From Marinoscillum sp. 108 (GTDB taxonomy: Bacteria; Bacteroidota; Bacteroidia; Cytophagales; Cyclobacteriaceae), in assembly GCF_902506655.1 (NCBI RefSeq), contig NZ_LR734808.1, forward strand, positions 1,054,001 to 1,118,000: a stretch of 64,000 nt of DNA, written 5' to 3'. Position 1 is the stretch's first letter; each line of letters opens with the position of its first letter. Positions 1 to 64,000 of this stretch are shown in pieces. The translations under genes were made by a program, and so were the position numbers. The notes beneath the pieces were generated by a model. The model saw only the letters and a program-made list of their open reading frames with translations. It searched no databases and had not been told where the DNA came from.

Positions 1-538
1 CACCCAGATAATGCCAGTAAGTAAGACACATTTCTATCTGTGCCAGACTCTTTGAGTGTACTTTATATCTAAAAGCGTTCACTAATACGATTGCTAAGAA
101 AACAACTCCGCCGATTAAATGCAAAGCGTGCAATCCCGTAAAAACATAAATAAAAGAACCGGCAGGATTACCTACAAAATAGACATCTTGGCTAACTAAC
201 TGACTCCAAGAGAGGTACTGACCAATCACAAAGCCTGATGCCAAAAGCCCGGACAATATCAGGTTCAATCTTAACCAAAATAAATTATTCTTTTTCGCAA
301 AAATATATGCCAGTTGCATGGTTACACTGCTCAACACGATCAACACGGTAGTCACATTGAACAATGACGGAAACTCGATAAGTGGCCAGTTTCCTTCAGC
401 TCTCTTCACTATATAAGCACTTGAAAGCGACACAAAAATCATTGTCACCGTAATGATGAAAAGCCACATGGCAAACTTCTTTGGGTGCATCGACCTCACC
501 CTCACATTTCCTACTGGTATATCTGCTGCTTTATCCAT
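1..538 (-). CDS. ctaE: Cytochrome c oxidase subunit III (partial, cut by left edge)
   Basis: Subunit III of the aa3-type heme-copper oxidase, an integral membrane protein that stabilises proton pumping by subunit I. The reading frame is open from an ATG at 538 to base 1, giving about 179 residues of the N-terminal part. Visible are a short cytoplasmic N-terminus (MDKAADIPVGNVRVRS), the motif HPKKFAMWLFI that opens helix 1, and the family signature FTGLHALHLIGG around residues 137-148, followed by the start of another helix. It starts one base beyond the ctaB stop codon, so it is the last visible gene of the respiratory operon. A second subunit III or subunit IV gene probably follows outside the window. 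Confidence 0.93.
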   Translation of the reverse strand, partial: MDKAADIPVGNVRVRSMHPKKFAMWLFIITVTMIFVSLSSAYIVKRAEGNWPLIEFPSLFNVTTVLIVLSSVTMQLAYIFAKKNNLFWLRLNLILSGLLASGFVIGQYLSWSQLVSQDVYFVGNPAGSFIYVFTGLHALHLIGGVVFLAIVLVNAFRYKVHSKSLAQIEMCLTYWHYLG

Positions 539-539
539 T

Positions 540-1427
540 TCACACCTTATCTAATAAATACGCTATCTGCACAATCGGCAAATAAATAAAGGACCCAAAC
601 ATAATTTTCAATGCCGACTTACGTGAATAATCCTTCATCAATGAGAATGTCTGACTCAAAAACAGGGCTCCACAAACTGTAGCCACTACCCCACTGGTAA
701 TTCCGACCAACCCAAAATAAGTAGGAAGCAGGCCCAAAGGCAGTAAAAACAGCGTATAGATCATTATGTTGATCGCCGTGTTAAGGTCTTGCTTTCCTCC
801 ACCTGGAAGAAGTTTAAAGCCTGCTCTTTTATAATCTTCATCGGCCACCCAAGCTATTGCCCAAAAATGCGGAAATTGCCAGATAAATTGGATTCCGAAA
901 ATAATCAAGGCTTCGTGTGATATGCTTCCTGTGGCAGCCACCCATCCAAGCAATGGAGGTAAGGCACCAGGTATAGCTCCCACAAATACAGCTATTGGCC
1001 CCACTCGTTTCAATGGTGTATAAACAAAAGAATATAGCACCATCGACAAAAAGGAAAGCGACACGGTCAGGATATTGGTCTGCCAAACAAGGATACCAAA
1101 ACCCAAAGCACCAATCAAAAGTGCATATTGAACAGCTTCATTTACAGAAAGTCTTCCGGTTGGTAAAGGTCGGTTTTGAGTCCGCTTCATCAGCTTATCC
1201 AGATCCTTCTCAATAATCTGATTAATAACAATTGAAGTACCGGAAATCAGAAAACCTCCGAAGACCAACCAGCCAAAATGAATCCAGTCTATGTGCCCCT
1301 GATTCCCAAGTAAATAGCCGAAACCACAGGAGAAGGCTACTAAAAAGGACAGCCTAAACTTCAGAAGCTCATAAAACGCTCTGACCTTTTCTGTGAATGA
1401 AATGCTATGTAGTTCAATGGATTGCAT
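540..1427 (-). CDS. ctaB: Protoheme IX farnesyltransferase (heme O synthase)
   Basis: UbiA-family prenyltransferase that attaches a farnesyl group to protoheme to give heme O, the precursor of heme A. The protein is 295 residues with about nine membrane helices. The first aspartate-rich site appears as NQIIEKDLDKLMKRTQNRP, with the RTQNRPLP block typical of CtaB. The second is in the segment AWVADEDYKRAGFKLLPGG. The frame extends upstream to 1574, but the natural start is the ATG at 1427 (MQSIELHSI), which overlaps the ctaA stop by one base as TGATG. That gives tight translational coupling with ctaA, whose product uses heme O. Confidence 0.95.
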   Translation of the reverse strand: MQSIELHSISFTEKVRAFYELLKFRLSFLVAFSCGFGYLLGNQGHIDWIHFGWLVFGGFLISGTSIVINQIIEKDLDKLMKRTQNRPLPTGRLSVNEAVQYALLIGALGFGILVWQTNILTVSLSFLSMVLYSFVYTPLKRVGPIAVFVGAIPGALPPLLGWVAATGSISHEALIIFGIQFIWQFPHFWAIAWVADEDYKRAGFKLLPGGGKQDLNTAINIMIYTLFLLPLGLLPTYFGLVGITSGVVATVCGALFLSQTFSLMKDYSRKSALKIMFGSFIYLPIVQIAYLLDKV

Positions 1428-2440
1428 CAACTCTTTTGGGCATTTGAATTTGCGTACAAAAATAGGTAAAATATAACTCCGAAGGCCATTGTTCCAAGAA
1501 GCAAATGTAGTGGCTGAGCAAACGCAGGAAAGCTGAAATACGCCATGATCACACCTAAACCGATCTCTATACAAATGATAACAACCAGAGACTTCAAAAA
1601 GGCAGAAACAGTTCGGTGCTTCCAGTTTAAATAAACCACATAACCCACTATGGCGGTTAGCAATAAGGAATATGATCTATGCACATAAAACAACAAGCCC
1701 AATTGGTCCAACCAACCCGAGCGATCTATGTCCGTCCCATGTTTGATCACATCTATCTCCTCCCGAACCTGAACGCCAAAAATGATCTGAATGGTAAATA
1801 GCACGAGCAGCACAAGCAACCAGCCACCACCTGTCACCCGGTGCTCATCCCGTGAAGACATCAGATACCGCTGTGTGAGCAACAAAGCCACCAGCAACAA
1901 AGCCAGGATCATGTGGAAAGAAATGAACCCCGGAAGCAGATTAGTAGAAACGACTAAAGAGCCTATCCAGCCCTGAAAAATCACCAATACAAAGGACAAA
2001 ACTCCTAGAATGGCCACCCATTTAATAGTTCTTATGTATTTCAAAGTGAAAATCATATTCATGATAACCAGAAAACCTATGACCACACCCACCAGTCGAT
2101 TGATATATTCCACCCATGCTTTTTGAGTATCAAAATAAGTAGCAACTCCTATCGACGGATCATTTGTTACACGCTGGGCCAAATCCTCCCAACCAAACCA
2201 CAGGAGCGTGGCAGCCAATCGCTCATTCTTTTCAACCCTGGAAGACACATATATATCCTCATAATTGGCTGGAAGCTCAGAAGCACTGGCTGGAGGCACA
2301 TAAGATCCAAAGCATTTGGGCCAGTCTGGGCACCCCATACCCGCCCCCATACTACGAACAATGCCGCCCACTAGTATCAAAAAGTAGACGGCAATGATCG
2401 TATATAAATTAACTTTTAATGATCTGTTATTTTGTTTCAT
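1427..2440 (-). CDS. ctaA: Heme A synthase (COX15/CtaA)
   Basis: Converts heme O to heme A by oxidising the C8 methyl group. The protein is about 337 residues with roughly eight membrane helices. Family signatures are the N-terminal GGIVRSMGAGMGCPDWPKCFG block with its conserved cysteine pair, the NRLVGVVIGF helix with its conserved Arg, FHMILALLL, VHRSYSLLL and the C-terminal QPLHLLLGTMAFG with the heme-binding His. The ATG at 2440 (MKQNNRSLKVNLYT) was chosen because the 57 codons upstream overlap ctaD. With this start the overlap is 14 bases. It lies between ctaD and ctaB. Confidence 0.94.
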   Translation of the reverse strand: MKQNNRSLKVNLYTIIAVYFLILVGGIVRSMGAGMGCPDWPKCFGSYVPPASASELPANYEDIYVSSRVEKNERLAATLLWFGWEDLAQRVTNDPSIGVATYFDTQKAWVEYINRLVGVVIGFLVIMNMIFTLKYIRTIKWVAILGVLSFVLVIFQGWIGSLVVSTNLLPGFISFHMILALLLVALLLTQRYLMSSRDEHRVTGGGWLLVLLVLFTIQIIFGVQVREEIDVIKHGTDIDRSGWLDQLGLLFYVHRSYSLLLTAIVGYVVYLNWKHRTVSAFLKSLVVIICIEIGLGVIMAYFSFPAFAQPLHLLLGTMAFGVIFYLFLYANSNAQKS

Positions 2441-4283
2441 TAACCTGAGCACTACCCTCAGTTTTCGCTGCCTCAGATTCGTGCGGAAGATTCGACTCTG
2501 GAGTCTGGCTGAAAGGAATATGCTGTGGTATAAAATCCTCTGCAGCACCAGGCTTACTATAGTCGTATGGCCATCTGTATACTTTAGGAATTGCTCCAGG
2601 CCAGTTACCATGTCCGGGTTCTACTGGTGTAGTCCACTCCAACGTGTTAGACTTCCATGGATTCTGAGGTGCTCTCCTACCTCTATACATACTGTAAAAG
2701 AAGTTGAACAAGAAGATAAACTGTGCACCAAAAGTCACAATAGCTGCCACACTCACAAATGAGTTAAGGTCAGCAAACGAGCTGAAAGCATCAAAGCTGG
2801 TGAATGAGTAATACCTTCTTGGAAAACCAGCTATACCAATGTAATGAAGCGGGAAGAATACGAGATAAACTCCCACAAATGTCATCCAGAAGTGAATAAA
2901 TCCTAACCGGTTATCCATCATTCTGCCAAACATCTTCGGGAACCAATGGTAAACACCAGCTAACAAACCAAAGAATGATGCACTTCCCATCACAAGGTGA
3001 AAGTGAGCGACTACAAAATAGGTATCATGCAATGAAATATCCACCGCGGAGTTTCCAAGAAATAATCCCGTGAGTCCACCTGATATAAAGAAAGAAACCA
3101 GACCGATAGAAAATAGCATCGCTGGAGTAAATACGATGTTACCCTTCCAAAGTGTGGTGATGTAGTTAAACGCCTTTACTGCTGACGGCACTGCGATAAT
3201 CAACGTAAGGAACATGAAGATGGACCCAAGGAAAGGATTCAACCCTGTCACGAACATGTGGTGCGCCCAAACAATAAAAGATAAGAAAGCAATCGCCAGA
3301 ATAGAACCAATCATGGCTCGATAACCAAAGATTGGCTTCCGTGAATTCGTAGAGATAATTTCAGAGGTAATACCAAGAGCAGGGAGAATTACAATATAAA
3401 CCTCCGGGTGTCCCAAAAACCAGAACAAATGCTGATAAAGAATTGGGCTACCACCGACATTAGGCAGTGCCTCACCGTTGATATATATCTCAGATAAATA
3501 AAAGCTAGTACCAAAAGACCTGTCAAAAACCAGCAATAAAGCAGCAGCAACAAGTACCGGGAATGATAACAAACCGATTACCGCAGTGATAAAGAAGGCC
3601 CAGATGGTCAATGGTAAACGTGAGAAGGACATGCCTTCCGTCCTCATATTGATGACCGTAGTGATGTAGTTAATACCACCAAGTAAAGTTGACACAATAA
3701 AGAACACCATTGCAACCAACCACATGGTCATACCTGCCCCTGAACCCTGAATAGCCTGTGGCAACGCGCTCAATGGAGGATAAACTGTCCACCCACCCGC
3801 AGCTGGCCCTGTCTCCAGAAACAACGAGATAAACATTACAAGACCTGAAAGGAAGAAAAACCAGTAGGACAGCATATTCATGAACCCTGAGGCCATGTCT
3901 CTGGCCCCTATTTGAAGAGGAATCAGGAAATTACTAAATGTACCACTCAGACCGGCGGTCAGTACAAAAAACACCATTATGGTGCCGTGCATAGTTACAA
4001 GAGCCAAATAAAACTCTGAGTCCAATTTTCCACCCTCAGTGATCCATTTTCCTAGAATTGGTCTTAACCAATCCAACTGCATTTCAGGAAAACCCAGCTG
4101 CAGTCTGAAAATGATCGAAAGTGCACCCCCAATGATCGCCCAAAAAATCCCGGTAATCAGGAATTGTTTGGCAATCGTCTTATGATCAGTGCTGAAAATG
4201 TACTTACTGATAAAGCTCTGCTCATGATGCTCGTGATCATCATGTGCCAAATGTTCTTCTACTTGAATGTCTGCTACTGACAT
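2427..4283 (-). CDS. ctaD: Cytochrome c oxidase subunit I (aa3 type)
   Basis: Catalytic subunit of the heme-copper oxidase. It reduces O2 to water and pumps protons. At 618 residues it has the normal length, with twelve predicted helices. Visible signatures are the heme a ligand in TMHGTIMVFF (near residue 99), the CuB His and cross-linked Tyr in FWFLGHPEVYI, the His pair in WAHHMF, and the heme a3/heme a ligands in HDTYFVVAHFHLVMG. The cytoplasmic N-terminus is unusually rich in His and acidic residues (HLAHDDHEHHEQ). The C-terminal tail after PQNPWKSNTLEWTTP is long and polar. The gene follows ctaC after a gap of 11 bases. Confidence 0.97.
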   Translation of the reverse strand: MSVADIQVEEHLAHDDHEHHEQSFISKYIFSTDHKTIAKQFLITGIFWAIIGGALSIIFRLQLGFPEMQLDWLRPILGKWITEGGKLDSEFYLALVTMHGTIMVFFVLTAGLSGTFSNFLIPLQIGARDMASGFMNMLSYWFFFLSGLVMFISLFLETGPAAGGWTVYPPLSALPQAIQGSGAGMTMWLVAMVFFIVSTLLGGINYITTVINMRTEGMSFSRLPLTIWAFFITAVIGLLSFPVLVAAALLLVFDRSFGTSFYLSEIYINGEALPNVGGSPILYQHLFWFLGHPEVYIVILPALGITSEIISTNSRKPIFGYRAMIGSILAIAFLSFIVWAHHMFVTGLNPFLGSIFMFLTLIIAVPSAVKAFNYITTLWKGNIVFTPAMLFSIGLVSFFISGGLTGLFLGNSAVDISLHDTYFVVAHFHLVMGSASFFGLLAGVYHWFPKMFGRMMDNRLGFIHFWMTFVGVYLVFFPLHYIGIAGFPRRYYSFTSFDAFSSFADLNSFVSVAAIVTFGAQFIFLFNFFYSMYRGRRAPQNPWKSNTLEWTTPVEPGHGNWPGAIPKVYRWPYDYSKPGAAEDFIPQHIPFSQTPESNLPHESEAAKTEGSAQVNETK

Positions 4284-4294
4284 GTTAATTCTTT

Positions 4295-5380
4295 TTAATA
4301 TGTACTGCTAACAACTGAATTTCCAACTTTTTGTATTCCGGCATTGTCTTCAATACCCGATGCTATTCTGGCCATTTCCTGCAACTCATCAGGAACCTGA
4401 GAAAGGTAGTCTGCATTTTGTTTCAGCCAGGCATCCTGACTAGCATACCACTTTTCATACTCCTCAGGCTCTAGTACCTCGATCAAATATTTCATGGCAA
4501 AATGCCCCTTCCCACATATCTTGTTACATACTAACTCATAGTTGAATTCAGGATTTCCAGTCTCTGTACGCATCTCCTCGGTGGTTTTGGTAGGAACAAA
4601 CCAGAACCTGGTTGGCATACCTGGTACAGCGTTCATTTGTAACCTGAAATGCGGTTGATATACACTGTGGATCACATCCCTTGCTCGAATCTGGAGCAGT
4701 ACAGGCTTTCCTTTTGGGAGATACAATTTGGTCGGAATAAAATCATCGAAGGATGCCCTATCGCTAAAATCAATTCCAACCTGATTCACCACATCTATTT
4801 TCTTGTAATCGTAGTCTCCGAGTTTTTTATCGGCGCCACCATATCTCACGGCCCATGAATACTGGTACCCCATTACTTCAATCACTTCAGCACCTTCTGG
4901 TGCAGGGCCCGTAATATCAACCCATGCCTTCCATCCGGAAATGATAAGTATCGCCAAAACCACCGCCGGAACAGCTGTCCAGATGTACTCCAATTTACTG
5001 TTATGAGGGTAGAAATGGGCCTGATTGCCCTCTTTATGCTGGTACTTATAAGAAAACCCAAACAAAAATATCTGGGTCACAATAAATACGAAACCCGTGA
5101 TGGCCATCGTAATCCAGAACAAACGATCTGTAACCACACCATGCTCGGAGGCCAATGGCAACACAAAACTCTCATCCAAACCTCCAAAAGAATAGTAAAA
5201 GAAACCAACTATTCCTAAAACCAGAAATACTACAAGTAAACTAGCCTGAAGTTTGTTGCTGGCAGGTATCTCTTTTTTCGAGTCCCCCTTCACTATCCCA
5301 ACCAAGGTAAATACCCTGAATATGGAAATCAGGATGCCTACAACCAAGATAACTGCTAATATTATGATCAAATCCAACAT
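4295..5380 (-). CDS. ctaC: Cytochrome c oxidase subunit II (CuA, no fused cytochrome c)
   Basis: Carries the dinuclear CuA centre that takes electrons from the cytochrome donor and passes them to heme a. The protein is 361 residues. Two extra N-terminal hydrophobic helices (about 3-28 and 45-65) precede the usual hairpin (about 85-110 and 133-152). The cupredoxin domain has the aromatic patch GYQYSWAVRYGG and CuA ligands His238, Cys285, Cys289, His293 and Met296 (CNKICGKGHFAM). The residue whose backbone carbonyl binds copper, usually Glu, is Lys287. There is no CXXCH, so this is an aa3 and not a caa3 subunit. Electrons must therefore come directly from the ACIII cytochrome domains. The extra helices fit docking to ACIII. 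Confidence 0.95.
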   Translation of the reverse strand: MLDLIIILAVILVVGILISIFRVFTLVGIVKGDSKKEIPASNKLQASLLVVFLVLGIVGFFYYSFGGLDESFVLPLASEHGVVTDRLFWITMAITGFVFIVTQIFLFGFSYKYQHKEGNQAHFYPHNSKLEYIWTAVPAVVLAILIISGWKAWVDITGPAPEGAEVIEVMGYQYSWAVRYGGADKKLGDYDYKKIDVVNQVGIDFSDRASFDDFIPTKLYLPKGKPVLLQIRARDVIHSVYQPHFRLQMNAVPGMPTRFWFVPTKTTEEMRTETGNPEFNYELVCNKICGKGHFAMKYLIEVLEPEEYEKWYASQDAWLKQNADYLSQVPDELQEMARIASGIEDNAGIQKVGNSVVSSTY

Positions 5381-5408
5381 ATCGAATTACTTATCTTATC
5401 TCTGATTT

Positions 5409-6677
5409 TTAAATATGATGATGTAAACTTTCTTCCAGCATTGGGTGATTCTTGGCATACAGTGGTGCCTTAGACAACTGATTCAAAATCACATAGATAA
5501 AAGCTCCTGAGTATACGAACATTAAGCCAAGCTCAAGCAGCCCAAAGCCTCCATTCCCTTTCAATGTTCCCGGTGTAATCATCAGGTAAAAATCGAGCCA
5601 GTGTCCGATGATTATAACTGGAGCCACCACCTTGATGAATCTCGAATGCCGCTTCGCATTTCTTGTCATCAATACAAGGAACGGGAAGAAAAAGTTTACG
5701 ATCAGGTTAAGGTAAAACAATGGCGCATACTGACCGTTCTTCCATCTTTCCACGTAATAAATCGTCTCCTCAGGGATATTGGCATAATAGATCAATAGAA
5801 ACTGTGAAAACCATATGTAAGTCCAGAACACACTGAAAGCAAAGATGAACTTGCCCAGATCATGAATATGATTGGCATTCACTATACTCAAGTATCCTTT
5901 GTCCTTCAAAAGAACCACAATGAAAGCAGTCAAGGCCAATCCAGAAACCCACCAGCTGGCGAAGTTGTACCATCCAAACATGGTGCTGAACCAGTGCGTA
6001 TCGATAGATAATACCCAGTCCCAGGCAGCCATGGACGAAGACACTGCAAAGAAAATAATGAATATGGCAGACAATTTTCTCAATTGATACCACTTCTCTG
6101 TTCCACCTTCTAAATCCTCTTTATAGGCCAAGCTTTTCAGCTTTGCAAAAAGCATATACCATACAGCAAAGAAAATAACTAAACGAGCCAGGAAGAACAC
6201 AGGCACCGATCCTCCATGAAGTGGCCAAAAGAAATAAGGGCCCTTACCAGCAATGATAGAATCATAGTCCGGGGATGCAGGATCATAAAGATCATGATGA
6301 GTCCAGTGAAACAAGTCGTGACCTGCCACAAAATAAGTAACTAACATCAGAACACCTGCAAATGGAATCCAAGCTCCAAATGAAAGAGGTATTCTCTTAA
6401 TCCCAGCAGACCATCCCGCCTGGGCTGCATATTGAATGGCAAAGAACAGCACTCCAATAAGAGCTATTCCAGCAAAATATACATTATTGATCCATAGGTT
6501 TGCGTAGAGCCTTTGAGTCCAGTGGAATGCATGACCAGCCTCCCCTTCCAACTCATGGTGACCTCCACCCATAGATATAGAGAAAATTCCCAGTAAAGCT
6601 AAAACTGCCCCTACTGCTATAAATATGAATAGATTCTTTTTGGTCTTTGCTGTAAATTCAAATGTTTCCTCAGCCAT
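5409..6677 (-). CDS. actF: Alternative complex III, integral membrane subunit ActF
   Basis: NrfD/PsrC-like polytopic subunit of the quinol:cytochrome c oxidoreductase, 422 residues with about ten helices. It starts MAEETFEFTAKTKKN before the first helix and has the loop GGGHHELEGEAGHAFHWTQRLYANLW, a segment I recognise from ActF of Bacteroidota. Together with ActC it forms the membrane arm. ActC is the likelier quinol-oxidising partner and ActF is thought to help stability or proton translocation; this is family knowledge and is not shown by the sequence. It ends 28 bases before ctaC and links the complex III block to the oxidase block in one transcript. Confidence 0.9.
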   Translation of the reverse strand: MAEETFEFTAKTKKNLFIFIAVGAVLALLGIFSISMGGGHHELEGEAGHAFHWTQRLYANLWINNVYFAGIALIGVLFFAIQYAAQAGWSAGIKRIPLSFGAWIPFAGVLMLVTYFVAGHDLFHWTHHDLYDPASPDYDSIIAGKGPYFFWPLHGGSVPVFFLARLVIFFAVWYMLFAKLKSLAYKEDLEGGTEKWYQLRKLSAIFIIFFAVSSSMAAWDWVLSIDTHWFSTMFGWYNFASWWVSGLALTAFIVVLLKDKGYLSIVNANHIHDLGKFIFAFSVFWTYIWFSQFLLIYYANIPEETIYYVERWKNGQYAPLFYLNLIVNFFFPFLVLMTRNAKRHSRFIKVVAPVIIIGHWLDFYLMITPGTLKGNGGFGLLELGLMFVYSGAFIYVILNQLSKAPLYAKNHPMLEESLHHHI

Positions 6678-6702
6678 ATCTAAAATGGATAAAAATCAGT
6701 TT

Positions 6703-7332
6703 TTATTGTTGTTGCAGAGTTTGTACATAAGTAGCGATCTTCCAGCGATCATCCACACTTATCTGAGAGGCATGGGCTCCCATGCGTCCCTTGCCATTAG
6801 TAATCACCCAGAAAATATGACCGGCCTTTTTATCCTTTACTGTGGCAGAATTATAGGCTGTTACACCCTTATATACTTCACCTACCAGTCCATCGCCTGC
6901 ACCTTTTTCTCCATGGCAATGCTCACAAAACCTGAGATAAAGAGCCTTACCTTCTTTCAAAGCTTCCTTCGAGTCAGCAAATGGATTAGTTAAAACCTCT
7001 TCAGCAGTAGCATAATCATCAGCTGCTATACCATTCGAAGCAATATACTCACCCCTCTTAATGGTATTCGCCACGGGCTCTCTCATGGTCATCTTAAAAG
7101 GATTGTATGGATTTGAGTTATAAAACTCACCATGTTCATCCTCAGGATTTGAATCCAACCAACTTCCTTTGCTCTCGTCTGTAATTTGTGAAAGTGGTTC
7201 ATACGGAGTAGAGTGATACATCTGTGGAGCATATTCCAAGCCCGTATCATCCACTCCGGCAGCACATGCACCTAACATGGCAGTAACCACACCCGCAACT
7301 AGTATTTGATATGTATGTTTTAACATCTTCAT
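6703..7332 (-). CDS. actE: Alternative complex III, monoheme cytochrome c lipoprotein ActE
   Basis: A 209-residue lipoprotein. The signal peptide ends in the lipobox LGAC, making Cys23 the acylated residue. The c-type heme site is CEHCH at 136-140, followed by GEKGAGDG. The distal ligand is probably the Met in KGRMGAHASQ, with a C-terminal class I cytochrome helix (DDRWKIATYVQTLQ). It probably hands electrons from the pentaheme subunit to CuA. The start codon shares one base with the actD stop (TAATG). A second in-frame ATG lies two codons downstream. The ActB and ActE lipoboxes agree with the lipid-anchored subunits described for Flavobacterium johnsoniae ACIII. Confidence 0.92.
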   Translation of the reverse strand: MKMLKHTYQILVAGVVTAMLGACAAGVDDTGLEYAPQMYHSTPYEPLSQITDESKGSWLDSNPEDEHGEFYNSNPYNPFKMTMREPVANTIKRGEYIASNGIAADDYATAEEVLTNPFADSKEALKEGKALYLRFCEHCHGEKGAGDGLVGEVYKGVTAYNSATVKDKKAGHIFWVITNGKGRMGAHASQISVDDRWKIATYVQTLQQQ

Positions 7333-7856
7333 TAAAGTGTTTTCAGATTCACTTCAGAAGCTCCGCTTGCTTTCAAAAGACTGCTGATAGCTGCTTCTTC
7401 AACTTTATTTTTACCAAGGTCTATTGCTACGATGTGCTTATCGTCAGTAATACGCTTGTCAAATAGCTTCGGCTTTCCCCAGGGCTTAAGATTACTAATA
7501 ATCATAAAAGTCCCCACCATCCCAAAAGAGGCCAACAAAACGGTCAACTCAAATGTCACAGGGATAAATGATGGGATTGGAGCATAATCCTTTCCTCCAA
7601 TGATCATTGGCCAATCTACTGTCATCATTCCCAACTGCATGGTAAGGGCCAATGAAGTACCCAATAATCCAAACAGGAATGCTACAACAGATAATCTGGA
7701 ACCTTTGTAACCTAGCACATCGTCAATACCATGTACCGGAAATGGTGAATAAACTTCATGAATTTTGACTCCTCCTGCACGCACCTGAGTGATCGCCTTC
7801 AAGAGAACATCTTCATCTTCATATACACCGACTATATAATTGCTTTCGTGAGCCAT
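7332..7856 (-). CDS. actD: Alternative complex III subunit ActD (DUF3341)
   Basis: Peripheral/membrane subunit of ACIII, 174 residues. It begins with a soluble domain containing VGVYEDEDVLLKAITQVR and YSPFPVHGIDDVLG, both typical of DUF3341. Two transmembrane helices follow (about 57-78 and 100-122), then a soluble C-terminus. No cofactor motif is present. It overlaps actC upstream and actE downstream by one base each (TAATG at both junctions), which implies translational coupling and matched stoichiometry. Confidence 0.92.
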   Translation of the reverse strand: MAHESNYIVGVYEDEDVLLKAITQVRAGGVKIHEVYSPFPVHGIDDVLGYKGSRLSVVAFLFGLLGTSLALTMQLGMMTVDWPMIIGGKDYAPIPSFIPVTFELTVLLASFGMVGTFMIISNLKPWGKPKLFDKRITDDKHIVAIDLGKNKVEEAAISSLLKASGASEVNLKTL

Positions 7857-9223
7857 TATGCTTTTTTGTTTTCGCCAGTTGCTTTAATAATACTTTTTAC
7901 TTCCGCCATGTTGATCACAGGGAAGAACTTCGCAAACAAGAAGAACGCTGTGAAAAACAATCCAAAAGTGAATACATATACTCCTACATCGTACATGGTT
8001 GGATAGAACATCGCCCAGCTTGAAGGCAAAAAGTCTCTATGTAGTGACGTCACGATGATCACGAAACGCTCAAACCACATTCCAATATTTACGATAATAG
8101 AAATCACAAACGTAGCAGCCAGATTGGTTCTGATCTTCTTAAACCAGAAGAGCTGCGGAGAGATCACATTACAAGTCATCATAGAGGCATATGCCCACCA
8201 GTATGGTCCTGTAGCTCGGTTGATGAAAGCATATTGCTCTGCCTCCACTCCGGAATACCATGCCATGAAAAATTCTGTGATGTAAGCCACACCCACTATA
8301 GAACCTGTAATAATGATTACAATGTTCATTAGTTCGATGTGCTGAATAGTGATGTAATCTTCAAGTTTATACACCTTTCTGGTGATCAGAAGAAGTGTCA
8401 ATACCATTGCAAAACCTGAGAAGATCGCACCCGCTACGAAGTAAGGTGGAAAGATGGTTGTGTGCCAACCCGGAATTACTGAGGTCGCAAAGTCAAAAGA
8501 TACAATCGTGTGTACTGAAAGTACCAGAGGTGTTGCCAAACCAGCAAGCACCAATGCCACGGTCTCATACCTTGACCAGGTTTTAGCCGCTCCATCCCAT
8601 CCAAAGCTCAATGCGCCATATACGGCAGCAGAAACTTTGTTGGTGGCTCTGTCCCTGATGGTAGCGAAATCAGGAATCAAACCAATGTACCAGAAAACAA
8701 GTGATACAGAGAAGTAAGTTGATATCGCAAATACATCCCACAATAGTGGTGAGTTGAAGTTTACCCAAAGTGATCCAAAAGTGTTAGGGAGTGGCAACGC
8801 CCAGTAAAAGCCCAACCATGGCCTTCCCATGTGCAGAACAGGGAACATGGCAGCACAGATTACCGCAAATATGGTCATCGCCTCAGCTGCCCGGTTAATG
8901 GACATTCTCCAACGTTGACGAAAAAGCAACAGAATGGCTGAAATCAAGGTACCTGCGTGACCAATACCAACCCACCAAACGAAGTTGGTAATATCCCAGG
9001 CCCAACCAACGGTCTTGTTCAATCCCCACATTCCAATGCCTTCCCATAGGGTCATGGCCACAGCATATGCTCCTATGGTCAATGTACCAAGCGAAATAGC
9101 CATGGCAAACAGCCATAGTTTCGCAGGTTTTTCCTCTACTCTTCCGGCAATGTCCTCTGTAACGTCGTGTACTGTTTTTCCACCCGTAACTAAGGGCTCT
9201 CTAATTGCTGATTCTGCTATCAT
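7856..9223 (-). CDS. actC: Alternative complex III, quinol-binding membrane subunit ActC
   Basis: NrfD/PsrC-family membrane protein of 455 residues with about ten helices. After a soluble N-terminus ([19 protein letters not shown]), characteristic segments include [24 protein letters not shown], where NrfD family members carry the conserved His/Arg region near the quinone site, and the block [17 protein letters not shown]. It pairs with the iron-sulfur subunit ActB, whose stop codon lies six bases upstream. It probably binds menaquinol at the periplasmic side and passes electrons to ActB. Confidence 0.94.
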
Positions 9224-9229
9224 AGGATA

Positions 9230-12200
9230 TTATGCTTCTGCTTTTTCAGTTTTAGACACTTCATCTTTATTTCTGACTTTAGTCAGATACCAAATATTTG
9301 GCATCACTCTTAATTCTTCCAATACGTGATAGGCTCTTGGCTCTCTCGCTTCTACACTCTTCTCATTCTGCTTGATCTGAAGCATCTGAGAAATTCGGCT
9401 ATTTGGATCTTTCATATCCCCAAACACCAAAGCCTCTGAAGGACAAGCACTTGCACATGCTGAAACAACTTCTCCATCCTCAGGTCTTCTTCCGTTTCTT
9501 TTTGCTTCAAGCTTTCCTGACTGGATTCTCTGTACACAGAAAGTACATTTCTCCATAACCCCTCTGGCCCTTACTGTCACATCCGGATTCAACACCATCT
9601 TGCCCAGGTCATTATTCATGGCCATGTTCTTATCGAACTGCTTGTTATCGTGGTATTTGAACCAGTTAAATCTTCTTACTTTATATGGACAGTTATTAGC
9701 ACAATACCTTGTACCAATACATCTGTTGTAAGTCATTTGATTGAGTCCTTCACTGCTGTGTGTGGTTGCAGCCACCGGACATACAGTTTCGCAAGGTGCG
9801 TTATTACACTGCTGACACATCATCGGCTGGAAAGTCACCTCAGGATTTTCTGCTGGATCCTCCATGGCCTTACCCTCTGTGGCATCAGAACTATAGTATC
9901 TATCGATTCTGATCCAATGCATCTCACGCCTGTTGAGTACTTCTTGCTTTCCTACTACAGGTATATTATTCTCTGTCTGGCATGCGATCGTACATGATCC
10001 ACACCCTGTACAAGAGTTTAAGTCAATCATCATACCCCAATGGTGATTTGGGTATTCATGGCCCTTCCAAAGGGAAACTGCGTAAGGTTTTTTGTATCCC
10101 TCAGCGGTAGCTATTTTAGGGAAATTTCTTCCGGCCTGATTATCTTTTTGATAGTTCTTTAGGAGGGTTTCCTGAATGACAGTCTCGCGGCCCATGTAAG
10201 TCTGGTGCGTCTGAGTCTGAGCGATTCGATAAGGTGTACCGGTAGGCTCAGCGCTCACACCAGTAGTAACGGCAAAACTGACAGTTCCTTTGCTTACCGT
10301 ACCAAACTGATAGGCGTTTACTCCTACCCCATCGGCTACCTTTCCTGCTTTGCTTCTACCATAACCAATGGCCAAACCAACCGTGCCATATGCCTGACCT
10401 GGCTGTGGCAACACAGGGATTTCAGCTGTCACACCATTTGCGGTGAAATTCACCTTCTGGGTGGACATGTCCCCTATCTCAATTCCCCACTCCTCGGCCT
10501 GCTTAGGTGATACAGTTAAATAGTTATCCCAAGTAGCTTTGGTAATAGGATCGGGCATTTCCTGAAGCCAGGGGTTGTTGGCCTGAATACCATCAGCAAC
10601 ACTGCTGTTTTGATAGATCACCAACTCCAATCCTGTATTATCGAGTGAATATGAAGAACCGATGGCAGAAGCCACAGCACTCACTGCCACATCAGCAGAG
10701 GCTGATTGTGCTTCACTCTTAATTTCATATACACCATCATGTAAACACTTGTTCCAAAACGCGTCGAAGTTGAAAAACTCGATGCTATTGGCTTTAGCAA
10801 ATACGTTAGAGTTCCAGGTGTCACGCACCAAATCGTAATAAGAACCCTCTTCACCAGCCCATGTCATGAATGACTGCTGTGCTTGTCGGGTGTTAAAGAT
10901 GTTTTGAATAGCCGGCTGTGATAAACTGAAGAATCCAGTCACTGGCTCAAAGTCATTCCAGGATTCAAGGAAGTGATGGTCAGGCGCCTGGTATTTCACC
11001 AGCGAAGCAGTCTCGTCACCTCTATCACTGGTAGAAACCGCAAATTTAGCTTTGGCAAGACCCGCCTCTATTTGAGCTCCAAGTGGATGATCGTAAACAG
11101 GGTTACAGTTGTAGAAAACTACTCCTGCCACAGATCCTGCATTCAATTGATTAACGAAATCCGCAAACTGAGCATCGTTCCCTTTTCTCAGGTTTACTGA
11201 CTTTGAAATATCAAGAGTAGCTCCATAGTTACCCAGCAAGTCATTGATCGCGATCACCATCAACTGTACGTTGATGTCATTTGATCCGCTCATGACCAAC
11301 GAAGCACCTTGTGTCTTCACCAAATCGTTGGCAGCCTTAGTCAAAAGCTCATTATCAACTTTAGCGACATTAACTTGAGTCGCTCCCATCTTGGCAGCCA
11401 CAGCATTGTAAAGGTTGGCTACATAAAGTCCTTCTTGTGAGGGCTTAATCGCCACTCTATAATCAGCGTTGGCCCCTGTAAGGGATAAATTCGATTCAAA
11501 AGCATAGGCCCTTGACATATCTGTTTTATCCTTAGAAAGTTTACGACCTGCCGCAAATTGCTTGTTGTTGGCAGTTCTGTTTGGCCAGGCCCCAAGGAAG
11601 TCAGCTCCAAACGAAACCAAAGTCTTGGCTTTGGAGAAATCATGATATGGCATCATTCTGTTTCCAAAAGCTGATTCGTAAGCAGAAAGCATTCCGCTAA
11701 ACGATACCTGATCATAGGAAACGTGAGTGCCTCCAAATTTCTCAGTCAATTTGTTAATAGTAGCCTGAGTGGAAGGAGAAGCAATTGAGTTGCTCACTAT
11801 GGTCAACTTGCCATTAGCCGCAGCAAATTCCTTTGCCAAAGCACTGTCCAAATCAGCCCATGAAACTTTTGCTCCATCGATTTTAGGATCCGTAAGTCGT
11901 TCCTGGTCATAAAGAGAAAGTACAGAAGACTCAACCTGAGGAGTGGTGCCTCCACCACTAATGGTAGACAGCTTATTTCCTTCAAGCTTGATTGGTCGAC
12001 CCTCTCTTGTCTTCACCAGCACACTGCAGTAATCGCTACCACTCACATATGTGGAAGCATAGTAATTAGGGAGTGTGGGATCAACTGCTACAGGTTTCTT
12101 TACGTAAGGAATAGCCTTTTTAACCGGGGTCTCGCAAGCTGCCAATGACACAGCAGCTATACCAAATCCCATAAGCTTAAGGAAATCCCTTCGAGATGGC

Positions 12201-12322
12201 TCCCCTCCGTCTTCACCACTAATGGGCAAATACTCCGGGAACTCCTTGTTAGCATATTTTTGAAACTCAGCTTTGTTTTGAAGCTGCTCTAATCCTTTCC
12301 AGTATTTCTTAGTTTCCTTCAT
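9230..12322 (-). CDS. actB: Alternative complex III, iron-sulfur subunit ActB (TAT lipoprotein)
   Basis: A 1030-residue fusion of a molybdopterin-oxidoreductase-like domain (about 75-740, expected to lack the cofactor) and a ferredoxin-like domain (about 760-990). The N-terminus has a twin-arginine motif SRRDFLKLMG (Arg44-Arg45) followed by the lipobox LAAC (Cys63), so it is probably exported folded and lipidated. Iron-sulfur ligand sets are CTGCGSCTIAC, CQQCNNAPCETVC, CIGTRYCANNC and the split CTFC...CASAC. In the third set the second Cys is Thr, which leaves three Cys and fits a [3Fe-4S] cluster. This gives room for three [4Fe-4S] and one [3Fe-4S]. It connects quinol oxidation to the hemes of ActA. 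Confidence 0.95.
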   Translation of the reverse strand: MKETKKYWKGLEQLQNKAEFQKYANKEFPEYLPISGEDGGEPSRRDFLKLMGFGIAAVSLAACETPVKKAIPYVKKPVAVDPTLPNYYASTYVSGSDYCSVLVKTREGRPIKLEGNKLSTISGGGTTPQVESSVLSLYDQERLTDPKIDGAKVSWADLDSALAKEFAAANGKLTIVSNSIASPSTQATINKLTEKFGGTHVSYDQVSFSGMLSAYESAFGNRMMPYHDFSKAKTLVSFGADFLGAWPNRTANNKQFAAGRKLSKDKTDMSRAYAFESNLSLTGANADYRVAIKPSQEGLYVANLYNAVAAKMGATQVNVAKVDNELLTKAANDLVKTQGASLVMSGSNDINVQLMVIAINDLLGNYGATLDISKSVNLRKGNDAQFADFVNQLNAGSVAGVVFYNCNPVYDHPLGAQIEAGLAKAKFAVSTSDRGDETASLVKYQAPDHHFLESWNDFEPVTGFFSLSQPAIQNIFNTRQAQQSFMTWAGEEGSYYDLVRDTWNSNVFAKANSIEFFNFDAFWNKCLHDGVYEIKSEAQSASADVAVSAVASAIGSSYSLDNTGLELVIYQNSSVADGIQANNPWLQEMPDPITKATWDNYLTVSPKQAEEWGIEIGDMSTQKVNFTANGVTAEIPVLPQPGQAYGTVGLAIGYGRSKAGKVADGVGVNAYQFGTVSKGTVSFAVTTGVSAEPTGTPYRIAQTQTHQTYMGRETVIQETLLKNYQKDNQAGRNFPKIATAEGYKKPYAVSLWKGHEYPNHHWGMMIDLNSCTGCGSCTIACQTENNIPVVGKQEVLNRREMHWIRIDRYYSSDATEGKAMEDPAENPEVTFQPMMCQQCNNAPCETVCPVAATTHSSEGLNQMTYNRCIGTRYCANNCPYKVRRFNWFKYHDNKQFDKNMAMNNDLGKMVLNPDVTVRARGVMEKCTFCVQRIQSGKLEAKRNGRRPEDGEVVSACASACPSEALVFGDMKDPNSRISQMLQIKQNEKSVEAREPRAYHVLEELRVMPNIWYLTKVRNKDEVSKTEKAEA

Positions 12323-12355
12323 ATTGATGGACTAATCTTTTTCAAGCTAGGTATA

Positions 12356-13666
12356 TTAATAATGACATTTTGAACACTCCAAACCTCCAATGTCCTCTAC
12401 TTTAAGAGGTTCTTTGCTATGCTCAGCATGCAACTCCACTAACTTGGTGTAGTATTCGTTATCTTTTGTGTTAACTTCTGTTTCTCTGTGACAGTTGATA
12501 CACCACCCCATGGTAAGGGTAGAATATTGGTATACAACATCCATTTCCTCGACAGGACCATGACAAGTCTGACATTCCAACCCACCTACTTCCACGTGCT
12601 GTGAGTGGTTGAAATAAGCCAAGTCAGGAAGGTTGTGAACACGTACCCACTCGATAGGCTTAGTGTTTTCACCATACTCTCCGGTAGAAGGATCGTAATC
12701 AATGGCTGCATAAATCTTTTGAATCTCAGGAGATTCTGTCTTGATGGCCGTATGGCAATTCATACAGATATTGGCAGAAGGAATGTTGGCAGCTTTTGAC
12801 TTCCTCACTCCGGTATGACAGTAGTTACAGTCTATTTCAAACTGACCCGCATGAATCTGGTGTGAAAAAGCGATGGGTTGATTAGGCTGATAGCCCTGCT
12901 GTACTCCGATGGTAAACGCACCGTCAATAGCTGTCTTAAGTAAAAGGGCCACGAAAATGAATATTACCGAACCAATCACAAAATCACTGGTTAGTACTTT
13001 TTGAATATCAGTTTTCTGGTTGACTACCTCAACATCTTCTGCATCTAACTCCTTCTGATCTTTCAGGTACTTAGTAAGCACAGAGACCATCAACCCTAAT
13101 ACGATAAGGATCAAGACCAGTACAACCACCAATACAACCAGTATAGCGGTGAGGTAGCCTGAGGACACAGAATCGCCTTGACCTGCGACCACCTGGCCAG
13201 TACTACCACTCTCAGCAGTTGCTACCGGAGCAGGCTCTTTATTTGACTCTACTTTTATGTAAGAGAGAAGAGAAGTAATTTCTTCGTCGGAGAAAGGGTA
13301 AGCCGGCATAGCCGTCTTGTTATATTGTTGCCATATTTCTACGGCGTACTCATCACCACTTTGAATGAGCTTCTGCGAATTCTTTATCCAACTCGTCAAC
13401 CACTCTTTAGATCTCCGCTCATGCACATCCTTAAGTGCTGGACCAATAACCACTTCATTGATGGCATGACATTGGGTACAGTTCGCCTTGAATATGCTAG
13501 CTCCGGCTGAGGCCAGTGCTTCATCTGTAGGAATACCATCTGCATCACCACCACCGGCCGCATCTTGCGCCAGTGCACCAAATGATAATAATAAGAAAAA
13601 TGTGTAGGTGAGAGAGATTAAAACAAATCTGGTTGCTTTGGACATGGATTGTTTCTTTGTCAACAT
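12356..13666 (-). CDS. actA: Alternative complex III, multiheme cytochrome c ActA with extra N-terminal heme domain
   Basis: First gene of the respiratory operon, 436 residues. The signal peptide ends near Ala33. A class I-like monoheme domain follows, with CTQCH at 63-67 and a probable Met ligand in TAMPAYPFSDEE (Met120). A low-complexity linker leads to a transmembrane helix (about 172-196) and a second hydrophobic segment (about 229-246). The pentaheme domain has CNYCH (280), CMNCH (301), CQTCH (365), CINCH (389) and the C-terminal CSKCH (431). That totals six heme sites in one chain. The start at 13666 is likely. A second in-frame ATG at 13645 directly precedes the signal peptide and is possible. 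The pentaheme domain is the usual ActA. Confidence 0.92.
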   Translation of the reverse strand: MLTKKQSMSKATRFVLISLTYTFFLLLSFGALAQDAAGGGDADGIPTDEALASAGASIFKANCTQCHAINEVVIGPALKDVHERRSKEWLTSWIKNSQKLIQSGDEYAVEIWQQYNKTAMPAYPFSDEEITSLLSYIKVESNKEPAPVATAESGSTGQVVAGQGDSVSSGYLTAILVVLVVVLVLILIVLGLMVSVLTKYLKDQKELDAEDVEVVNQKTDIQKVLTSDFVIGSVIFIFVALLLKTAIDGAFTIGVQQGYQPNQPIAFSHQIHAGQFEIDCNYCHTGVRKSKAANIPSANICMNCHTAIKTESPEIQKIYAAIDYDPSTGEYGENTKPIEWVRVHNLPDLAYFNHSQHVEVGGLECQTCHGPVEEMDVVYQYSTLTMGWCINCHRETEVNTKDNEYYTKLVELHAEHSKEPLKVEDIGGLECSKCHY

Positions 13667-13697
13667 GTATTTTCTGCTGTTCTAAATCAGACGGGTA

Positions 13698-13728
13698 CAA
13701 ATGTAATACCGTGGGTACGTATTTCAAA
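13698..13728 (-). promoter_or_regulatory. Promoter of the act-cta respiratory operon
   Basis: On the minus strand TTTG (13728-13725) is followed by exactly 19 bases and TACATTTG (13705-13698). This is a full match to the Bacteroidota sigma-A consensus TTTG-N19-TAnnTTTG. The predicted transcript starts near 13691, leaving a leader of about 25 bases before the actA start. No comparable site was seen inside the operon, so one promoter may serve actA to ctaE. Confidence 0.75.
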
Positions 13729-13762
13729 GGCAGTTTTGCAACCCAGATGGCATTATCTCGTA

Positions 13763-13771
13763 TGTGGATAA
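13763..13771 (-). other. DnaA-box-like 9-mer upstream of actA
   Basis: The sequence reads TTATCCACA on the minus strand, a perfect consensus DnaA box, 35 bases upstream of the actA promoter. The rest of this 210-base gap (13667-13876) holds only the promoter and AT-rich sequence. A single 9-mer can occur by chance, and another copy lies inside alr, so a regulatory role is uncertain. Confidence 0.3.
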
Positions 13772-13876
13772 CTTATGTTGATAAATCGAACTGATTATCA
13801 GCCCATTAGACCCCTCAGAAGACTAAAAAAAGCACTATTTAGAATCATTATAAATAAATTAATTGCTACCAATCAT

Positions 13877-14947
13877 CTATTCAACGATTTTATCGATGTA
13901 GTCTGAATTTAGCAACCCTAAAGCTCCCATGTATTTGAGCTTAAATTTCACCCAATCTCCCACCTGATAATTTCGCTTGGTGCGGCCAAGATCAATGACA
14001 ATCATATCGGAGCTGGCACCGGTGATTTTCACTCCCTTTTCCACAGGAATTAAGAAGTCTGTGGAGATATCCAGTAAGCCCAGATCCAGAATGGCGCGGT
14101 AGCTGGTCTTGCCATAATCCTCTTCGTTGATCTCGAATTGTTCACCAGAGGGGTTAGTAGCTAAATCCCCTGAAGGCACTTTGGGTTTTTCTATCAATTC
14201 AATAATTTGAGCATGGAGCATAAAAACATCGCTTTTCATGCCCTTTACTCCCTTGTTGGTAAAGAGGTTATTGCCAAAATACAACATCTCCCCTATTCTG
14301 AAATGGTTGATGCCCTTAGGTAGTTGGCGATTGAGCAACAGCGGAAAAACCACTGATGTGCCTCCAGAAACCCATTCAATTTTTCGATTGAATTTGGCTT
14401 CAATCAATTGCTTATAAAGACTCAACTGTATGAGTTTATCCTGTGAGGGCATCACTCCATACAGGCAATTGAGATTGGTGCCTAGCCCCACCACCGTAAT
14501 ATTGGGTAGCTCAAAAATTTGACCGTAGAACTCCAATAACTGCTCTCCGAGAACTCCTTCTCTCAAATCTCCCATTTCGATCATAATGATGATCTTATGG
14601 AGCTTATTTTGACGTCCGGCTTCCTCAGAGAGCAGACGTATGGTAGAAAGCTCTGTATTGAAGCTTACATCTGCATATTTAATAATACTGGGGATGGCCT
14701 TCTTTGCAGGGGGCTTAATATATACTGTTTGAATACCCGAATCAATTTGTTTGACGGTCTTCAGATTGCTCACCCTGGAGTCATGAATCTCGCGAACTCC
14801 CAGATCCACAAGTTCCTGAATAAAGTTTTTAGTACCACACAGAAGCTTCGATACTACGCCCCACTCAATACCCTCGGCATCCAGTTTGGAAGCGATGTAT
14901 TGGTAGTTGTGCTGAAGTGATTTTCTCTTAAGCTTTAGATAAGCCAT
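13877..14947 (-). CDS. Alanine/ornithine racemase family PLP-dependent enzyme
   Basis: A fold-type III PLP enzyme of 356 residues, similar to the alanine/ornithine racemase (Orr) family and distinct from classical Alr. The N-terminal barrel contains the probable Schiff-base Lys34 in GVVSKLLCG. Other supporting blocks are DLGVREIHDSRVSNL, IIIMIEMGDLREGV, VGLGTNLNCLYG, the phosphate-binding WVSGGTSVVFPLL, and HFRIGEMLYFGNN. It probably interconverts L- and D-forms of an amino acid (Ala, Ser, Orn, Lys or related); the substrate cannot be read from the sequence. It overlaps the upstream alanine racemase gene by 20 bases and is the last gene of the cluster. Confidence 0.85.
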   Translation of the reverse strand: MAYLKLKRKSLQHNYQYIASKLDAEGIEWGVVSKLLCGTKNFIQELVDLGVREIHDSRVSNLKTVKQIDSGIQTVYIKPPAKKAIPSIIKYADVSFNTELSTIRLLSEEAGRQNKLHKIIIMIEMGDLREGVLGEQLLEFYGQIFELPNITVVGLGTNLNCLYGVMPSQDKLIQLSLYKQLIEAKFNRKIEWVSGGTSVVFPLLLNRQLPKGINHFRIGEMLYFGNNLFTNKGVKGMKSDVFMLHAQIIELIEKPKVPSGDLATNPSGEQFEINEEDYGKTSYRAILDLGLLDISTDFLIPVEKGVKITGASSDMIVIDLGRTKRNYQVGDWVKFKLKYMGALGLLNSDYIDKIVE

Positions 14948-16127
14948 TGGTTGGTATTTGATTAGTTAATGTTTTATGAGTGATGACTGTTCTGGGAATG
15001 TTGCGGGGGAGTCTGGTGAGGAGTTCATAATTGAGCTGATCACTCAACTCTCCAAATGAAGACACAGAGATAGAATTATCCCCCTGGTCGCCAATTAGCA
15101 CCACTTCGTCTCCTTTTTCAGCTCCAGGGCATTCAGAAACATCTACGATTAGGAGGTTCATATTGACGATACCTACCACGGCCAGACGCTTACCTCTGAT
15201 GAGTACTCGCCCCTGATTACTCAGTGATCTGGCGTACCCATGACTATATCCAACGGGGACTGTGGCGATCTTCATATTTTCCGATGCCATAAAAGTGGTT
15301 CCATACCCAATAAATTCCCCAGTATTAACCTCCTTCACATCCATCACTTTACTCTTCCATTTCATCACTCGCCTTAGCGGGTCTTCACGAGATGACACAT
15401 GTTTTATACAATCAATAAACGTCTCTTTGCTGGGCCAAAATCCATATTGCAAAATACCTATTCTAACCATTTCCATCCGACTCTTTGGATAGGAAATGGC
15501 AGCGGCAGAACAAGCAGTATGTTTCACTAAAGGCTCCAGGCCTGTACTTCGGAGCCATTTGTCCATCTTATTGAATTTCTTGATTTGATTCTTCACTCGT
15601 ACATAATTGGCTATGCTTTCTGCTCCAGCATAATGGGTGCAATCACCCATTAATTCGAAGTGATCAAGATTCTTTTTTAGAAATTCGACCGCCCTTACCA
15701 GATCGGTTTTATTAAAACCCGTACGATTGAGGCCTGTTTCAAACTCAAGGTGTATTCTGGCCTTTTTACCAACCTTGCGCGCCGCTTCAATGGCCATTTC
15801 CAACCTATCGAGCTCAAAAACAAAAAACTCAACCTCATTCAGTACCGCCCATTCGAGCTCCGCATTATCCACAAACCCCATGATCATGACCTGGGACCTT
15901 TGCATACTAATGTTGGTCACTTCGAGTGCTTCATCTGCACTGAATACCGAGAAATGATCCACTCCAAGAGTTTCAGCCATTGGCACGAACTCAAAAATCC
16001 CATGTCCGTAGGCATTTCCCTTGACCACCGATGATAATCGGACATCATTGCCAATGATCTTGCGGATATAGCTGAGGTTATTGGCCAACGCCGCCTGGTC
16101 AAGTTCTATTTCGGAAGTTGTGAACAT
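14928..16127 (-). CDS. alr: Alanine racemase family protein
   Basis: PLP-dependent racemase of 399 residues with the Alr two-domain layout. Lys36 lies in VVKGNAYGHG, where the usual sequence is VVKANAYGHG. The second catalytic residue, Tyr, is in VGYSHGYAR, where most Alr have GYADGY. The substrate-binding block usually ending in MDQ reads VNMNLL. These changes suggest a divergent branch with possibly altered specificity. It stands alone and is not fused to MurF as in many Bacteroidota, so it may serve catabolism and not wall synthesis. It begins four bases after the M20 amidohydrolase stop and overlaps the second racemase gene. Confidence 0.85.
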   Translation of the reverse strand: MFTTSEIELDQAALANNLSYIRKIIGNDVRLSSVVKGNAYGHGIFEFVPMAETLGVDHFSVFSADEALEVTNISMQRSQVMIMGFVDNAELEWAVLNEVEFFVFELDRLEMAIEAARKVGKKARIHLEFETGLNRTGFNKTDLVRAVEFLKKNLDHFELMGDCTHYAGAESIANYVRVKNQIKKFNKMDKWLRSTGLEPLVKHTACSAAAISYPKSRMEMVRIGILQYGFWPSKETFIDCIKHVSSREDPLRRVMKWKSKVMDVKEVNTGEFIGYGTTFMASENMKIATVPVGYSHGYARSLSNQGRVLIRGKRLAVVGIVNMNLLIVDVSECPGAEKGDEVVLIGDQGDNSISVSSFGELSDQLNYELLTRLPRNIPRTVITHKTLTNQIPTNGLSKA

Positions 16128-16131
16128 TCTT

Positions 16132-17274
16132 TTAGTCCTGAAGTTGTGAAATTATCTCTTTGAAAATGATCATTCCTGTTTCGATTAGTTCATCGGGAAA
16201 ATCATAATCCGGGTTATGAAGGGCCGGGCAATCCTTACCAGATCCTATTCCAAACATCGCTCCGGGAAACCGCTCGGTGAATATCCCAAAATCCTCACCC
16301 CATTTAAATGGGGTAGTACGTTGCTCCGTTTCAAATCCCCCGACTACAGCTGCATTCTTAATTGCAGTAATGACCCTTTCGTTATTAAAGTTAGCAAAGA
16401 AACTTTGAGTCCAACTGATCTGAATTTTAAGATCATGAGAACTGGCCACCTGTCGTGCAATACGCTCACACTTCTCTTCGTGATCACGAATGACCTGATT
16501 GTCCCAGGCCCGTAACGTAAAATGCAACTCTCCGTATCCCGCGGAAACTCCATAGGCCTGATCCCCCATGGTCGTATAAATTGGTGTTGCGATACGGAAA
16601 TCATCAGCATCCAAATCCGGTTGATTTTCATCAAGTATCAACTGGGTGATTTCGGCCATGGCCAAAGCCGGGTTAATGCCAAATTCTGGCTCCGCTGCAT
16701 GTGAGGTTTTTCCGGTAAGCTTAATAATTATACTATTAGCCGCTGCTGTGAATGTGCCAGACCTCCAAACTACCTTATGCAAATCATACCCTGGTAGATT
16801 ATGCAAAGCCACGGCATAGTTCGGCTTAAGGGAATCAAACAATGGATCGTTGATGATACCCTTCGCTCCCTCCCCATTCTCTTCAGCCGGTTGAAATAAC
16901 AGAATGGCATCTCCTTTTTCCGGGCGCTCCAGCGATAGATATCTCGCCAGCGCATATAATATAGAAGCATGACCATCATGTCCACATTTATGGCTTACAC
17001 CCTCAACCACTGATTTGTGTGCAAAATCATTAATCTCCTGAATTGGCAATGCATCAAAATCTCCACGTATTAATACATTCTTACCTGGTTTGCCTCCCTT
17101 GAAAATAGCCGCTACACCATAATGTTTAAAAACAATAAGTTCATCGGGTGTGCATTCTGATCTTAACCTTTCAATCAAGTGACGAGAAGTATTCTCTTCG
17201 AAACACGACAACTCAGGGTGCTGATGAAGGTACTTGCGAAGAGATTTGGCTTCATCAATAATGTTGTGCTGCAT
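16132..17274 (-). CDS. M20 family metal-dependent amidohydrolase (N-acyl-amino-acid hydrolase)
   Basis: A 380-residue M20D peptidase-family protein of the hippurate hydrolase/aminoacylase type. It hydrolyses N-acyl amino acids or related amides using a two-metal site. Visible are the N-terminal LRKYLHQHPELSCFEENT, the metal motif KCGHDGHAS, the catalytic glutamates in FQPAEENGEGAKGI, the ligand in VALHNLPG, and a lid domain opening near TGKTSHAAEPEFGINP. There is no signal peptide, so it acts in the cytoplasm. It lies four bases after the GNAT gene and four before alr. In this context it could release a D- or L-amino acid for the racemases. Confidence 0.9.
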   Translation of the reverse strand: MQHNIIDEAKSLRKYLHQHPELSCFEENTSRHLIERLRSECTPDELIVFKHYGVAAIFKGGKPGKNVLIRGDFDALPIQEINDFAHKSVVEGVSHKCGHDGHASILYALARYLSLERPEKGDAILLFQPAEENGEGAKGIINDPLFDSLKPNYAVALHNLPGYDLHKVVWRSGTFTAAANSIIIKLTGKTSHAAEPEFGINPALAMAEITQLILDENQPDLDADDFRIATPIYTTMGDQAYGVSAGYGELHFTLRAWDNQVIRDHEEKCERIARQVASSHDLKIQISWTQSFFANFNNERVITAIKNAAVVGGFETEQRTTPFKWGEDFGIFTERFPGAMFGIGSGKDCPALHNPDYDFPDELIETGMIIFKEIISQLQD

Positions 17275-17278
17275 TGAC

Positions 17279-17719
17279 TTATTTGGTTAACCGCATTTCG
17301 AGATACTTATTGGTAAATCCCAATTTCTCATAAAGTCCCTTGGCCGGGTTATCAGGTTCCACATGTAAGGCTATATCACCTTCTGCTGTGTTGATGGCCT
17401 TTTGCATGAGTGCCTTGCCATAGCCCTTTCCTCTTCTTTCTCTATGTGTGGCTATATAAACCAGAATGTTTTCCGGAATGTAGCCATCCATACCTGTTTT
17501 ATTGACAACCACAGCTCCCACTATTTCACCCTGATCTTTCCCCACCAGCACAAACCCTCCCGGAGTTATTCCGGTGCTAAGTGCATAGTTTATGGCTTTC
17601 ATGATGTCCTCCTTTTTATCTCCATATTGATCCAGGTGGTTAAAAAGAAAGTCTCTTACCTGCTCTATTTCTATCAGGCCCACGGTATCTGATGGGCCGA
17701 GTATTTTGATCTCTAACAT
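17279..17719 (-). CDS. GNAT family N-acetyltransferase
   Basis: A 146-residue GCN5-related acetyltransferase. The acetyl-CoA pyrophosphate loop is RERRGKGYGKALMQKA (motif A, preceded by the strand ENILVYIATH), followed by motif B-like HVEPDNPAKGLYEKLGF. It transfers an acetyl group from acetyl-CoA to an amine. The acceptor is unknown. Lying between a symporter and an N-acyl hydrolase gene, it could acetylate the amino acid or amine handled by the cluster; this is inference. Start at the ATG at 17719 (MLEIKILGPSD). Confidence 0.88.
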   Translation of the reverse strand: MLEIKILGPSDTVGLIEIEQVRDFLFNHLDQYGDKKEDIMKAINYALSTGITPGGFVLVGKDQGEIVGAVVVNKTGMDGYIPENILVYIATHRERRGKGYGKALMQKAINTAEGDIALHVEPDNPAKGLYEKLGFTNKYLEMRLTK

Positions 17720-17731
17720 ATATATAATTGG

Positions 17732-19159
17732 TTATTGTTTGTTTCTGAATTGATTGATCATCACAAAGGTGATCAGCGACAAACTGATCCCGTAGATATT
17801 GGCATCCAAACCAAGAGGCAAATCCCTACCTATTAAAATTAATGAAATAGTAGTACCCCCACCTATAAGCATTGAAAAGAAAGCTGCATTGGCACTGGGC
17901 TTCTTCATAAAAAGTCCTCCTAAGACGGGTATGAACAGCCCTGAAACCATGAATGCATAGGAATAAAGCATGAGTTCCAGTACGCTCTGCATGACAGAGG
18001 CCAGCAGTACCGCAAAAACACCAATCCCCAGAGTGATGATTTGGGACAGCCTAAGGAATTTCTTTTGATCCGTGCCTTTGTAACCTATAATATCAGTCAC
18101 AAGGTTACCAGAGGATGCCATGAGACAGCTATCCGCTGTGGACAAAACCGCCGAAAAATAGGCCGACATCATCAACCCCATCAATCCGGCAGGAAGAATC
18201 GTTCTGAGCAGCATAGGCAGCCCTACTTCAGCATCCATACCCTGAGCACTCTCGTACCCAAGGTAAGCAAACATCCCTGTCTCGGCGCCTACCCTGGCAA
18301 ACATCCCCAGCAGCACTCCCATGAGGGCCATGACAGGCCATTCGAAAAGACCAGCAATGTACCAGGCTTTTTGCGCAGCTTTTTCACTCTTGCAAGCATA
18401 TATTCTCTGGTATAGAGTCATTCCTACAAACCAAATCGGTATAATGGTAATTCCCCAGTTCACCATGTCCTGCCATCTGATGTTGGTCAGTGAAAGAAAC
18501 TCAGGAGGAAGGATCTCTCTGATTTTTTCATACCCACCTACGCTTACGTATCCCAATGGCAACCCTATAAACACGAGCCCTGAAAGAAGCAGCGCCCATT
18601 GAATAGTGTCTGTATAAATCACCGCTTTGAGCCCTCCCATCACTGTATACACTACAGCAATGACTCCCATAATGACCAGGGCATTTGTCAGACTGAGATC
18701 AGCGAAAGTAGAGGATGCTAATTTGGCTCCTGCCAAAAGCTGAGAACTCGTGAATCCGGCATACCCTATGGCTGAAATGATACCAGCGAGTAGCGCGGTT
18801 TTTTTATCATAGAATATGCTAAAGATCTGAGGAAACGTGAATAGCTTTTTAAACTCCGGCAATGCACTGAGTTTGGGGATAAGAATTACTGCTGCTAACC
18901 ATGCACCAAGCAAACCGGTGAATAACATCCAGGATCCGGATAAGCCCATTGTGAAGCCCAGACCACCCAAGCCAATGGAAAAGCCGCCGCCCACGTCAGT
19001 GGCCACCACCGAAAGCCCCACATGCCAGGAACTCATGGATCTGCCACCTACATAATAATCTTCCGTGTTTTTATTCTTTTTGAGGAAAAAGGCTCCTACC
19101 CCCAGCATTGCAATCATATAAACAATAAATACCAGGAGGTCTATCCAGTGGATGCTCAA
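17732..19159 (-). CDS. Sodium:solute symporter (SSS/SLC5 family)
   Basis: A 475-residue inner-membrane symporter with about thirteen helices and the LeuT-type SSS fold. Signatures are the N-terminal WIDLLVFIVYMIAMLGVGAFFLKK, the loop NTEDYYVGGRSMSSWHVGLS, the discontinuous helix VVATDVGGGFSIGLGGLG, and MSAYFSAVLSTADSCLMASSGN near the sodium site. Family members carry amino acids, sugars or carboxylates with Na+. The neighbouring racemases and amidohydrolase suggest an amino acid or N-acyl amino acid, which is inference. It is the first gene of the tight set symporter-GNAT-M20-alr-racemase (gaps of 12, 4 and 4 bases, then an overlap). Confidence 0.92.
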   Translation of the reverse strand: MSIHWIDLLVFIVYMIAMLGVGAFFLKKNKNTEDYYVGGRSMSSWHVGLSVVATDVGGGFSIGLGGLGFTMGLSGSWMLFTGLLGAWLAAVILIPKLSALPEFKKLFTFPQIFSIFYDKKTALLAGIISAIGYAGFTSSQLLAGAKLASSTFADLSLTNALVIMGVIAVVYTVMGGLKAVIYTDTIQWALLLSGLVFIGLPLGYVSVGGYEKIREILPPEFLSLTNIRWQDMVNWGITIIPIWFVGMTLYQRIYACKSEKAAQKAWYIAGLFEWPVMALMGVLLGMFARVGAETGMFAYLGYESAQGMDAEVGLPMLLRTILPAGLMGLMMSAYFSAVLSTADSCLMASSGNLVTDIIGYKGTDQKKFLRLSQIITLGIGVFAVLLASVMQSVLELMLYSYAFMVSGLFIPVLGGLFMKKPSANAAFFSMLIGGGTTISLILIGRDLPLGLDANIYGISLSLITFVMINQFRNKQ

Positions 19160-19236
19160 AACAATCAGTAGGGTTTGGGATTAAAAAAATGTACAACTGC
19201 TACGAAAGCAACTCAGAGCCTTGCAAATTGTTCTGA

Positions 19237-20517
19237 TCAATCGCAATTCTCTATAATGGCTGCAAGATAATCATATAATGCCTGATGGATATCCGGCCTT
19301 ACGTTGAGCTGATAAATAGCCTTACTTTCTCTGGTAGGATACACCCGGTTTGAAAGAAAAACAAATAGTAAGTCATTGGCGGGATCAGCCCATACCAAGG
19401 TGCCGGTATACCCCGTGTGCCCGTAGCTTTCGAAAGAAGCCGATTTTGCCACACTACTGATCAATGAGTCATATTCGAGAAGTGGTTTATCAAACCCCAA
19501 ACCTCTTCGGTTCCCTTTATTGGCATACTGATAGCTGGTAAACACGTCAATAGTTGATGGTTTCAGATACTGCACTCCGTTCAAACTCCCATTATTTAAC
19601 CACATCTGCCACAAACTAGCCACGTCTTCCGCAGTTCCGAATAACCCCGCATTTCCCGAAATACCCTTCATCAAAATGGCCCCCTCATCATGTACCCTGC
19701 CATGGATAGGTTCATACCTGAAAAAAGAATCAATCTCCGTAGGCACTATTCTGTCCAAGGTAAATTTTTCAGCCGGGTTAAAAGTGAGTGCACTCAGTCC
19801 CATGGGTTGGTAGAACACCTCCTGCAGATAAACCTCAAAAGGTCTTCTGGTCAATCGCTGCACCATCTCAGGCACCAGATAAAAGAACAAACCCGAGTAG
19901 ACATACTGTGGCTCCCTGTTCACCGGAGCCGCTTTGATGTACTTCTTTATTCTTTTGTAAAACTCTTTGTGAAGAAACATCCCTTCAGCAACCTTGTAGG
20001 GATGGTCCTCTGATCGGCTGTCTGAAATAGTATGCCCCTTGTAGCGACCATTATTTCTTCTGATCTCCTCATAAAACTTAATCCAGCTCTGCAGTCCAGC
20101 CTGATGCGCCAAACATTGCCTCAGCGTAACCTTACTGATCTTTCGCCAACCTAATCCATCCACATAGTTCCTCAGGGGCTCGTCCAGATCTATCAGACCA
20201 TCCTCGTAAAGCTTCATCAAAGCCAGAGTAGAGGCCATGACTTTGGTCACTGAGGCCATATCAAAAAGGTCAGAAGTATAGACAGCATCAAGGCTATCGT
20301 AAGTCTTATAGCCATATGATTTTAATAAGATTGGGTTTCCCCTGTGTGAAGCATACACTACGCACCCCGGAAAGGCGCGCTGCTGAATTGCGTTAATCAC
20401 AATTAAGTTCACCTTTTTTTGTAAATCTCCCAACAAATACGAGGTGTCTTGTTGACTAAAACACTGATTTTGAAAAAAAATTGATAATAAAAATAAAATG
20501 ATTGTTTTATATGCCAT
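19237..20517 (-). CDS. Exported serine hydrolase, beta-lactamase/penicillin-binding fold (class C type)
   Basis: A 426-residue protein with a signal peptide (MAYKTIILFLLSIFFQNQCF, cleavage near residue 21). The catalytic SxxK is Ser89-Val-Thr-Lys92 in DMASVTKVMAS. The second motif reads YVYSG, where many relatives have YSN. The third is HTGYTGT near the C-terminus. These mark the serine beta-lactamase-like family, which includes esterases, D-aminopeptidases and carboxypeptidases that are not resistance enzymes. It lies 77 bases upstream of the symporter gene on the same strand and may supply amino acids to it from peptides outside the membrane. Its start is only 38 bases from the divergent serB-serA start. 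Confidence 0.88.
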   Translation of the reverse strand: MAYKTIILFLLSIFFQNQCFSQQDTSYLLGDLQKKVNLIVINAIQQRAFPGCVVYASHRGNPILLKSYGYKTYDSLDAVYTSDLFDMASVTKVMASTLALMKLYEDGLIDLDEPLRNYVDGLGWRKISKVTLRQCLAHQAGLQSWIKFYEEIRRNNGRYKGHTISDSRSEDHPYKVAEGMFLHKEFYKRIKKYIKAAPVNREPQYVYSGLFFYLVPEMVQRLTRRPFEVYLQEVFYQPMGLSALTFNPAEKFTLDRIVPTEIDSFFRYEPIHGRVHDEGAILMKGISGNAGLFGTAEDVASLWQMWLNNGSLNGVQYLKPSTIDVFTSYQYANKGNRRGLGFDKPLLEYDSLISSVAKSASFESYGHTGYTGTLVWADPANDLLFVFLSNRVYPTRESKAIYQLNVRPDIHQALYDYLAAIIENCD

Positions 20518-20555
20518 TTACGTGCTTAATTTTAAGCCTCAGAGAAAGCGAACTT

Positions 20556-22448
20556 ATGGAAAATCACAAACATTTTGTAATTGATTTCGATAGCACGTTC
20601 ACCCGGGTGGAGGCTTTGGATGTCTTGTGTGAGATCTCTCTCAGGGGTCAGCCAGATGCCCAGGAGTCCCTTGCCAAGATCAAAGAAATTACTGATCTCG
20701 GCATGGAAGGCAAAATATCCTTTCGGGAATCTCTTGAAAACAGATTGGAAATTCTCAGAGCACACAAATCTCATTTACCCGAATTAATCGCCAGACTAAG
20801 CGATCAGGTCTCCGATTCATTCCAGAGAAACAAAGAATTTGTAAGAAAATACGCCGGTCAAATTTATATTTTGTCCAATGGATTCAAAGATTTTATTGTT
20901 CCCATTGTAGAGCACTTTGGTATTACTGAAGACAGGGTTTTTGCCAATGAATTTACCTATGACGAAGCGGGCAATATTGTTGGATTTAACAAAGAAAACC
21001 TACTTTCTGAAAATAACGGGAAACCCAACAAAATACGTTCGATGAATCTCAAGGGTGAAGTCTATGTGCTTGGGGACGGATATACTGATTACGAAATCAA
21101 AAAGGCTGGAATTGCGCATAAGTTTTACGCCTTTACAGAGAATGTGAGAAGGGCCAATGTGCTCCAAAACGCAGATCATGAAGCGCCTAATCTAGATGAA
21201 TTTTTATATGTAAATAAAATGGAAAGAGCACTCTCCTATCCCAAAAGCCGAATCAACGTATTGCTGCTTGAAAACATCCATGAACATGGGATCAAGAAAT
21301 TACAAGAAGAAGGCTACAATGTCAAAGTGCATCCTGCGGGAATGGACGAAGACGAACTCATAGAAGCCATTAAGGATGTATCCATCCTTGGCATCAGGTC
21401 TAAAACTCAGGTGACCAAGAAAGTACTTGAAAGCGCCAACCGACTATTGGCTGTTGGAGCTTTTTGTATTGGCACCAACCAAATCGACCTGCTCACCTGT
21501 CAGCGCAAAGGGGTAGCTGTATTCAATGCGCCTTTCTCCAACACACGCTCCGTGGTGGAAATGGCCATTGCCGAGCTCATTATGCTGATGAGAAACCTTC
21601 CTGACAAGTCAGTTTCTATGCATCAGGGCAAGTGGAATAAGTCAGCCAGTGGAAGTTTTGAAGTGAGGGGAAAAACGCTCGGTATCATTGGATACGGAAA
21701 CATAGGCGCACAGCTTTCTGTGGTGGCAGAGTCCATTGGTATGAAGGTGCAGTTCTATGACCTGGAGGAGAAACTTGCACTTGGCAATGCAGTACAGTGC
21801 AAAAGTCTTGAAGAGCTCCTCAGCAGTTCTGACATGATCACCCTGCATATAGATGGCAGAAAGGAGAATAACGGATTTCTAACAGAGAAGCATTTTTCTC
21901 AGATGAAAGACGGTGTAATCTTTCTCAACCTTAGCCGTGGACCTGTTGTAGATATAGCTGGTCTAAAAAAATATGTACTTACCGGAAAGATCAGAGGGGT
22001 GGGTGTGGATGTGTTCCCGGAGGAACCTTTGAGTAACAACGATGAATTTATTTCTGAATTACGGGGTTTACCTAATACGATCCTTACGCCACACATTGGT
22101 GGTAGTACGCTGGAGGCTCAGGAAAACATTGCTGATTTTGTGCCTGGTAAGATTATGGAATATATTAACACCGGATCTACGAGCAATAGTGTGAATTTTC
22201 CGAATATCGTGTTGCCTATGCTGAAAAACGCACACAGGTTTATACACATTCATCGGAATGAGCCCGGAGTTCTGGCCAAAATAAACCATGAACTGGCCGC
22301 ACACAATTTGAATATTGTGGGTCAATACCTAAAAACCAATGAGGAAATAGGGTATGTAATTACTGATATCAACAAAGATTATGATGAGGAAGTAATTAAA
22401 AATCTTAAATCCATTAAGGAAACCATTAGATTCAGAGTTTTATATTAG
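20556..22448 (+). CDS. serA: Fused phosphoserine phosphatase / D-3-phosphoglycerate dehydrogenase
   Basis: A 630-residue bifunctional protein. Residues 1-210 form a HAD phosphatase of SerB type: motif I DFDST (Asp10, Asp12), motif II SNG (107-109), Lys159 in NKIRSM, and motif IV GDGYTDYE (Asp174, Asp178). Residues about 232-545 are a 3-phosphoglycerate dehydrogenase with the NAD loop GYGNIG (379-384), the catalytic Arg region in FLNLSRGPVV, Glu in VDVFPEEP, and His in TPHIGGST. Residues about 560-630 are an ACT domain (HIHRNEPGVLAKINHELAAHNLNIVG), the usual site of serine feedback. It could catalyse the first and last steps of serine synthesis. The ATG at 20556 fits the HAD start; the frame extends to 20502. 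Confidence 0.93.
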   Translation: MENHKHFVIDFDSTFTRVEALDVLCEISLRGQPDAQESLAKIKEITDLGMEGKISFRESLENRLEILRAHKSHLPELIARLSDQVSDSFQRNKEFVRKYAGQIYILSNGFKDFIVPIVEHFGITEDRVFANEFTYDEAGNIVGFNKENLLSENNGKPNKIRSMNLKGEVYVLGDGYTDYEIKKAGIAHKFYAFTENVRRANVLQNADHEAPNLDEFLYVNKMERALSYPKSRINVLLLENIHEHGIKKLQEEGYNVKVHPAGMDEDELIEAIKDVSILGIRSKTQVTKKVLESANRLLAVGAFCIGTNQIDLLTCQRKGVAVFNAPFSNTRSVVEMAIAELIMLMRNLPDKSVSMHQGKWNKSASGSFEVRGKTLGIIGYGNIGAQLSVVAESIGMKVQFYDLEEKLALGNAVQCKSLEELLSSSDMITLHIDGRKENNGFLTEKHFSQMKDGVIFLNLSRGPVVDIAGLKKYVLTGKIRGVGVDVFPEEPLSNNDEFISELRGLPNTILTPHIGGSTLEAQENIADFVPGKIMEYINTGSTSNSVNFPNIVLPMLKNAHRFIHIHRNEPGVLAKINHELAAHNLNIVGQYLKTNEEIGYVITDINKDYDEEVIKNLKSIKETIRFRVLY

Positions 22449-22533
22449 TTTAGTCAGATATTTCAATAAAAACCAAGTCCCAATCCGCAATAACCGTTGT
22501 AATTAGTAAATTCGTGTTGTAGATTAGTTGCCA

Positions 22534-22923
22534 ATGAATCACCATTCACCGCTTTGGAAATCGATATCATCTTTGAAAGACCTCAATCAAGTGATTGAAG
22601 GCTCTCGTTTGAAACCAGCAATGGTTTTTAAGCACAGAGCTTCATCTCCTGAAAGTATTGAGAAAAAGATAGAGCTAGAAAATGGCTGGAATATTTCCAG
22701 TGATATGATAGACGTTTATCTTGTCGATGATATGAAATCCAAAGACGTCTCCAGAGAAATTTCAGAAATAGCGGGCATCAATCATGAATTCCCCCAGATT
22801 GTGCTATTTGCGGATGGCGTGACCATGTACGATGAATCACATGACATGATCAGTGTGAAGAAAATCAAACTTGCACTAAAAATCGTCAACAGAACCTTCA
22901 AGTGGATGGAGACCAGGGCATAA
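22534..22923 (+). CDS. YtxJ-like (bacilliredoxin-type) protein lacking the active-site cysteine
   Basis: A 129-residue thioredoxin-fold protein. The match to YtxJ/DUF2847 rests on the strand plus His motif VFKH (31-34), the central segment with INHEFPQIVLFADG (family: HESPQ), and the C-terminal SHDMIS (family: SH..I). In YtxJ the motif after VFKH continues STRC. Here it reads RASS, placing Ser38 where the redox Cys should be. The whole protein contains no cysteine, so it cannot act as a monothiol bacilliredoxin. It may be a structural or binding relative. The ATG at 22534 is preferred over the TTG at 22528. It follows serA by 85 bases on the same strand. Confidence 0.75.
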   Translation: MNHHSPLWKSISSLKDLNQVIEGSRLKPAMVFKHRASSPESIEKKIELENGWNISSDMIDVYLVDDMKSKDVSREISEIAGINHEFPQIVLFADGVTMYDESHDMISVKKIKLALKIVNRTFKWMETRA

Positions 22924-23133
22924 AAAAAGCTTTCGGAATCCGAAAGCTTAATGCTATAAAGGTCGTGTTGATAAACCCCTAAATAATAAGGATTTGAGCT
23001 GTGAAATAGGTCAAAGATCCACTGTTGTCCTGAAATCTTTCGATGACGAGGCCCTGATGGAGACCACCAGGGTGAGGCCCAATTTTGCTACCCCACTTGG
23101 CTCGGTATTGTTTTAGTGTTAGGTTTAAAAACA
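22922..23133 (-). ncRNA. Candidate structured small RNA ending in an intrinsic terminator
   Basis: This 262-base gap has no ORF but much structure. A perfect 11-bp hairpin (22927-22937 with 22939-22949, one-base loop) is followed by T7 only on the minus strand (22928-22922), so it terminates minus-strand transcripts. No minus-strand coding gene lies upstream of it, which points to an RNA gene within the gap. Long-range pairing closes the element: TGTT, TAAACC and TAA at 22966-22982 pair with 23119-23133. Inside it GAGC (22996-22999) pairs with GCTC (23100-23103), and there is a hairpin at 23052-23072. Length (about 200 bases) and shape recall 6S RNA, but I cannot assign a family. The 5' end is uncertain. 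Confidence 0.55.
23097..23127 (+). promoter_or_regulatory. Possible promoter of the serC-like gene
   Basis: TTG (23097-23099), 20 bases, then TAGGTTTA (23120-23127), one mismatch from the Bacteroidota -7 element TAnnTTTG. The start codon of the aminotransferase follows 58 bases later. The site lies inside the 5' part of the candidate minus-strand RNA, so the two transcription units would face each other here. Confidence 0.35.
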
Positions 23134-23185
23134 ATATTACCTTCAATAGCGAAACAAACTTAATCAGTACTATTTCAAATTCTCA

Positions 23186-24259
23186 ATGCAACATAAAATT
23201 TATTTCACACCGGGACCTTCGCAAATCTTTTATACGGTAAACGACCACATGAAAGAGGCCTTTCAGAAAGACATCATGTCTATCTCTCATCGCAGTGCCA
23301 CTTTCCAAAATCTTTTTGCTGAAGTAAAAGCTGACCTAAAAAGCTTGCTCAACCTTCCGGATCACTATGATGTCTACTTCATTTCTTCTGCCAATGAGAT
23401 CTGGGAGAGAATCATTCAAAGCCTGGTAGGCAATGCGTCCCATCACTTCGTGAATGGCTCCTTTGCTGAAAAATTCTATCAGTTTGCCACAGATTACAAA
23501 AAAGAGTCTACCATAACCCGAATGAGCGATGGTCAGGACTTTGACAATCTGGAGGTGCCGGAAAACACTGAGCTTATCTCAGTCACACTCAACGAAACCA
23601 GCATTGGATATGCCTTCAATGCTAACAGCATTTACCAGCTGCGAGAGCAGCACCCCGACAAGCTCATTGCTGTAGATGGAGTGAGTGCTTTTCCTGCCGT
23701 TCCCTTTGATTTCTCTAAAGTGGATACCGCCTATTTTTCTGTGCAGAAATGCTTCGGACTTCCTGCCGGATTAGGGGTCTGGATCGTGAACCCTACCTGT
23801 TACCAAAAAGTGGAAAAACTTCGGAAAAACGGAGTTGTTACGGGTAGTTATCATGATTTACTGCAACTAAAAGCCTCAGGAGATAAAAATCAAACTCCTG
23901 AAACCCCCAATGTTTTGGGGATCTTCTTGCTCGGGAAGGTGGTAAAGGATATGCTATTCAGATCAGCCAAGCTGATACAAAATGACACCACCTACAAAGC
24001 CGCCCTACTCTATCAGGCGATTGAAAAATCTTCTGTATTGAGCCCATTCGTCGCACGAAAAACCAATCAATCAAAAACCGTGGTAGTCGCCAAATGTGAG
24101 GGTGGCAATGCCGACATCCTCGCCCGCTTCGGAGAGCAGGGCTGGATCATAGGCAAAGGCTATGGTTCATATAAAAGCGACCATATACGCATTGCCAACT
24201 TTCCTGTTCACAGCAAAGAGCAGATAGAACAGCTGTCTGACTACATCAGCAAGACCTAA
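23186..24259 (+). CDS. serC: Class V aminotransferase, phosphoserine aminotransferase (SerC-like)
   Basis: PLP-dependent aminotransferase of 357 residues that would convert 3-phosphohydroxypyruvate and glutamate to phosphoserine and 2-oxoglutarate. SerC-type features are the N-terminal YFTPGPSQIFYTV, SHRSATFQ, the PLP aspartate in AVDGVSAFPAVPFDFS, the Schiff-base Lys in FSVQKCFGLPAGLGVWIV, and the C-terminal GYGSYKSDHIRIANFP. It lies downstream of the fused serB-serA gene, with the YtxJ-like gene and the structured RNA in between. Together the two enzymes cover the whole phosphorylated serine pathway. Start at the ATG at 23186. Confidence 0.88.
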   Translation: MQHKIYFTPGPSQIFYTVNDHMKEAFQKDIMSISHRSATFQNLFAEVKADLKSLLNLPDHYDVYFISSANEIWERIIQSLVGNASHHFVNGSFAEKFYQFATDYKKESTITRMSDGQDFDNLEVPENTELISVTLNETSIGYAFNANSIYQLREQHPDKLIAVDGVSAFPAVPFDFSKVDTAYFSVQKCFGLPAGLGVWIVNPTCYQKVEKLRKNGVVTGSYHDLLQLKASGDKNQTPETPNVLGIFLLGKVVKDMLFRSAKLIQNDTTYKAALLYQAIEKSSVLSPFVARKTNQSKTVVVAKCEGGNADILARFGEQGWIIGKGYGSYKSDHIRIANFPVHSKEQIEQLSDYISKT

Positions 24260-24364
24260 TTTTATTCTTAAAACCTTTTGATCAGGGTATTTATTCAGTA
24301 TTTTATTGCGAAAAAGATTTATTAAATCATAAATCATTTTGAAACTTTCTTTCGTTTATAAGAA

Positions 24365-24392
24365 TTGATAAATTGATTTCGATTTAGTTTTG
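24365..24392 (+). promoter_or_regulatory. Promoter of the universal stress protein gene
   Basis: TTG (24365-24367), 17 bases, then TAGTTTTG (24385-24392), a full match to the -7 consensus TAnnTTTG with a slightly short spacer. The ATG of the usp gene is 23 bases downstream. Confidence 0.55.
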
Positions 24393-24415
24393 CACCCCAA
24401 TAGTCATCGCGTAAT

Positions 24416-25342
24416 ATGTATAAGTACAATAAAATTCTTGTAGGCCTCGATCATACAGAGACGGATCTGGATTTGGTGAAAGCTGCCTCAGATGTTTGTG
24501 AGTTGTCAGGATCAAAAGTTGTATACTTTGTAAATATCATCAAGGACATCAACCTGCCGGAGAAGCTCATGAAGGAGTTTCCTCACATTCTTGATCAGGC
24601 TATTGAAGAACGGAAAAACAATCTCCAAAAGACGGTTACGGATCATTTTAAATTCGAAGGCGCAGAAGTAGTGGTAAATGTGATTGTGGATCAGGGCCAG
24701 GTCACAAAGACCCTTCTCAAACACGCTTCTGCTGAGAAAATAGATTTGGTCATCCTGGGTAGGAAAAATGAGAAAAAAGGTGGTGGAGTGTTGGTGAATA
24801 GAATTGCCCGCCGAGCAGGCTGTTCTCTCCTCATTTTACCAAAAGGCTCCCAATTCAGCGTAAGCAGTGTTCTGGTACCTACAGACTTCTCCGCTTACTC
24901 CAGAAGTGCCATGGAAAAGGCAACCATGCTGGTGAAAAAATCAAAAAAACCAGGAAAGATTATTGTGCAAAACGTCTATCAGGTTCCAGTGGGCTACCAC
25001 TATACCGGCAAGAGTTTTAAGGAGTTTTCAGAGATCATGAAAGACCATGCCAAGAATGATTTTGCTAAATTCACTAAGAGCATGAAATTGGATGGTGTCA
25101 ACATAGAACAGATTTACACTCTGGATAAGGATGAAGACATCATATCAGACATCTACAAAGCTGCCAAAAAAATCAAAGCCAGCCTGATCGTTATCGGGGC
25201 GAAAGGCCGCACCGCCACTACCGCCCTATTTATTGGTAGCAAAGCAGAAAAATTGATTCACGTGGATGAAGAGATTCCTATGCTGGTGGTGAGACCAAAA
25301 GGGAAAAATGCCGGCATAATAGAATACATCAAGGAGCTCTAA
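24416..25342 (+). CDS. Universal stress protein with two Usp domains
   Basis: A 308-residue soluble protein made of two UspA-type domains (about 1-140 and 148-300). The second keeps the nucleotide-binding motif G-2x-G-9x-G-S as GAKGRTATTALFIGS (about residues 261-275). The first has a degenerate version (GRKNEKKGGGVLVNRI). Tandem Usp proteins bind ATP or AMP and adjust metabolism or survival under stress; the client here is unknown. It has its own promoter and ends inside a strong terminator, so it is a single-gene unit facing the convergent MarR gene. Confidence 0.9.
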   Translation: MYKYNKILVGLDHTETDLDLVKAASDVCELSGSKVVYFVNIIKDINLPEKLMKEFPHILDQAIEERKNNLQKTVTDHFKFEGAEVVVNVIVDQGQVTKTLLKHASAEKIDLVILGRKNEKKGGGVLVNRIARRAGCSLLILPKGSQFSVSSVLVPTDFSAYSRSAMEKATMLVKKSKKPGKIIVQNVYQVPVGYHYTGKSFKEFSEIMKDHAKNDFAKFTKSMKLDGVNIEQIYTLDKDEDIISDIYKAAKKIKASLIVIGAKGRTATTALFIGSKAEKLIHVDEEIPMLVVRPKGKNAGIIEYIKEL

Positions 25343-25357
25343 AAAGCTCCTTTTTTT
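25331..25357 (+). terminator. Intrinsic terminator after usp
   Basis: The stem AAGGAGCT (25331-25338) pairs with AGCTCCTT (25345-25352) around a six-base loop, and the 3' arm runs into a T7 tract (25351-25357). The usp stop codon lies inside the loop. It also protects the convergent MarR gene whose stop is at 25356. Confidence 0.85.
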
Positions 25358-25805
25358 ATGTCCTGAGTTTATCCAAAAGCTCATTTAGCTGTTTGGCCTC
25401 TTCCTCCGTAAGGCTCACCAGCCCATCCTCCCACCGATCCATATCCTCATCGGTTTTTGCCAGCAGATCCAGGCCCTGGGAAGTGATTACCACATCCACA
25501 GCACGCCTGTCATTGGGGCATTGCTTTCTCGCCACCAATCCTTTGGATTCAAGCTTATCTACTATTCGGGAGGCATTTGAGCTTTTGTCCAGCATTCTCT
25601 CGATGAGCAAATTGATGGTAGCGGGTTTAGGGTGCTGACCTCTGAGTATCCTCAATACATTAAATTGAGGAGTGGTCAGCCCGTAAGGCTTGAACAAGAC
25701 AACCTGATGTTGACTCAGCCAGTTATTGGTGTAAATAATATTCACAATGGCTTTATTCAGTTGACTCCTAAACTTCGCCTGTTTGATATCTTCTCCTATT
25801 CCCAT
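25356..25805 (-). CDS. MarR family transcriptional regulator
   Basis: A 149-residue winged-helix regulator. Helix 1 and dimerisation segments (DIKQAKFRSQLNKAIVNIIYTNNWL) precede the recognition region TTPQFNVLRILRGQHPKPATINLLIERMLDKSSNASRIVDKLE and the wing VARKQCPNDRRAVDVVIT, whose DxR motif is typical of MarR. A C-terminal dimerisation helix follows. The ATG at 25805 is chosen over an in-frame TTG at 25823. Its targets are unknown. The direct and inverted ATTTAA-rich repeats just upstream suggest autoregulation and possible control of the divergent sigma factor operon. Confidence 0.9.
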   Translation of the reverse strand: MGIGEDIKQAKFRSQLNKAIVNIIYTNNWLSQHQVVLFKPYGLTTPQFNVLRILRGQHPKPATINLLIERMLDKSSNASRIVDKLESKGLVARKQCPNDRRAVDVVITSQGLDLLAKTDEDMDRWEDGLVSLTEEEAKQLNELLDKLRT

Positions 25806-25825
25806 TTGATGGTAAATTAACAACT

Positions 25826-25850
25826 ACATTTAATGTAACGACATTTAAAT
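25826..25850. promoter_or_regulatory. Candidate MarR operator
   Basis: ACATTTAA occurs twice in direct orientation (25826-25833 and 25841-25848), 15 bases apart. ATTTAATGT (25828-25836) and ACATTTAAAT (25841-25850) also form an imperfect palindrome. The site lies 20 bases upstream of the marR start, a typical position for an autoregulatory operator. Confidence 0.4.
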
Positions 25851-25884
25851 TAAGCTGGTTCGACGAAATAAAAAAATCGCCAAG

Positions 25885-25908
25885 AAAATTAAACCATCGG
25901 TTAATTTT
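25885..25908. promoter_or_regulatory. Dyad between marR and the sigma factor gene
   Basis: AAAATTAAACC (25885-25895) and GGTTAATTTT (25899-25908) form an inverted repeat with one bulged base and a three-base loop. It lies 33 bases before the sigma factor start. It could be a second operator or a weak terminator for marR-directed read-through; the sequence does not decide. Confidence 0.3.
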
Positions 25909-25940
25909 AGACTCTAAACGGTAAATCACCTTTACCTACC

Positions 25941-26480
25941 TTGGAAGACTCTTTTATCATATCCAAAATTCAGGACCCCGAAACCATTAACTATGGATTC
26001 AATCTGCTGGTGAAAGCTTACCAGGAGCGTGTGTACTGGCATGTCCGGAAAATGGTCATCGATCATGATGATGCGGACGACCTTACCCAGAATGTTTTCA
26101 TCAAAATCTGGAAATCACTGGGTAACTTCCGGGAAGAGTCACGCTTGTATACCTGGATTTATCGGATTGCGACCAATGAGTGCCTGAACTTTCTGAAAAA
26201 GAAAAAACGTAAGTTCATGATCCCAATCCACGATGTGGCTGGGGAACTCTCACATAAAATAGATCAGGGAGCCTATATTTCCGGAGACGAAATTCAGCTT
26301 AAGCTTCAGAAAGCCATCCTGACACTGCCTGATAAACAAAGGCTCGTTTTTAACATGAGGTACTTTGATGAGCTGAAATTTGATGACATAGCGGAGATTA
26401 CAGGCACATCAGTAGGCGCATTGAAGGCGAGCTATCACCTTGCAGCCAAAAAAATAGAGTTTTTTTTAACCGAACATTAA
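25941..26480 (+). CDS. RNA polymerase sigma factor, ECF type
   Basis: A 179-residue sigma-70 family member containing only regions 2 and 4. Region 2 (about 20-90) includes DHDDADDLTQNVFIKIWKSL and SRLYTWIYRIATNECLNFLKKK. Region 4 (about 120-172) includes LPDKQRLVFNMRYFDELKFDDIAEITGTSVGALKASYHLA. The start is a TTG at 25941, since no ATG exists before the conserved N-terminus. It heads a run of four same-strand genes: a single-span membrane protein, a periplasmic Spy/CpxP-like protein and a putative outer-membrane barrel. That layout resembles envelope-stress sigma systems. Confidence 0.92.
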   Translation: MEDSFIISKIQDPETINYGFNLLVKAYQERVYWHVRKMVIDHDDADDLTQNVFIKIWKSLGNFREESRLYTWIYRIATNECLNFLKKKKRKFMIPIHDVAGELSHKIDQGAYISGDEIQLKLQKAILTLPDKQRLVFNMRYFDELKFDDIAEITGTSVGALKASYHLAAKKIEFFLTEH

Positions 26481-26514
26481 ACCTTGGACAAGAAAGAGCA
26501 TCTAAACTAAAGTA

Positions 26515-26940
26515 ATGAAAAACCATCTAGACCATATCGACAAAACGTCACTGCCTTTTGAAGTACCCGAAGGGTATTTTGATCAGTTGCCAAACAGAAT
26601 CAGCGAGAAGGTCTCCCAGGCTCCGACTGCCACACATGCTGCATTCCGGTGGGCCCTTTTGCCTGCCTTTGTGGTGACCGCACTGGTCTGTCTGGTTATT
26701 CTCAATACCGCCAATAAACCCGACAGATCAGCAGACTTGCTTGCTTCTCTCACCAATGAAGAAATATTTTTCTACTTGGAAAACACAGAGATTTCGGAGT
26801 ATGAGATCGCAGCATTGAGTGCAGAGCCCGAGGCCCTACTGCGGGGCGTAGACATCATCGATCAAATGGACCTTGACGAAGATGACTTCAACCAATTGAT
26901 GGAGCATTATGATTCGAACGATATTTCACAAGATATTTAA
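26515..26940 (+). CDS. Single-pass membrane protein, putative anti-sigma factor
   Basis: A 141-residue protein with one transmembrane helix (about 46-64). The N-terminal cytoplasmic part contains LPFEVPEGYFDQLPNRI, a motif I associate with small membrane proteins next to ECF sigma genes in Bacteroidota. The part after the helix is acidic (EDDFNQLMEHYDSND). Position directly after the sigma gene (34-base gap), with the N-terminus inside, fits an anti-sigma factor. No zinc-binding ZAS motif is visible. It could instead be an accessory membrane protein. Confidence 0.6.
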   Translation: MKNHLDHIDKTSLPFEVPEGYFDQLPNRISEKVSQAPTATHAAFRWALLPAFVVTALVCLVILNTANKPDRSADLLASLTNEEIFFYLENTEISEYEIAALSAEPEALLRGVDIIDQMDLDEDDFNQLMEHYDSNDISQDI

Positions 26941-26953
26941 CTTATAAGCAATT

Positions 26954-27445
26954 ATGAGACACTTAATCACTTTAGTTTTTACTCTTACGGCCATGGGATT
27001 GTGGGCACAAAGTCCCTCTACTATGGAGCGTGTGGAAGCAGCCAAAATAGCCCTGATCACCGAACGACTGGAGCTCACACCAGAGCAGGCCGAGAAGTTC
27101 TGGCCGATTTACAGGGAATTTTCAGAGCAACAGCGAAACCTAAGGAAGGAATTCAACAACCTGCGAACCAACCACAATCCTCAAACAGCCTCTGAAGAAG
27201 AGAACCAAAAAATGCTGGAGATGGGGATGCAGATAAAAGAGCGCCAACTTGGACTGGAGCGCACCTACTCTGAGCGGATGCAGCAAGTAATCACCACCCG
27301 TCAGCTGATGAGTCTCCGGAAGGCTGAGGATGACTTCAAAGAAATGCTGATGAAACGAATACGTGAGCAGCAGGGACAGCGTGACCAAATGAGACAGGAC
27401 AGAATCCGCAACAACGACAATATGCAGCGAAAAAGAAATAACTAA
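26954..27445 (+). CDS. Periplasmic Spy/CpxP-like helical protein
   Basis: A 163-residue exported protein. The signal peptide ends near residue 19 (MGLWAQS). The mature protein is almost entirely charged helix. It contains LELTPEQAEKFWPIYREF, matching the LTPEQ motif of the Spy/CpxP/LTXXQ family, and a Gln/Arg-rich C-terminal coil. Relatives are periplasmic chaperones or sensors that restrain an envelope-stress regulator (CpxP, CnrX, ZraP). It sits 13 bases after the putative anti-sigma gene, so it may be the sensor that sets sigma activity; this is inference. Confidence 0.75.
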   Translation: MRHLITLVFTLTAMGLWAQSPSTMERVEAAKIALITERLELTPEQAEKFWPIYREFSEQQRNLRKEFNNLRTNHNPQTASEEENQKMLEMGMQIKERQLGLERTYSERMQQVITTRQLMSLRKAEDDFKEMLMKRIREQQGQRDQMRQDRIRNNDNMQRKRNN

Positions 27446-27466
27446 CCACCTACCCTACCTGATCTT

Positions 27467-28549
27467 TTGATAAAATACTTTCTGACCATATGTCTGGTAT
27501 TGGCAGGACTGCTGAAGTCCTATGCACAGAGCGACTCCCTCACCTGGGAAGAAAAATTTGCCTTGCTCGAAGCTGAAATGGACTCTATGTCCATTTTTTA
27601 CCTTCTGGACAGCATCCTTGCCAGCTCGCCGCTAAAGTACTCGGAGTTCAATGCCCGCATGAGCTACAACAGCAATGTGCTCAATGCCGGAAGAAACTAT
27701 GGAGTCAACCAGCACAGTATTTCACCTGGTATGTCCTATTATCACAGCACCGGACTGTACGCCGATTACGCAGGGTTTTGGAACTCACAAACCACCCCTG
27801 AATATAATCTTTCCATCTTCTCATTTGGCTATTTGGGTTCATTCAGCAAGAAATGGAACTACTCCCTGAGTTACGAAAGGTGGTGGTATCATCAAATCGA
27901 AAGCACCGGCCTCAACAATAACCTAGGCGGGAACATCACTTATCGAAACAAGCTGATCTATGCCACCATTGACTATAGCCTGCTTTTTGGGGAAAAATAC
28001 GCACACAGACTTATCGGGAGTCTCTCAGGAAATGTGAGTCTAGGCAAATGGTGGTGCGTCAAAAGCATTAAGTTATTACCCTCCTTATCCTCCACTTTTG
28101 GCAATTCACTGATCACCACCCGATTTGAAGGCAACATCATCGAGGAATTCAGGTCCAACCAGATACTCAGAACCAACTTTCGCTCCGATGAATTTCAAAG
28201 CTATGCCAATACAGTGCTCTCCGATCAGGAAAAGGAAGCCTTGAGACAAATAAGAGAGAGCAGAAACCTCACAACCAGGGAGAAGATCACACGGCAAATG
28301 AAAATATACCTCACCAATGATGATGTGCTCAACTACCTATATGCTCTTCTTGATACCACAGAGGAGAAATACGGAATCATGAACTACAATTTCAGTCTAC
28401 CACTCATGTTAGTCACTGAAAAATTTTCTTTCCTTATCAGCTATACTTACAGTGTACCTGTCCAATTACCCGGTGAAGATTATGCATTAGATCCTGTGGG
28501 CTATTTTGGAGCTTCTGTGATCTACCGCATTCCTTTCAACTATAAATAG
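27467..28549 (+). CDS. Putative outer-membrane beta-barrel protein
   Basis: A 360-residue protein with an N-terminal signal peptide (MIKYFLTICLVLAGLLKSYAQ). It then shows alternating hydrophobic/polar strands rich in Tyr, Trp and Ser (NYSLSYERWWYHQ, GNITYRNKLIYATIDYSLLFG) and ends in an aromatic strand (YFGASVIYRIPFNYK). A helical insert lies at about 235-300. I do not recognise a named family. The start is TTG at 27467, the only start compatible with the signal peptide. It follows the Spy-like gene by 21 bases and is probably part of the sigma operon or a product the sigma factor controls. Confidence 0.65.
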   Translation: MIKYFLTICLVLAGLLKSYAQSDSLTWEEKFALLEAEMDSMSIFYLLDSILASSPLKYSEFNARMSYNSNVLNAGRNYGVNQHSISPGMSYYHSTGLYADYAGFWNSQTTPEYNLSIFSFGYLGSFSKKWNYSLSYERWWYHQIESTGLNNNLGGNITYRNKLIYATIDYSLLFGEKYAHRLIGSLSGNVSLGKWWCVKSIKLLPSLSSTFGNSLITTRFEGNIIEEFRSNQILRTNFRSDEFQSYANTVLSDQEKEALRQIRESRNLTTREKITRQMKIYLTNDDVLNYLYALLDTTEEKYGIMNYNFSLPLMLVTEKFSFLISYTYSVPVQLPGEDYALDPVGYFGASVIYRIPFNYK

Positions 28550-28581
28550 AAAGATCAACTATTATTTGAAAGTAAATGCCC

Positions 28582-28589
28582 TACCTTTG
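28582..28589 (+). promoter_or_regulatory. -7 element of the pyrG promoter
   Basis: TACCTTTG matches TAnnTTTG exactly, 35 bases before the pyrG start codon. An upstream TTTG (28565-28568) is only 13 bases away, shorter than the usual spacer, so the -33 element is uncertain. Confidence 0.5.
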
Positions 28590-28624
28590 CATCCCGTAAC
28601 ATCACCAAAGATCAAAGTAATTCA

Positions 28625-30250
28625 ATGTCCAAGGTCAAATACATTTTCGTTACGGGAGGCGTAACTTCTTCGCTGGGAAAGGGAATCATTTCAGCATCTC
28701 TCGGCAAACTACTACAGGCAAGAGGTTACTCAGTAACCATCCAAAAATTCGACCCTTATATCAATATTGACCCTGGCACCCTCAACCCCTATGAGCATGG
28801 TGAATGCTATGTGACGGATGATGGAGCAGAAACAGATCTTGATCTTGGTCATTATGAGCGTTTTCTGAATGTCTCCACTTCTCAAAACAATAACGTCACT
28901 ACCGGAAGAATATACGATAACGTAATCCAACGAGAGCGTAAAGGTGAGTTTCTTGGAAAAACAGTACAGGTGGTTCCTCACATTACCGATGAAATTAAGA
29001 ATAACATCTTCAAGCTGGGTGAAACCGGCAAATATGACATCATCATTACCGAGCTGGGTGGTTGTGTAGGTGACATTGAGTCCCTCCCATTTATAGAAGC
29101 GGTGAGGCAGGTGAGATTTGAGCTGGGACCGACCAACTGCATCTCCATACATCTCACACTGGTGCCCTACCTCAAAACTGCCGGTGAGCTAAAAACCAAA
29201 CCCACGCAGCACTCTGTAAAGGAACTTCTGGAAGCAGGAATCCAGCCGGACATTCTGGTGTGTCGGTCTGAGTACCCACTCACCCCTGAGATCAGAAAGA
29301 AGCTTGCCCTCTTCTGCAACGTTCCTATCAATTCTGTCATTGAGGCATTGGACGCTGAAACCATCTATGATGTACCCATCCTCATGCGGAAAGAAAAGCT
29401 GGATGAGCGTGTACTGGCCAAGTTCAAGCATTCGTACAAGAGAGAGCCAAAAATTGACCAGTGGAAAGAATTTCTGGGCAGGCTGAAGAACCCTACCAGT
29501 CAAGTGAGAATAGGTCTTATAGGCAAATACGTAGAGCTGAAAGATGCTTACAAATCCATTGCTGAAGCTTTTGTGCACTCAGGAGCTGAAAACGAGTGCA
29601 ATATTGAGATCGACTGGATTCATGCTGAAGAAGTGGATGAGGCGAATGCCAAGAAATTATTCAAAAACCTCGATGGCATTTTAGTGGCTCCCGGTTTTGG
29701 TGAACGAGGGATTGAAGGCAAGATCAGCACCGTAAAATATGCGCGCGAAAACAAGGTTCCTTTTTTTGGAATTTGTCTCGGAATGCAATGTGCTGTAATA
29801 GAATTTGCCAGAAATGTACTAACACTGAAACAAGCCAATAGTACAGAAATGGATCCCAAGACCAAGCATCCGGTTATAGACCTGATGGAAGATCAGAAAA
29901 ACATCAAAAACATGGGTGGAACCATGCGTTTGGGCGCCTATGATTGCAATGTAAAAAAAGGAACAAAGGCCTATAATGTCTACGGACATACCAAGATCTC
30001 CGAAAGACACCGACATAGATACGAGTTTAACAATCAATACCTGGAGCAATTTGAGAATGCCGGCATGATTGCCTCAGGAAAAAACCCGGACACCAATCTG
30101 GTGGAGATCATGGAACTGAAAGACCACCCGTGGTTCATTGGCTCACAGTATCACCCAGAGCTCAAGTCTACGGTAGCCAACCCTCATCCCCTTTTTGTGA
30201 AATTCATTAAAGCTGCCATTGCACACCGAAAAGAAAAAGAAAGCATTTAA
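28625..30250 (+). CDS. pyrG: CTP synthase
   Basis: Makes CTP from UTP, ATP and glutamine, the last step of de novo pyrimidine nucleotide synthesis. The protein is 541 residues, the normal length. The N-terminal synthase domain has the P-loop [11 protein letters not shown] (about 11-21) and [18 protein letters not shown]. The C-terminal glutamine amidotransferase domain has the nucleophile Cys in [15 protein letters not shown] and the His/Glu pair in SQYHPELKS. It begins with its own promoter and is followed after 31 bases by yidC. Confidence 0.98.
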
Positions 30251-30281
30251 CAAACAGAACTACGAGTAGTCAAATAAATTT

Positions 30282-32111
30282 ATGGACAGAAATCAATTAA
30301 CAGGTCTGATTCTGATGTTGGTGTTTATCACCATCTATTTTCAATTTTTCGCACCTGAACCAAACCCCGAGCAAATCTCCCAACTCAACAGGAGTGATTC
30401 CTCACAAATCATAGATGACCCACAACAGTCAGCAATTGGTCAGCCCGGCACCACCGTGCTTTCAGACAGTGCCAGAGCCCGCCTGAGTGAAATGAAATTT
30501 GGTCTCTTTTCATCAGCCGCTGATGGAGAGGAAAAAATCACCACCATTGAAAATGAGAAAATGATTGTCTCTTTTTCTTCAAAAGGTGGGGTGGTCAACA
30601 AGGTCATTCTTAAAGACTTCAAAGACTTCAGAGGAGCTCCATTGGTGCTGGTAGATGATGCGCATGCCGCTCAGCACATTTATGTGGATCATTTATCCAG
30701 AAAAGTAGACCTGTCTGAATTGTACTTTACCGGAAGAGGCAGAAGTAACGTGACCAAAGCCGGAGACACCACTGTGTTGGAATACCGACTTACCCTACCT
30801 GAAGGACAGTCTGTCACTTACAAATACACCATCCCGGGTGATGGCTATGAGATAGGCATGACGGTTGTTCAAAATGGATTGGAGCCAATCATCGGGCAGC
30901 AGGTAACCTTCGCATGGAACCAGCGTGCCAATCGCCTTGAAAAAGACTTCAAAGACGCCAGAAACAGAACTACTGTAAAATATCGCTTCACGGATGGAGA
31001 TGTAGACGAACTTTCGGCCACTTCTACAGAAAAAGAAGAAGAAACGCTTGATCTGGCTACCAGCTGGGTGTCTTTCCGACAAAAATTCTTTACCAGCGCC
31101 ATTATTTCAGCTACTCCATTCACCAATGGTCAGGTAAGCAGTTACACGAATTTTGAGGATACTACCTCCGTAAAAAACATGGCCATGTCTATGACCCTGC
31201 CCTATGCAGACTTCATTGGCAACAACTCCACCTTTAAGTTTTACTACGGACCAAACAACTACGCCATTCTGAAGGATGTAGCTCCTGACTTTTCAGAGAA
31301 CGTAGAACTTGGATGGAGCGTCCTTTCATGGATTAACAAATTTGCGATCATCCCGATCTTTCATTTCCTGGAGCAGTACATTTCTAATTACGGAGTGATC
31401 ATTATCATCATGGTGATCATCCTCAGAATTGTTTTGGCCCCGCTGACCTACAAGTCGCATATGGGGATGGCCAAAATGCGGGTAATGAAGCCAGAGCTGG
31501 ACGAACTCAAAGCCAAGCATGGCGATGATGCTCAGAAAGCACAACAGGAGCAGATGGCACTTTATCAAAAAGTGGGGATTAATCCATTGAGTGGCTGTAT
31601 TCCTATGCTGCTACAGATGCCTATCCTTTTTGCCATGTTCTATTTCTTCCCTAACTCGATAGAGCTGAGGCAGGAAAGCTTCCTGTGGGCGACTGACCTT
31701 TCTACCTACGATAGCATTTGGGACTTGCCTTTTGATATCCCATTCTATGGTGATCACGTGAGTTTATTCACCCTACTTATGACCGCTTCAACTATCCTTT
31801 ACACCTGGTCAAACAGTCAGATGACCACCGTGCAGGGTCCGATGAAGTCACTGCAGTACATCATGCCGATCATGTTCCTGTTCTTCCTGAACAGCTACTC
31901 ATCTGGTCTTACTTTCTACTATTTCGTTTCCAACATTGTCTCCTTTGGGCAAATAGCACTTTTCAGGAAGTTTATCGATGAGGACAAGATCAAGAAAGTA
32001 CTGGACGAGAACAGGAAAAAGAACGTGAATAAGAAGAAATCATCCTTTCAGCAAAAGCTGGAAGAAGCCATGAGAGCTAAAGATCAAAAGAAAAAACCAG
32101 GCAAGAAATAA
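30282..32111 (+). CDS. yidC: Membrane protein insertase YidC
   Basis: Inserts and folds inner-membrane proteins with or without Sec. The protein is 609 residues. An N-terminal signal-anchor helix (LTGLILMLVFITIYFQF) precedes a large periplasmic beta domain (about 80-345), then five C-terminal helices: ISNYGVIIIIMVIILRIVLAPLT with the conserved Arg, a cytoplasmic loop, and NPLSGCIPMLLQMPILFAMF. It ends in a Lys-rich tail that contacts ribosomes. It is transcribed with or after pyrG and closed by a strong terminator. Confidence 0.97.
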   Translation: MDRNQLTGLILMLVFITIYFQFFAPEPNPEQISQLNRSDSSQIIDDPQQSAIGQPGTTVLSDSARARLSEMKFGLFSSAADGEEKITTIENEKMIVSFSSKGGVVNKVILKDFKDFRGAPLVLVDDAHAAQHIYVDHLSRKVDLSELYFTGRGRSNVTKAGDTTVLEYRLTLPEGQSVTYKYTIPGDGYEIGMTVVQNGLEPIIGQQVTFAWNQRANRLEKDFKDARNRTTVKYRFTDGDVDELSATSTEKEEETLDLATSWVSFRQKFFTSAIISATPFTNGQVSSYTNFEDTTSVKNMAMSMTLPYADFIGNNSTFKFYYGPNNYAILKDVAPDFSENVELGWSVLSWINKFAIIPIFHFLEQYISNYGVIIIIMVIILRIVLAPLTYKSHMGMAKMRVMKPELDELKAKHGDDAQKAQQEQMALYQKVGINPLSGCIPMLLQMPILFAMFYFFPNSIELRQESFLWATDLSTYDSIWDLPFDIPFYGDHVSLFTLLMTASTILYTWSNSQMTTVQGPMKSLQYIMPIMFLFFLNSYSSGLTFYYFVSNIVSFGQIALFRKFIDEDKIKKVLDENRKKNVNKKKSSFQQKLEEAMRAKDQKKKPGKK

Positions 32112-32135
32112 GCCGATACGGTAACGCTTTCAGGC

Positions 32136-32177
32136 AAGGGAGTCACTTAACCTCATGGTTAAGTGACTCCCTTTTTT
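32136..32177 (+). terminator. Strong intrinsic terminator after yidC
   Basis: A perfect 17-bp stem (32136-32152 pairs with 32157-32173) has a TCAT loop and a following T-tract to 32177. It closes the pyrG-yidC unit and insulates the downstream parA control region. Confidence 0.92.
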
Positions 32178-32353
32178 CCATTGACAGTATTTTTGTGAGC
32201 TTATCCACAATCTGGTTTCCTCCAAAAAAGTAATCAACCATTTATACACAATTGAAATGTTAATTAATTGATTACTAACCTACTAAAGCTTAACACCCGA
32301 TTATAAAGACTTTTTCTTTCTGGGCGCTATCTTTAACTTGTCTTTATGTTAAA
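32178..32353. other. AT-rich yidC-parA region with two DnaA-box-like sites (possible origin element)
   Basis: This AT-rich stretch contains TTATCCACA (32201-32209), the perfect DnaA box, and TTATACACA (32242-32250), one mismatch away. Both are on the same strand, 41 bases apart, about four helical turns. A highly AT-rich block follows (32251-32320). It separates yidC from parAB, a neighbourhood often near the chromosomal origin in bacteria. No dnaA gene and no parS palindrome were recognised, so this is only a candidate. Confidence 0.4.
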
Positions 32354-32361
32354 TATATTTG
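32332..32361 (+). promoter_or_regulatory. parA promoter
   Basis: TTTA (32332-32335), 18 bases, then TATATTTG (32354-32361), a full match to TAnnTTTG. Transcription should begin near 32368, within the leader hairpin, or slightly upstream. Confidence 0.55.
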
Positions 32362-32363
32362 TG

Positions 32364-32385
32364 CGCTTTCTCTTTTAAGAAAGCG
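32364..32385 (+). promoter_or_regulatory. Leader hairpin before parA
   Basis: CGCTTTCT (32364-32371) pairs perfectly with AGAAAGCG (32378-32385) around a six-base loop, ending 22 bases before the parA ATG and directly after the -7 element. It could be a 5' leader stem or an operator palindrome. Confidence 0.4.
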
Positions 32386-32407
32386 TGTAAAAGTTTCCAA
32401 TTGAACT

Positions 32408-33181
32408 ATGGGTAAAATTATTGCGATAGCAAATCAAAAAGGAGGAGTAGGTAAAACAACCACAGCCATTAACCTGGCTGCCAGTTTGGCCGCCCTCGAG
32501 TTAAAAACCTTAATAGTAGATGCTGATCCTCAGGCAAATGCTACCTCTGGTGTGGGTAAGAACCCAAAGGAAGTAGAAATAAGTATATATGAGTGTATGG
32601 TAGATGGTGCCGATGCTGAAAAGAGCATTGTGTCTACCGATATCAAATTCCTTGATCTGCTCCCCTCCCATATTGATTTGGTTGGTGCTGAAGTAGAAAT
32701 GGTCAGTGTTTCTCAGCGAGAGGGCAAAATGAAAGAAGCTTTGAGCAAAGTGAAAGAGAAGTATGACTATGTGATCATAGACTGCTCTCCCTCCCTTGGT
32801 CTCATTACAGTCAATGCCCTGACTGCCGCAGATTCAGTGATAGTACCCGTTCAGTGTGAGTATTTTGCGCTCGAAGGGCTCGGAAAGCTTCTCAATACCA
32901 TCAAGATCATTCAAAACAGGCTCAATCCTGAATTGGAAATAGAAGGCATTCTGCTCACCATGTATGATCTGCGACTGAACCTGTCCAATCAGGTAGTAGA
33001 GGAAGTGAGAACACACTTCAAGAGTATGGCATTTGAGACCTTGATCCCAAGAAACATCAAATTGAGTGAATCTCCCAGCTTTGGAGTACCTGCCATTTCA
33101 CATGATGCAGAAAGTAAAGGTTCTTTGGCATACCTGAACCTGGCTAGGGAAATCATGCAGCGAAACGAAGTAACGGCATAA
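32408..33181 (+). CDS. parA: Chromosome partitioning ATPase ParA (Soj)
   Basis: Deviant Walker-type ATPase that moves ParB-bound DNA along the nucleoid. The protein is 257 residues. The P-loop KGGVGKTTTAINLAA (about 11-25) has the signature Lys, then LIVDADPQANAT (Walker A') and YDYVIIDCSPSLGLITVNAL (Walker B). The gene has its own promoter and leader hairpin and is followed by parB after seven bases. Its short N-terminus, without a DNA-binding domain, is typical of chromosomal ParA. Confidence 0.96.
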   Translation: MGKIIAIANQKGGVGKTTTAINLAASLAALELKTLIVDADPQANATSGVGKNPKEVEISIYECMVDGADAEKSIVSTDIKFLDLLPSHIDLVGAEVEMVSVSQREGKMKEALSKVKEKYDYVIIDCSPSLGLITVNALTAADSVIVPVQCEYFALEGLGKLLNTIKIIQNRLNPELEIEGILLTMYDLRLNLSNQVVEEVRTHFKSMAFETLIPRNIKLSESPSFGVPAISHDAESKGSLAYLNLAREIMQRNEVTA

Positions 33182-33188
33182 CAGGAAC

Positions 33189-34082
33189 ATGACAGATAAA
33201 AAGTGGAAAAAGAAAACCGGACTAGGTAGAGGTTTAGGTGCGTTGCTGGAAGATTCCGAAGAAAAGGAAAACATCAGCGGATCCGGTGCCACCATCAGAG
33301 GAGCAATCAGTGAAATACCTGTTGATCAGATAGAAGTCAACCCATTTCAGCCCCGTACAGATTTCAACGAAGAGGCGCTGGAAGAACTTGCCGAGTCGAT
33401 TCGTGTGCAAGGCATTATTCAACCTATTACTGTTCGTGCACTCAGCGAGAATGAGTTTCAGCTGATCTCGGGAGAGCGTAGACTTCAGGCCAGTAAACGT
33501 GCAGGACTCACTGCCATTCCGGCCTATATCCGGACAGCAGATGACCAGCAGATGCTGGAAATGGCTCTGATCGAAAATATTCAGCGCGAAAACCTCAATG
33601 CCATTGAAATAGCACTGAGTTATCAGCGTTTACTCTCCGAATGCGATCTGAAGCAGGAGGAACTTGGTGACAGGGTAGGTAAAAACCGAACCACGGTCAA
33701 TAACTACCTGAGATTACTCAAACTACCACCAGACATCCAGATTGCTTTGAGGGATGGGAAAATCTCTATGGGTCATGCCAGAGCCATTGTCAATATAGAG
33801 AATGTGGAGCAGCAGTTGGCCATCTTCAAGAAAGCTGTGAACGAAGGGCTTTCGGTCAGAAAAGTAGAGGAGCTGGTAAGAGACCTGAATACCGAAAAGA
33901 AAGAAACACCAAAACCCAAGGAGCAAATTAATCCTGAGATCGCTAAATTGCAGGACAAATTAACGACACACTTTGGAACAAAGATTCAGGTCAAAGCAGA
34001 TAGCAATAACAAAGGAGAAATCAAGATTCCATTTATTTCAGCAGAAGAGCTGGACAGGATTCTCGAATTGCTCAATGTGTAA
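33189..34082 (+). CDS. parB: Chromosome partitioning protein ParB (Spo0J)
   Basis: CTP-dependent clamp protein that loads at parS sites. The protein is 297 residues. A basic N-terminal tag KKTGLGRGLGALL precedes the ParB/sulfiredoxin domain with NPFQPRTDFNEEALEELAESI and the CTP-binding GERRLQASKRAGLTAIPAYI. The helix-turn-helix region has SYQRLLSECDLKQEELGDRVGKNRTTVNNYLRLLKLP. The C-terminal dimerisation segment is about 240-297. Its last eight bases overlap the start of the DUF5683 gene. Confidence 0.96.
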   Translation: MTDKKWKKKTGLGRGLGALLEDSEEKENISGSGATIRGAISEIPVDQIEVNPFQPRTDFNEEALEELAESIRVQGIIQPITVRALSENEFQLISGERRLQASKRAGLTAIPAYIRTADDQQMLEMALIENIQRENLNAIEIALSYQRLLSECDLKQEELGDRVGKNRTTVNNYLRLLKLPPDIQIALRDGKISMGHARAIVNIENVEQQLAIFKKAVNEGLSVRKVEELVRDLNTEKKETPKPKEQINPEIAKLQDKLTTHFGTKIQVKADSNNKGEIKIPFISAEELDRILELLNV

Positions 34083-34668
34083 GGACCCTTTGAAATACTG
34101 GCTACCAATGGCATTGCTATTGGTAGCATTCAGCACCAACGCACAACGCAACCGGGCCGACTCTCTCTTTTTGAACTCAGACCTCAGTCAGATAGAAACC
34201 ATCAAAACCGTTTCTGAACTCGACCCCAATAAAGCGGCCCTTTTATCGGCAGTATTGCCCGGACTGGGGCAGGCTTACAACAATCAATACTGGAAAATTC
34301 CCCTGATCTATGGTGGCGGGTTGATCATCGGCCATTATATCAATTACAACAATGTGATTTACAATGAGATGCGCAATTCACTCATTGCTGAAGTGGATTC
34401 AGATCCCTTCACTGAAAACCCATATAAAGACAGGTTTCAGGAAACCGCTCTCACCAGAAACAGGGACGCTTTTAGGCGAAACAGGGACCTGCTTATCCTG
34501 ATTGGTGCGGCTTTTTATCTGCTCAACGTAGTAGACGCCCACGTATCTGCCCATTTGAACGAATTCGATGTGAATGACAACCTTTCTCTGAAAGTATCCC
34601 CATCTATTCAATCAACTCCATTATTTTCGCAAGCTTTAGGCTTTTCAATCTCACTAAGTATAAAATAA
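34075..34668 (+). CDS. DUF5683 domain membrane protein
   Basis: A 197-residue protein with a signal peptide (MCKDPLKYWLPMALLLVAFSTNAQ). The family hallmark DPNKAALLSAVLPGLGQAYNNQYWKIPLIYGGG follows, then hydrophobic segments (about 80-100 and 145-165). DUF5683 is common next to parAB and lepB in Bacteroidota; its function is unknown to me. The frame extends upstream into parB, but the ATG at 34075 best fits the signal peptide. The stop overlaps the dapB start by one base (TAATG). Confidence 0.85.
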   Translation: MCKDPLKYWLPMALLLVAFSTNAQRNRADSLFLNSDLSQIETIKTVSELDPNKAALLSAVLPGLGQAYNNQYWKIPLIYGGGLIIGHYINYNNVIYNEMRNSLIAEVDSDPFTENPYKDRFQETALTRNRDAFRRNRDLLILIGAAFYLLNVVDAHVSAHLNEFDVNDNLSLKVSPSIQSTPLFSQALGFSISLSIK

Positions 34669-35390
34669 TGCGCATCGCACTGATAGGATATGGTAAAATG
34701 GGCAAGTCCATTGAACAAATTGCCAGAACAAGAGGTCACCAAATCAGCTACATCATAGATCAGGACAACCACTCGGACATCCAGAAGATATCACCTGACA
34801 ATACGGACATAGCCATCGAGTTCTCTCAGCCTTCCTCAGCTTTTGACAACATCACCACCCTCCTTTCCAACAAGGTAAAAACAATGGCCGGTACCACAGG
34901 CTGGCTGGATCGATACGATGAAGTGAAAGCGCTTTGTACTGAGACCAACGGTACGTTCCTGTATGCTTCCAATTATAGTGTCGGCGTGAATTTATTCTTC
35001 GAGCTCAACGAATGGCTGGCTAAGAAAATGAGCCAACTCGAAGATTTTGTGCCGGAAATGGTGGAAATACATCACACAGAGAAAAAAGATGCTCCCAGTG
35101 GAACAGCAATTACCCTGGCAGAAGGCATCCAAAAAAACGACCCTTCCGTAAAAAAATGGGTTAACGAGTCTTCTGAAGATCATCATACCCTAGGCATCAT
35201 CTCCAAAAGAGAAGCCAACGTACCAGGCACTCATACGGTCACCTATCGATCACCTCTGGAAACGATCGAAATCACTCACGTAGCACATGATCGTAAAGTT
35301 TTTGCCGAAGGTGTAATAAAAGTAGCTGAGTGGGCAACTAACCAGACCGGAATCTTATCAATTAGAGGGTTTTTAAACAATCAATCATAA
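34668..35390 (+). CDS. dapB: 4-hydroxy-tetrahydrodipicolinate reductase
   Basis: NAD(P)H-dependent step of lysine and diaminopimelate synthesis. The protein is 240 residues, short for DapB but in the range I expect for Bacteroidota. It has the nucleotide-binding IALIGYGKMGKSIEQIA, the GTTGWLDRYDEV loop, ASNYSVGVNLFFELNE, and the substrate motif EIHHTEKKDAPSGTAITLAE with the catalytic His and Lys. It is translationally coupled to the DUF5683 gene and immediately followed by lepB. Confidence 0.96.
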   Translation: MRIALIGYGKMGKSIEQIARTRGHQISYIIDQDNHSDIQKISPDNTDIAIEFSQPSSAFDNITTLLSNKVKTMAGTTGWLDRYDEVKALCTETNGTFLYASNYSVGVNLFFELNEWLAKKMSQLEDFVPEMVEIHHTEKKDAPSGTAITLAEGIQKNDPSVKKWVNESSEDHHTLGIISKREANVPGTHTVTYRSPLETIEITHVAHDRKVFAEGVIKVAEWATNQTGILSIRGFLNNQS

Positions 35391-36851
35391 ATGTATCTCA
35401 ACGACTTTAGCCTGTCATTCACTCTGATCCTCGTTATCGGATGGTACTTACTTCAATCAATTGCTTATTACAAGTTTTTTGAAAAAGCCGGGCAACCCTC
35501 CTGGATTGGTTTTGTGCCTTTTTACAACTACTATGTGCACCTGCAAATCATCGGAAGGCCTGTATGGTGGCTGTTCCTGCTTTTTGTACCTGTAGTTAAT
35601 TTCTTTATTGCACTCACTATTCACCTGGACCTACTCAAGTCCTTTGGCAGGTACTCATACAAAGACCAATCCCTTGGCGTGATCTTCGCGCCTATTTACA
35701 TGGTTTACATTGCATTTAGCAGTGCCAGCTATGAGGGCAAGGCCACCGAAATGCCCAAGAGGGTGCGCACTGTCGGTCAGGAATGGTTTGAAGCAATCGT
35801 ATTTGCGGTTTTTGCGGCCACTTTTATCCGATGGATTTTCATGGAAGCCTATGTGATCCCCACTCCATCTATGGAACGATCCCTTTTGGTGGGAGATTTT
35901 CTTTTCGTAAGTAAGATCAACTACGGCCCAAGAACACCGAAAACACCCCTTCAGATACCTCTCACACACGCCAAAATTTGGGGTACAGAAATTCCATCCT
36001 ACATAGAAGCGATTGAACTCCCTCAGTTCAGACTCCCCTCTTTAGGGAAAGTAGAGCGTAATGACGTGGTAGTATTCAACTATCCTGTCAATGACACTTA
36101 CAACAGACGTCCGGATGGTGATTTTCATCCTCTTGACTTGAAAACACACTATATCAAGCGTTGCGTGGCCATTCCTGGTGACGAAATAGAGGTTAAAACA
36201 GGCCAGGTATACATCAACGGGGAGAAAGGAACGGATCCTGAAATGATGCAACACAAATACTTTGTAGAAACAGATCAGGTGATCAGAGACCGGGTATTCA
36301 GCAACTACAATATTTGGGAATATGGCCCTGCCGTAACTCCGGAAGGCAAAAAAGGGTATGTGGTGCTTACCACAAAGTCTGAAGCTGAGCAGCTTGTACA
36401 GCTGGATTTTGTAAAATCTGCAGAACCCATGTTTATGAATAAGGAAAATGCAGAGCCGAGAATTTTTCCAAACTCCACATATTTTCCATGGAATGCAGAC
36501 AATTTTGGGCCACTGACAATACCCGGGCGAGGGTTTACCATACAGGTAGATGAATACACTCTGGCCAAATATGGATCTACCATCGAGGACTACGAAGATC
36601 TGGAGGACGTTGTAATTGAGGTAGACAAACTCATCATTGGAGGCCAGGAGGTGTCAGAATATACCTTTACCAAAGATTATTACTTCATGATGGGTGACAA
36701 CCGTCACAACTCAGAAGACTCCCGTTATTGGGGCTTTGTACCTGAAGACAATGTAGTGGGTGAAGCTTCGTTCATTTGGATGTCCATGGATGAAAAAGGG
36801 TCATTCCTGAGCAAGATCAGATGGAACAGACTGTTCAATGTGATAGAATAA
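35391..36851 (+). CDS. lepB: Signal peptidase I with N-terminal membrane extension
   Basis: Cleaves signal peptides at the outer face of the inner membrane. At 486 residues it is much longer than typical SPase I. Residues 1-115 form an extra membrane module (helices about 10-30, 55-78 and 95-112, with GQPSWIGFVPFYNYYVHL, resembling DUF5684). The S26 domain follows an anchor helix (about 133-152). The catalytic Ser160 is in TPSMERSLLVGD and Lys256 in HYIKRCVAIPGD. A large insert lies between there and the C-terminal box GDNRHNSEDSRYWG. It starts directly after the dapB stop, ending the parAB-DUF5683-dapB-lepB run. Confidence 0.95.
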   Translation: MYLNDFSLSFTLILVIGWYLLQSIAYYKFFEKAGQPSWIGFVPFYNYYVHLQIIGRPVWWLFLLFVPVVNFFIALTIHLDLLKSFGRYSYKDQSLGVIFAPIYMVYIAFSSASYEGKATEMPKRVRTVGQEWFEAIVFAVFAATFIRWIFMEAYVIPTPSMERSLLVGDFLFVSKINYGPRTPKTPLQIPLTHAKIWGTEIPSYIEAIELPQFRLPSLGKVERNDVVVFNYPVNDTYNRRPDGDFHPLDLKTHYIKRCVAIPGDEIEVKTGQVYINGEKGTDPEMMQHKYFVETDQVIRDRVFSNYNIWEYGPAVTPEGKKGYVVLTTKSEAEQLVQLDFVKSAEPMFMNKENAEPRIFPNSTYFPWNADNFGPLTIPGRGFTIQVDEYTLAKYGSTIEDYEDLEDVVIEVDKLIIGGQEVSEYTFTKDYYFMMGDNRHNSEDSRYWGFVPEDNVVGEASFIWMSMDEKGSFLSKIRWNRLFNVIE

Positions 36852-36890
36852 TAATGCGCTGAGGTGTTTTAATTAACAAAAGATACTGCG

Positions 36891-36898
36891 TAGGTTTG
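36891..36898 (+). promoter_or_regulatory. -7 element before the cation/proton antiporter gene
   Basis: TAGGTTTG fits TAnnTTTG exactly, with GTTTT about 20 bases upstream (36866-36870) as a weak -33 element. The antiporter start is 62 bases downstream. Confidence 0.4.
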
Positions 36899-36960
36899 GC
36901 TCTTGTGTTATCTTAGGACCTCTTCTCAAGGTCTTGTGGAGAGTACCCTAAACAAATGAT

Positions 36961-38817
36961 ATGCTCGAACTAGCTAGTATTTTTGTGCTCGGTATTTTTG
37001 CTCAGTGGTTGGCCTGGAAAATCAAGCAGCCGGCTATTCTACCGTTAATATTAATTGGTTTAGCCATTGGGCCAATAGCTACTCTGTTTACAGCGGATGG
37101 CAGCAAGCTGATAGACGGGGATGCCATCTTCAGTGGTGATCTGCTTTTCTCATTCGTTTCTATCGCAGTTGGGGTGATCCTGTTCGAGGGCGGACTTACT
37201 CTTAACCTCAAAGAAATCAGGAGTCTGGCTGGCACCGTCAGAAACCTGCTCATTATAGGAGCATTGATCACCTTCATTGGAGGCGGCGTATCTGCCCATT
37301 TCATCATGGGTCTAAGCTGGCAAATGTCCTTTCTATTCGGGGCGCTCATTATCGTATCGGGCCCCACCGTGGTGATTCCTATTCTCAGAAATGTACGCCC
37401 CAATACCAACGTAAACACAGTACTCAAATGGGAAGGCATTCTGATCGATCCGCTAGGTGCATTGATCGCGGTGTTGATGTACGAATTCATTCTCTCCTCA
37501 AAGCATGGTGTTGACTATCCTATGGAAGTCTTCCAGGATTTCTTCATCACCATATCAGCCGGGATTGTATCTGGTGGACTCGGAGCGTTCTTCCTCTATT
37601 CGCTTATCAAAAACAATGCATTGCCCGGCTACCTCCAAAATGTATTCACATTGGCACTGGTCATTTTCACCTTTGCCATATCGGAGATGATTCACGCTGA
37701 AGCGGGTCTGATGGCCGCCACTGTCATGGGAATTGCTCTGGCCAATGTGAAACTCGAAGAGCTTAAAAAAATACTTTCCTTCAAAGAAGACATCAGCGTA
37801 ATCCTTATTTCAGTCCTTTTCATCCTGCTCTCTTCCAGAATAGACATCATTCAGATAGAAAAATTAGGTTGGGAAAGCCTGATCCTCTTCTTGATCATCA
37901 TACTGATTGTAAGACCTATCGGTGTTTTACTAAGCACTATAGGTTCTCACCTCAACTGGAGAGAGATCGTCTTCATCTCATGGATCGGCCCCAAGGGGAT
38001 CGTGGCAGCGGCCGTAGCATCTCTCTTTTCTCTCGATCTGATCAAAGGTGACACCCACATTGACCCAAAAGAAGCAGAACTACTCCTGCCCCTGGTATTT
38101 CTTATTATTGTGGGAACCGTGGTGCTGCAGGGTTCTTCTGCCAAATACGTGGCTTCCCTGCTTGGTGTAAAGCGTGCAGAACCCAAGGGTATTTTGATTG
38201 TGGGTGCTAATGAATTGGCACGTAAAATTGCTCAGGTCATTAAAGACCATGGCACCTATGTACTACTGGTAGACACCTCTGCTCCGAGTATCAAAGAAGC
38301 CAAAAAAGCGGGACTGAAAACCCTGCAATCCAATATTCTCTCTGATCAAATCTTTGATGAAATTGACCTATCGAAAATAGGTAAACTGGTGGCCATGACT
38401 TCTAACTCCGGACTTAATGACCTGGCTTGCACCTGGTTTGAAAAGGAACTGGGTGAGACCAATGTTTTCAGGCTCGCAAGTAAGGAAGAAGCGGACAACA
38501 CCAACCTCCCGCTGCCCAAAAATGTGCTATTCAATGCGCGGGTGGACTTTGTCACACTCGTACAGTTGATCAGAGTGAAAAATCCATTCTCTGAAATATC
38601 TTTCGAAAGTCAGTCTGAGTATGAGGGTTTCAGAAGTAAGTTCGCAACAGGGATGATTCCTTTATTTTTATCAGGAGAGGGAGACGAGTTTCAGATCATT
38701 ACAGGCTACACCAGCAAAACAGATAAACTTACCTCATTGGTGTATGTAAAGAAGCCCAACTTCGATTCAGAAACCGTCCCTGATGACGATCAGGATGTGG
38801 AGTACATCCAGTCGTAG
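36961..38817 (+). CDS. CPA1-type cation:proton antiporter with TrkA-N domain
   Basis: A 618-residue inner-membrane antiporter. The membrane part (about 1-400, twelve or more helices) has FSFVSIAVGVILFEGGLTLNL, the SGPTVVIPILRNVRP helix break, and KWEGILIDPLGAL with the acidic residues used in ion exchange. The cytoplasmic part (about 412-530) is a Rossmann regulatory domain (GILIVGANELARKIAQVIKDHG), followed by a C-terminal TrkA-C-like segment. It probably exchanges Na+ or K+ for H+ under nucleotide control. It is a single-gene unit after lepB. Confidence 0.9.
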   Translation: MLELASIFVLGIFAQWLAWKIKQPAILPLILIGLAIGPIATLFTADGSKLIDGDAIFSGDLLFSFVSIAVGVILFEGGLTLNLKEIRSLAGTVRNLLIIGALITFIGGGVSAHFIMGLSWQMSFLFGALIIVSGPTVVIPILRNVRPNTNVNTVLKWEGILIDPLGALIAVLMYEFILSSKHGVDYPMEVFQDFFITISAGIVSGGLGAFFLYSLIKNNALPGYLQNVFTLALVIFTFAISEMIHAEAGLMAATVMGIALANVKLEELKKILSFKEDISVILISVLFILLSSRIDIIQIEKLGWESLILFLIIILIVRPIGVLLSTIGSHLNWREIVFISWIGPKGIVAAAVASLFSLDLIKGDTHIDPKEAELLLPLVFLIIVGTVVLQGSSAKYVASLLGVKRAEPKGILIVGANELARKIAQVIKDHGTYVLLVDTSAPSIKEAKKAGLKTLQSNILSDQIFDEIDLSKIGKLVAMTSNSGLNDLACTWFEKELGETNVFRLASKEEADNTNLPLPKNVLFNARVDFVTLVQLIRVKNPFSEISFESQSEYEGFRSKFATGMIPLFLSGEGDEFQIITGYTSKTDKLTSLVYVKKPNFDSETVPDDDQDVEYIQS

Positions 38818-38822
38818 CTCAG

Positions 38823-38966
38823 TTATTGGATGGGAACGGGAGTTAGCAAGTACGCTATCAACCTGATCAGCATAATCATTCCAACGATAAATCCCACGAG
38901 CATCATGCATCCCGGTAGTGTGTTTTTTCTTTCCCGACGCCCCTCGAGATGATCGTAGTAACTCAT
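38823..38966 (-). CDS. Small membrane protein (47 residues) coupled to ung
   Basis: A very short frame: ATG at 38966, TAA at 38825-38823. The product starts MSYYDHLEGRRERKN, a charged cytoplasmic head, followed by one hydrophobic helix (CMMLVGFIVGMIMLIRLIAYLL) and a short tail. The start lies two bases beyond the ung stop on the same strand, so the two are almost certainly co-transcribed. The positively charged head followed by one helix fits a real small inner-membrane protein. I do not recognise a family and know of no function. Confidence 0.6.
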   Translation of the reverse strand: MSYYDHLEGRRERKNTLPGCMMLVGFIVGMIMLIRLIAYLLTPVPIQ

Positions 38967-38967
38967 A

Positions 38968-39630
38968 TCACCAATTTATAGATTCCTTTCCATTTTTAAG
39001 CAAATAATTATTCGCTTTTGAGAACGGTTTACTACCAAAAAATCCCCGATGAGCGGAAAACGGTGAAGGGTGTGGGGATTTGATCACAAAATGCTTCTGA
39101 GAATCTATGATTTCGCCTTTCCGCTGCGCATATGCCCCCCACAAAATAAAGACCAAGCCGTCTTTTTTTTCTGAGAGTAAACGGATCACAGCGTCCGTAA
39201 ACTCCTCCCAGCCTTTGTTTTGATGAGATCCCGGCTGGTGAGCCCTGACAGTCAGAGTAGCGTTCAATAACAGAATGCCCTGCTGAGCCCATCGTTCCAG
39301 GCTTCCGTGTGATGGGATTTCGTTTCCGAGATCTCCTTTCAGCTCTTTGAAAATATTGACCAGTGATGGAGGCATAGGCATCCCCTCTCGCACCGAGAAA
39401 CAAAGTCCGTTGGCCTGGCCGGGACCATGATAAGGATCCTGCCCTATTATCACTACCCGGGTATCTTCCACAGGACAAAGATCAAAGGCATTAAAAATCT
39501 GCCCTCCAGGTGGATAAATGGTATGTTTTTGATACTCTTCTTTTACAAACCCGGTAAGTTCCTTGAAATAACCCTTGTCAAATTCTCCTTCTAATAATGA
39601 CTTCCATGAAGGTCCTATTTTTACATTCAT
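38968..39630 (-). CDS. ung: Uracil-DNA glycosylase, family 1
   Basis: Removes uracil from DNA and so starts base excision repair. The protein is 220 residues. It has the catalytic water-activating motif VVIIGQDPYHGPGQANGLCFSV (about residues 58-78), the uracil-binding region LLLNATLTVRAHQPGSH, and the DNA-intercalating loop SPHPSPFSAHRGFFGSKPF near the C-terminus. Divergent from apaG, with a 79-base gap. A tiny membrane-protein gene follows directly. Confidence 0.97.
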   Translation of the reverse strand: MNVKIGPSWKSLLEGEFDKGYFKELTGFVKEEYQKHTIYPPGGQIFNAFDLCPVEDTRVVIIGQDPYHGPGQANGLCFSVREGMPMPPSLVNIFKELKGDLGNEIPSHGSLERWAQQGILLLNATLTVRAHQPGSHQNKGWEEFTDAVIRLLSEKKDGLVFILWGAYAQRKGEIIDSQKHFVIKSPHPSPFSAHRGFFGSKPFSKANNYLLKNGKESINW

Positions 39631-39672
39631 ATGTCTATCTGAAAACTTTCTTTTGATTGATAGTAAATTAAA

Positions 39673-39695
39673 AGAGAAATCTTATAAATTTCTCT
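39673..39695 (+). promoter_or_regulatory. Hairpin in the ung-apaG divergent region
   Basis: AGAGAAAT (39673-39680) pairs with ATTTCTCT (39688-39695) around the loop CTTATAA, ending 14 bases before the apaG start. It could be an apaG leader stem or an operator. No U-tract follows, so it is not a terminator. Confidence 0.35.
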
Positions 39696-39709
39696 CCGAA
39701 AACAAAGCA

Positions 39710-40096
39710 ATGACTACTGATACCACAAAAGGAATAAAGGTAACGGTTGATACCGAATATCAGCAGGAATACTCCAATCCCGTACAGCGTCATTATGTAT
39801 TCACCTATCAGATCACGATAGAAAATCTAAGTGATAAAACCATTCAACTGCTCTCCAGGCACTGGGACATCATAGATCTTACCTTCCCCAAAAGAGAAGT
39901 AGAAGGTGAAGGAGTGGTGGGAAAACAACCCATTCTGGAGCCTGGCCAAATGCACCAATACGTTTCCGGTTGTAACCTAAAATCTGGTTTTGGGAAAATG
40001 TATGGACATTACACCATGGAGCGCCTGGTAGATGGCAAACGATTCAAAGTGAATATTCCTGAATTTGAAATGGTCGTTCCATTCAAATTGAACTGA
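39710..40096 (+). CDS. apaG: ApaG family protein
   Basis: A 128-residue fibronectin-type-III-like beta sandwich protein. The motifs are TKGIKVTVDTEYQQEYSNPVQRHYVFTYQITIENLSD, RHWDIIDL and the glycine-rich VEGEGVVGKQPILEPGQMHQYVSGC, all typical of ApaG. The family has been linked to Co2+/Mg2+ homeostasis through genetics, but its biochemical role is unclear. The ATG at 39710 (MTTDTTKG) matches family length; the frame extends upstream to 39575 across the divergent gap. A methyltransferase gene begins four bases after the stop. Confidence 0.94.
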   Translation: MTTDTTKGIKVTVDTEYQQEYSNPVQRHYVFTYQITIENLSDKTIQLLSRHWDIIDLTFPKREVEGEGVVGKQPILEPGQMHQYVSGCNLKSGFGKMYGHYTMERLVDGKRFKVNIPEFEMVVPFKLN

Positions 40097-40100
40097 CCAC

Positions 40101-40868
40101 TTGGCTTCCCCATTTTTTACTTTCAAAGAATATCTGAAATACAGATCTGTATCACTTAATGCCCATGATCTGCACTCCCCTTTTGTCTTTGAGCTGTACA
40201 ATGAAGTCATACGAAAAAGAGCAAAAACACAAGAATCAGCACTCCGGAAGCTCCGTCAAAAAATCACCAGATCTGACCTCACCGTTGATTTTCAGGATCC
40301 AAAAACAGGAGAAGATCATCGATCCACCGTGAAAAAACTATCACGAAGAGTAGCCTCCAGCCACTCCTTTTCTTATTTCCTCTTCAAGCTGATCAACCAT
40401 CAAAAGTATCATACCGTATTGGAGGCTGGCACATCCATAGGGTTGAACACCCTGTATATGTCTCAATCAGTGGCCAGTAGTGTATGGACACTGGAAGGCT
40501 CTCCCCAAATTGCCAATATCGCTAAAAGGCATTTCGAAAAGTTGGGCCTCTCCGATATTCATCAGGTCATTGGTGATGTCAGAGACACTTTTGTATCAAC
40601 CCTCAGTGAATCACAGCCAGCTTTGATTTTCCTGGACGCAGATCACCGATCAGACACCATCGCATTCTACCTCGATGCCATCAGGAAACATTCACCCGGC
40701 ACTCAGTGCATCATTGTTCATGATATCTATTGGTCTCAGGACATGAAAAACAGCTGGAGCGCCATCGTCAAAAATCCGGCATATCCTCTCACGATTGACA
40801 TCTTCCAGGCCGGAATTATATTCCCACACCATCCCATCAAAAAGCAGCACTTTGTATTGAAGTTTTAA
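40101..40868 (+). CDS. SAM-dependent class I methyltransferase
   Basis: A 255-residue soluble protein with a Rossmann methyltransferase fold. The SAM loop is HTVLEAGTSIGLNTLYMSQS (about 112-131), the acidic post-I strand is SVWTLEGSP, and motif IV is ALIFLDADHRSDTIAFYLDAI, resembling O-methyltransferases. An N-terminal helical part (SLNAHDLHSPFVFELYNEVI) is typical of a Bacteroidota subgroup. The start is a TTG at 40101, four bases after the apaG stop. The substrate is unknown. Confidence 0.82.
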   Translation: MASPFFTFKEYLKYRSVSLNAHDLHSPFVFELYNEVIRKRAKTQESALRKLRQKITRSDLTVDFQDPKTGEDHRSTVKKLSRRVASSHSFSYFLFKLINHQKYHTVLEAGTSIGLNTLYMSQSVASSVWTLEGSPQIANIAKRHFEKLGLSDIHQVIGDVRDTFVSTLSESQPALIFLDADHRSDTIAFYLDAIRKHSPGTQCIIVHDIYWSQDMKNSWSAIVKNPAYPLTIDIFQAGIIFPHHPIKKQHFVLKF

Positions 40869-40905
40869 GGACTTCAAGAGATTATTATTTTCGGCCCTAT
40901 TCGTC

Positions 40906-40913
40906 TATTTTTG
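40906..40913 (+). promoter_or_regulatory. -7 element before the coiled-coil gene
   Basis: TATTTTTG matches TAnnTTTG, 22 bases before the ATG at 40935. A clear -33 TTTG was not seen at the right distance. Confidence 0.35.
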
Positions 40914-40934
40914 CGTGCAAATCAAAAAACAGCG

Positions 40935-41861
40935 ATGGAAGTACAAAACGAAAACAGCACCCCACAGAGCAATCCGAAACCAAAAGACAGAACCGCCCTA
41001 TTCATCGGGTTGATTGTGGCCTTGCTAGGGGTCCTGATATTTTTATACTACACCAATGATACCCTCGAAAAAGAGAAAGAGGCCCAGGCCCTGGAGCTCA
41101 ACAAAACGCTGCTGCAACTGGACAGCATCTCCAGCCAACTGGATAGCAAAATCCTGACCATCTCCCAGCTTGGAGGGGAAATAGACACACTATTGAAAAT
41201 CAAGCAACAGCTGGAAACAGAAAAGAAGCAACTCCTGACTAACCAGAGCAGACAAAAAGACCTCATGGCCTCACTCAAAGATCGGGTGGATGGCTACCAG
41301 GAGCTATTATTGGCCAAGGATGTGGAAATAGAAGAATTAAAGAAGCTCAACGAAGAACTGCTCACCGAGAACGTGGAGCTGAAAACAGAAAAGCAACAGC
41401 TGAACGAATCCATTCAGGAAATCAACAAGGCCAAAGAAGAATTGGCCGATAAAGTGGCCTTTGCTTCAAGGCTCAAAGTGGAAGGCCTCAAAGTGTTTGC
41501 GGTAAGTGATGGAGGGAAAGAGCGTGAAGGCGAGTTCAGAAGCCGACAGGTGGACCAGTTAAAAATCACCTTTACTGTAGCTGATAACAAAGTGGCTCCT
41601 ATAGAAGGTAAAGACCTGTTGGTGAGAATCATAGCTCCAGATGGCAATGTGCTTTTTGATGTAACGAGAGGCTCAGGGTCTTTTATATTTGAGGGTCGGG
41701 AGCTGTTCTACTCTGCCAAACAAGAGATTCTCTACGACAAAAACAGCCAGTTGGTGACTGTTTTTTATAAAAAAGGAAGCGAATACGCCACGGGCAGTTA
41801 TCAAGTGGAAGTCTACACAGATGATTACCTGATGGGTAAGGGGAGCTTTTTGGTGAAATAG
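40935..41861 (+). CDS. Single-pass membrane protein with long coiled coil
   Basis: A 308-residue protein. A short polar N-terminus (MEVQNENSTPQSNPKPK) precedes one transmembrane helix (about 22-42, TALFIGLIVALLGVLIFLYY). A coiled coil follows (about 50-175, heptads with Leu/Ile and many Glu/Lys), and the C-terminal beta domain (about 180-308) includes GKDLLVRIIAPDGNVLFDV. The helix orientation suggests the coil and domain lie in the periplasm. I do not recognise the family. The ATG at 40935 is chosen because the upstream TTG at 40911 falls inside the promoter element. Confidence 0.75.
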   Translation: MEVQNENSTPQSNPKPKDRTALFIGLIVALLGVLIFLYYTNDTLEKEKEAQALELNKTLLQLDSISSQLDSKILTISQLGGEIDTLLKIKQQLETEKKQLLTNQSRQKDLMASLKDRVDGYQELLLAKDVEIEELKKLNEELLTENVELKTEKQQLNESIQEINKAKEELADKVAFASRLKVEGLKVFAVSDGGKEREGEFRSRQVDQLKITFTVADNKVAPIEGKDLLVRIIAPDGNVLFDVTRGSGSFIFEGRELFYSAKQEILYDKNSQLVTVFYKKGSEYATGSYQVEVYTDDYLMGKGSFLVK

Positions 41862-41897
41862 AAAGGCGCTCCACCGGTGACAATTCACCCCTATTCA

Positions 41898-41928
41898 TTG
41901 CGCATTAGTATTTCTTTCCCTACTTTTG
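41898..41928 (+). promoter_or_regulatory. Promoter of the rpsF-rpsR-rplI operon
   Basis: TTG (41898-41900), 20 bases, then TACTTTTG (41921-41928), matching the Bacteroidota consensus. The leader to rpsF is about 30 bases. Confidence 0.7.
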
Positions 41929-41965
41929 CACTTCGAAAAATTTTAGTTATCTATTTAACATTATT

Positions 41966-42325
41966 ATGAAACGAGATTACGAGACAGTATTCATTTTAAC
42001 TCCCGTTTTGTCTGAAGCTCAGATGAAGGATGCTGTCGAAAAATTCAGAGGTGTTTTGAAAGATAGCGGTGCAGAAATTGTAAATGATGAGAATTGGGGT
42101 TTGAAAAAACTTGCCTATCCTATCAATCACAAGAGCACAGGCTTCTATCACCTTTTTGAATTTAAGGCAGAAACATCCGTAATCAACAAGTTGGAGACAG
42201 AGTATAGAAGGGACGAGAAGATCATGCGATTCCTTACCACCGCTCTTGATAAGCACGCTGTGACTTACAATACGCGAAGAAGAAAAGGAGAATTCAACAA
42301 GAAAAAAGAGGAAGTAGCATCATGA
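41966..42325 (+). CDS. rpsF: 30S ribosomal protein S6
   Basis: A 119-residue ribosomal protein that binds 16S rRNA together with S18. The family pattern is [28 protein letters not shown], then [25 protein letters not shown] and a conserved [12 protein letters not shown] helix. The basic C-terminal tail is longer than in E. coli, apart from its variable Glu additions. The last four bases overlap the rpsR start. Confidence 0.97.
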
Positions 42326-42573
42326 CACTACAGAACGAACCGATCAACAGAGAGCAGAAAAAAGACAAATACTGCCGATTCAAGAAAAGTGGCATCAAAT
42401 ACATCGACTACAAGAATCCTGATTTCTTGCTAGCTTTTGTAAATGAGCAGGGTAAACTTCTTCCAAGAAGAATTACCGGAACAAGTCTGAAGTACCAAAG
42501 AAAGGTTTCTCAGGCCGTGAAAAGAGCAAGACACCTTGCTTTCTTGCCATATGTTACAGACTCTTTAAAGTAA
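42322..42573 (+). CDS. rpsR: 30S ribosomal protein S18
   Basis: An 83-residue partner of S6. The core [38 protein letters not shown] and [24 protein letters not shown] is standard for S18. No Cys4 zinc-ribbon set is present (only one Cys), so this is the zinc-independent form. It overlaps rpsF by four bases and is followed by rplI after seven. No ssb/priB gene lies between rpsF and rpsR. Confidence 0.97.
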
Positions 42574-42580
42574 TAGTGAG

Positions 42581-43021
42581 ATGGAGATAATATTGAAAGA
42601 CGACGTAAAAGGAGTAGGATACAAAAACGATATCGTGAGCGTAAAGCCAGGATACGGAAGAAACTATCTGATCCCTCAGGGTTTTGCAATCATCGCTAGC
42701 GAAAGCAACAAGAAGATGATCGCTGAGAATGTTAGACAAGCAGCTCACAAAGCTGAGAAGATAAAAAATGACGCTGAAGAAATCGCCAGCAAACTTGGAG
42801 ATCTGAAATTGGAGATCAAAACCAAAGCTGGAGAAAGCGGGAAGATTTTCGGTGCAGTCACTGCCCTACAGGTAGCTGATGCATTGAAGGAAAAGGGATT
42901 TGATATTGACAGAAAGAAAATCAGTCTGGGAAGTATCAAAGAACTTGGAGAGCATACTGCTGTAATCGACCTTCACAAAGCTGTTCATCACGAAATCACT
43001 ATTAGTGTAATCGCTGAATAA
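42581..43021 (+). CDS. rplI: 50S ribosomal protein L9
   Basis: A 146-residue two-domain ribosomal protein at the base of the L1 stalk. The N-terminal domain reads MEIILKDDVKGVGYKNDIVSVKPGYGRNYLIPQGFA. A long connecting helix follows, then the C-terminal domain with GKIFGAVTALQVADAL and KKISLGSIKELGEHTAVIDLH. Last gene of the S6-S18-L9 operon; a terminator follows 22 bases later. Confidence 0.97.
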   Translation: MEIILKDDVKGVGYKNDIVSVKPGYGRNYLIPQGFAIIASESNKKMIAENVRQAAHKAEKIKNDAEEIASKLGDLKLEIKTKAGESGKIFGAVTALQVADALKEKGFDIDRKKISLGSIKELGEHTAVIDLHKAVHHEITISVIAE

Positions 43022-43043
43022 ATACAGTCATTAGAAAACACGG

Positions 43044-43079
43044 AAACCCTGATTTCGAATAGAGATCAGGGTTTTTTTT
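43044..43079 (+). terminator. Intrinsic terminator after rplI
   Basis: AAACCCTGAT (43044-43053) pairs with ATCAGGGTTT (43065-43074) around an 11-base loop, and the 3' arm continues into T8 (43072-43079). Confidence 0.9.
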
Positions 43080-43106
43080 GTTCCTTTCTTCTCTAACTTA
43101 GCTACT

Positions 43107-44078
43107 GTGTTTACGCTACCCTTCCAAATACCTGAAGCACCACATAAGATCAAGCTGAAAGATTCTATTTTCAGTATTGGCTCCTGCTTTTCAGATAACA
43201 TCGGGGATAAACTCACCGCACACAAGTTTGATGTTGTCACCAACCCCCTTGGGATTTTGTATAACCCCTTTTCCATTTTCAAAAATCTCCGGCTTCTGCT
43301 TTCAGAAGGGCTAGACCCGGATAATTTCATTGAGGCAGGGGGTGTTTATTTTCATTGGGATACGCACAGTGACATCTCGGGCACAGCCATGGATTCCTTC
43401 AAAGCCCTCCTGGAGGCCAGAAGCCTCACCTCCAGACAAAGCCTTACCAGCGCCAACTGGCTCATCATTACCCTGGGCACCATCTATGTGTACAAACACC
43501 TCGAAAGTGGAAAAATCGTGGCTAATTGCCATAAAATTCCCCAAAGACATTTTCAGAAACTAAGCCTCAGCCAGGCAGAGATAGAAGAGGACTTTTTTCA
43601 GACCATGGAATTGCTCCGCACCATCAATCCCGACATTAAGGTGATTCTGACCGTGAGTCCGGTCCGTCACATCAGAGATGGACTGATCGAAAACAATGTA
43701 AGCAAAGCCACCCTTCTCCAAACGGTCAATAACATCGTGAAGAATGACCCAAATATCTACTACTTCCCTGCTTACGAAATTCTGATTGATGAACTCCGGG
43801 ATTATCGTTTCTTCAAAGAAGACATGATCCACCCTACCGAGCAGGCCATACAGTACATTTGGGAGCGATTCATCACAGCTTGTTTAGATCCGGATGCCAT
43901 TGGCTTTATCAGCGAATGGACCAAGGTCAAAAAATCACTGGAACATCGTCCTTTCCATCCTGACACCAATGAACATCAGCGCTTTCTCAGGTCTACACTC
44001 ACCAAACTGGAAGCCCTAAGCCAACGTGTGGACGTCTCCGGTGAAATGGAGCTCATCAAAAACCAACTAATCCGCTAG
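43107..44078 (+). CDS. GSCFA domain protein
   Basis: A 323-residue soluble protein of the GSCFA family, a SGNH/GDSL-esterase-like fold. The name-giving motif appears as [16 protein letters not shown] (about 22-37, with the probable nucleophile Ser). Further support is [43 protein letters not shown], and the C-terminal [15 protein letters not shown], with Asp/His resembling the SGNH DxxH. It probably hydrolyses an ester; the substrate is unknown. It starts with GTG at 43107; no ATG fits the conserved N-terminus. The DUF255 gene follows after two bases. Confidence 0.88.
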
Positions 44079-44080
44079 AC

Positions 44081-46192
44081 ATGAAGATACTCATCCTCAG
44101 CACACTGGCGATCAGTTTTTTATTCATTCAGTGTACCCAGAATATGACACATCAAGAAGAAACCACCGAGGAATACGAATTCACTAATCATTTAATAAAC
44201 TCTACGAGCCCCTACCTCCTACAGCATGCCCACAATCCGGTGGATTGGTATCCATGGGGTCCGGAAGCTTTGAACAAGGCCAAGGAAGAGAACAAACCCA
44301 TTCTCCTGAGCATCGGCTACTCCTCCTGTCACTGGTGCCACGTGATGGCTCATGAAAGCTTCGAAAATGAGGAAATTGCCAGGCTGATGAATGAGCGGTT
44401 TATCAACATCAAGCTGGACAGGGAAGAGCGACCAGACCTGGACAATATCTATATGGATGCCGTGCAAGCCATGGGCTTGCGAGGTGGCTGGCCCCTCAAC
44501 GTATTCATCACTCCCGATCAAAAACCCTTTTACGGAGGCACCTACTTCCCGCCTGACCAGTGGAAAAAGCTTATTGTCTCTGTCAGCGATGCCTATGTAC
44601 ATAAATACGATCAGCTTTATGAGTCCGCATCACAATTTGCTGCCAATATAGATCAAAGTGAGGCTGAAAAATATGGACTTACAGACGGAGGCCTCGCGCT
44701 GACTCTGTCAGATTTTGACACAGCTTACGACAGCCTGAAAAATAAGTTTGATCCGAAATGGGGAGGCATGAACCGGGCGCCAAAATTTCCAATGCCTGCA
44801 CTATGGAACTTCCTTCTCACCTATTCTCATACCAGTGCGCAAACGAAGGCCCGGGAACATTGTCTCCTGACACTCGATAAAATAGCCTCCGGCGGCATAT
44901 ATGATCACGTTGGAGGTGGGTTTTCCCGGTATTCTGTAGATGGCGAGTGGCATGTTCCTCATTTCGAAAAAATGCTTTATGACAATGGTCAGCTGCTGTC
45001 TTTGTATGCCAATGCCTACAAACTCACAGGAAAAAGTGAGTACAAGCGGGTACTAACCGGCATAGCTCAATGGCTGCGGCGTGAGATGCTTCATGAGCAG
45101 GGAGGATTCTACAGCGCACTGGATGCAGACAGTGAAGAAGAGGAAGGTAAGTTTTATGTGTGGACTTTCGAGGAGGTGAAGGAGCTGGCCGGGGGTGATT
45201 TCTCAGTCATTGCCGAGTATTACAATGTCACCAAAGAAGGCAACTGGGAGCCCGGAAAGAATGTGCTTCGAAAATTGGAAGATGATAAAGTATTGGCCAC
45301 CGAACTCAATCTTTCCGTCACAGAACTTAGAGATCAGGTGGAGCAATTCAATGCCAAGGCATTGGAGGTGCGAAACACCAGAGTAAGACCTGGTCTGGAT
45401 AACAAGCTCATTGCCGGATGGAATGGATTGGCACTCACAGGTTTATGTCACAGTTATCAAGCCACCGGAGAAACAATTTTTGCGGACTTAGCCACTGAAA
45501 ATGCAGCCTTTATCAGCCAACAACTCATGACTGACAAAGGGCTGGTGAGAATTTATGGGCTGGATACACGAGGGTATCTTGAGGATTATGCTGCAGTGAT
45601 ACAGGCATTTATTACCTATTATGAGACCTTCTTTGATGAAACCTACTTGGAGCTGGCCCGAACCATGACAAACCAGGTGATCAATGAGTTTTTCGATCCC
45701 AAAGAAAACCTGTTCTACTATACCAGCAATCAGGCGGAGCATCTCATCGCCCGAAAGAAAGAAATTTTCGACAATGTCATTCCGGCCTCCAACTCTATCA
45801 TGGCAGAGAATTTACATAAGCTTGGCCTGATGTATGATGATGAGTCTTATAAAAAAATAGCTTTCACGATGATTTATCAGATGAACAAACTGATCCGACA
45901 AGAGCCAGAGTATCTATCCAACTGGGCATCCATTTCCTTACTCAGACTCAAACCTACTGCAGAAGTGCTACTGGTGGGAGCCCAGGCTCAGGAACAAGCG
46001 CTGCAAATCAACAAGACCTATTTGCCCAATAAAATCCTCATGGTAAGCACCACAGGTAGTAGTCTGCCCCTATTTGAGTACAAGACCGTGGTAAACAATG
46101 AAACCACTATTTACGTTTGCTTTGACAAAGTATGTAAACGACCTGTCAATAATTTTACCGATGCACTGGCGGAGATTCACGATCCAAAATGA
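44081..46192 (+). CDS. DUF255 thioredoxin-like lipoprotein (YyaL/SSP411 family)
   Basis: A 703-residue protein with a lipoprotein-type signal (LFIQC, Cys18). The N-terminal thioredoxin-like domain (about 35-195) has [21 protein letters not shown], the CxxC motif in [16 protein letters not shown], and [18 protein letters not shown]. An alpha/alpha-barrel domain (about 210-690) follows, resembling six-hairpin glycosidases or N-acyl-glucosamine epimerases ([29 protein letters not shown]). The activity of the family is poorly defined. The lipid anchor suggests an envelope location, which is not usual for cytoplasmic YyaL proteins. Confidence 0.88.
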
Positions 46193-46238
46193 TATGTTCA
46201 CTCACTCACAATTCAGTTTCAGCACATAAAGAACTTTT

Positions 46239-46514
46239 ATGTCTAATGGATTGCCTAATTTAAAGCCACCAAACCATCAACCAACTGACATGGTCTTATA
46301 TCAGGAAGAAAAAAAATACGTTGATAGTCTCCGCAAAAGCCTGGCTGAGGATAACGAAATTTCAAAAGAGAAAATTGAAGAGTTGCTCAATAAGTTTGAA
46401 GACATGATGGAAATGACCAGTGTCAGCATCAAAATGATCGACCGTCTGATGCAGAACTATGACAAGCTAAAGCAACAAAACGGAGCAGCCACAGTAGCCG
46501 TAAAAAACCAATAA
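46239..46514 (+). CDS. Small helical hypothetical protein
   Basis: A 91-residue soluble protein. After a proline-rich start (MSNGLPNLKPPNHQPTD) it is nearly all charged helix (residues 20-80, EEKKYVDSLRKSLAEDNEISKEKIEELLNKF and MIDRLMQNYDKLKQQ). It has no signal peptide, no cysteine and no recognised domain. It sits between the DUF255 gene and priA with gaps of about 50 bases on each side. Codon use resembles its neighbours, so it looks like a real gene. Confidence 0.65.
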   Translation: MSNGLPNLKPPNHQPTDMVLYQEEKKYVDSLRKSLAEDNEISKEKIEELLNKFEDMMEMTSVSIKMIDRLMQNYDKLKQQNGAATVAVKNQ

Positions 46515-46565
46515 GCCTCACCAAAAAATTACCCTCGCATGCATTTCTGGTTTAGATTTGTGTGA

Positions 46566-49028
46566 TTGAGCTACCTTGAAGTCATATTACCTCTGCCTCT
46601 TCCAGGCACATTCACTTACAGATTTTCTGATTTACTCTACCCCGACCCTCAAATTGGCGCCAGAGTCGTCGTGCAGTTTGGGAAAAGAAAAATCTACACT
46701 GGTATTATCCATAGTGTACACGACCAAACTCCCACCGACTACAACCCAAAGGAAATCCTGGATCTGGTAGATCAGGAGCCGGTACTCACCCTCCAGCAGC
46801 TCCGGTTTTTCGAATGGATGAGCAGTTACTACATGTGCACACTTGGTGAGGTAGTGAATGCCGCCCTACCTGCCGGACTCAAAATTTCAAGTGAATCGAT
46901 CTTATCCCTCAACCCTGAGACTGTACTTGAAGACCTGGACCTCACGGAAAAAGAACAATCCATCATCAATCACCTGCTCTCCGGTGACATTAAAATGAGT
47001 GAGGTCAATAAAATTCTTGACATCAAGTCACCTTATAACCATGTCAAAAACCTAAAAGAGAAAAAAGCCATTCAGGTATTTGAGCAGGTAAAGGACAAGT
47101 ATGCTCCTAAAAAAGAAACCTGGATAAGGCTTTCGAAATCTCACGCTACCGAAGACGGACTCGATCAGCTTTCCGCACAGCTGGAGAAAAAAACCAAGCA
47201 GCTGGATGTGCTCCTGGCTTATCTACGAAGCGTTCCCCTGCTAGAATCTCCATCATCCAATGAGCACGGAATTAGTAAAAAGGAACTGACTCAATCGGAC
47301 ATCAGCAGCTCATCACTCAAGACACTCATCAAAAATGGTGTCTTCGAAGAATGGGAAAAAATAGTCTCACGACTGGATGGAATGAAAGCCTCCGGTGCGC
47401 AACAAATCAACCTCTCTTCGGCACAGCTGCAAGCCCGAAAAGATATTCTGGAGTCATTTCAATCCAAAGGTACGGTACTGCTCAAGGGAGTAACCGGAAG
47501 TGGTAAAACTGAAATTTTCATCTCGCTCATCCAGGATATTCTGGAAAATGGAGGACAAGTACTTTACCTCCTTCCCGAAATTGCCCTCACCACACAGATC
47601 ATTAAGCGACTGGCCAAGGTCTTTGGCGACCAGTTTGGAGTATTTCATTCCAGATATTCGGACAACGAGCGTGTAGAGGTCTGGCAAAAAATCCAGAAAG
47701 GCGAATTCAACTTTGTGGTGGGTGTACGCAGTGCGATTTTCCTTCCGTTCAACGACCTCTCGCTGATTATCATTGACGAGGAGCATGAAACATCTTTCAA
47801 GCAATACGAACCCGCACCCCGATATCATGCGCGTGATGCAGCCATCTATCTGGCATCCATCTTTCATGCAAAGACACTGTTGGCCACTGCCACTCCCAGT
47901 CTGGAGAGTTATCAAAATGCCCTGGAAGGCAAGTATGGGCTCGTCAAACTGGAGGAGAGATACAACGAAGCAATACTCCCCAGTGTGGTACTGGCCAATC
48001 TGGTCAAAGAGCGCAAACAGCGCAAGATCAAAGGAAATTTCAGCTCCGTCCTGATAGAAGCTATTGAAAAAGTCATGGACAAAGGCAAGCAAGTCATCCT
48101 CTTCCAAAACCGAAGAGGTTACGCCCCCTACCTCACCTGCCAAAACTGTGGATTCATACCCAAATGCCCGCATTGCGACGTGAGTCTCACCTTTCATATC
48201 CATCAAAACCTACTGATCTGTCACTACTGCGGTCACAAATCAGAAATGCTCTCTTCCTGCGTCCTGTGCAACTCTCAGGAACTTAAAACGATGAGTTTTG
48301 GCACTGAGAAAATTGAAGAAGAGCTACAACTGCTCCTTCCCAATGCCCGGATCGCCCGAATGGATCTGGACACCACCCGCAGCAAATACAGCTATCAGAA
48401 GATTATTGATGACTTTGAAAATGGACACATTGATGTGTTGGTAGGAACGCAGATGGTCAGCAAAGGGCTCGATTTTGATCACGTAGAGCTTGTGGGAGTA
48501 TTTGATGCAGACCGGATGATCCACTTCCCGGACTTCAGATCTCACGAAAGGGCGTATCAGCTCATCCACCAGGTAAGTGGCCGGGCCGGGCGAAGGGCCG
48601 ATCAGGGGCATGTGGTCATCCAAACCAATGACCCGGAGCAGGCCATCTTTGCTCACCTGAAACGGCAAGACTATGAGAGCTTCTTCAATGCTGAAATACT
48701 GGAGCGTCAGCAATTTCACTATCCGCCTTTTTATAGAATCATCAGGATTACGCTCAAGGATAATGAAAAGCATTTGGTTGCCAATGCGGCACAATTCTAT
48801 GCCAAGGAGATCCGAAAACAACTGGGAGATCTTCGGGTGATCGGCCCGGTGGAGCCGATGATTGGTCGGATCAGAAACCAGTACCTCTTTGATATTACGG
48901 TAAAGTTTGAAAAACATGGGCTCAATTTGTCGGCCTTAAAAGAATTCCTGCTTAATTCGCGTAATATGATGCTCAGTCAGCAGTTATATAAAAGTGTGAA
49001 AGTGATTTTTGATGTAGATCCGGTATAG
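46566..49028 (+). CDS. priA: Primosomal protein N' (replication restart helicase)
   Basis: A 3'-5' DNA helicase that reloads the replisome at stalled forks. The protein is 820 residues. The N-terminal 3'BD domain begins YLEVILPLPLPGTFTYRF. The helicase core has Walker A GVTGSGKTEIF, DEEH box IIIDEEHETSFKQ and LLATATPSLES. The zinc-binding cysteine cluster is CQNCGFIPKCPHC...CHYCG...CVLC. Motif V/VI lies in GTQMVSKGLDF and HQVSGRAGRR. It starts with TTG at 46566; no in-frame ATG precedes the conserved N-terminus. Stop and start with the next gene are adjacent. Confidence 0.96.
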   Translation: MSYLEVILPLPLPGTFTYRFSDLLYPDPQIGARVVVQFGKRKIYTGIIHSVHDQTPTDYNPKEILDLVDQEPVLTLQQLRFFEWMSSYYMCTLGEVVNAALPAGLKISSESILSLNPETVLEDLDLTEKEQSIINHLLSGDIKMSEVNKILDIKSPYNHVKNLKEKKAIQVFEQVKDKYAPKKETWIRLSKSHATEDGLDQLSAQLEKKTKQLDVLLAYLRSVPLLESPSSNEHGISKKELTQSDISSSSLKTLIKNGVFEEWEKIVSRLDGMKASGAQQINLSSAQLQARKDILESFQSKGTVLLKGVTGSGKTEIFISLIQDILENGGQVLYLLPEIALTTQIIKRLAKVFGDQFGVFHSRYSDNERVEVWQKIQKGEFNFVVGVRSAIFLPFNDLSLIIIDEEHETSFKQYEPAPRYHARDAAIYLASIFHAKTLLATATPSLESYQNALEGKYGLVKLEERYNEAILPSVVLANLVKERKQRKIKGNFSSVLIEAIEKVMDKGKQVILFQNRRGYAPYLTCQNCGFIPKCPHCDVSLTFHIHQNLLICHYCGHKSEMLSSCVLCNSQELKTMSFGTEKIEEELQLLLPNARIARMDLDTTRSKYSYQKIIDDFENGHIDVLVGTQMVSKGLDFDHVELVGVFDADRMIHFPDFRSHERAYQLIHQVSGRAGRRADQGHVVIQTNDPEQAIFAHLKRQDYESFFNAEILERQQFHYPPFYRIIRITLKDNEKHLVANAAQFYAKEIRKQLGDLRVIGPVEPMIGRIRNQYLFDITVKFEKHGLNLSALKEFLLNSRNMMLSQQLYKSVKVIFDVDPV

Positions 49029-49748
49029 ATGAAGCAAAGCTTTTATATTCTTCTTATTTGGGTGACCCTGGCCTATGCCTGCGATCCATGTGCTGACTGT
49101 GGTGAGCCGCTACGGTATGACCCCACGGTGAAAATGATTTTCATCAATCAGGACAGCGCTGATGTACTGAATGACAGCATCCAATTCAATAAGGATTCCA
49201 TCGCCACCAATACTGCCTTGCGCAAAGTCAACACGGACTCTATGAAAGTGCTGCAAGACTCGCTGATCATCGTGGATACCCTGGTAGCTGCAGGTAAGGA
49301 AGAGTACATTGAGGTTCAGGATTTATTTAATAAAACCATAGATAGCCTCTCCATCGTTTCGGATAGTCTGTCCTCCTACTCCAAGCAGCTGACGGCAATC
49401 AATACTGAACTCACTAAGATCCTAACTGTAATTAATAAAGGGACTGTCCAACTCCAGCACACCAGTATCCTGGAAAATGGTGCAGAGTTGAGCTATGAAG
49501 ACTCCACCACCTCTTTCAGGCTGCCTTTGCTCCTTGCCAGTAATCAGACCAGCTACCGCATCACCATAGATGGTATTGATTATAGCATCGCCTTTACTTA
49601 TGAAACTTTCGAGTCTATTGATAAAGCCAGGGTGGCCAAGGTAAGTGCTGGTAATTTAGAGGTTCTTTCACACTCCTTTGATTCGTTAACTTTAAATTGC
49701 CCATCTGACTGCATAAGCGATGATGCGACCGTTACTGTATATTTCTAG
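49029..49748 (+). CDS. Cys-rich exported protein with coiled-coil segment
   Basis: A 239-residue protein. The N-terminal signal MKQSFYILLIWVTLAYAC may end in a lipobox at Cys18, followed by the Cys cluster CDPCADCGEP. The middle (about 45-140) is helical with repeated Asp-Ser pairs (NDSIQFNKDSIATN, KTIDSLSIVSDSLSS). The C-terminus is beta-rich with a second Cys pair (NCPSDC). It resembles the small lipoproteins (DUF6452-like) that often precede DUF6048 genes, but it is longer and I am not sure. It starts right after priA and overlaps the next gene by 29 bases. Confidence 0.65.
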   Translation: MKQSFYILLIWVTLAYACDPCADCGEPLRYDPTVKMIFINQDSADVLNDSIQFNKDSIATNTALRKVNTDSMKVLQDSLIIVDTLVAAGKEEYIEVQDLFNKTIDSLSIVSDSLSSYSKQLTAINTELTKILTVINKGTVQLQHTSILENGAELSYEDSTTSFRLPLLLASNQTSYRITIDGIDYSIAFTYETFESIDKARVAKVSAGNLEVLSHSFDSLTLNCPSDCISDDATVTVYF

Positions 49749-50418
49749 TTTCTTACTGATGTGGCAAGCATTTGCCCAGGCAGACTCTGTGGCTGTGGAC
49801 AGCCTGGAAGAGGAAAGCGTGCGTTTTATTCAGCCTTCATTCAGTTTTGACTATGGAAAAGCTTTGGTAAGTGCTGCTGGGTTTGAGCAAAAATATGAAG
49901 GCGCCTTCTCCCTGTTGTTTTTTGAAAACTATTACCTCACCGGGGAAATAGGCACCGGAAATCTCCAACCAAAAAACGGCATTGAAAACGGGAAATACCA
50001 GTCTGAAGGAAATTACTACAGAATAGGTGGTGGGTACCTGAAAGCCATCAATAGTACCAGCAGGCTTGGACTGGGAGTTCGGTATGCGATGAGTACTTTT
50101 AATGACCTGGGAGAATACTATGTGGAGAGTCAGTCTGGTAGTCAGGACGACTATAGTGAGCAATTTATACGTAAGAATTTGGAAGCCCGATGGGTAGAAA
50201 TGGTACTCACCTCCGAAAGCAAAGTGAGACTCAAAAAGTCAGTTCCTGAAGCCAGAATTAACCAATTATTTTCTCTCGGGTTTCATCTGAGACTGAGGGT
50301 AATGTCCTCCTATGATCGCTTTTCTCCCATAGACGTGTACAGTGTTCCCGGGTATGGTCGCACAGTCAATAACCCCAACCTGGCCCTCAACCTGTTTTTG
50401 AAGTTCACTCCTTTCTAG
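49720..50418 (+). CDS. Putative outer-membrane beta-barrel (DUF6048-like)
   Basis: A 232-residue exported protein with signal peptide MMRPLLYISSFLLMWQAFAQ. Beta strands rich in Tyr and Gly follow (GKYQSEGNYYRIGGGYLKAI, STSRLGLGVRYAMSTF), and the final strand NPNLALNLFLKFTPF ends in the aromatic residue typical of outer-membrane barrels. The block RWVEMVLTSESKVRLKK fits DUF6048 as I remember it. It overlaps the preceding lipoprotein-like gene by 29 bases in another frame, which suggests coupled synthesis of a two-protein envelope unit. Function unknown. Confidence 0.68.
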   Translation: MMRPLLYISSFLLMWQAFAQADSVAVDSLEEESVRFIQPSFSFDYGKALVSAAGFEQKYEGAFSLLFFENYYLTGEIGTGNLQPKNGIENGKYQSEGNYYRIGGGYLKAINSTSRLGLGVRYAMSTFNDLGEYYVESQSGSQDDYSEQFIRKNLEARWVEMVLTSESKVRLKKSVPEARINQLFSLGFHLRLRVMSSYDRFSPIDVYSVPGYGRTVNNPNLALNLFLKFTPF

Positions 50419-50470
50419 GATTACTCGAACTGCTCTCCTCGCAAACCACCTAAATACTCCAGACGATCAA

Positions 50471-51244
50471 TCAGATATCCCACTCGTCATTGAGCAAGCG
50501 AATGGCATGATGACCTGTGAGGTCAAACTGACAGGGAACCAAGGAAATGTAATTGTTGGCAATCGCCCATTCGTCATTGTCCTCCCCTTTGTCATGATTT
50601 ACGAAGTTTCCGATCATCCAAAAGTACTTTCTCCCGTGGGGGTCTACCCGCTGATCGAACTCTTCTTCCCATCTGGCATTGGCCTGACGACAAACCTTGA
50701 TCCCTCTAATTTTCTGGTTTTGGTGTGCAGGTATATTCACGTTCAGCGCTATCCCTTTCGGAATTCCCTTCGTCAGGGCCTCACGAGCTATCTTGAGGAT
50801 GTATTCATCCACATGATTCATCTCAGCGTCAGTATCATAGTCGCAGAGCGAAAACCCAATAGCTGGTGTACCTTCAATAGCCGCCTCTATGGCCGCGCTC
50901 ATGGTACCAGAATAAAGCACACTGATGGAGGTATTGCTTCCATGATTGATGCCACTCACCACTAAGTCAGGCTTTCTATCTTTCAGTAAATGATGTTTGG
51001 CCAACTTCACACAGTCTGCCGGAGTGCCGCTGCATTCATATGCCGGAATCTGATCTCCAAACAACCTGTTTTCGGTAAGTCGAAGCGTATCCCCCACAGT
51101 GATCGCATGACCCATCCCCGACTGAGGGCTGTCCGGTGCCACCACCAGCACATCGCCGATCTGAGCCATCAGGCTTACTAATTTCTTAATTCCATTAGAG
51201 GTAATACCATCGTCGTTGGAGACGAGTATAAGTGGTTTCGACAT
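50471..51244 (-). CDS. surE: 5'/3'-nucleotidase SurE
   Basis: A metal-dependent phosphatase for nucleoside monophosphates, 257 residues. It has the N-terminal ILVSNDDGITSNGI with the metal-binding Asp pair, VVAPDSPQSGMGHAIT, the conserved SGINHGSNTSISVLYSGTMSAAIEA, and ECSGTPADCVKLA. This matches the family over its whole length. It is convergent with the DUF6048-like gene (52-base gap without a clear terminator) and follows a small secreted-protein gene by 10 bases. Confidence 0.96.
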   Translation of the reverse strand: MSKPLILVSNDDGITSNGIKKLVSLMAQIGDVLVVAPDSPQSGMGHAITVGDTLRLTENRLFGDQIPAYECSGTPADCVKLAKHHLLKDRKPDLVVSGINHGSNTSISVLYSGTMSAAIEAAIEGTPAIGFSLCDYDTDAEMNHVDEYILKIAREALTKGIPKGIALNVNIPAHQNQKIRGIKVCRQANARWEEEFDQRVDPHGRKYFWMIGNFVNHDKGEDNDEWAIANNYISLVPCQFDLTGHHAIRLLNDEWDI

Positions 51245-51254
51245 GCGTTGGTTT

Positions 51255-51857
51255 TTATATAGCGTTGTAAAAGGCCGTGATGCGAATGAGGTCTCTCAAC
51301 TCATCCGTTTTCAACCTGTTTTTCTTAATGAAGCTCTTCACTTCCGAGGAGTGCTTGGACATGATATTCATCAAATCACTTTTCTTACCCAGGTAGATAT
51401 CTATCTTCCCATCCTTATGGAGGAAATAGAAAGTATAATGCACCTTATCCTGAATAAATGACCCACCCCAATAGGCAGAGCTATTGGAGACACTTTCCTG
51501 TACAATGGCCTCTCTGGAAAGCAAAGAGAGCGGCCCCTCATACAACACCTCAAAGATGATCGGAATCTCATAGTTGTAATTGACATTATAAGGTATGGAG
51601 TAGAACTGCCGGTAGTTATCCACTAATTTGTCATAAATCTCAAAATAGAAAATCTTATGACTGCTGAAGGTCTTCACCACATTGCCCTGAATTAACTGCA
51701 CAATGTTGGCTTCCATGTCATATTTGATCAACCCCCGAACGGTATCATCTTCCGTGGTGATCAGGTAACCGTCATGCCACACCTCCGACGAAAACTCCTG
51801 CGCATGGCTTAAGAAACCTGCAGCACAGAAGATCATGAATAAAAATAGTCTCCTCAT
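51255..51857 (-). CDS. Exported hypothetical protein
   Basis: A 200-residue protein with signal peptide MRRLFLFMIFCAAGFLSHAQ. The mature part is beta-rich at first (VWHDGYLITTEDDTVRGLIKYDMEANIVQL, KTFSSHKIFYFEIYD), then helical at the C-terminus (HSSEVKSFIKKNRLKTDELRDLIRITAFYNAI). Segments like GYLITTEDDTVRG recur in Bacteroidota secreted proteins of unknown function. It lies between ribBA (6-base gap) and surE (10-base gap) in one run. Confidence 0.72.
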   Translation of the reverse strand: MRRLFLFMIFCAAGFLSHAQEFSSEVWHDGYLITTEDDTVRGLIKYDMEANIVQLIQGNVVKTFSSHKIFYFEIYDKLVDNYRQFYSIPYNVNYNYEIPIIFEVLYEGPLSLLSREAIVQESVSNSSAYWGGSFIQDKVHYTFYFLHKDGKIDIYLGKKSDLMNIMSKHSSEVKSFIKKNRLKTDELRDLIRITAFYNAI

Positions 51858-51863
51858 CTACAA

Positions 51864-53081
51864 TTATTTTTTCAGAATCTCGTGTCCCATTTTATCCCGC
51901 TTGGTTTCAAGGTATTTTTGATTGTGGATATTTGGAACAACCTCTATAGCTACGTTCTCAACAATTTCCAGACCATAACCCATTAGGCCGATGCGTTTTT
52001 TTGGATTATTTGTAATGAGCTTAAGTTTGGTCACTCCCATTTTCCTCAAAATCTGCGCACCTACACCGTAATCCCGCTGATCCATATGAAAGCCTAACTT
52101 CTCGTTGGCCTCCACTGTATCCAGCCCTTCTTCCTGTAGCTTATAGGCTTTCAGCTTATTCAAAAGACCTATCCCACGGCCTTCCTGATTCATGTAGAGC
52201 ACCACGCCTTTGCCGGCTTTCTCCACCATCTGCATAGCACTGTGCAGTTGATTGCCACAGTCACACCGGTAAGACCCGAAAATATCACCCGTCACACAGG
52301 AAGAATGCACCCTCACCAGTACAGGCTCATTCTCTTCCCACTCACCTTTATAGAGCGCCAGATGGGTCTCATTGGTGTTCTTTTGCTTGAAAGCCTTCAG
52401 GCGAAACATACCATGCTCGGTGGGCATGTCTACTGCAATTTCTTCTTCCACCAGGGACTCATGCTCCATGCGGTAAGCAATCAGATCTCTGATGGACACA
52501 AGTTTCAGGTTGAATTTATCAGCGATAACCCTCAAATCAGGTAACCGTGCCATGGTGCCGTCCTCCTTAAGAATCTCCACCAGTACACCTGATGGGTGAA
52601 GTCCAGCCAACCTGGAGAAATCAATGGCGGCTTCCGTATGTCCTGTTCTTCTTAGCACCCCACCCTCTTTGGCTTTCAATGGAAAAATATGGCCAGGCCT
52701 ACCAAGATCCTCAGGTTTGGTGTCCTCATGAACAAGTGCCTGAATGGTCTTTGACCGATCGGAGGTGCTGATGCCAGTGGTGGTACCATGTCCGATCAGG
52801 TCCACTGATACGGTGAAGGGGGTTTCATGCACCGCTGTGTTCTTACCTACCATTAGGTCCAAACCTAGTTCTTCACATCGCTTTTCCAGCAAAGGCACAC
52901 AGATCAATCCTCGTCCCTCTTTGGACATGAAGTTGATAATTTCGGGGGTAACCTTCTCTGCGGCACAGATGAAATCGCCTTCATTTTCACGATCTTCATC
53001 ATCCACCACGATGATAATTTCGCCATTCCTGATGGCTTCTATTGCTTCTTTTATTGGGTCAAGAAGTTGCGCTCTACTCAT
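51864..53081 (-). CDS. ribBA: Bifunctional DHBP synthase / GTP cyclohydrolase II
   Basis: Makes both precursors of riboflavin: 3,4-dihydroxy-2-butanone 4-phosphate from ribulose 5-phosphate, and a diaminopyrimidine from GTP. The protein is 405 residues. RibB domain (about 1-205): [48 protein letters not shown]. RibA domain (about 206-405): the zinc Cys set in [19 protein letters not shown], then [18 protein letters not shown] and [15 protein letters not shown]. Both active sites look complete. It is 32 bases after dnaG on the same strand. Confidence 0.96.
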
Positions 53082-53113
53082 TCCTATTTATTTTCAGTCT
53101 ATCTTAATACAAG

Positions 53114-55051
53114 TTATTTTACTGTGACGTTCCCCAGAAATTCCGCCAGGCTCATTTCTATTTTTTTAAGCCCGTTGATTTCATCCAGCAGGATATCAAT
53201 GTCATCTTCATTCGTCGTTTCCTTTAGCTTTCTGTTTTCCTCCTCTATCAGGTGCTGCACAATTCTAAACTTCAGCCTCAGGATATTAGAATAGGTAACA
53301 TCCTTCAATTGTTCCTCCTCTTTTGGAATATATATCTGAAATTTCTTCTCCCAGTTCTCGCTCACCTCATGCTTTGAGGTCATCAGGTTGACCACCTCCC
53401 GCTTGATCTCTTCAGAGCCGTGCTGTATGAGGTAATCCCCATCAATGATCACTCCCTCCAGAAGCTTCTCCTTGAAAATATCAAGGATGCTTTTGTACAC
53501 CGGATTGGTAAACTGTATTTCCTCAATCTCTGAAAGAAAGTATGAGATCAGGTCCTCATCCACCAGCTCGTGATTGGTGATATGACTCTTTCCATAATTC
53601 ACCAAAACCCGGATACTCTCTTTCTCCTGAAGCTCTATGACCTTCATGATATCGAGCTCCTCCGGCTCTTCTGGTTGGGCCACCAGCAGGTCTTGTGGAG
53701 TCAGATTTTCACCAGGCTGATAGCCGGCTTTGCCCTTGTCCCTGTTTTGCTGGATAAGGATCTTATTTTGCTCGGCCACCAATACTGCCTCCGAAATACC
53801 TAGCAAATCACTGCATTCCTTCAGGTAGACCGTCCGTTTCACCGGGTCGTCTATCTTGGTGATGGATCTTACAATGTCTTTGATCAACCCGGCTTTTTTA
53901 ACCGGATCATCTTTGGCATCTGCCAAAAACAGTTTTGTTTTGAAGCGAATAATATCTTGAGATTCACTTTCAATGTAGTGACTAAAAGCACTGGTACCCA
54001 ACTGCTTGGCATAGCTGTCCGGATCTTCTCCTTCAGGTAGTGCAACCGCCCGCACGTTGAGCCCACCCTCCAGCAACATATCAATCCCTCTGATGGAAGC
54101 TTTGATCCCTGCGGCATCACCATCGAAGATCACGGTCACGTTTTCTGTGTATCGTTTCAGGAGTTTGATCTGCTCCTCAGTGAGGGCTGTACCTGAGGAA
54201 GACACTACATTTTTGATGCCCGTCTGGTGCATGGAAATGACATCCGTATAGCCTTCTACCAGGTAAACGTTATCTTCTTTTCGGATGTCCTGCTTAGCCT
54301 GAAACAGACCATAGAGAATCCGGCTTTTATTGTAGAGCTCTGTCTCCGGAGAGTTGATGTACTTGGGCTGTTTCTTATCCTTGCCCAGCATTCGGGCACC
54401 GAATGCCACCACTTTGCCGGACACATTGTGAATGGGGAAAATGACCCGATTTCTAAACCTGTCATAAACCTTTCCCTCCTCCTTCACCACAATAAGACCG
54501 GCCTCTTCAAGCAGCTCCTGGCGGTATCCTTTTGCCGTAGCAGCTTTCAGCAAGTGATCCCACTCACTGAGGGTATAGCCCAGTTCAAAATCCTTAATGG
54601 ATTCATCTGTAAATCCCCGCTCTTTGAAGTAGCTAAGGCCTATCGATTTGCCTTCCTCACTCTCCCACAATAGTTCCTGAAAGGATTCCTTGGCGAAATT
54701 GAGTAGGATATAAAGACTGTCTCTCTTGTTTTGAGCCTCCTGGGCTTCGTCGCTCTGCTCCTCCTCTATGATTTCTACACCGTACTTCTTAGCGAGGTAT
54801 TTCAGTGCTTCCAGGTATGAAAGACCATCCACTTCCATGACAAAGGTGATACAATCCCCGCCTTTGCCACTGCTAAAATCTTTGAAAATACCTTTGGAGG
54901 GCACCACATAAAAAGATGCTGTCTTCTCATTGGTGAATGGACTCAGGGCCTTGTAACTGCTTCCTGATCGCTTCAGGGTAAGGTAATCACCCACCACGTC
55001 CACGATATCCATGCGGTTTTTTATCTCATCGATGGTAGCTGGACTGATCAT
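53114..55051 (-). CDS. dnaG: DNA primase with degenerate zinc-binding domain
   Basis: Synthesises RNA primers for replication, 645 residues. The N-terminal CHC2-like domain (1-100) keeps its fold motifs but has lost the zinc ligands. The usual CPFH is SPFT (37-40), and the usual CFGC is DFSS (58-61). The central TOPRIM region is intact (YLVEGYTDVISMHQTGIKNVVSSSGTAL, VTVIFDGDAAGIKA with the metal-binding DGDAAG). The C-terminal helicase-interaction domain is long and acidic (about 430-645). The start at 55051 (MISPATIDEIKNRMDIVDVV) is standard. It has a good -7 element 40 bases upstream. Confidence 0.95.
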   Translation of the reverse strand: MISPATIDEIKNRMDIVDVVGDYLTLKRSGSSYKALSPFTNEKTASFYVVPSKGIFKDFSSGKGGDCITFVMEVDGLSYLEALKYLAKKYGVEIIEEEQSDEAQEAQNKRDSLYILLNFAKESFQELLWESEEGKSIGLSYFKERGFTDESIKDFELGYTLSEWDHLLKAATAKGYRQELLEEAGLIVVKEEGKVYDRFRNRVIFPIHNVSGKVVAFGARMLGKDKKQPKYINSPETELYNKSRILYGLFQAKQDIRKEDNVYLVEGYTDVISMHQTGIKNVVSSSGTALTEEQIKLLKRYTENVTVIFDGDAAGIKASIRGIDMLLEGGLNVRAVALPEGEDPDSYAKQLGTSAFSHYIESESQDIIRFKTKLFLADAKDDPVKKAGLIKDIVRSITKIDDPVKRTVYLKECSDLLGISEAVLVAEQNKILIQQNRDKGKAGYQPGENLTPQDLLVAQPEEPEELDIMKVIELQEKESIRVLVNYGKSHITNHELVDEDLISYFLSEIEEIQFTNPVYKSILDIFKEKLLEGVIIDGDYLIQHGSEEIKREVVNLMTSKHEVSENWEKKFQIYIPKEEEQLKDVTYSNILRLKFRIVQHLIEEENRKLKETTNEDDIDILLDEINGLKKIEMSLAEFLGNVTVK

Positions 55052-55090
55052 AGGTTAATCTTCGCAGTATCAGAGTGATTTTTCAAAGCA

Positions 55091-55098
55091 CAAATCTA
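55091..55098 (-). promoter_or_regulatory. -7 element of the dnaG promoter
   Basis: TAGATTTG on the minus strand matches TAnnTTTG. It lies 40 bases upstream of the dnaG start, so the transcript would begin near 55084. The -33 element is not a clean TTTG. Confidence 0.5.
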
Positions 55099-55137
55099 AG
55101 GCTTTACTCTGAAACGAAACGGCCTATTCCGCAGGGC

Positions 55138-56043
55138 TTATTCAGAACAGAAAGACAATTCTGAATCACAGGATCGCTTCCCCTCATGATAGATGATGTG
55201 AGTTTGACGATGGCGAGCGTCCAGCACATCGTTCTCCAGAAAATCATCAATTATTGATATGTACCCATCCTGTATGGGCTTGCCCGCCCACTCATGTCCA
55301 CCACCACAATCTGTCATGAGATAATACTGCTGGTCAAGCGAACGCAAGCGTTCGGCCAGGGTATACGAACCCGAAAGCATCATAAATCCGGTCTGTTCTG
55401 CATCACAATAGTGGTGTGGTGCATTGGCGTAAGGCACCAGATTGTCACAGGTACCATGAAAAAAAGCCGTGGGAATGGCGTTCTCTTTAGTGATCCACCG
55501 GGCATCCAAAAGCGCACCGGCCATACTGATCACGCCACCATACTTAAAATTGGATGGTAGGATGCCAGCCATGGTTTCATTCCAATAGGTCGCGTGGATT
55601 GCTGCTTCTGCTCCGGCACTGCTCCCAATAATCACGACTCTGGAGGCATCGATACCCAATTCCTCTTTGCGGTCAATCAGATAAGCCACTGCCTGGTGGA
55701 TGTTTCGTGCCGCCTCAAATATGGTGCTGATTTTATTCTGCACGGGCTGATCGCAGCTGAAGGACTTGCCTTTCATGGTGAGGTGATAAGAAATAGTGGC
55801 CGTAACCCAACCCTTTGAAGCATAGCGCTCACAAAAAGCCAGGTGACCTGACTCATCGCGCTTTCCTCCCGAGAACCCACCACCGTGCACGTAGATCAGC
55901 AAAGGGCGAGGCGCTGCTACATCCTTTGGCGTATACAGATCCATGCCAAGCGTGTCTTCATAAACGACCGTATTCCTTTCGAATGACTGTGCCTCGAGAA
56001 AACAAACCGTCATAAGCAGAAAGGATGCAAGAAAATATTTCAT
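55138..56043 (-). CDS. Exported alpha/beta hydrolase (carboxylesterase type)
   Basis: A 301-residue protein with signal peptide MKYFLASFLLMTVCFLEAQ. The oxyanion-hole motif HGGGFSGGKRDE (about 53-64) and the nucleophile elbow GSSAGAEAA (about 139-147) mark the hormone-sensitive lipase/BD-FAE-like esterase group. The catalytic His is probably in CGGGHEWAG, and the Asp in HGTCDNLVPY. Eight or more Cys suggest disulfides outside the cytoplasm. It follows the sulfatase by three bases, so the pair probably strips ester substituents (acyl and sulfate) from an external glycan. The exact substrate is unknown. Confidence 0.85.
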   Translation of the reverse strand: MKYFLASFLLMTVCFLEAQSFERNTVVYEDTLGMDLYTPKDVAAPRPLLIYVHGGGFSGGKRDESGHLAFCERYASKGWVTATISYHLTMKGKSFSCDQPVQNKISTIFEAARNIHQAVAYLIDRKEELGIDASRVVIIGSSAGAEAAIHATYWNETMAGILPSNFKYGGVISMAGALLDARWITKENAIPTAFFHGTCDNLVPYANAPHHYCDAEQTGFMMLSGSYTLAERLRSLDQQYYLMTDCGGGHEWAGKPIQDGYISIIDDFLENDVLDARHRQTHIIYHEGKRSCDSELSFCSE

Positions 56044-56046
56044 AGG

Positions 56047-57543
56047 TCAATAGGTATCTCTGTATATGTGGTCAAATCGTCGTCCATGATCAGGCTTCAG
56101 CGGCATGGATTCACCACCGGTTTCAGACAACCAGGCAAAAAGTGCCGATCTCAACTCCTCAGCCACTTTTCTGTAATCATCATTCCTGATCAGATTATTC
56201 ATTTCATTCGGATCATTTTCAATATCGTATAATTCGTTGATATCCCAAACTCCGTGGTAACGAATAAACTTATACTTTGACGTGCGAACGGCATGAACCG
56301 TAGGCGTCTGAGGAAAAGGGCGCTCCCAAAAGTATTCATAGTAGACCGTGTCACGCCAGGGTATAGATTCCTGATAAAGGAGCTTTTTAAAGGAGCTCCC
56401 GTCCATATGCGCTTTGACTCCCAGTCCGGCCAGGTCCATTACGGTGGGGCCCACATCCACGTTTTGAACCACCTCACTCACCCTGGAGGCCGCCGGGATA
56501 CCGCCTCCCATGGCCAGCATCGGCACTCGCATGGATTCTTCGTAAGCCTGGCGCTTGTCTATGAGCCCGTGTTCGCCAAACGAAAAACCATTATCGCCCA
56601 TGTAGATCACCACGGTATTTTCCAGTAAATCTTCGCTCTCGAGGTAGTCGAGTACGGTACCGATACTTTCATCCACAGAAAGCAGCGTTTCACAATAGCG
56701 CCGGTAAAAGTCCTCAAAATTGATTTGCCCATGATACATGTAATCCACACCGTGCCAGCTATTGCGCTGAGCTTTTGCCCAGTTGGGTAGATCATCATAG
56801 TTGTATTGATCGGCCGAAACGGTGCTTCGCTCATGGCCGGGAGGAAACATGGTGGGCGGGTATGCTACCGGCTCCTCTTCATATTTACCAAGGTGTCTCT
56901 TAGCTGGTTGGAAATCGGCATGCACCCCTTTATGTGATAGGTAGAGAAAAAAGGGTTTTTCTTTATCCCGGTTACTAATGAAATCAATGGCATAGTTGGT
57001 CAACACATCTGTGACATAGGCTGAGTCCCCGTGTACCTCATCTGTACCATTGAAATTGATGGTAGGATTATAATATACACCCTGTCCCTTGAAACTCGCC
57101 CAAAAGTCAAACCCGGGCCGCTGACCAGAATGGTGCTCGCCCATGTGCCATTTGCCAATGAAGCCTGTCTGATAACCGGCTTCCTTCTGGAGGTATTCTG
57201 GGAAAAACACTGTGCCCTCAGGAATGAGCGACTGGTTATCTACCACCTTATGATTATGTGCATACTGACCGCTGAGGATACTTGCACGGCTGGGTGAACA
57301 CAGGGAGGTACTCACAAAGGCATTTTGCACATGTACTCCTTCAGTGGCCATTCGGTCCATATTAGGCGTTTCCAGAAATGGAACTTTCCCCATGAATCCC
57401 ATGAAGTCATAGCGGTGGTCATCACTGAGAATAAACACCACGTTCTTACGATCCGAAAGGTCAGGCTGTGTATAGGATTGCTCTTTTTGGCTGCATGCTG
57501 AAGCGATAATGATCAGTAATACAAGGCTTAAAACTTTCTTCAT
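56047..57543 (-). CDS. Sulfatase lipoprotein (formylglycine type)
   Basis: A 498-residue S1-family sulfatase. A lipoprotein signal ends in ASAC (Cys17). The metal-binding Asp pair lies in VVFILSDDHRYDFMGF, and the formylglycine site is Cys82 in LCSPSRASILSGQYAHNHKV, a full CxPSR motif that needs a maturase. Other ligands are in FIGKWHMGEHH and VVIYMGDNGFSFGEHG. It removes sulfate from a carbohydrate or aryl ester. The C-terminal EYFWERPFPQTPTVHAVRT and LYDIENDPNEMNNL are standard. It is transcribed with the esterase gene and separated from GH3 by a structured terminator. Confidence 0.93.
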   Translation of the reverse strand: MKKVLSLVLLIIIASACSQKEQSYTQPDLSDRKNVVFILSDDHRYDFMGFMGKVPFLETPNMDRMATEGVHVQNAFVSTSLCSPSRASILSGQYAHNHKVVDNQSLIPEGTVFFPEYLQKEAGYQTGFIGKWHMGEHHSGQRPGFDFWASFKGQGVYYNPTINFNGTDEVHGDSAYVTDVLTNYAIDFISNRDKEKPFFLYLSHKGVHADFQPAKRHLGKYEEEPVAYPPTMFPPGHERSTVSADQYNYDDLPNWAKAQRNSWHGVDYMYHGQINFEDFYRRYCETLLSVDESIGTVLDYLESEDLLENTVVIYMGDNGFSFGEHGLIDKRQAYEESMRVPMLAMGGGIPAASRVSEVVQNVDVGPTVMDLAGLGVKAHMDGSSFKKLLYQESIPWRDTVYYEYFWERPFPQTPTVHAVRTSKYKFIRYHGVWDINELYDIENDPNEMNNLIRNDDYRKVAEELRSALFAWLSETGGESMPLKPDHGRRFDHIYRDTY

Positions 57544-57559
57544 TTCATGTTCATTTTAG

Positions 57560-57668
57560 CATAAAAAAACACCCACCATCAGAAAATTTTCATAAACGCC
57601 GGCATAAGACTTATTCCCAGAAGTCTGACACCTTAAAAGCGAATGGGTCAATGTTTCTGAATGGTGGG
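57560..57668 (-). terminator. Large structured terminator between GH3 and sulfatase genes
   Basis: CCCACCAT..CAGAAA (57572-57585) pairs with TTTCTGAATGGTGGG (57654-57668), 14-15 bp with one bulge. A T7 run follows on the minus strand (57569-57563), and a shorter T6 run lies on the other side. A second hairpin, AGACTT with AAGTCT (57607-57625 region), sits inside the loop. It would close the GH144-GH3 unit. The rest of this 174-base gap shows nothing else. Confidence 0.6.
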
Positions 57669-57717
57669 ATTTTTTGAAGTGTGAAGAAGTAACAACTATG
57701 GGAATTTCTTAATTAAT

Positions 57718-60012
57718 TTATTTCGTCCAATTTACCTTTTGTCTCTGCACATCTCTTGAGTTGGCGCCTACCATGATTTCAAATTCACCAGATTTCCAGT
57801 CAAACTCCAAATCTGAGTTGTAGAACTTCAAGTCTTCATTAGTTACCTCAAAAGTCACGGTGACTGTCTCTCCTGCTGCTATCAAAACCTTCTGAAAACC
57901 TTTTAACTCCTGTACCGGACGGGTGATGCTTCCCACCACATCTCTGATGTATAATTGCACCACTTCCTTACCATCCACATCACTTTCATTGGTGACTGGC
58001 ACAGATACCCGAAGAACCTCTGCTCCCTTGAGTTCCTGGTGAGACAGGGTCATATCACCAAATTCGAAGGTGGAATAACTCAACCCAAAGCCGAAAGGAT
58101 ATAAAGGCTCATTGCTCACATCCAGGTAATTGGACCGAAACTTCTGAAACCACTGACCCTCCGCCAGGGGTCGGCCGGTGTTCTTATGGTTGTAGTAGAT
58201 AGGCACCTGTCCGATATTTTGAGGGAATGTAGTGCTCAATTTACCCGATGGGTTCACCTCACCAAAAAGCACATCAGCGATGGCCAAACCACCTTCACTT
58301 CCTGCAAACCATGTATTGAGAATAGCAGGAACACTTTCTGACTCCCATTTGATGGCAAGCGGCCGGCCACTTTGCAGTACAAGTACCACTGGTTTGCCCG
58401 TTTTCAGAAGTGCCTTCAGGAGGTTCTGTTGACTTTGGGGAATTGAAATATCTGATCTACTGGAGCTCTCTCCTGACATCTCAGCTGATTCACCCAATAA
58501 GGCTACGATCACCTCTGACTTTTGGGCTACAGCCAGCGCTTCCTTAATGAGTGCGTCGGCAGAGCGCTCATCCCTGTAGGTAGGCTTACCGAAAATACTC
58601 ACCCTGGCTTCCAGGTCTGCCTCCTCATAGACATTCGCGCCCTTTGCATATAGAATATTTGTATGAGCTCCACCCACTGCTTTCATTCCTTCCAGAAGTG
58701 AAATGGACTTGGTGAAATCTGCTGCCACACTCCAGGTGCCAGTCATGTTCTCTTTATTATTGGCCAAAGGTCCTATCAGGGCAATGGTTCCGCCCTTCTT
58801 TAGGGGCAACACATTGTCTTCATTTTTCAAAAGAACCAACGATTGAGCTGCAATCTTCCTCGCTGCCTGTCTCTTATCGGCCGTGTAAATTTCCTTCTCT
58901 GATCGTTGAATGTCACAGTACCGATAAGGGTCTTCAAAAAGGCCCAGCTCAAATTTCGCTCGCAGGATTCTGCGACAAGCCGCGTCGATTTGTGCTTCCG
59001 TGATAGCTCCTTCTTCCAGTGATTTTTTGAGTGTGGTCAAAAAGCCCTCTCCTACCATATCCATGTCTATTCCGGCATTCAAAGCCAGAGCAGATACCGT
59101 CTGCAAATCACCCATACCATGGTCTATCATCTCATTGATTCCTGTATAATCGGTCACTGAGAAACCATCGAAACCCCACTGTTCACGGAGCACTTCTGTC
59201 ATCAGCCAGCGATTACCTGTAGCAGGGATACCATCTATTTCATTGAAAGAAGCCATAACGCTACCAACTCCTGCATCGATAGCTGCTTTGTAAGGAGGGA
59301 AATACTCATTGTACATTCGCACCCGACTCATATCCACGGTGTTGTAGTCCCGGCCTGCTTCAATGGCACCGTATAGCGCAAAATGTTTGACACAAGCCAT
59401 CATGGTGTTGTAAGCAGTAAGATCATCACCCTGATATCCGCGTACCATGGCCCCTGCCATCAGGGATGCCAGGTAAGGGTCTTCACCCACACCTTCGGAT
59501 ATCCTGCCCCAGCGCGGGTCACGACAGATATCTACCATCGGAGAAAAGGTCCATGAAATACCATCTGCTGTGGCCTCCTGTGCGGCGATTCTGGTAGACA
59601 GCTCGATGAGTTCCATATCCCAAACGCATGATAGTCCCAGGGGAATGGGGAAAACTGTTTTGTAGCCATGGATCACATCCATACCAAAAATCAACGGGAT
59701 TTTAAGACGGCTCTCCTCTACAGCTATTTGCTGGGTAGCTCTGATTTTTTCTACACCGCTGATATTAAATAATCCTCCTACCTGGCCAGCTTTGATCTTT
59801 GGCACTATCCCCGTATTGGAAGCCAAACCTGTGCTGATGTCACCAGCCCCCGGAAGATTGAGCTGCCCTATCTTCTCCTCTATGGTCATAAGATTTAAAA
59901 GAGAGTCTATCTGAGCCTCATAGGGCTCACCCGCTTGTATCGGATCAGGCGCAGAGCAACTGCCCAAAAACAGCGATATCATCATTATCCCAATCACTAA
60001 TAGATTCCTCAT
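57718..60012 (-). CDS. Glycoside hydrolase family 3 beta-glucosidase (lipoprotein)
   Basis: A 764-residue BglX-like enzyme. The signal MRNLLVIGIMMISLFLGSC ends in a lipobox. The N-terminal barrel has IGQLNLPGAG, IPLIFGMDVIHGYKTVFPIPLG, WTFSPMVDICRDPRWGRISEGVGEDPYL, and the nucleophile Asp in GFSVTDYTGINEM. The alpha/beta sandwich domain carries the acid/base region (AEMSGESSSRSDISIPQSQ), and a C-terminal FnIII-like domain follows (YPFGFGLSYSTFEFG). It releases glucose from beta-linked oligosaccharides. The frame reaches 60063, but the ATG at 60012 directly precedes the signal peptide. It lies downstream of two GH144 genes and probably finishes their products. Confidence 0.93.
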   Translation of the reverse strand: MRNLLVIGIMMISLFLGSCSAPDPIQAGEPYEAQIDSLLNLMTIEEKIGQLNLPGAGDISTGLASNTGIVPKIKAGQVGGLFNISGVEKIRATQQIAVEESRLKIPLIFGMDVIHGYKTVFPIPLGLSCVWDMELIELSTRIAAQEATADGISWTFSPMVDICRDPRWGRISEGVGEDPYLASLMAGAMVRGYQGDDLTAYNTMMACVKHFALYGAIEAGRDYNTVDMSRVRMYNEYFPPYKAAIDAGVGSVMASFNEIDGIPATGNRWLMTEVLREQWGFDGFSVTDYTGINEMIDHGMGDLQTVSALALNAGIDMDMVGEGFLTTLKKSLEEGAITEAQIDAACRRILRAKFELGLFEDPYRYCDIQRSEKEIYTADKRQAARKIAAQSLVLLKNEDNVLPLKKGGTIALIGPLANNKENMTGTWSVAADFTKSISLLEGMKAVGGAHTNILYAKGANVYEEADLEARVSIFGKPTYRDERSADALIKEALAVAQKSEVIVALLGESAEMSGESSSRSDISIPQSQQNLLKALLKTGKPVVLVLQSGRPLAIKWESESVPAILNTWFAGSEGGLAIADVLFGEVNPSGKLSTTFPQNIGQVPIYYNHKNTGRPLAEGQWFQKFRSNYLDVSNEPLYPFGFGLSYSTFEFGDMTLSHQELKGAEVLRVSVPVTNESDVDGKEVVQLYIRDVVGSITRPVQELKGFQKVLIAAGETVTVTFEVTNEDLKFYNSDLEFDWKSGEFEIMVGANSRDVQRQKVNWTK

Positions 60013-60046
60013 GTCCAATGTTATCTTTTGATGTAAAAGTGTGTGT

Positions 60047-61390
60047 CTATTTTTCATACTCAAAGCCCAATTTCTTCAGGCCATTTTGTACCTCAGGTGC
60101 GGACATAAACAGATCCCACAGCAAGCCACTCCTGTAGTTCTCGATCATGACCGGGATTGGTCCCTGATCAATGGCCAGGTACCGCGGCAAGTACCAGTCG
60201 GCGCTAAAACTAAAGGCATCATAAGGACCATATTTTCCCACTAGCGTATCTCGCTGCGGCGCATATAAAAACTTCAGCATCTGCATACTCTCTTTGGGAG
60301 TATAAGGAAAGGATGACAATGCAGCTGTTGGGGAAATTACCCCTAAATCTGCCCCCGGCCTATGCCCGGCATACCCTTTCATGGAATAGCTGGAAGTCAT
60401 CCCCCAACAGTTTTCACCGTAACCTTCATACTGCTCTGGGTTCTCAAGGCAATATGCATAGTGGATTTTTGCATGATTCTGATTGAGTGCCCAATACTCC
60501 CCATACTTATCCTTAAGACCTCTGGGATCCAACCCCAGATAAGAGTAGTGCGCCCAAAACAGTGGTCCCACCTTACTTTCATCATGCTCATAGTGATTGA
60601 GCACCAGGTCGTACCCGTAATAAGTTTCATTTGATTCTATGTTACCGTCAAGGGCCCAGCCCTTGTGATACACTTCTGGAGTCACAGGGTGTGTAGGTGA
60701 AGACGCTGCCAACACATACATGATGAGTGCTTCATTATACCCTCCCACAGGAAAGTTCATGTCCCAACCATAGTTGGGTGACCAGTGCCAGTAAAGAACA
60801 TGCTCACCACCTTTGGTATGCCAATCCCACTCTACCTCCTTCCAAATGGTATCGATGCGCTCTGCTATTGCTCTTTCTTTTTCGTTGCCATCTTTGAAAT
60901 ACTGCCTCACCGCCAGTAGTCCTTGTATCAGGAAGGCGGTCTCCACCAAATCTCCACCGTCATCCTTTTTGCTGAAGGCCTTGGTTTTGCCGGTATCTCC
61001 ATACCACCAGTGCGGGTACACTCCGTGGTAGCGATCTGCCGTTTCCAGAAAGTCGAGAATTCGCTCATACCTGCGGACTGCTTCCTCCCGCTCAATAAAC
61101 CCACGCTCTATGCCCACCAATATGGCCATAACACCAAATCCGGATCCTCCAGAGGTAACTACATTTTCATCGTTGCTTGGGTAAATACCGTCCATGTGGA
61201 CACGCTCCCGGGCAAGCCCTGAATTGGGCTCAGCACCATCCCAGAAGTACTGAAAAGTCTGATATTGCACTTTATCCAAAAGGGAGTCCTCCCGTATCAA
61301 TGTGGTAGCTGTCTGCTCCTTCTGTTTAGAGCTGCATGCACTCATAATTACCAGTACTATGAGTGTCCCTATTTTAAACAAATTATTCAT
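60047..61390 (-). CDS. GH144 endo-beta-1,2-glucanase-like lipoprotein (short form)
   Basis: A 447-residue protein of the glucoamylase-like GH144 group, named for endo-beta-1,2-glucanases of Bacteroidota. The lipoprotein signal is MNNLFKIGTLIVLVIMSAC. The (alpha/alpha)6 barrel begins LLDKVQYQTFQYFWDGAEPNSGLARERVH. Conserved blocks are VTSGGSGFGVMAILVGIERGF, DGGDLVETAFLIQGLLAVRQYF, VLYWHWSPNYGWDMNFPVGGYNEALIMYVLA, and SMKGYAGHRPGADLGVISPTAALSSFPYTP. It has no extra domain. The ATG at 61390 is chosen over 61411 because it directly precedes the signal, and it overlaps the upstream paralogue by eight bases. Confidence 0.88.
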   Translation of the reverse strand: MNNLFKIGTLIVLVIMSACSSKQKEQTATTLIREDSLLDKVQYQTFQYFWDGAEPNSGLARERVHMDGIYPSNDENVVTSGGSGFGVMAILVGIERGFIEREEAVRRYERILDFLETADRYHGVYPHWWYGDTGKTKAFSKKDDGGDLVETAFLIQGLLAVRQYFKDGNEKERAIAERIDTIWKEVEWDWHTKGGEHVLYWHWSPNYGWDMNFPVGGYNEALIMYVLAASSPTHPVTPEVYHKGWALDGNIESNETYYGYDLVLNHYEHDESKVGPLFWAHYSYLGLDPRGLKDKYGEYWALNQNHAKIHYAYCLENPEQYEGYGENCWGMTSSYSMKGYAGHRPGADLGVISPTAALSSFPYTPKESMQMLKFLYAPQRDTLVGKYGPYDAFSFSADWYLPRYLAIDQGPIPVMIENYRSGLLWDLFMSAPEVQNGLKKLGFEYEK

Positions 61391-63389
61391 AGCTAAATCC
61401 AAGTTTATCAAGTCCGCTTTGCACCTCAGGTGCAGACATAAAGAGGTTCCAGAGCAATCCCGTTCGATGATTTTCGATCATCACCAAAATAGGTCCCTGA
61501 TCAATGGCGATATAGGAGGAGGCTGTCCAGCCTTCTGAAATATTGAAAGCATCGTAGAATCCATATTCGCCCCATAGCTTATCGCCCAGTATATAATAAA
61601 AGTGCCTCATGGCTTCCATGGACTCCTCTGGTGTATATGGGATGGAAGAAATGGCTGCCGTGGGTGTGATCACTCCCAGGTCATTATCTGGAGAATGTGC
61701 GTTATATCCTTCGTGGTTGTCGCTGGCGGTAAGTCCCCAGCTTTGTGCAGAGTAGCCAACAAAGCGTTTAGGGTTGGCCATGCAGTAGGCCCTGTTGATC
61801 AGCGTGTGGTTCACATTCTGATTCCAATAGTTAGCATATTGATCCATGAGGTTTCTCGGATCCAATCCCAGAAAGGAATAATGGGCAAAGAAAAGAGGGC
61901 CACCTTTATCTGACCTCAGGTCCATCTGATACCCATAATAGGACGCTCCCGAGCTATTCACCATGGCACCGTTGCGGGCCCAGCCTGCAGTGTATACCTC
62001 CTGATCGATGGGATGTGTGGGTGAAGCTGCCGCCAGCACATAAACCATGAGGGCTTCGTTCCATCCGGAAATTTTGTGATTCTTCTGCCACCCCACATTG
62101 GGAGACCAGTGCCAGTACAGGACATCCTGTCCATCTTGCGTGTACCAATCCCATTCCACCCCTTCCCACAGGGAATTGATCCGTGCGATCAGGTCTGCTT
62201 CTTCCGGGTGGATGCTGTCCAAATATTGTCTTACGGTAAGCAAGCCCTGCACCATAAAAGAGGTTTCTACCAGATCTCCCCCATCATCGTCGCTACTAAA
62301 ACGGATTACTTTTCCTGAGGTGCCATTCAGCCAATGTGACCAGGCACCATGAAACCGGTCAGATTCTTCATCCAGAAAGGTGATGATCTTATTCAGGCGA
62401 GCCACTCCTTCTTCTCTGGTAATGAAACCACGTTCTATTCCCACGATGATGCCCATCAAACCAAAACCAGATCCGCCGGAAGTGACCGTTTCGCCACTCG
62501 TATTTCGTTCCCGAGCCAAACCACTCACCGGGTGACCAAAGTCCCAGAAATACTTGAAGGTCTGCTCCTGTACCTTGGTGAGCAGGGCTTCGTCTGAAAT
62601 CTCGGGGAATTTCAGCGATGAATCGAGTTCAGTATAAAACGGAAGCTGGTAGCTCTCAAATTTTTTACCTGAAATGGAGGTGAGTGCAGAAGATATGAAG
62701 AGTGAATACCGCTCATAACCCTCCAGGTTTTCAGTAACGGTCATGGTAAACGTGCTGTCGGATGCACCATTGGTGACATTGAATGTCGCCGGAATGCTAC
62801 CACCTGACAGGTTAATGTTGTCTTTTAGCTCTTCCAGGTCCAGCGGATCAGAAAACGTCAGCTGAAAAACTGGCAGACGACTGATGTTAATAATTCTTTG
62901 ATTTTGATCGGGGGATACCCCATCAATGGTGACGCTCGATAATACCATGGGTGGGTTCTCAGTGAGGAAGGTTACCTGAAAACCTTGAAACGTCTCACCT
63001 TCGGCGCCTTTAATGTCTTTGGAAATACTAAGGGTATAAGTGGAGTTGATGGCCAACTCTTCAGAATGAGTGATAGAAATGGTTTTATCACTGTCCAGTA
63101 GCGAAAATGCCAGCTCGACGGCCTGGTCATTTTCATCGGTGAGGGTAATACTGGAAGAAACGGTGCTCTCACTGAGAGTATGAGAAAAACTGAGAATGAT
63201 GCTCTTATCTACAGGCTGAGGTGCCTCAGGGTTTGCCAGCAAATTACTGGTCCCAATCCGCAAAGCAGTCAATTGCATAGTGGCAGGTGTGACACCCCCT
63301 GTGGAGTCGTCTCCGCAACCAGCCAGACTAAAAACAAAAAGGACAACCAATATAATAGGCGCGACGACATGCATACCTTTTTGTATCAT
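61383..63389 (-). CDS. GH144 endo-beta-1,2-glucanase-like lipoprotein with N-terminal Ig-like domains
   Basis: About 668 residues. The signal peptide MIQKGMHVVAPIILVVLFVFSLAGC ends in a lipobox. Two Ig-like (Big_5 type) domains follow (about 30-130 and 135-235): ILSFSHTLSESTVSSSITLTDENDQAV and FQLTFSDPLDLEELKDNINLS. The GH144 barrel starts near LLTKVQEQTFKYFWDFGHPVSGLARERN and keeps the blocks of its neighbour, including DGGDLVETSFMVQGLLTVRQYL and VLYWHWSPNVGWQKNHKISGWNEALMVYVLA. The frame extends to 63425; the ATG at 63389 fits the signal better. Tandem duplication with the 60047 gene is clear. It probably acts on the cell surface. Confidence 0.88.
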   Translation of the reverse strand: MIQKGMHVVAPIILVVLFVFSLAGCGDDSTGGVTPATMQLTALRIGTSNLLANPEAPQPVDKSIILSFSHTLSESTVSSSITLTDENDQAVELAFSLLDSDKTISITHSEELAINSTYTLSISKDIKGAEGETFQGFQVTFLTENPPMVLSSVTIDGVSPDQNQRIINISRLPVFQLTFSDPLDLEELKDNINLSGGSIPATFNVTNGASDSTFTMTVTENLEGYERYSLFISSALTSISGKKFESYQLPFYTELDSSLKFPEISDEALLTKVQEQTFKYFWDFGHPVSGLARERNTSGETVTSGGSGFGLMGIIVGIERGFITREEGVARLNKIITFLDEESDRFHGAWSHWLNGTSGKVIRFSSDDDGGDLVETSFMVQGLLTVRQYLDSIHPEEADLIARINSLWEGVEWDWYTQDGQDVLYWHWSPNVGWQKNHKISGWNEALMVYVLAAASPTHPIDQEVYTAGWARNGAMVNSSGASYYGYQMDLRSDKGGPLFFAHYSFLGLDPRNLMDQYANYWNQNVNHTLINRAYCMANPKRFVGYSAQSWGLTASDNHEGYNAHSPDNDLGVITPTAAISSIPYTPEESMEAMRHFYYILGDKLWGEYGFYDAFNISEGWTASSYIAIDQGPILVMIENHRTGLLWNLFMSAPEVQSGLDKLGFSYE

Positions 63390-63469
63390 GATCTGAAATA
63401 CTTTTATGATTCCTAATGAATCCATGGGTCAGTAAAATGCTCCTGAAGGAGCCAGATAAGAATTAAATT

Positions 63470-63512
63470 AAAAGAAAAAGAGTCAGGAGCCTATGAGAAC
63501 GACTCCTGACTC
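63470..63512 (-). terminator. Terminator/attenuator between the LamG gene and the GH144 genes
   Basis: A 10-bp perfect stem (63480-63489 with 63503-63512) has a 13-base loop. On the minus strand it is followed by a T-rich run (CTTTTTCTTTT, 63480-63470). It sits between the LamG stop at 63538 and the GH144 start, so it can lower expression of the enzymes relative to the upstream binding proteins. Confidence 0.75.
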
Positions 63513-63537
63513 AACCACTATGTAACCACTAACCTAA

Positions 63538-64000
63538 TTAAGGCTTTTCTGCATTGTAAAGCTCAGCTGCCTGAGTAGCAGAGAAAGATGCATGGAATAC
63601 GCGCACGTCATCCATTTGTCCTTTGAAGTGATTGTTGTCCGGGAAACCAACAGGGTTTGCCCAATCATCTGTAACCACTCTGTTTTCGCTACCCTGAATA
63701 AAGCCAAATGCAAGTTTATTACCTGGAGCATCATTGCCATTGTAGGCCACTCCTACTGCATTGTACAGGGCATGAGTCTCTCCATAAAGATTGAAATCCT
63801 GGCTTTTTCTCAACTCACCGTTGATGTAAATCGCACCAATTTTGGTTGCTGCATCGTAGCTCACGATTACATGGGCCCACTTGTCTTTAATGATTGCGGC
63901 AAGACCCCCTGATGCAGAAACATCCTGATCGAAAGTCCATCCCTGCCATCCGAGGTTACCAGTGGTAGACCACCACAAATCCTGAACACCAGTGGTTCCT
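63538..64000 (-). CDS. LamG/concanavalin-like domain protein (partial, cut by right edge)
   Basis: The C-terminal 153 residues of a larger protein; the frame is open to base 64000. The visible part is a LamG-like jelly-roll domain: LWWSTTGNLGWQGWTFDQD, DKWAHVIVSYDAATKIGAIYINGELRKS, the calcium/sugar region VGVAYNGNDAPGNKLAFGFIQG, and the typical end FKGQMDDVRVFHASFSATQAAELYNAE. In glycan loci such proteins are surface glycan-binding lipoproteins next to SusC/SusD pairs. It precedes the GH144-GH3 genes on the same strand, so a SusC/SusD pair probably lies just outside the window. Confidence 0.82.
   Translation of the reverse strand, partial: GTTGVQDLWWSTTGNLGWQGWTFDQDVSASGGLAAIIKDKWAHVIVSYDAATKIGAIYINGELRKSQDFNLYGETHALYNAVGVAYNGNDAPGNKLAFGFIQGSENRVVTDDWANPVGFPDNNHFKGQMDDVRVFHASFSATQAAELYNAEKP

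Follow-up and report, generated by a model that had tools for sequence, protein, structure and literature searches.

A probable 6S RNA gene, conserved in relatives, in the gap between brxC/ytxJ and serC of Marinoscillum sp. 108

Introduction

6S RNA acts as a global brake on transcription; its size is usually about 160-240 nt. The housekeeping sigma factor of the Bacteroidota is unusual. Classical 6S RNAs (RF00013; Escherichia coli, Bacillus subtilis) are composed of a closing stem, a central bubble and an apical arm. Among the families of Rfam, the closest to the locus described here are 6S-Flavo (RF01685) and Bacteroidales-1 (RF01693), the latter bearing the remark '6S-Bacteroidales suggested'. 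For B. thetaiotaomicron, PMC7366714 reports detection of the 6S RNA along with product RNAs of two classes. Among the papers covered by our literature search, none dealt with 6S RNA in Cytophagales or Algoriphagus. Wehner 2014 may already list 6S RNAs of this order, and we therefore do not claim a first discovery.

The window analysed here is a stretch of 64,000 nucleotides from Marinoscillum sp. 108. NCBI taxonomy places Marinoscillum in the Reichenbachiellaceae; the family sampled in our analysis, which we take to be the Cyclobacteriaceae of GTDB, also includes genomes matched to Algoriphagus and Cecembia. A first-pass annotation had proposed that the gap between a YtxJ-like gene and serC harbours a structured RNA gene on the minus strand. 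Our results support this proposal and indicate that the gap very probably holds the 6S RNA gene of the organism, running leftward from a TAnnTTTG promoter at the serC start region to a hairpin on the brxC/ytxJ side; a role on RNA polymerase is what we infer for its product.

Structure of the predicted RNA gene

The gap comprises 262 bases between brxC/ytxJ, encoding a bacilliredoxin (22528-22923, PF11009), and serC (23186-24259, plus strand, PF00266). As the first-pass annotation had remarked, a minus-strand protein gene is not within reach: serC and a universal stress protein gene (24416-25342), both on the plus strand, occupy the 2 kb that follow on the right. The features of the RNA gene are as follows.

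22922..23150, minus strand: 6S-type RNA gene with a predicted transcript of ~229 nt, matched by covariance models R2 and R3
23155..23162, minus strand: -7 promoter box TAAGTTTG, which fits TAnnTTTG
23139..23150, minus strand: closing stem, 5' arm, partner 22953-22963 in the fold
22953..22963, minus strand: closing stem, 3' arm, partner 23139-23150
23122..23127, minus strand: 5' arm (UAAACC) of the P2 helix, which lies beneath the bubble (helix 1 of alignment A3)
22972..22977, minus strand: P2 helix, 3' arm GGUUUA, partner 23122-23127
23104..23121, minus strand: central bubble, 5' side, single-stranded in the consensus and carrying the conserved motif UAACA
22978..22995, minus strand: central bubble, 3' side, with an alternative 9-bp hairpin (22987-22995 with 22973-22981)
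22996..23103, minus strand: apical arm of several helices, the first pairing being GAGC/GCUC (23100-23103 with 22996-22999)
23052..23074, minus strand: hairpin in the apical arm (helix 7 of A3)
22922..22949, minus strand: intrinsic terminator, composed of a stem-loop (22949-22927) and the T-run (22928-22922)

The two ends of the RNA (~23150 and the T-run at 22922) were inferred from the -7 box, the closing stem and the terminator. Concerning the promoter, a scan for sigma-70 sites gave 1 site against 2.9 expected; E. coli promoters were thus regarded as inapplicable and the Bacteroidota consensus TAnnTTTG was used. In Flavobacterium, this sequence is the box of the housekeeping sigma factor and occupies -12 to -5, as stated in a section of PMC9723704. 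Applying this spacing to the box at 23162-23155 predicts a start at ~23150. Among 97 loci of relatives, TAnnTTTG begins 36-22 nt upstream of the conserved core in 48, whereas random windows of the same 97 loci gave a mean of 0.58 and a maximum of 4. Over a wider stretch, the box was found in 59/97 loci (control 1.9, maximum 6).

The closing stem was evaluated by pairing flanks in the same 97 loci. Mean energy was -22.4 kcal/mol with a locus's own flanks and -12.6 kcal/mol with foreign flanks, and in 69/97 loci the own partner ranked in the best 5%. At the downstream end, the hairpin 22927-22949 has a 10-pair stem and is followed by a T-run (22928-22922) on the minus strand only, in agreement with the earlier reading of it as a minus-strand terminator. 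Two terminator-like sites were found in 22400-23400 (0.7 expected). A T-tract lies within 100 nt past the core in 92/97 loci, compared with a mean of 38.0 and a maximum of 52 for random placement. In several relatives (L007 to L019 and others), the T-tract directly follows the closing stem, so that this final stem seems to serve as the terminator as well.

With a predicted promoter and terminator of its own and a length of ~229 nt, the locus has in silico the makeup of an independent 6S gene, and its closing stem, central bubble and apical arm reproduce the classical layout. The length of 170-210 bases proposed earlier was too short, the outer closing stem and the promoter having been missed. 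The long-range arms then drawn at 22966-22982 and 23119-23133 contain the conserved P2 helix, and did not include the outer stem 23139-23150/22953-22963. The inner GAGC/GCTC pairing and the nested hairpin were correctly recognized.

Folding energies were compared with those of 200 shuffled sequences. The minus strand of 22924-23185 gave z = -4.50 (0/200 shuffles equally good) and the plus strand z = -2.66 (3/200); a shorter minus-strand segment, 22950-23140, gave z = -2.23 (3/200). Folding energy by itself is only suggestive, and the proof comes from relatives.

Conservation and covariation among relatives

A DNA search for the gap found it in 5/5 other genomes of the genus, but in only 7/54 further genomes of the family. 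We used three covariance models: R1, built from 18 relatives with the window included; R2, built from 97 sequences; and R3, built from 10 sequences excluding the window and its genus. Alignment A2 omits L015 and the second, shorter reading of L017, and alignment A4 omits the window's genus, L007 and L013. R1 matched 92/98 family genomes, each in a single copy, with E values from 4e-14 to 4e-34. The six genomes in which R1 found no match were G010, G039, G041, G045, G111 and G129, and four of these have a completeness of at least 98%; R2 gave only one weak match among them (E 0.7), and the RNA in these genomes is lost, diverged or unassembled. In a sample of the order, R2 matched 32/194 genomes, of which 16 belong to seven families other than that of the window. 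In a sample of the phylum, R1 matched 36/296 genomes, and 28 of these lie outside the window's family.

The 97 loci consist of the 92 family matches without G056, whose match lies at a contig end, plus G002, G004, G005, G246, G319 and G326, and include all 18 training sequences of R1. In alignment A3, which holds these 97 sequences, 89.8% of the pair cells are standard pairs, compared with 74.6% after shuffling, and 31/38 pairs display changes on both sides. The covariation score was 0.486 against 0.197 for shuffled and at most 0.110 for slid alignments; A3 had been fitted to the model structure, and this works in favour of that structure. A MAFFT alignment of the 18 sequences gave 87.2% versus 75.0% standard pairs and a covariation of 0.397 versus 0.179, with the structure taken from the same alignment. 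As for individual helices, P2 (helix 1) has both-side changes in 7/7 pairs and 90.0% of its cells paired, and helix 2, which opens the apical arm, has 99.7% of its cells paired. Helices 3-8 of the apical arm covary; in helix 7, both-side changes occur in 5/5 pairs and 95.8% of the cells are paired. G-U cells (369) outnumber A-C cells (84), which indicates that the functional RNA is that of the minus strand and that selection acts there. The proposed gene thus corresponds to a conserved, covarying, single-copy RNA on the minus strand; covariation and conservation among relatives, either of which could have spoken against the first-pass annotation, both bear it out.

Three MAG contigs labelled Spirosoma fluviale (L135, L190 and L213) match the motif of the RNA; these contigs may be mislabelled, or that species may have the RNA. 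Near the RNA in relatives, two other Rfam elements were found above cut-off, DUF805b (L026:2493-2528) and Flavo-1 (L069:2446-2523).

Relationship to known 6S RNAs

At gathering cut-offs, Rfam gave no match anywhere in the window. In a loose search, the locus was matched by 6S-Flavo with 19.2 bits (E 8.6) and by Bacteroidales-1 with 15 bits (E 5.7), far from the respective cut-offs of 85 and 60, and these weak matches cover the correct span and strand. RF01685 and RF00013 gave nothing at E<=10 when scanned over the window's own genome, and among 59 relatives none exceeded the cut-off of RF01685 and none that of RF01693. Below the cut-offs, RF01685 (E 1.1e-4 in G009) and RF01693 (E 5.9e-4 in G018) did match relatives at the places found by R1. 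At E<=10, RF01685 also matched 4/14 control genomes, two of them archaeal and none above cut-off, and single weak matches therefore mean little.

The models of relatives were more informative. On the window, R2 matched 22970-23132 with 124.6 bits, and R3, although built without the window's genus, matched 22970-23131 with 102.9 bits (E 3.9e-20). From the 28 R1 hits outside the family, 22 loci were fetched and 20 were given to Rfam (L073 and L076 were left out). Seventeen of the 20 share position and strand with a match to 6S-Flavo (16) or Bacteroidales-1 (1), and five of the 17 exceed the Rfam cut-off. L063, an R1 match, scored 184.4 bits as Bacteroidales-1, and L057 is matched by both families. 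No Rfam family was found at E<=0.01 in L060, L077 and L078. R3 recovers all 17 coinciding loci, L060 and part of L077. Profiles thus recognize one another in both directions, that from Rfam to the relatives being below cut-off but significant. As judged from these profile comparisons, the gap RNA is homologous to the Bacteroidota 6S RNAs 6S-Flavo and Bacteroidales-1. The 6S resemblance, noted earlier from closed-rod shape and length, is therefore one of descent, since the models of relatives find annotated loci of both families. Taking into account that neither Rfam threshold is reached, we place the RNA beside, and not inside, RF01685 and RF01693.

Motifs around CCGAG, GUGGAU, CUCAAAUC and GGGGUUU are common to 6S-Flavo and the window RNA, but the flavobacterial R1 matches span ~115-130 nt compared with ~160 for the core. 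The layout of Bacteroidales-1 agrees with that of the window RNA, and in its Rfam consensus a T-tract comes after the terminal stem, whereas the window's genus has a separate hairpin after the closing stem. With classical 6S RNA the architecture is shared; in sequence, RF00013 has no match in this genome at E<=10.

The best match of the loose Rfam search was ar15 (RF02345), an alphaproteobacterial family, at 22922-23037 of the minus strand (38.3 bits, E 3.6e-6, cut-off 40), which would make the RNA an unrelated trans-acting small RNA. The alignment rests on the terminator and an A/T-rich part of one sequence. In 20 family loci, ar15 was absent at E<=1, whereas 6S-Flavo or Bacteroidales-1 was found at the locus in four, and we see virtually no chance that this identification is correct.

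Genomic context and the serC gene

In the window, the RNA is convergent with serB-serA and brxC and head-to-head with serC. The open reading frame at 20502-22448 fuses a putatively SerB-like phosphatase domain of the HAD type (PF12710, residues 26-197) to a dehydrogenase of the SerA type that also has an ACT-like domain. Together with serC, this fusion gathers serine synthesis in one cluster around the RNA. This raised the question of whether the RNA is a cis-antisense or leader element, on either strand, that controls serC and resembles 6S RNA only incidentally. The RNA is antisense to any transcript entering serC, its promoter and the start region of serC overlap, and the plus strand too folds better than most shuffles. 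In addition, serC lies head-to-head with the RNA in 42/97 loci, always in the same orientation. On the other hand, structure and sequence are kept in the 55/97 loci in which serC was not seen within 1.5-2 kb, and the excess of G-U over A-C cells places selection on the minus-strand RNA. Homologues in flavobacteria and Bacteroidales likewise argue against this explanation: loci L057-L078, from flavobacteria and other groups, gave no serA, serC or brxC match. Control of serC as the principal function is therefore very unlikely. The first-pass annotation was correct that the RNA lies antisense across the probable serC leader in the window, but this is not general.

The linkage extends to serA, which is tail-to-tail with the RNA in 34/97 loci and, in one more locus, upstream on the same strand. 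None of these genes was seen in 44/97 loci. The counts for serC and serA are lower bounds, being based on flanks of 1.5-2 kb and on identity cut-offs. A SerC scan of the named genomes gave no match. As serC adjoins the RNA in only 42/97 loci, any role specific to serC can be no more than secondary, and the partial linkage, along with the lack of serine gene matches in L057-L078, makes the serine linkage a feature of the family and not one that defines the RNA. A dual role, in which the RNA would act on polymerase globally as a 6S RNA and locally on the serine genes whose transcription it opposes, is unlikely.

One record in the set, L236 (PBTY01000035.1, titled Rickettsiales MAG NP5), equals contig G004:C36 of the window's genus in length (84,748 bases), carries the serA, brxC and serC of that contig and is probably mislabelled.

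Proposed mechanism

By analogy with 6S RNAs in general, the open central bubble within the rod would mimic an open promoter, and the rod would occupy the housekeeping RNA polymerase holoenzyme while growth is slow or stationary. Once nucleotides are available again, the polymerase would copy a short product RNA from the 5' strand of the bubble into P2, and 23104..23121 is accordingly our candidate template region for product RNAs. Synthesis of the product RNA would open P2. This may allow the 3' side of the bubble to form its own 9-bp hairpin, in which the freed GGGGUUU would pair with AAAUCC, much like a hairpin described for E. coli 6S RNA in an excerpt of PMC8876501. With P2 opened, the polymerase would be released.

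When the window sequence was folded alone, the best fold (-71.1 kcal/mol) lacked P2 and contained the 9-bp hairpin, and forcing P2 gave -68.2 kcal/mol. The lone-sequence fold thus already favours the release-hairpin state. The mean energy of the 3'-bubble hairpin was -3.8 versus -1.7 for shuffled sequences. Its covariation, 84.4% versus 84.0%, does not go beyond the shuffles and speaks neither for nor against the hairpin.

A relative of 6S RNA need not bind the holoenzyme. The actinobacterial Ms1 is structurally related to 6S RNA yet binds core polymerase, as described in part of PMC9130861, and the window RNA could have an altered role of this kind. Its homology, however, extends to 6S-Flavo and Bacteroidales-1, and PMC7366714 reports product RNAs for Bacteroides. 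Such RNAs mark a 6S RNA as bound to the holoenzyme. We give an altered role very little credence, and regard holoenzyme binding as the expected mode of action.

Discussion

The RNA in the gap represents an established RNA class, here in a group missed by the Rfam thresholds. With Rfam's present models, the genome of the window and the 59 tested relatives would be annotated as being without 6S RNA. Through the sequences collected here, the Rfam families 6S-Flavo and Bacteroidales-1 become linked as a single group, and with the new models the RNA is recovered throughout the family as well as in seven further families of its order. The predicted product-RNA region and the promoter can now be tested in Bacteroidota. 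Should the dual role be true after all, serine synthesis in these organisms would be coupled to growth state via one locus.
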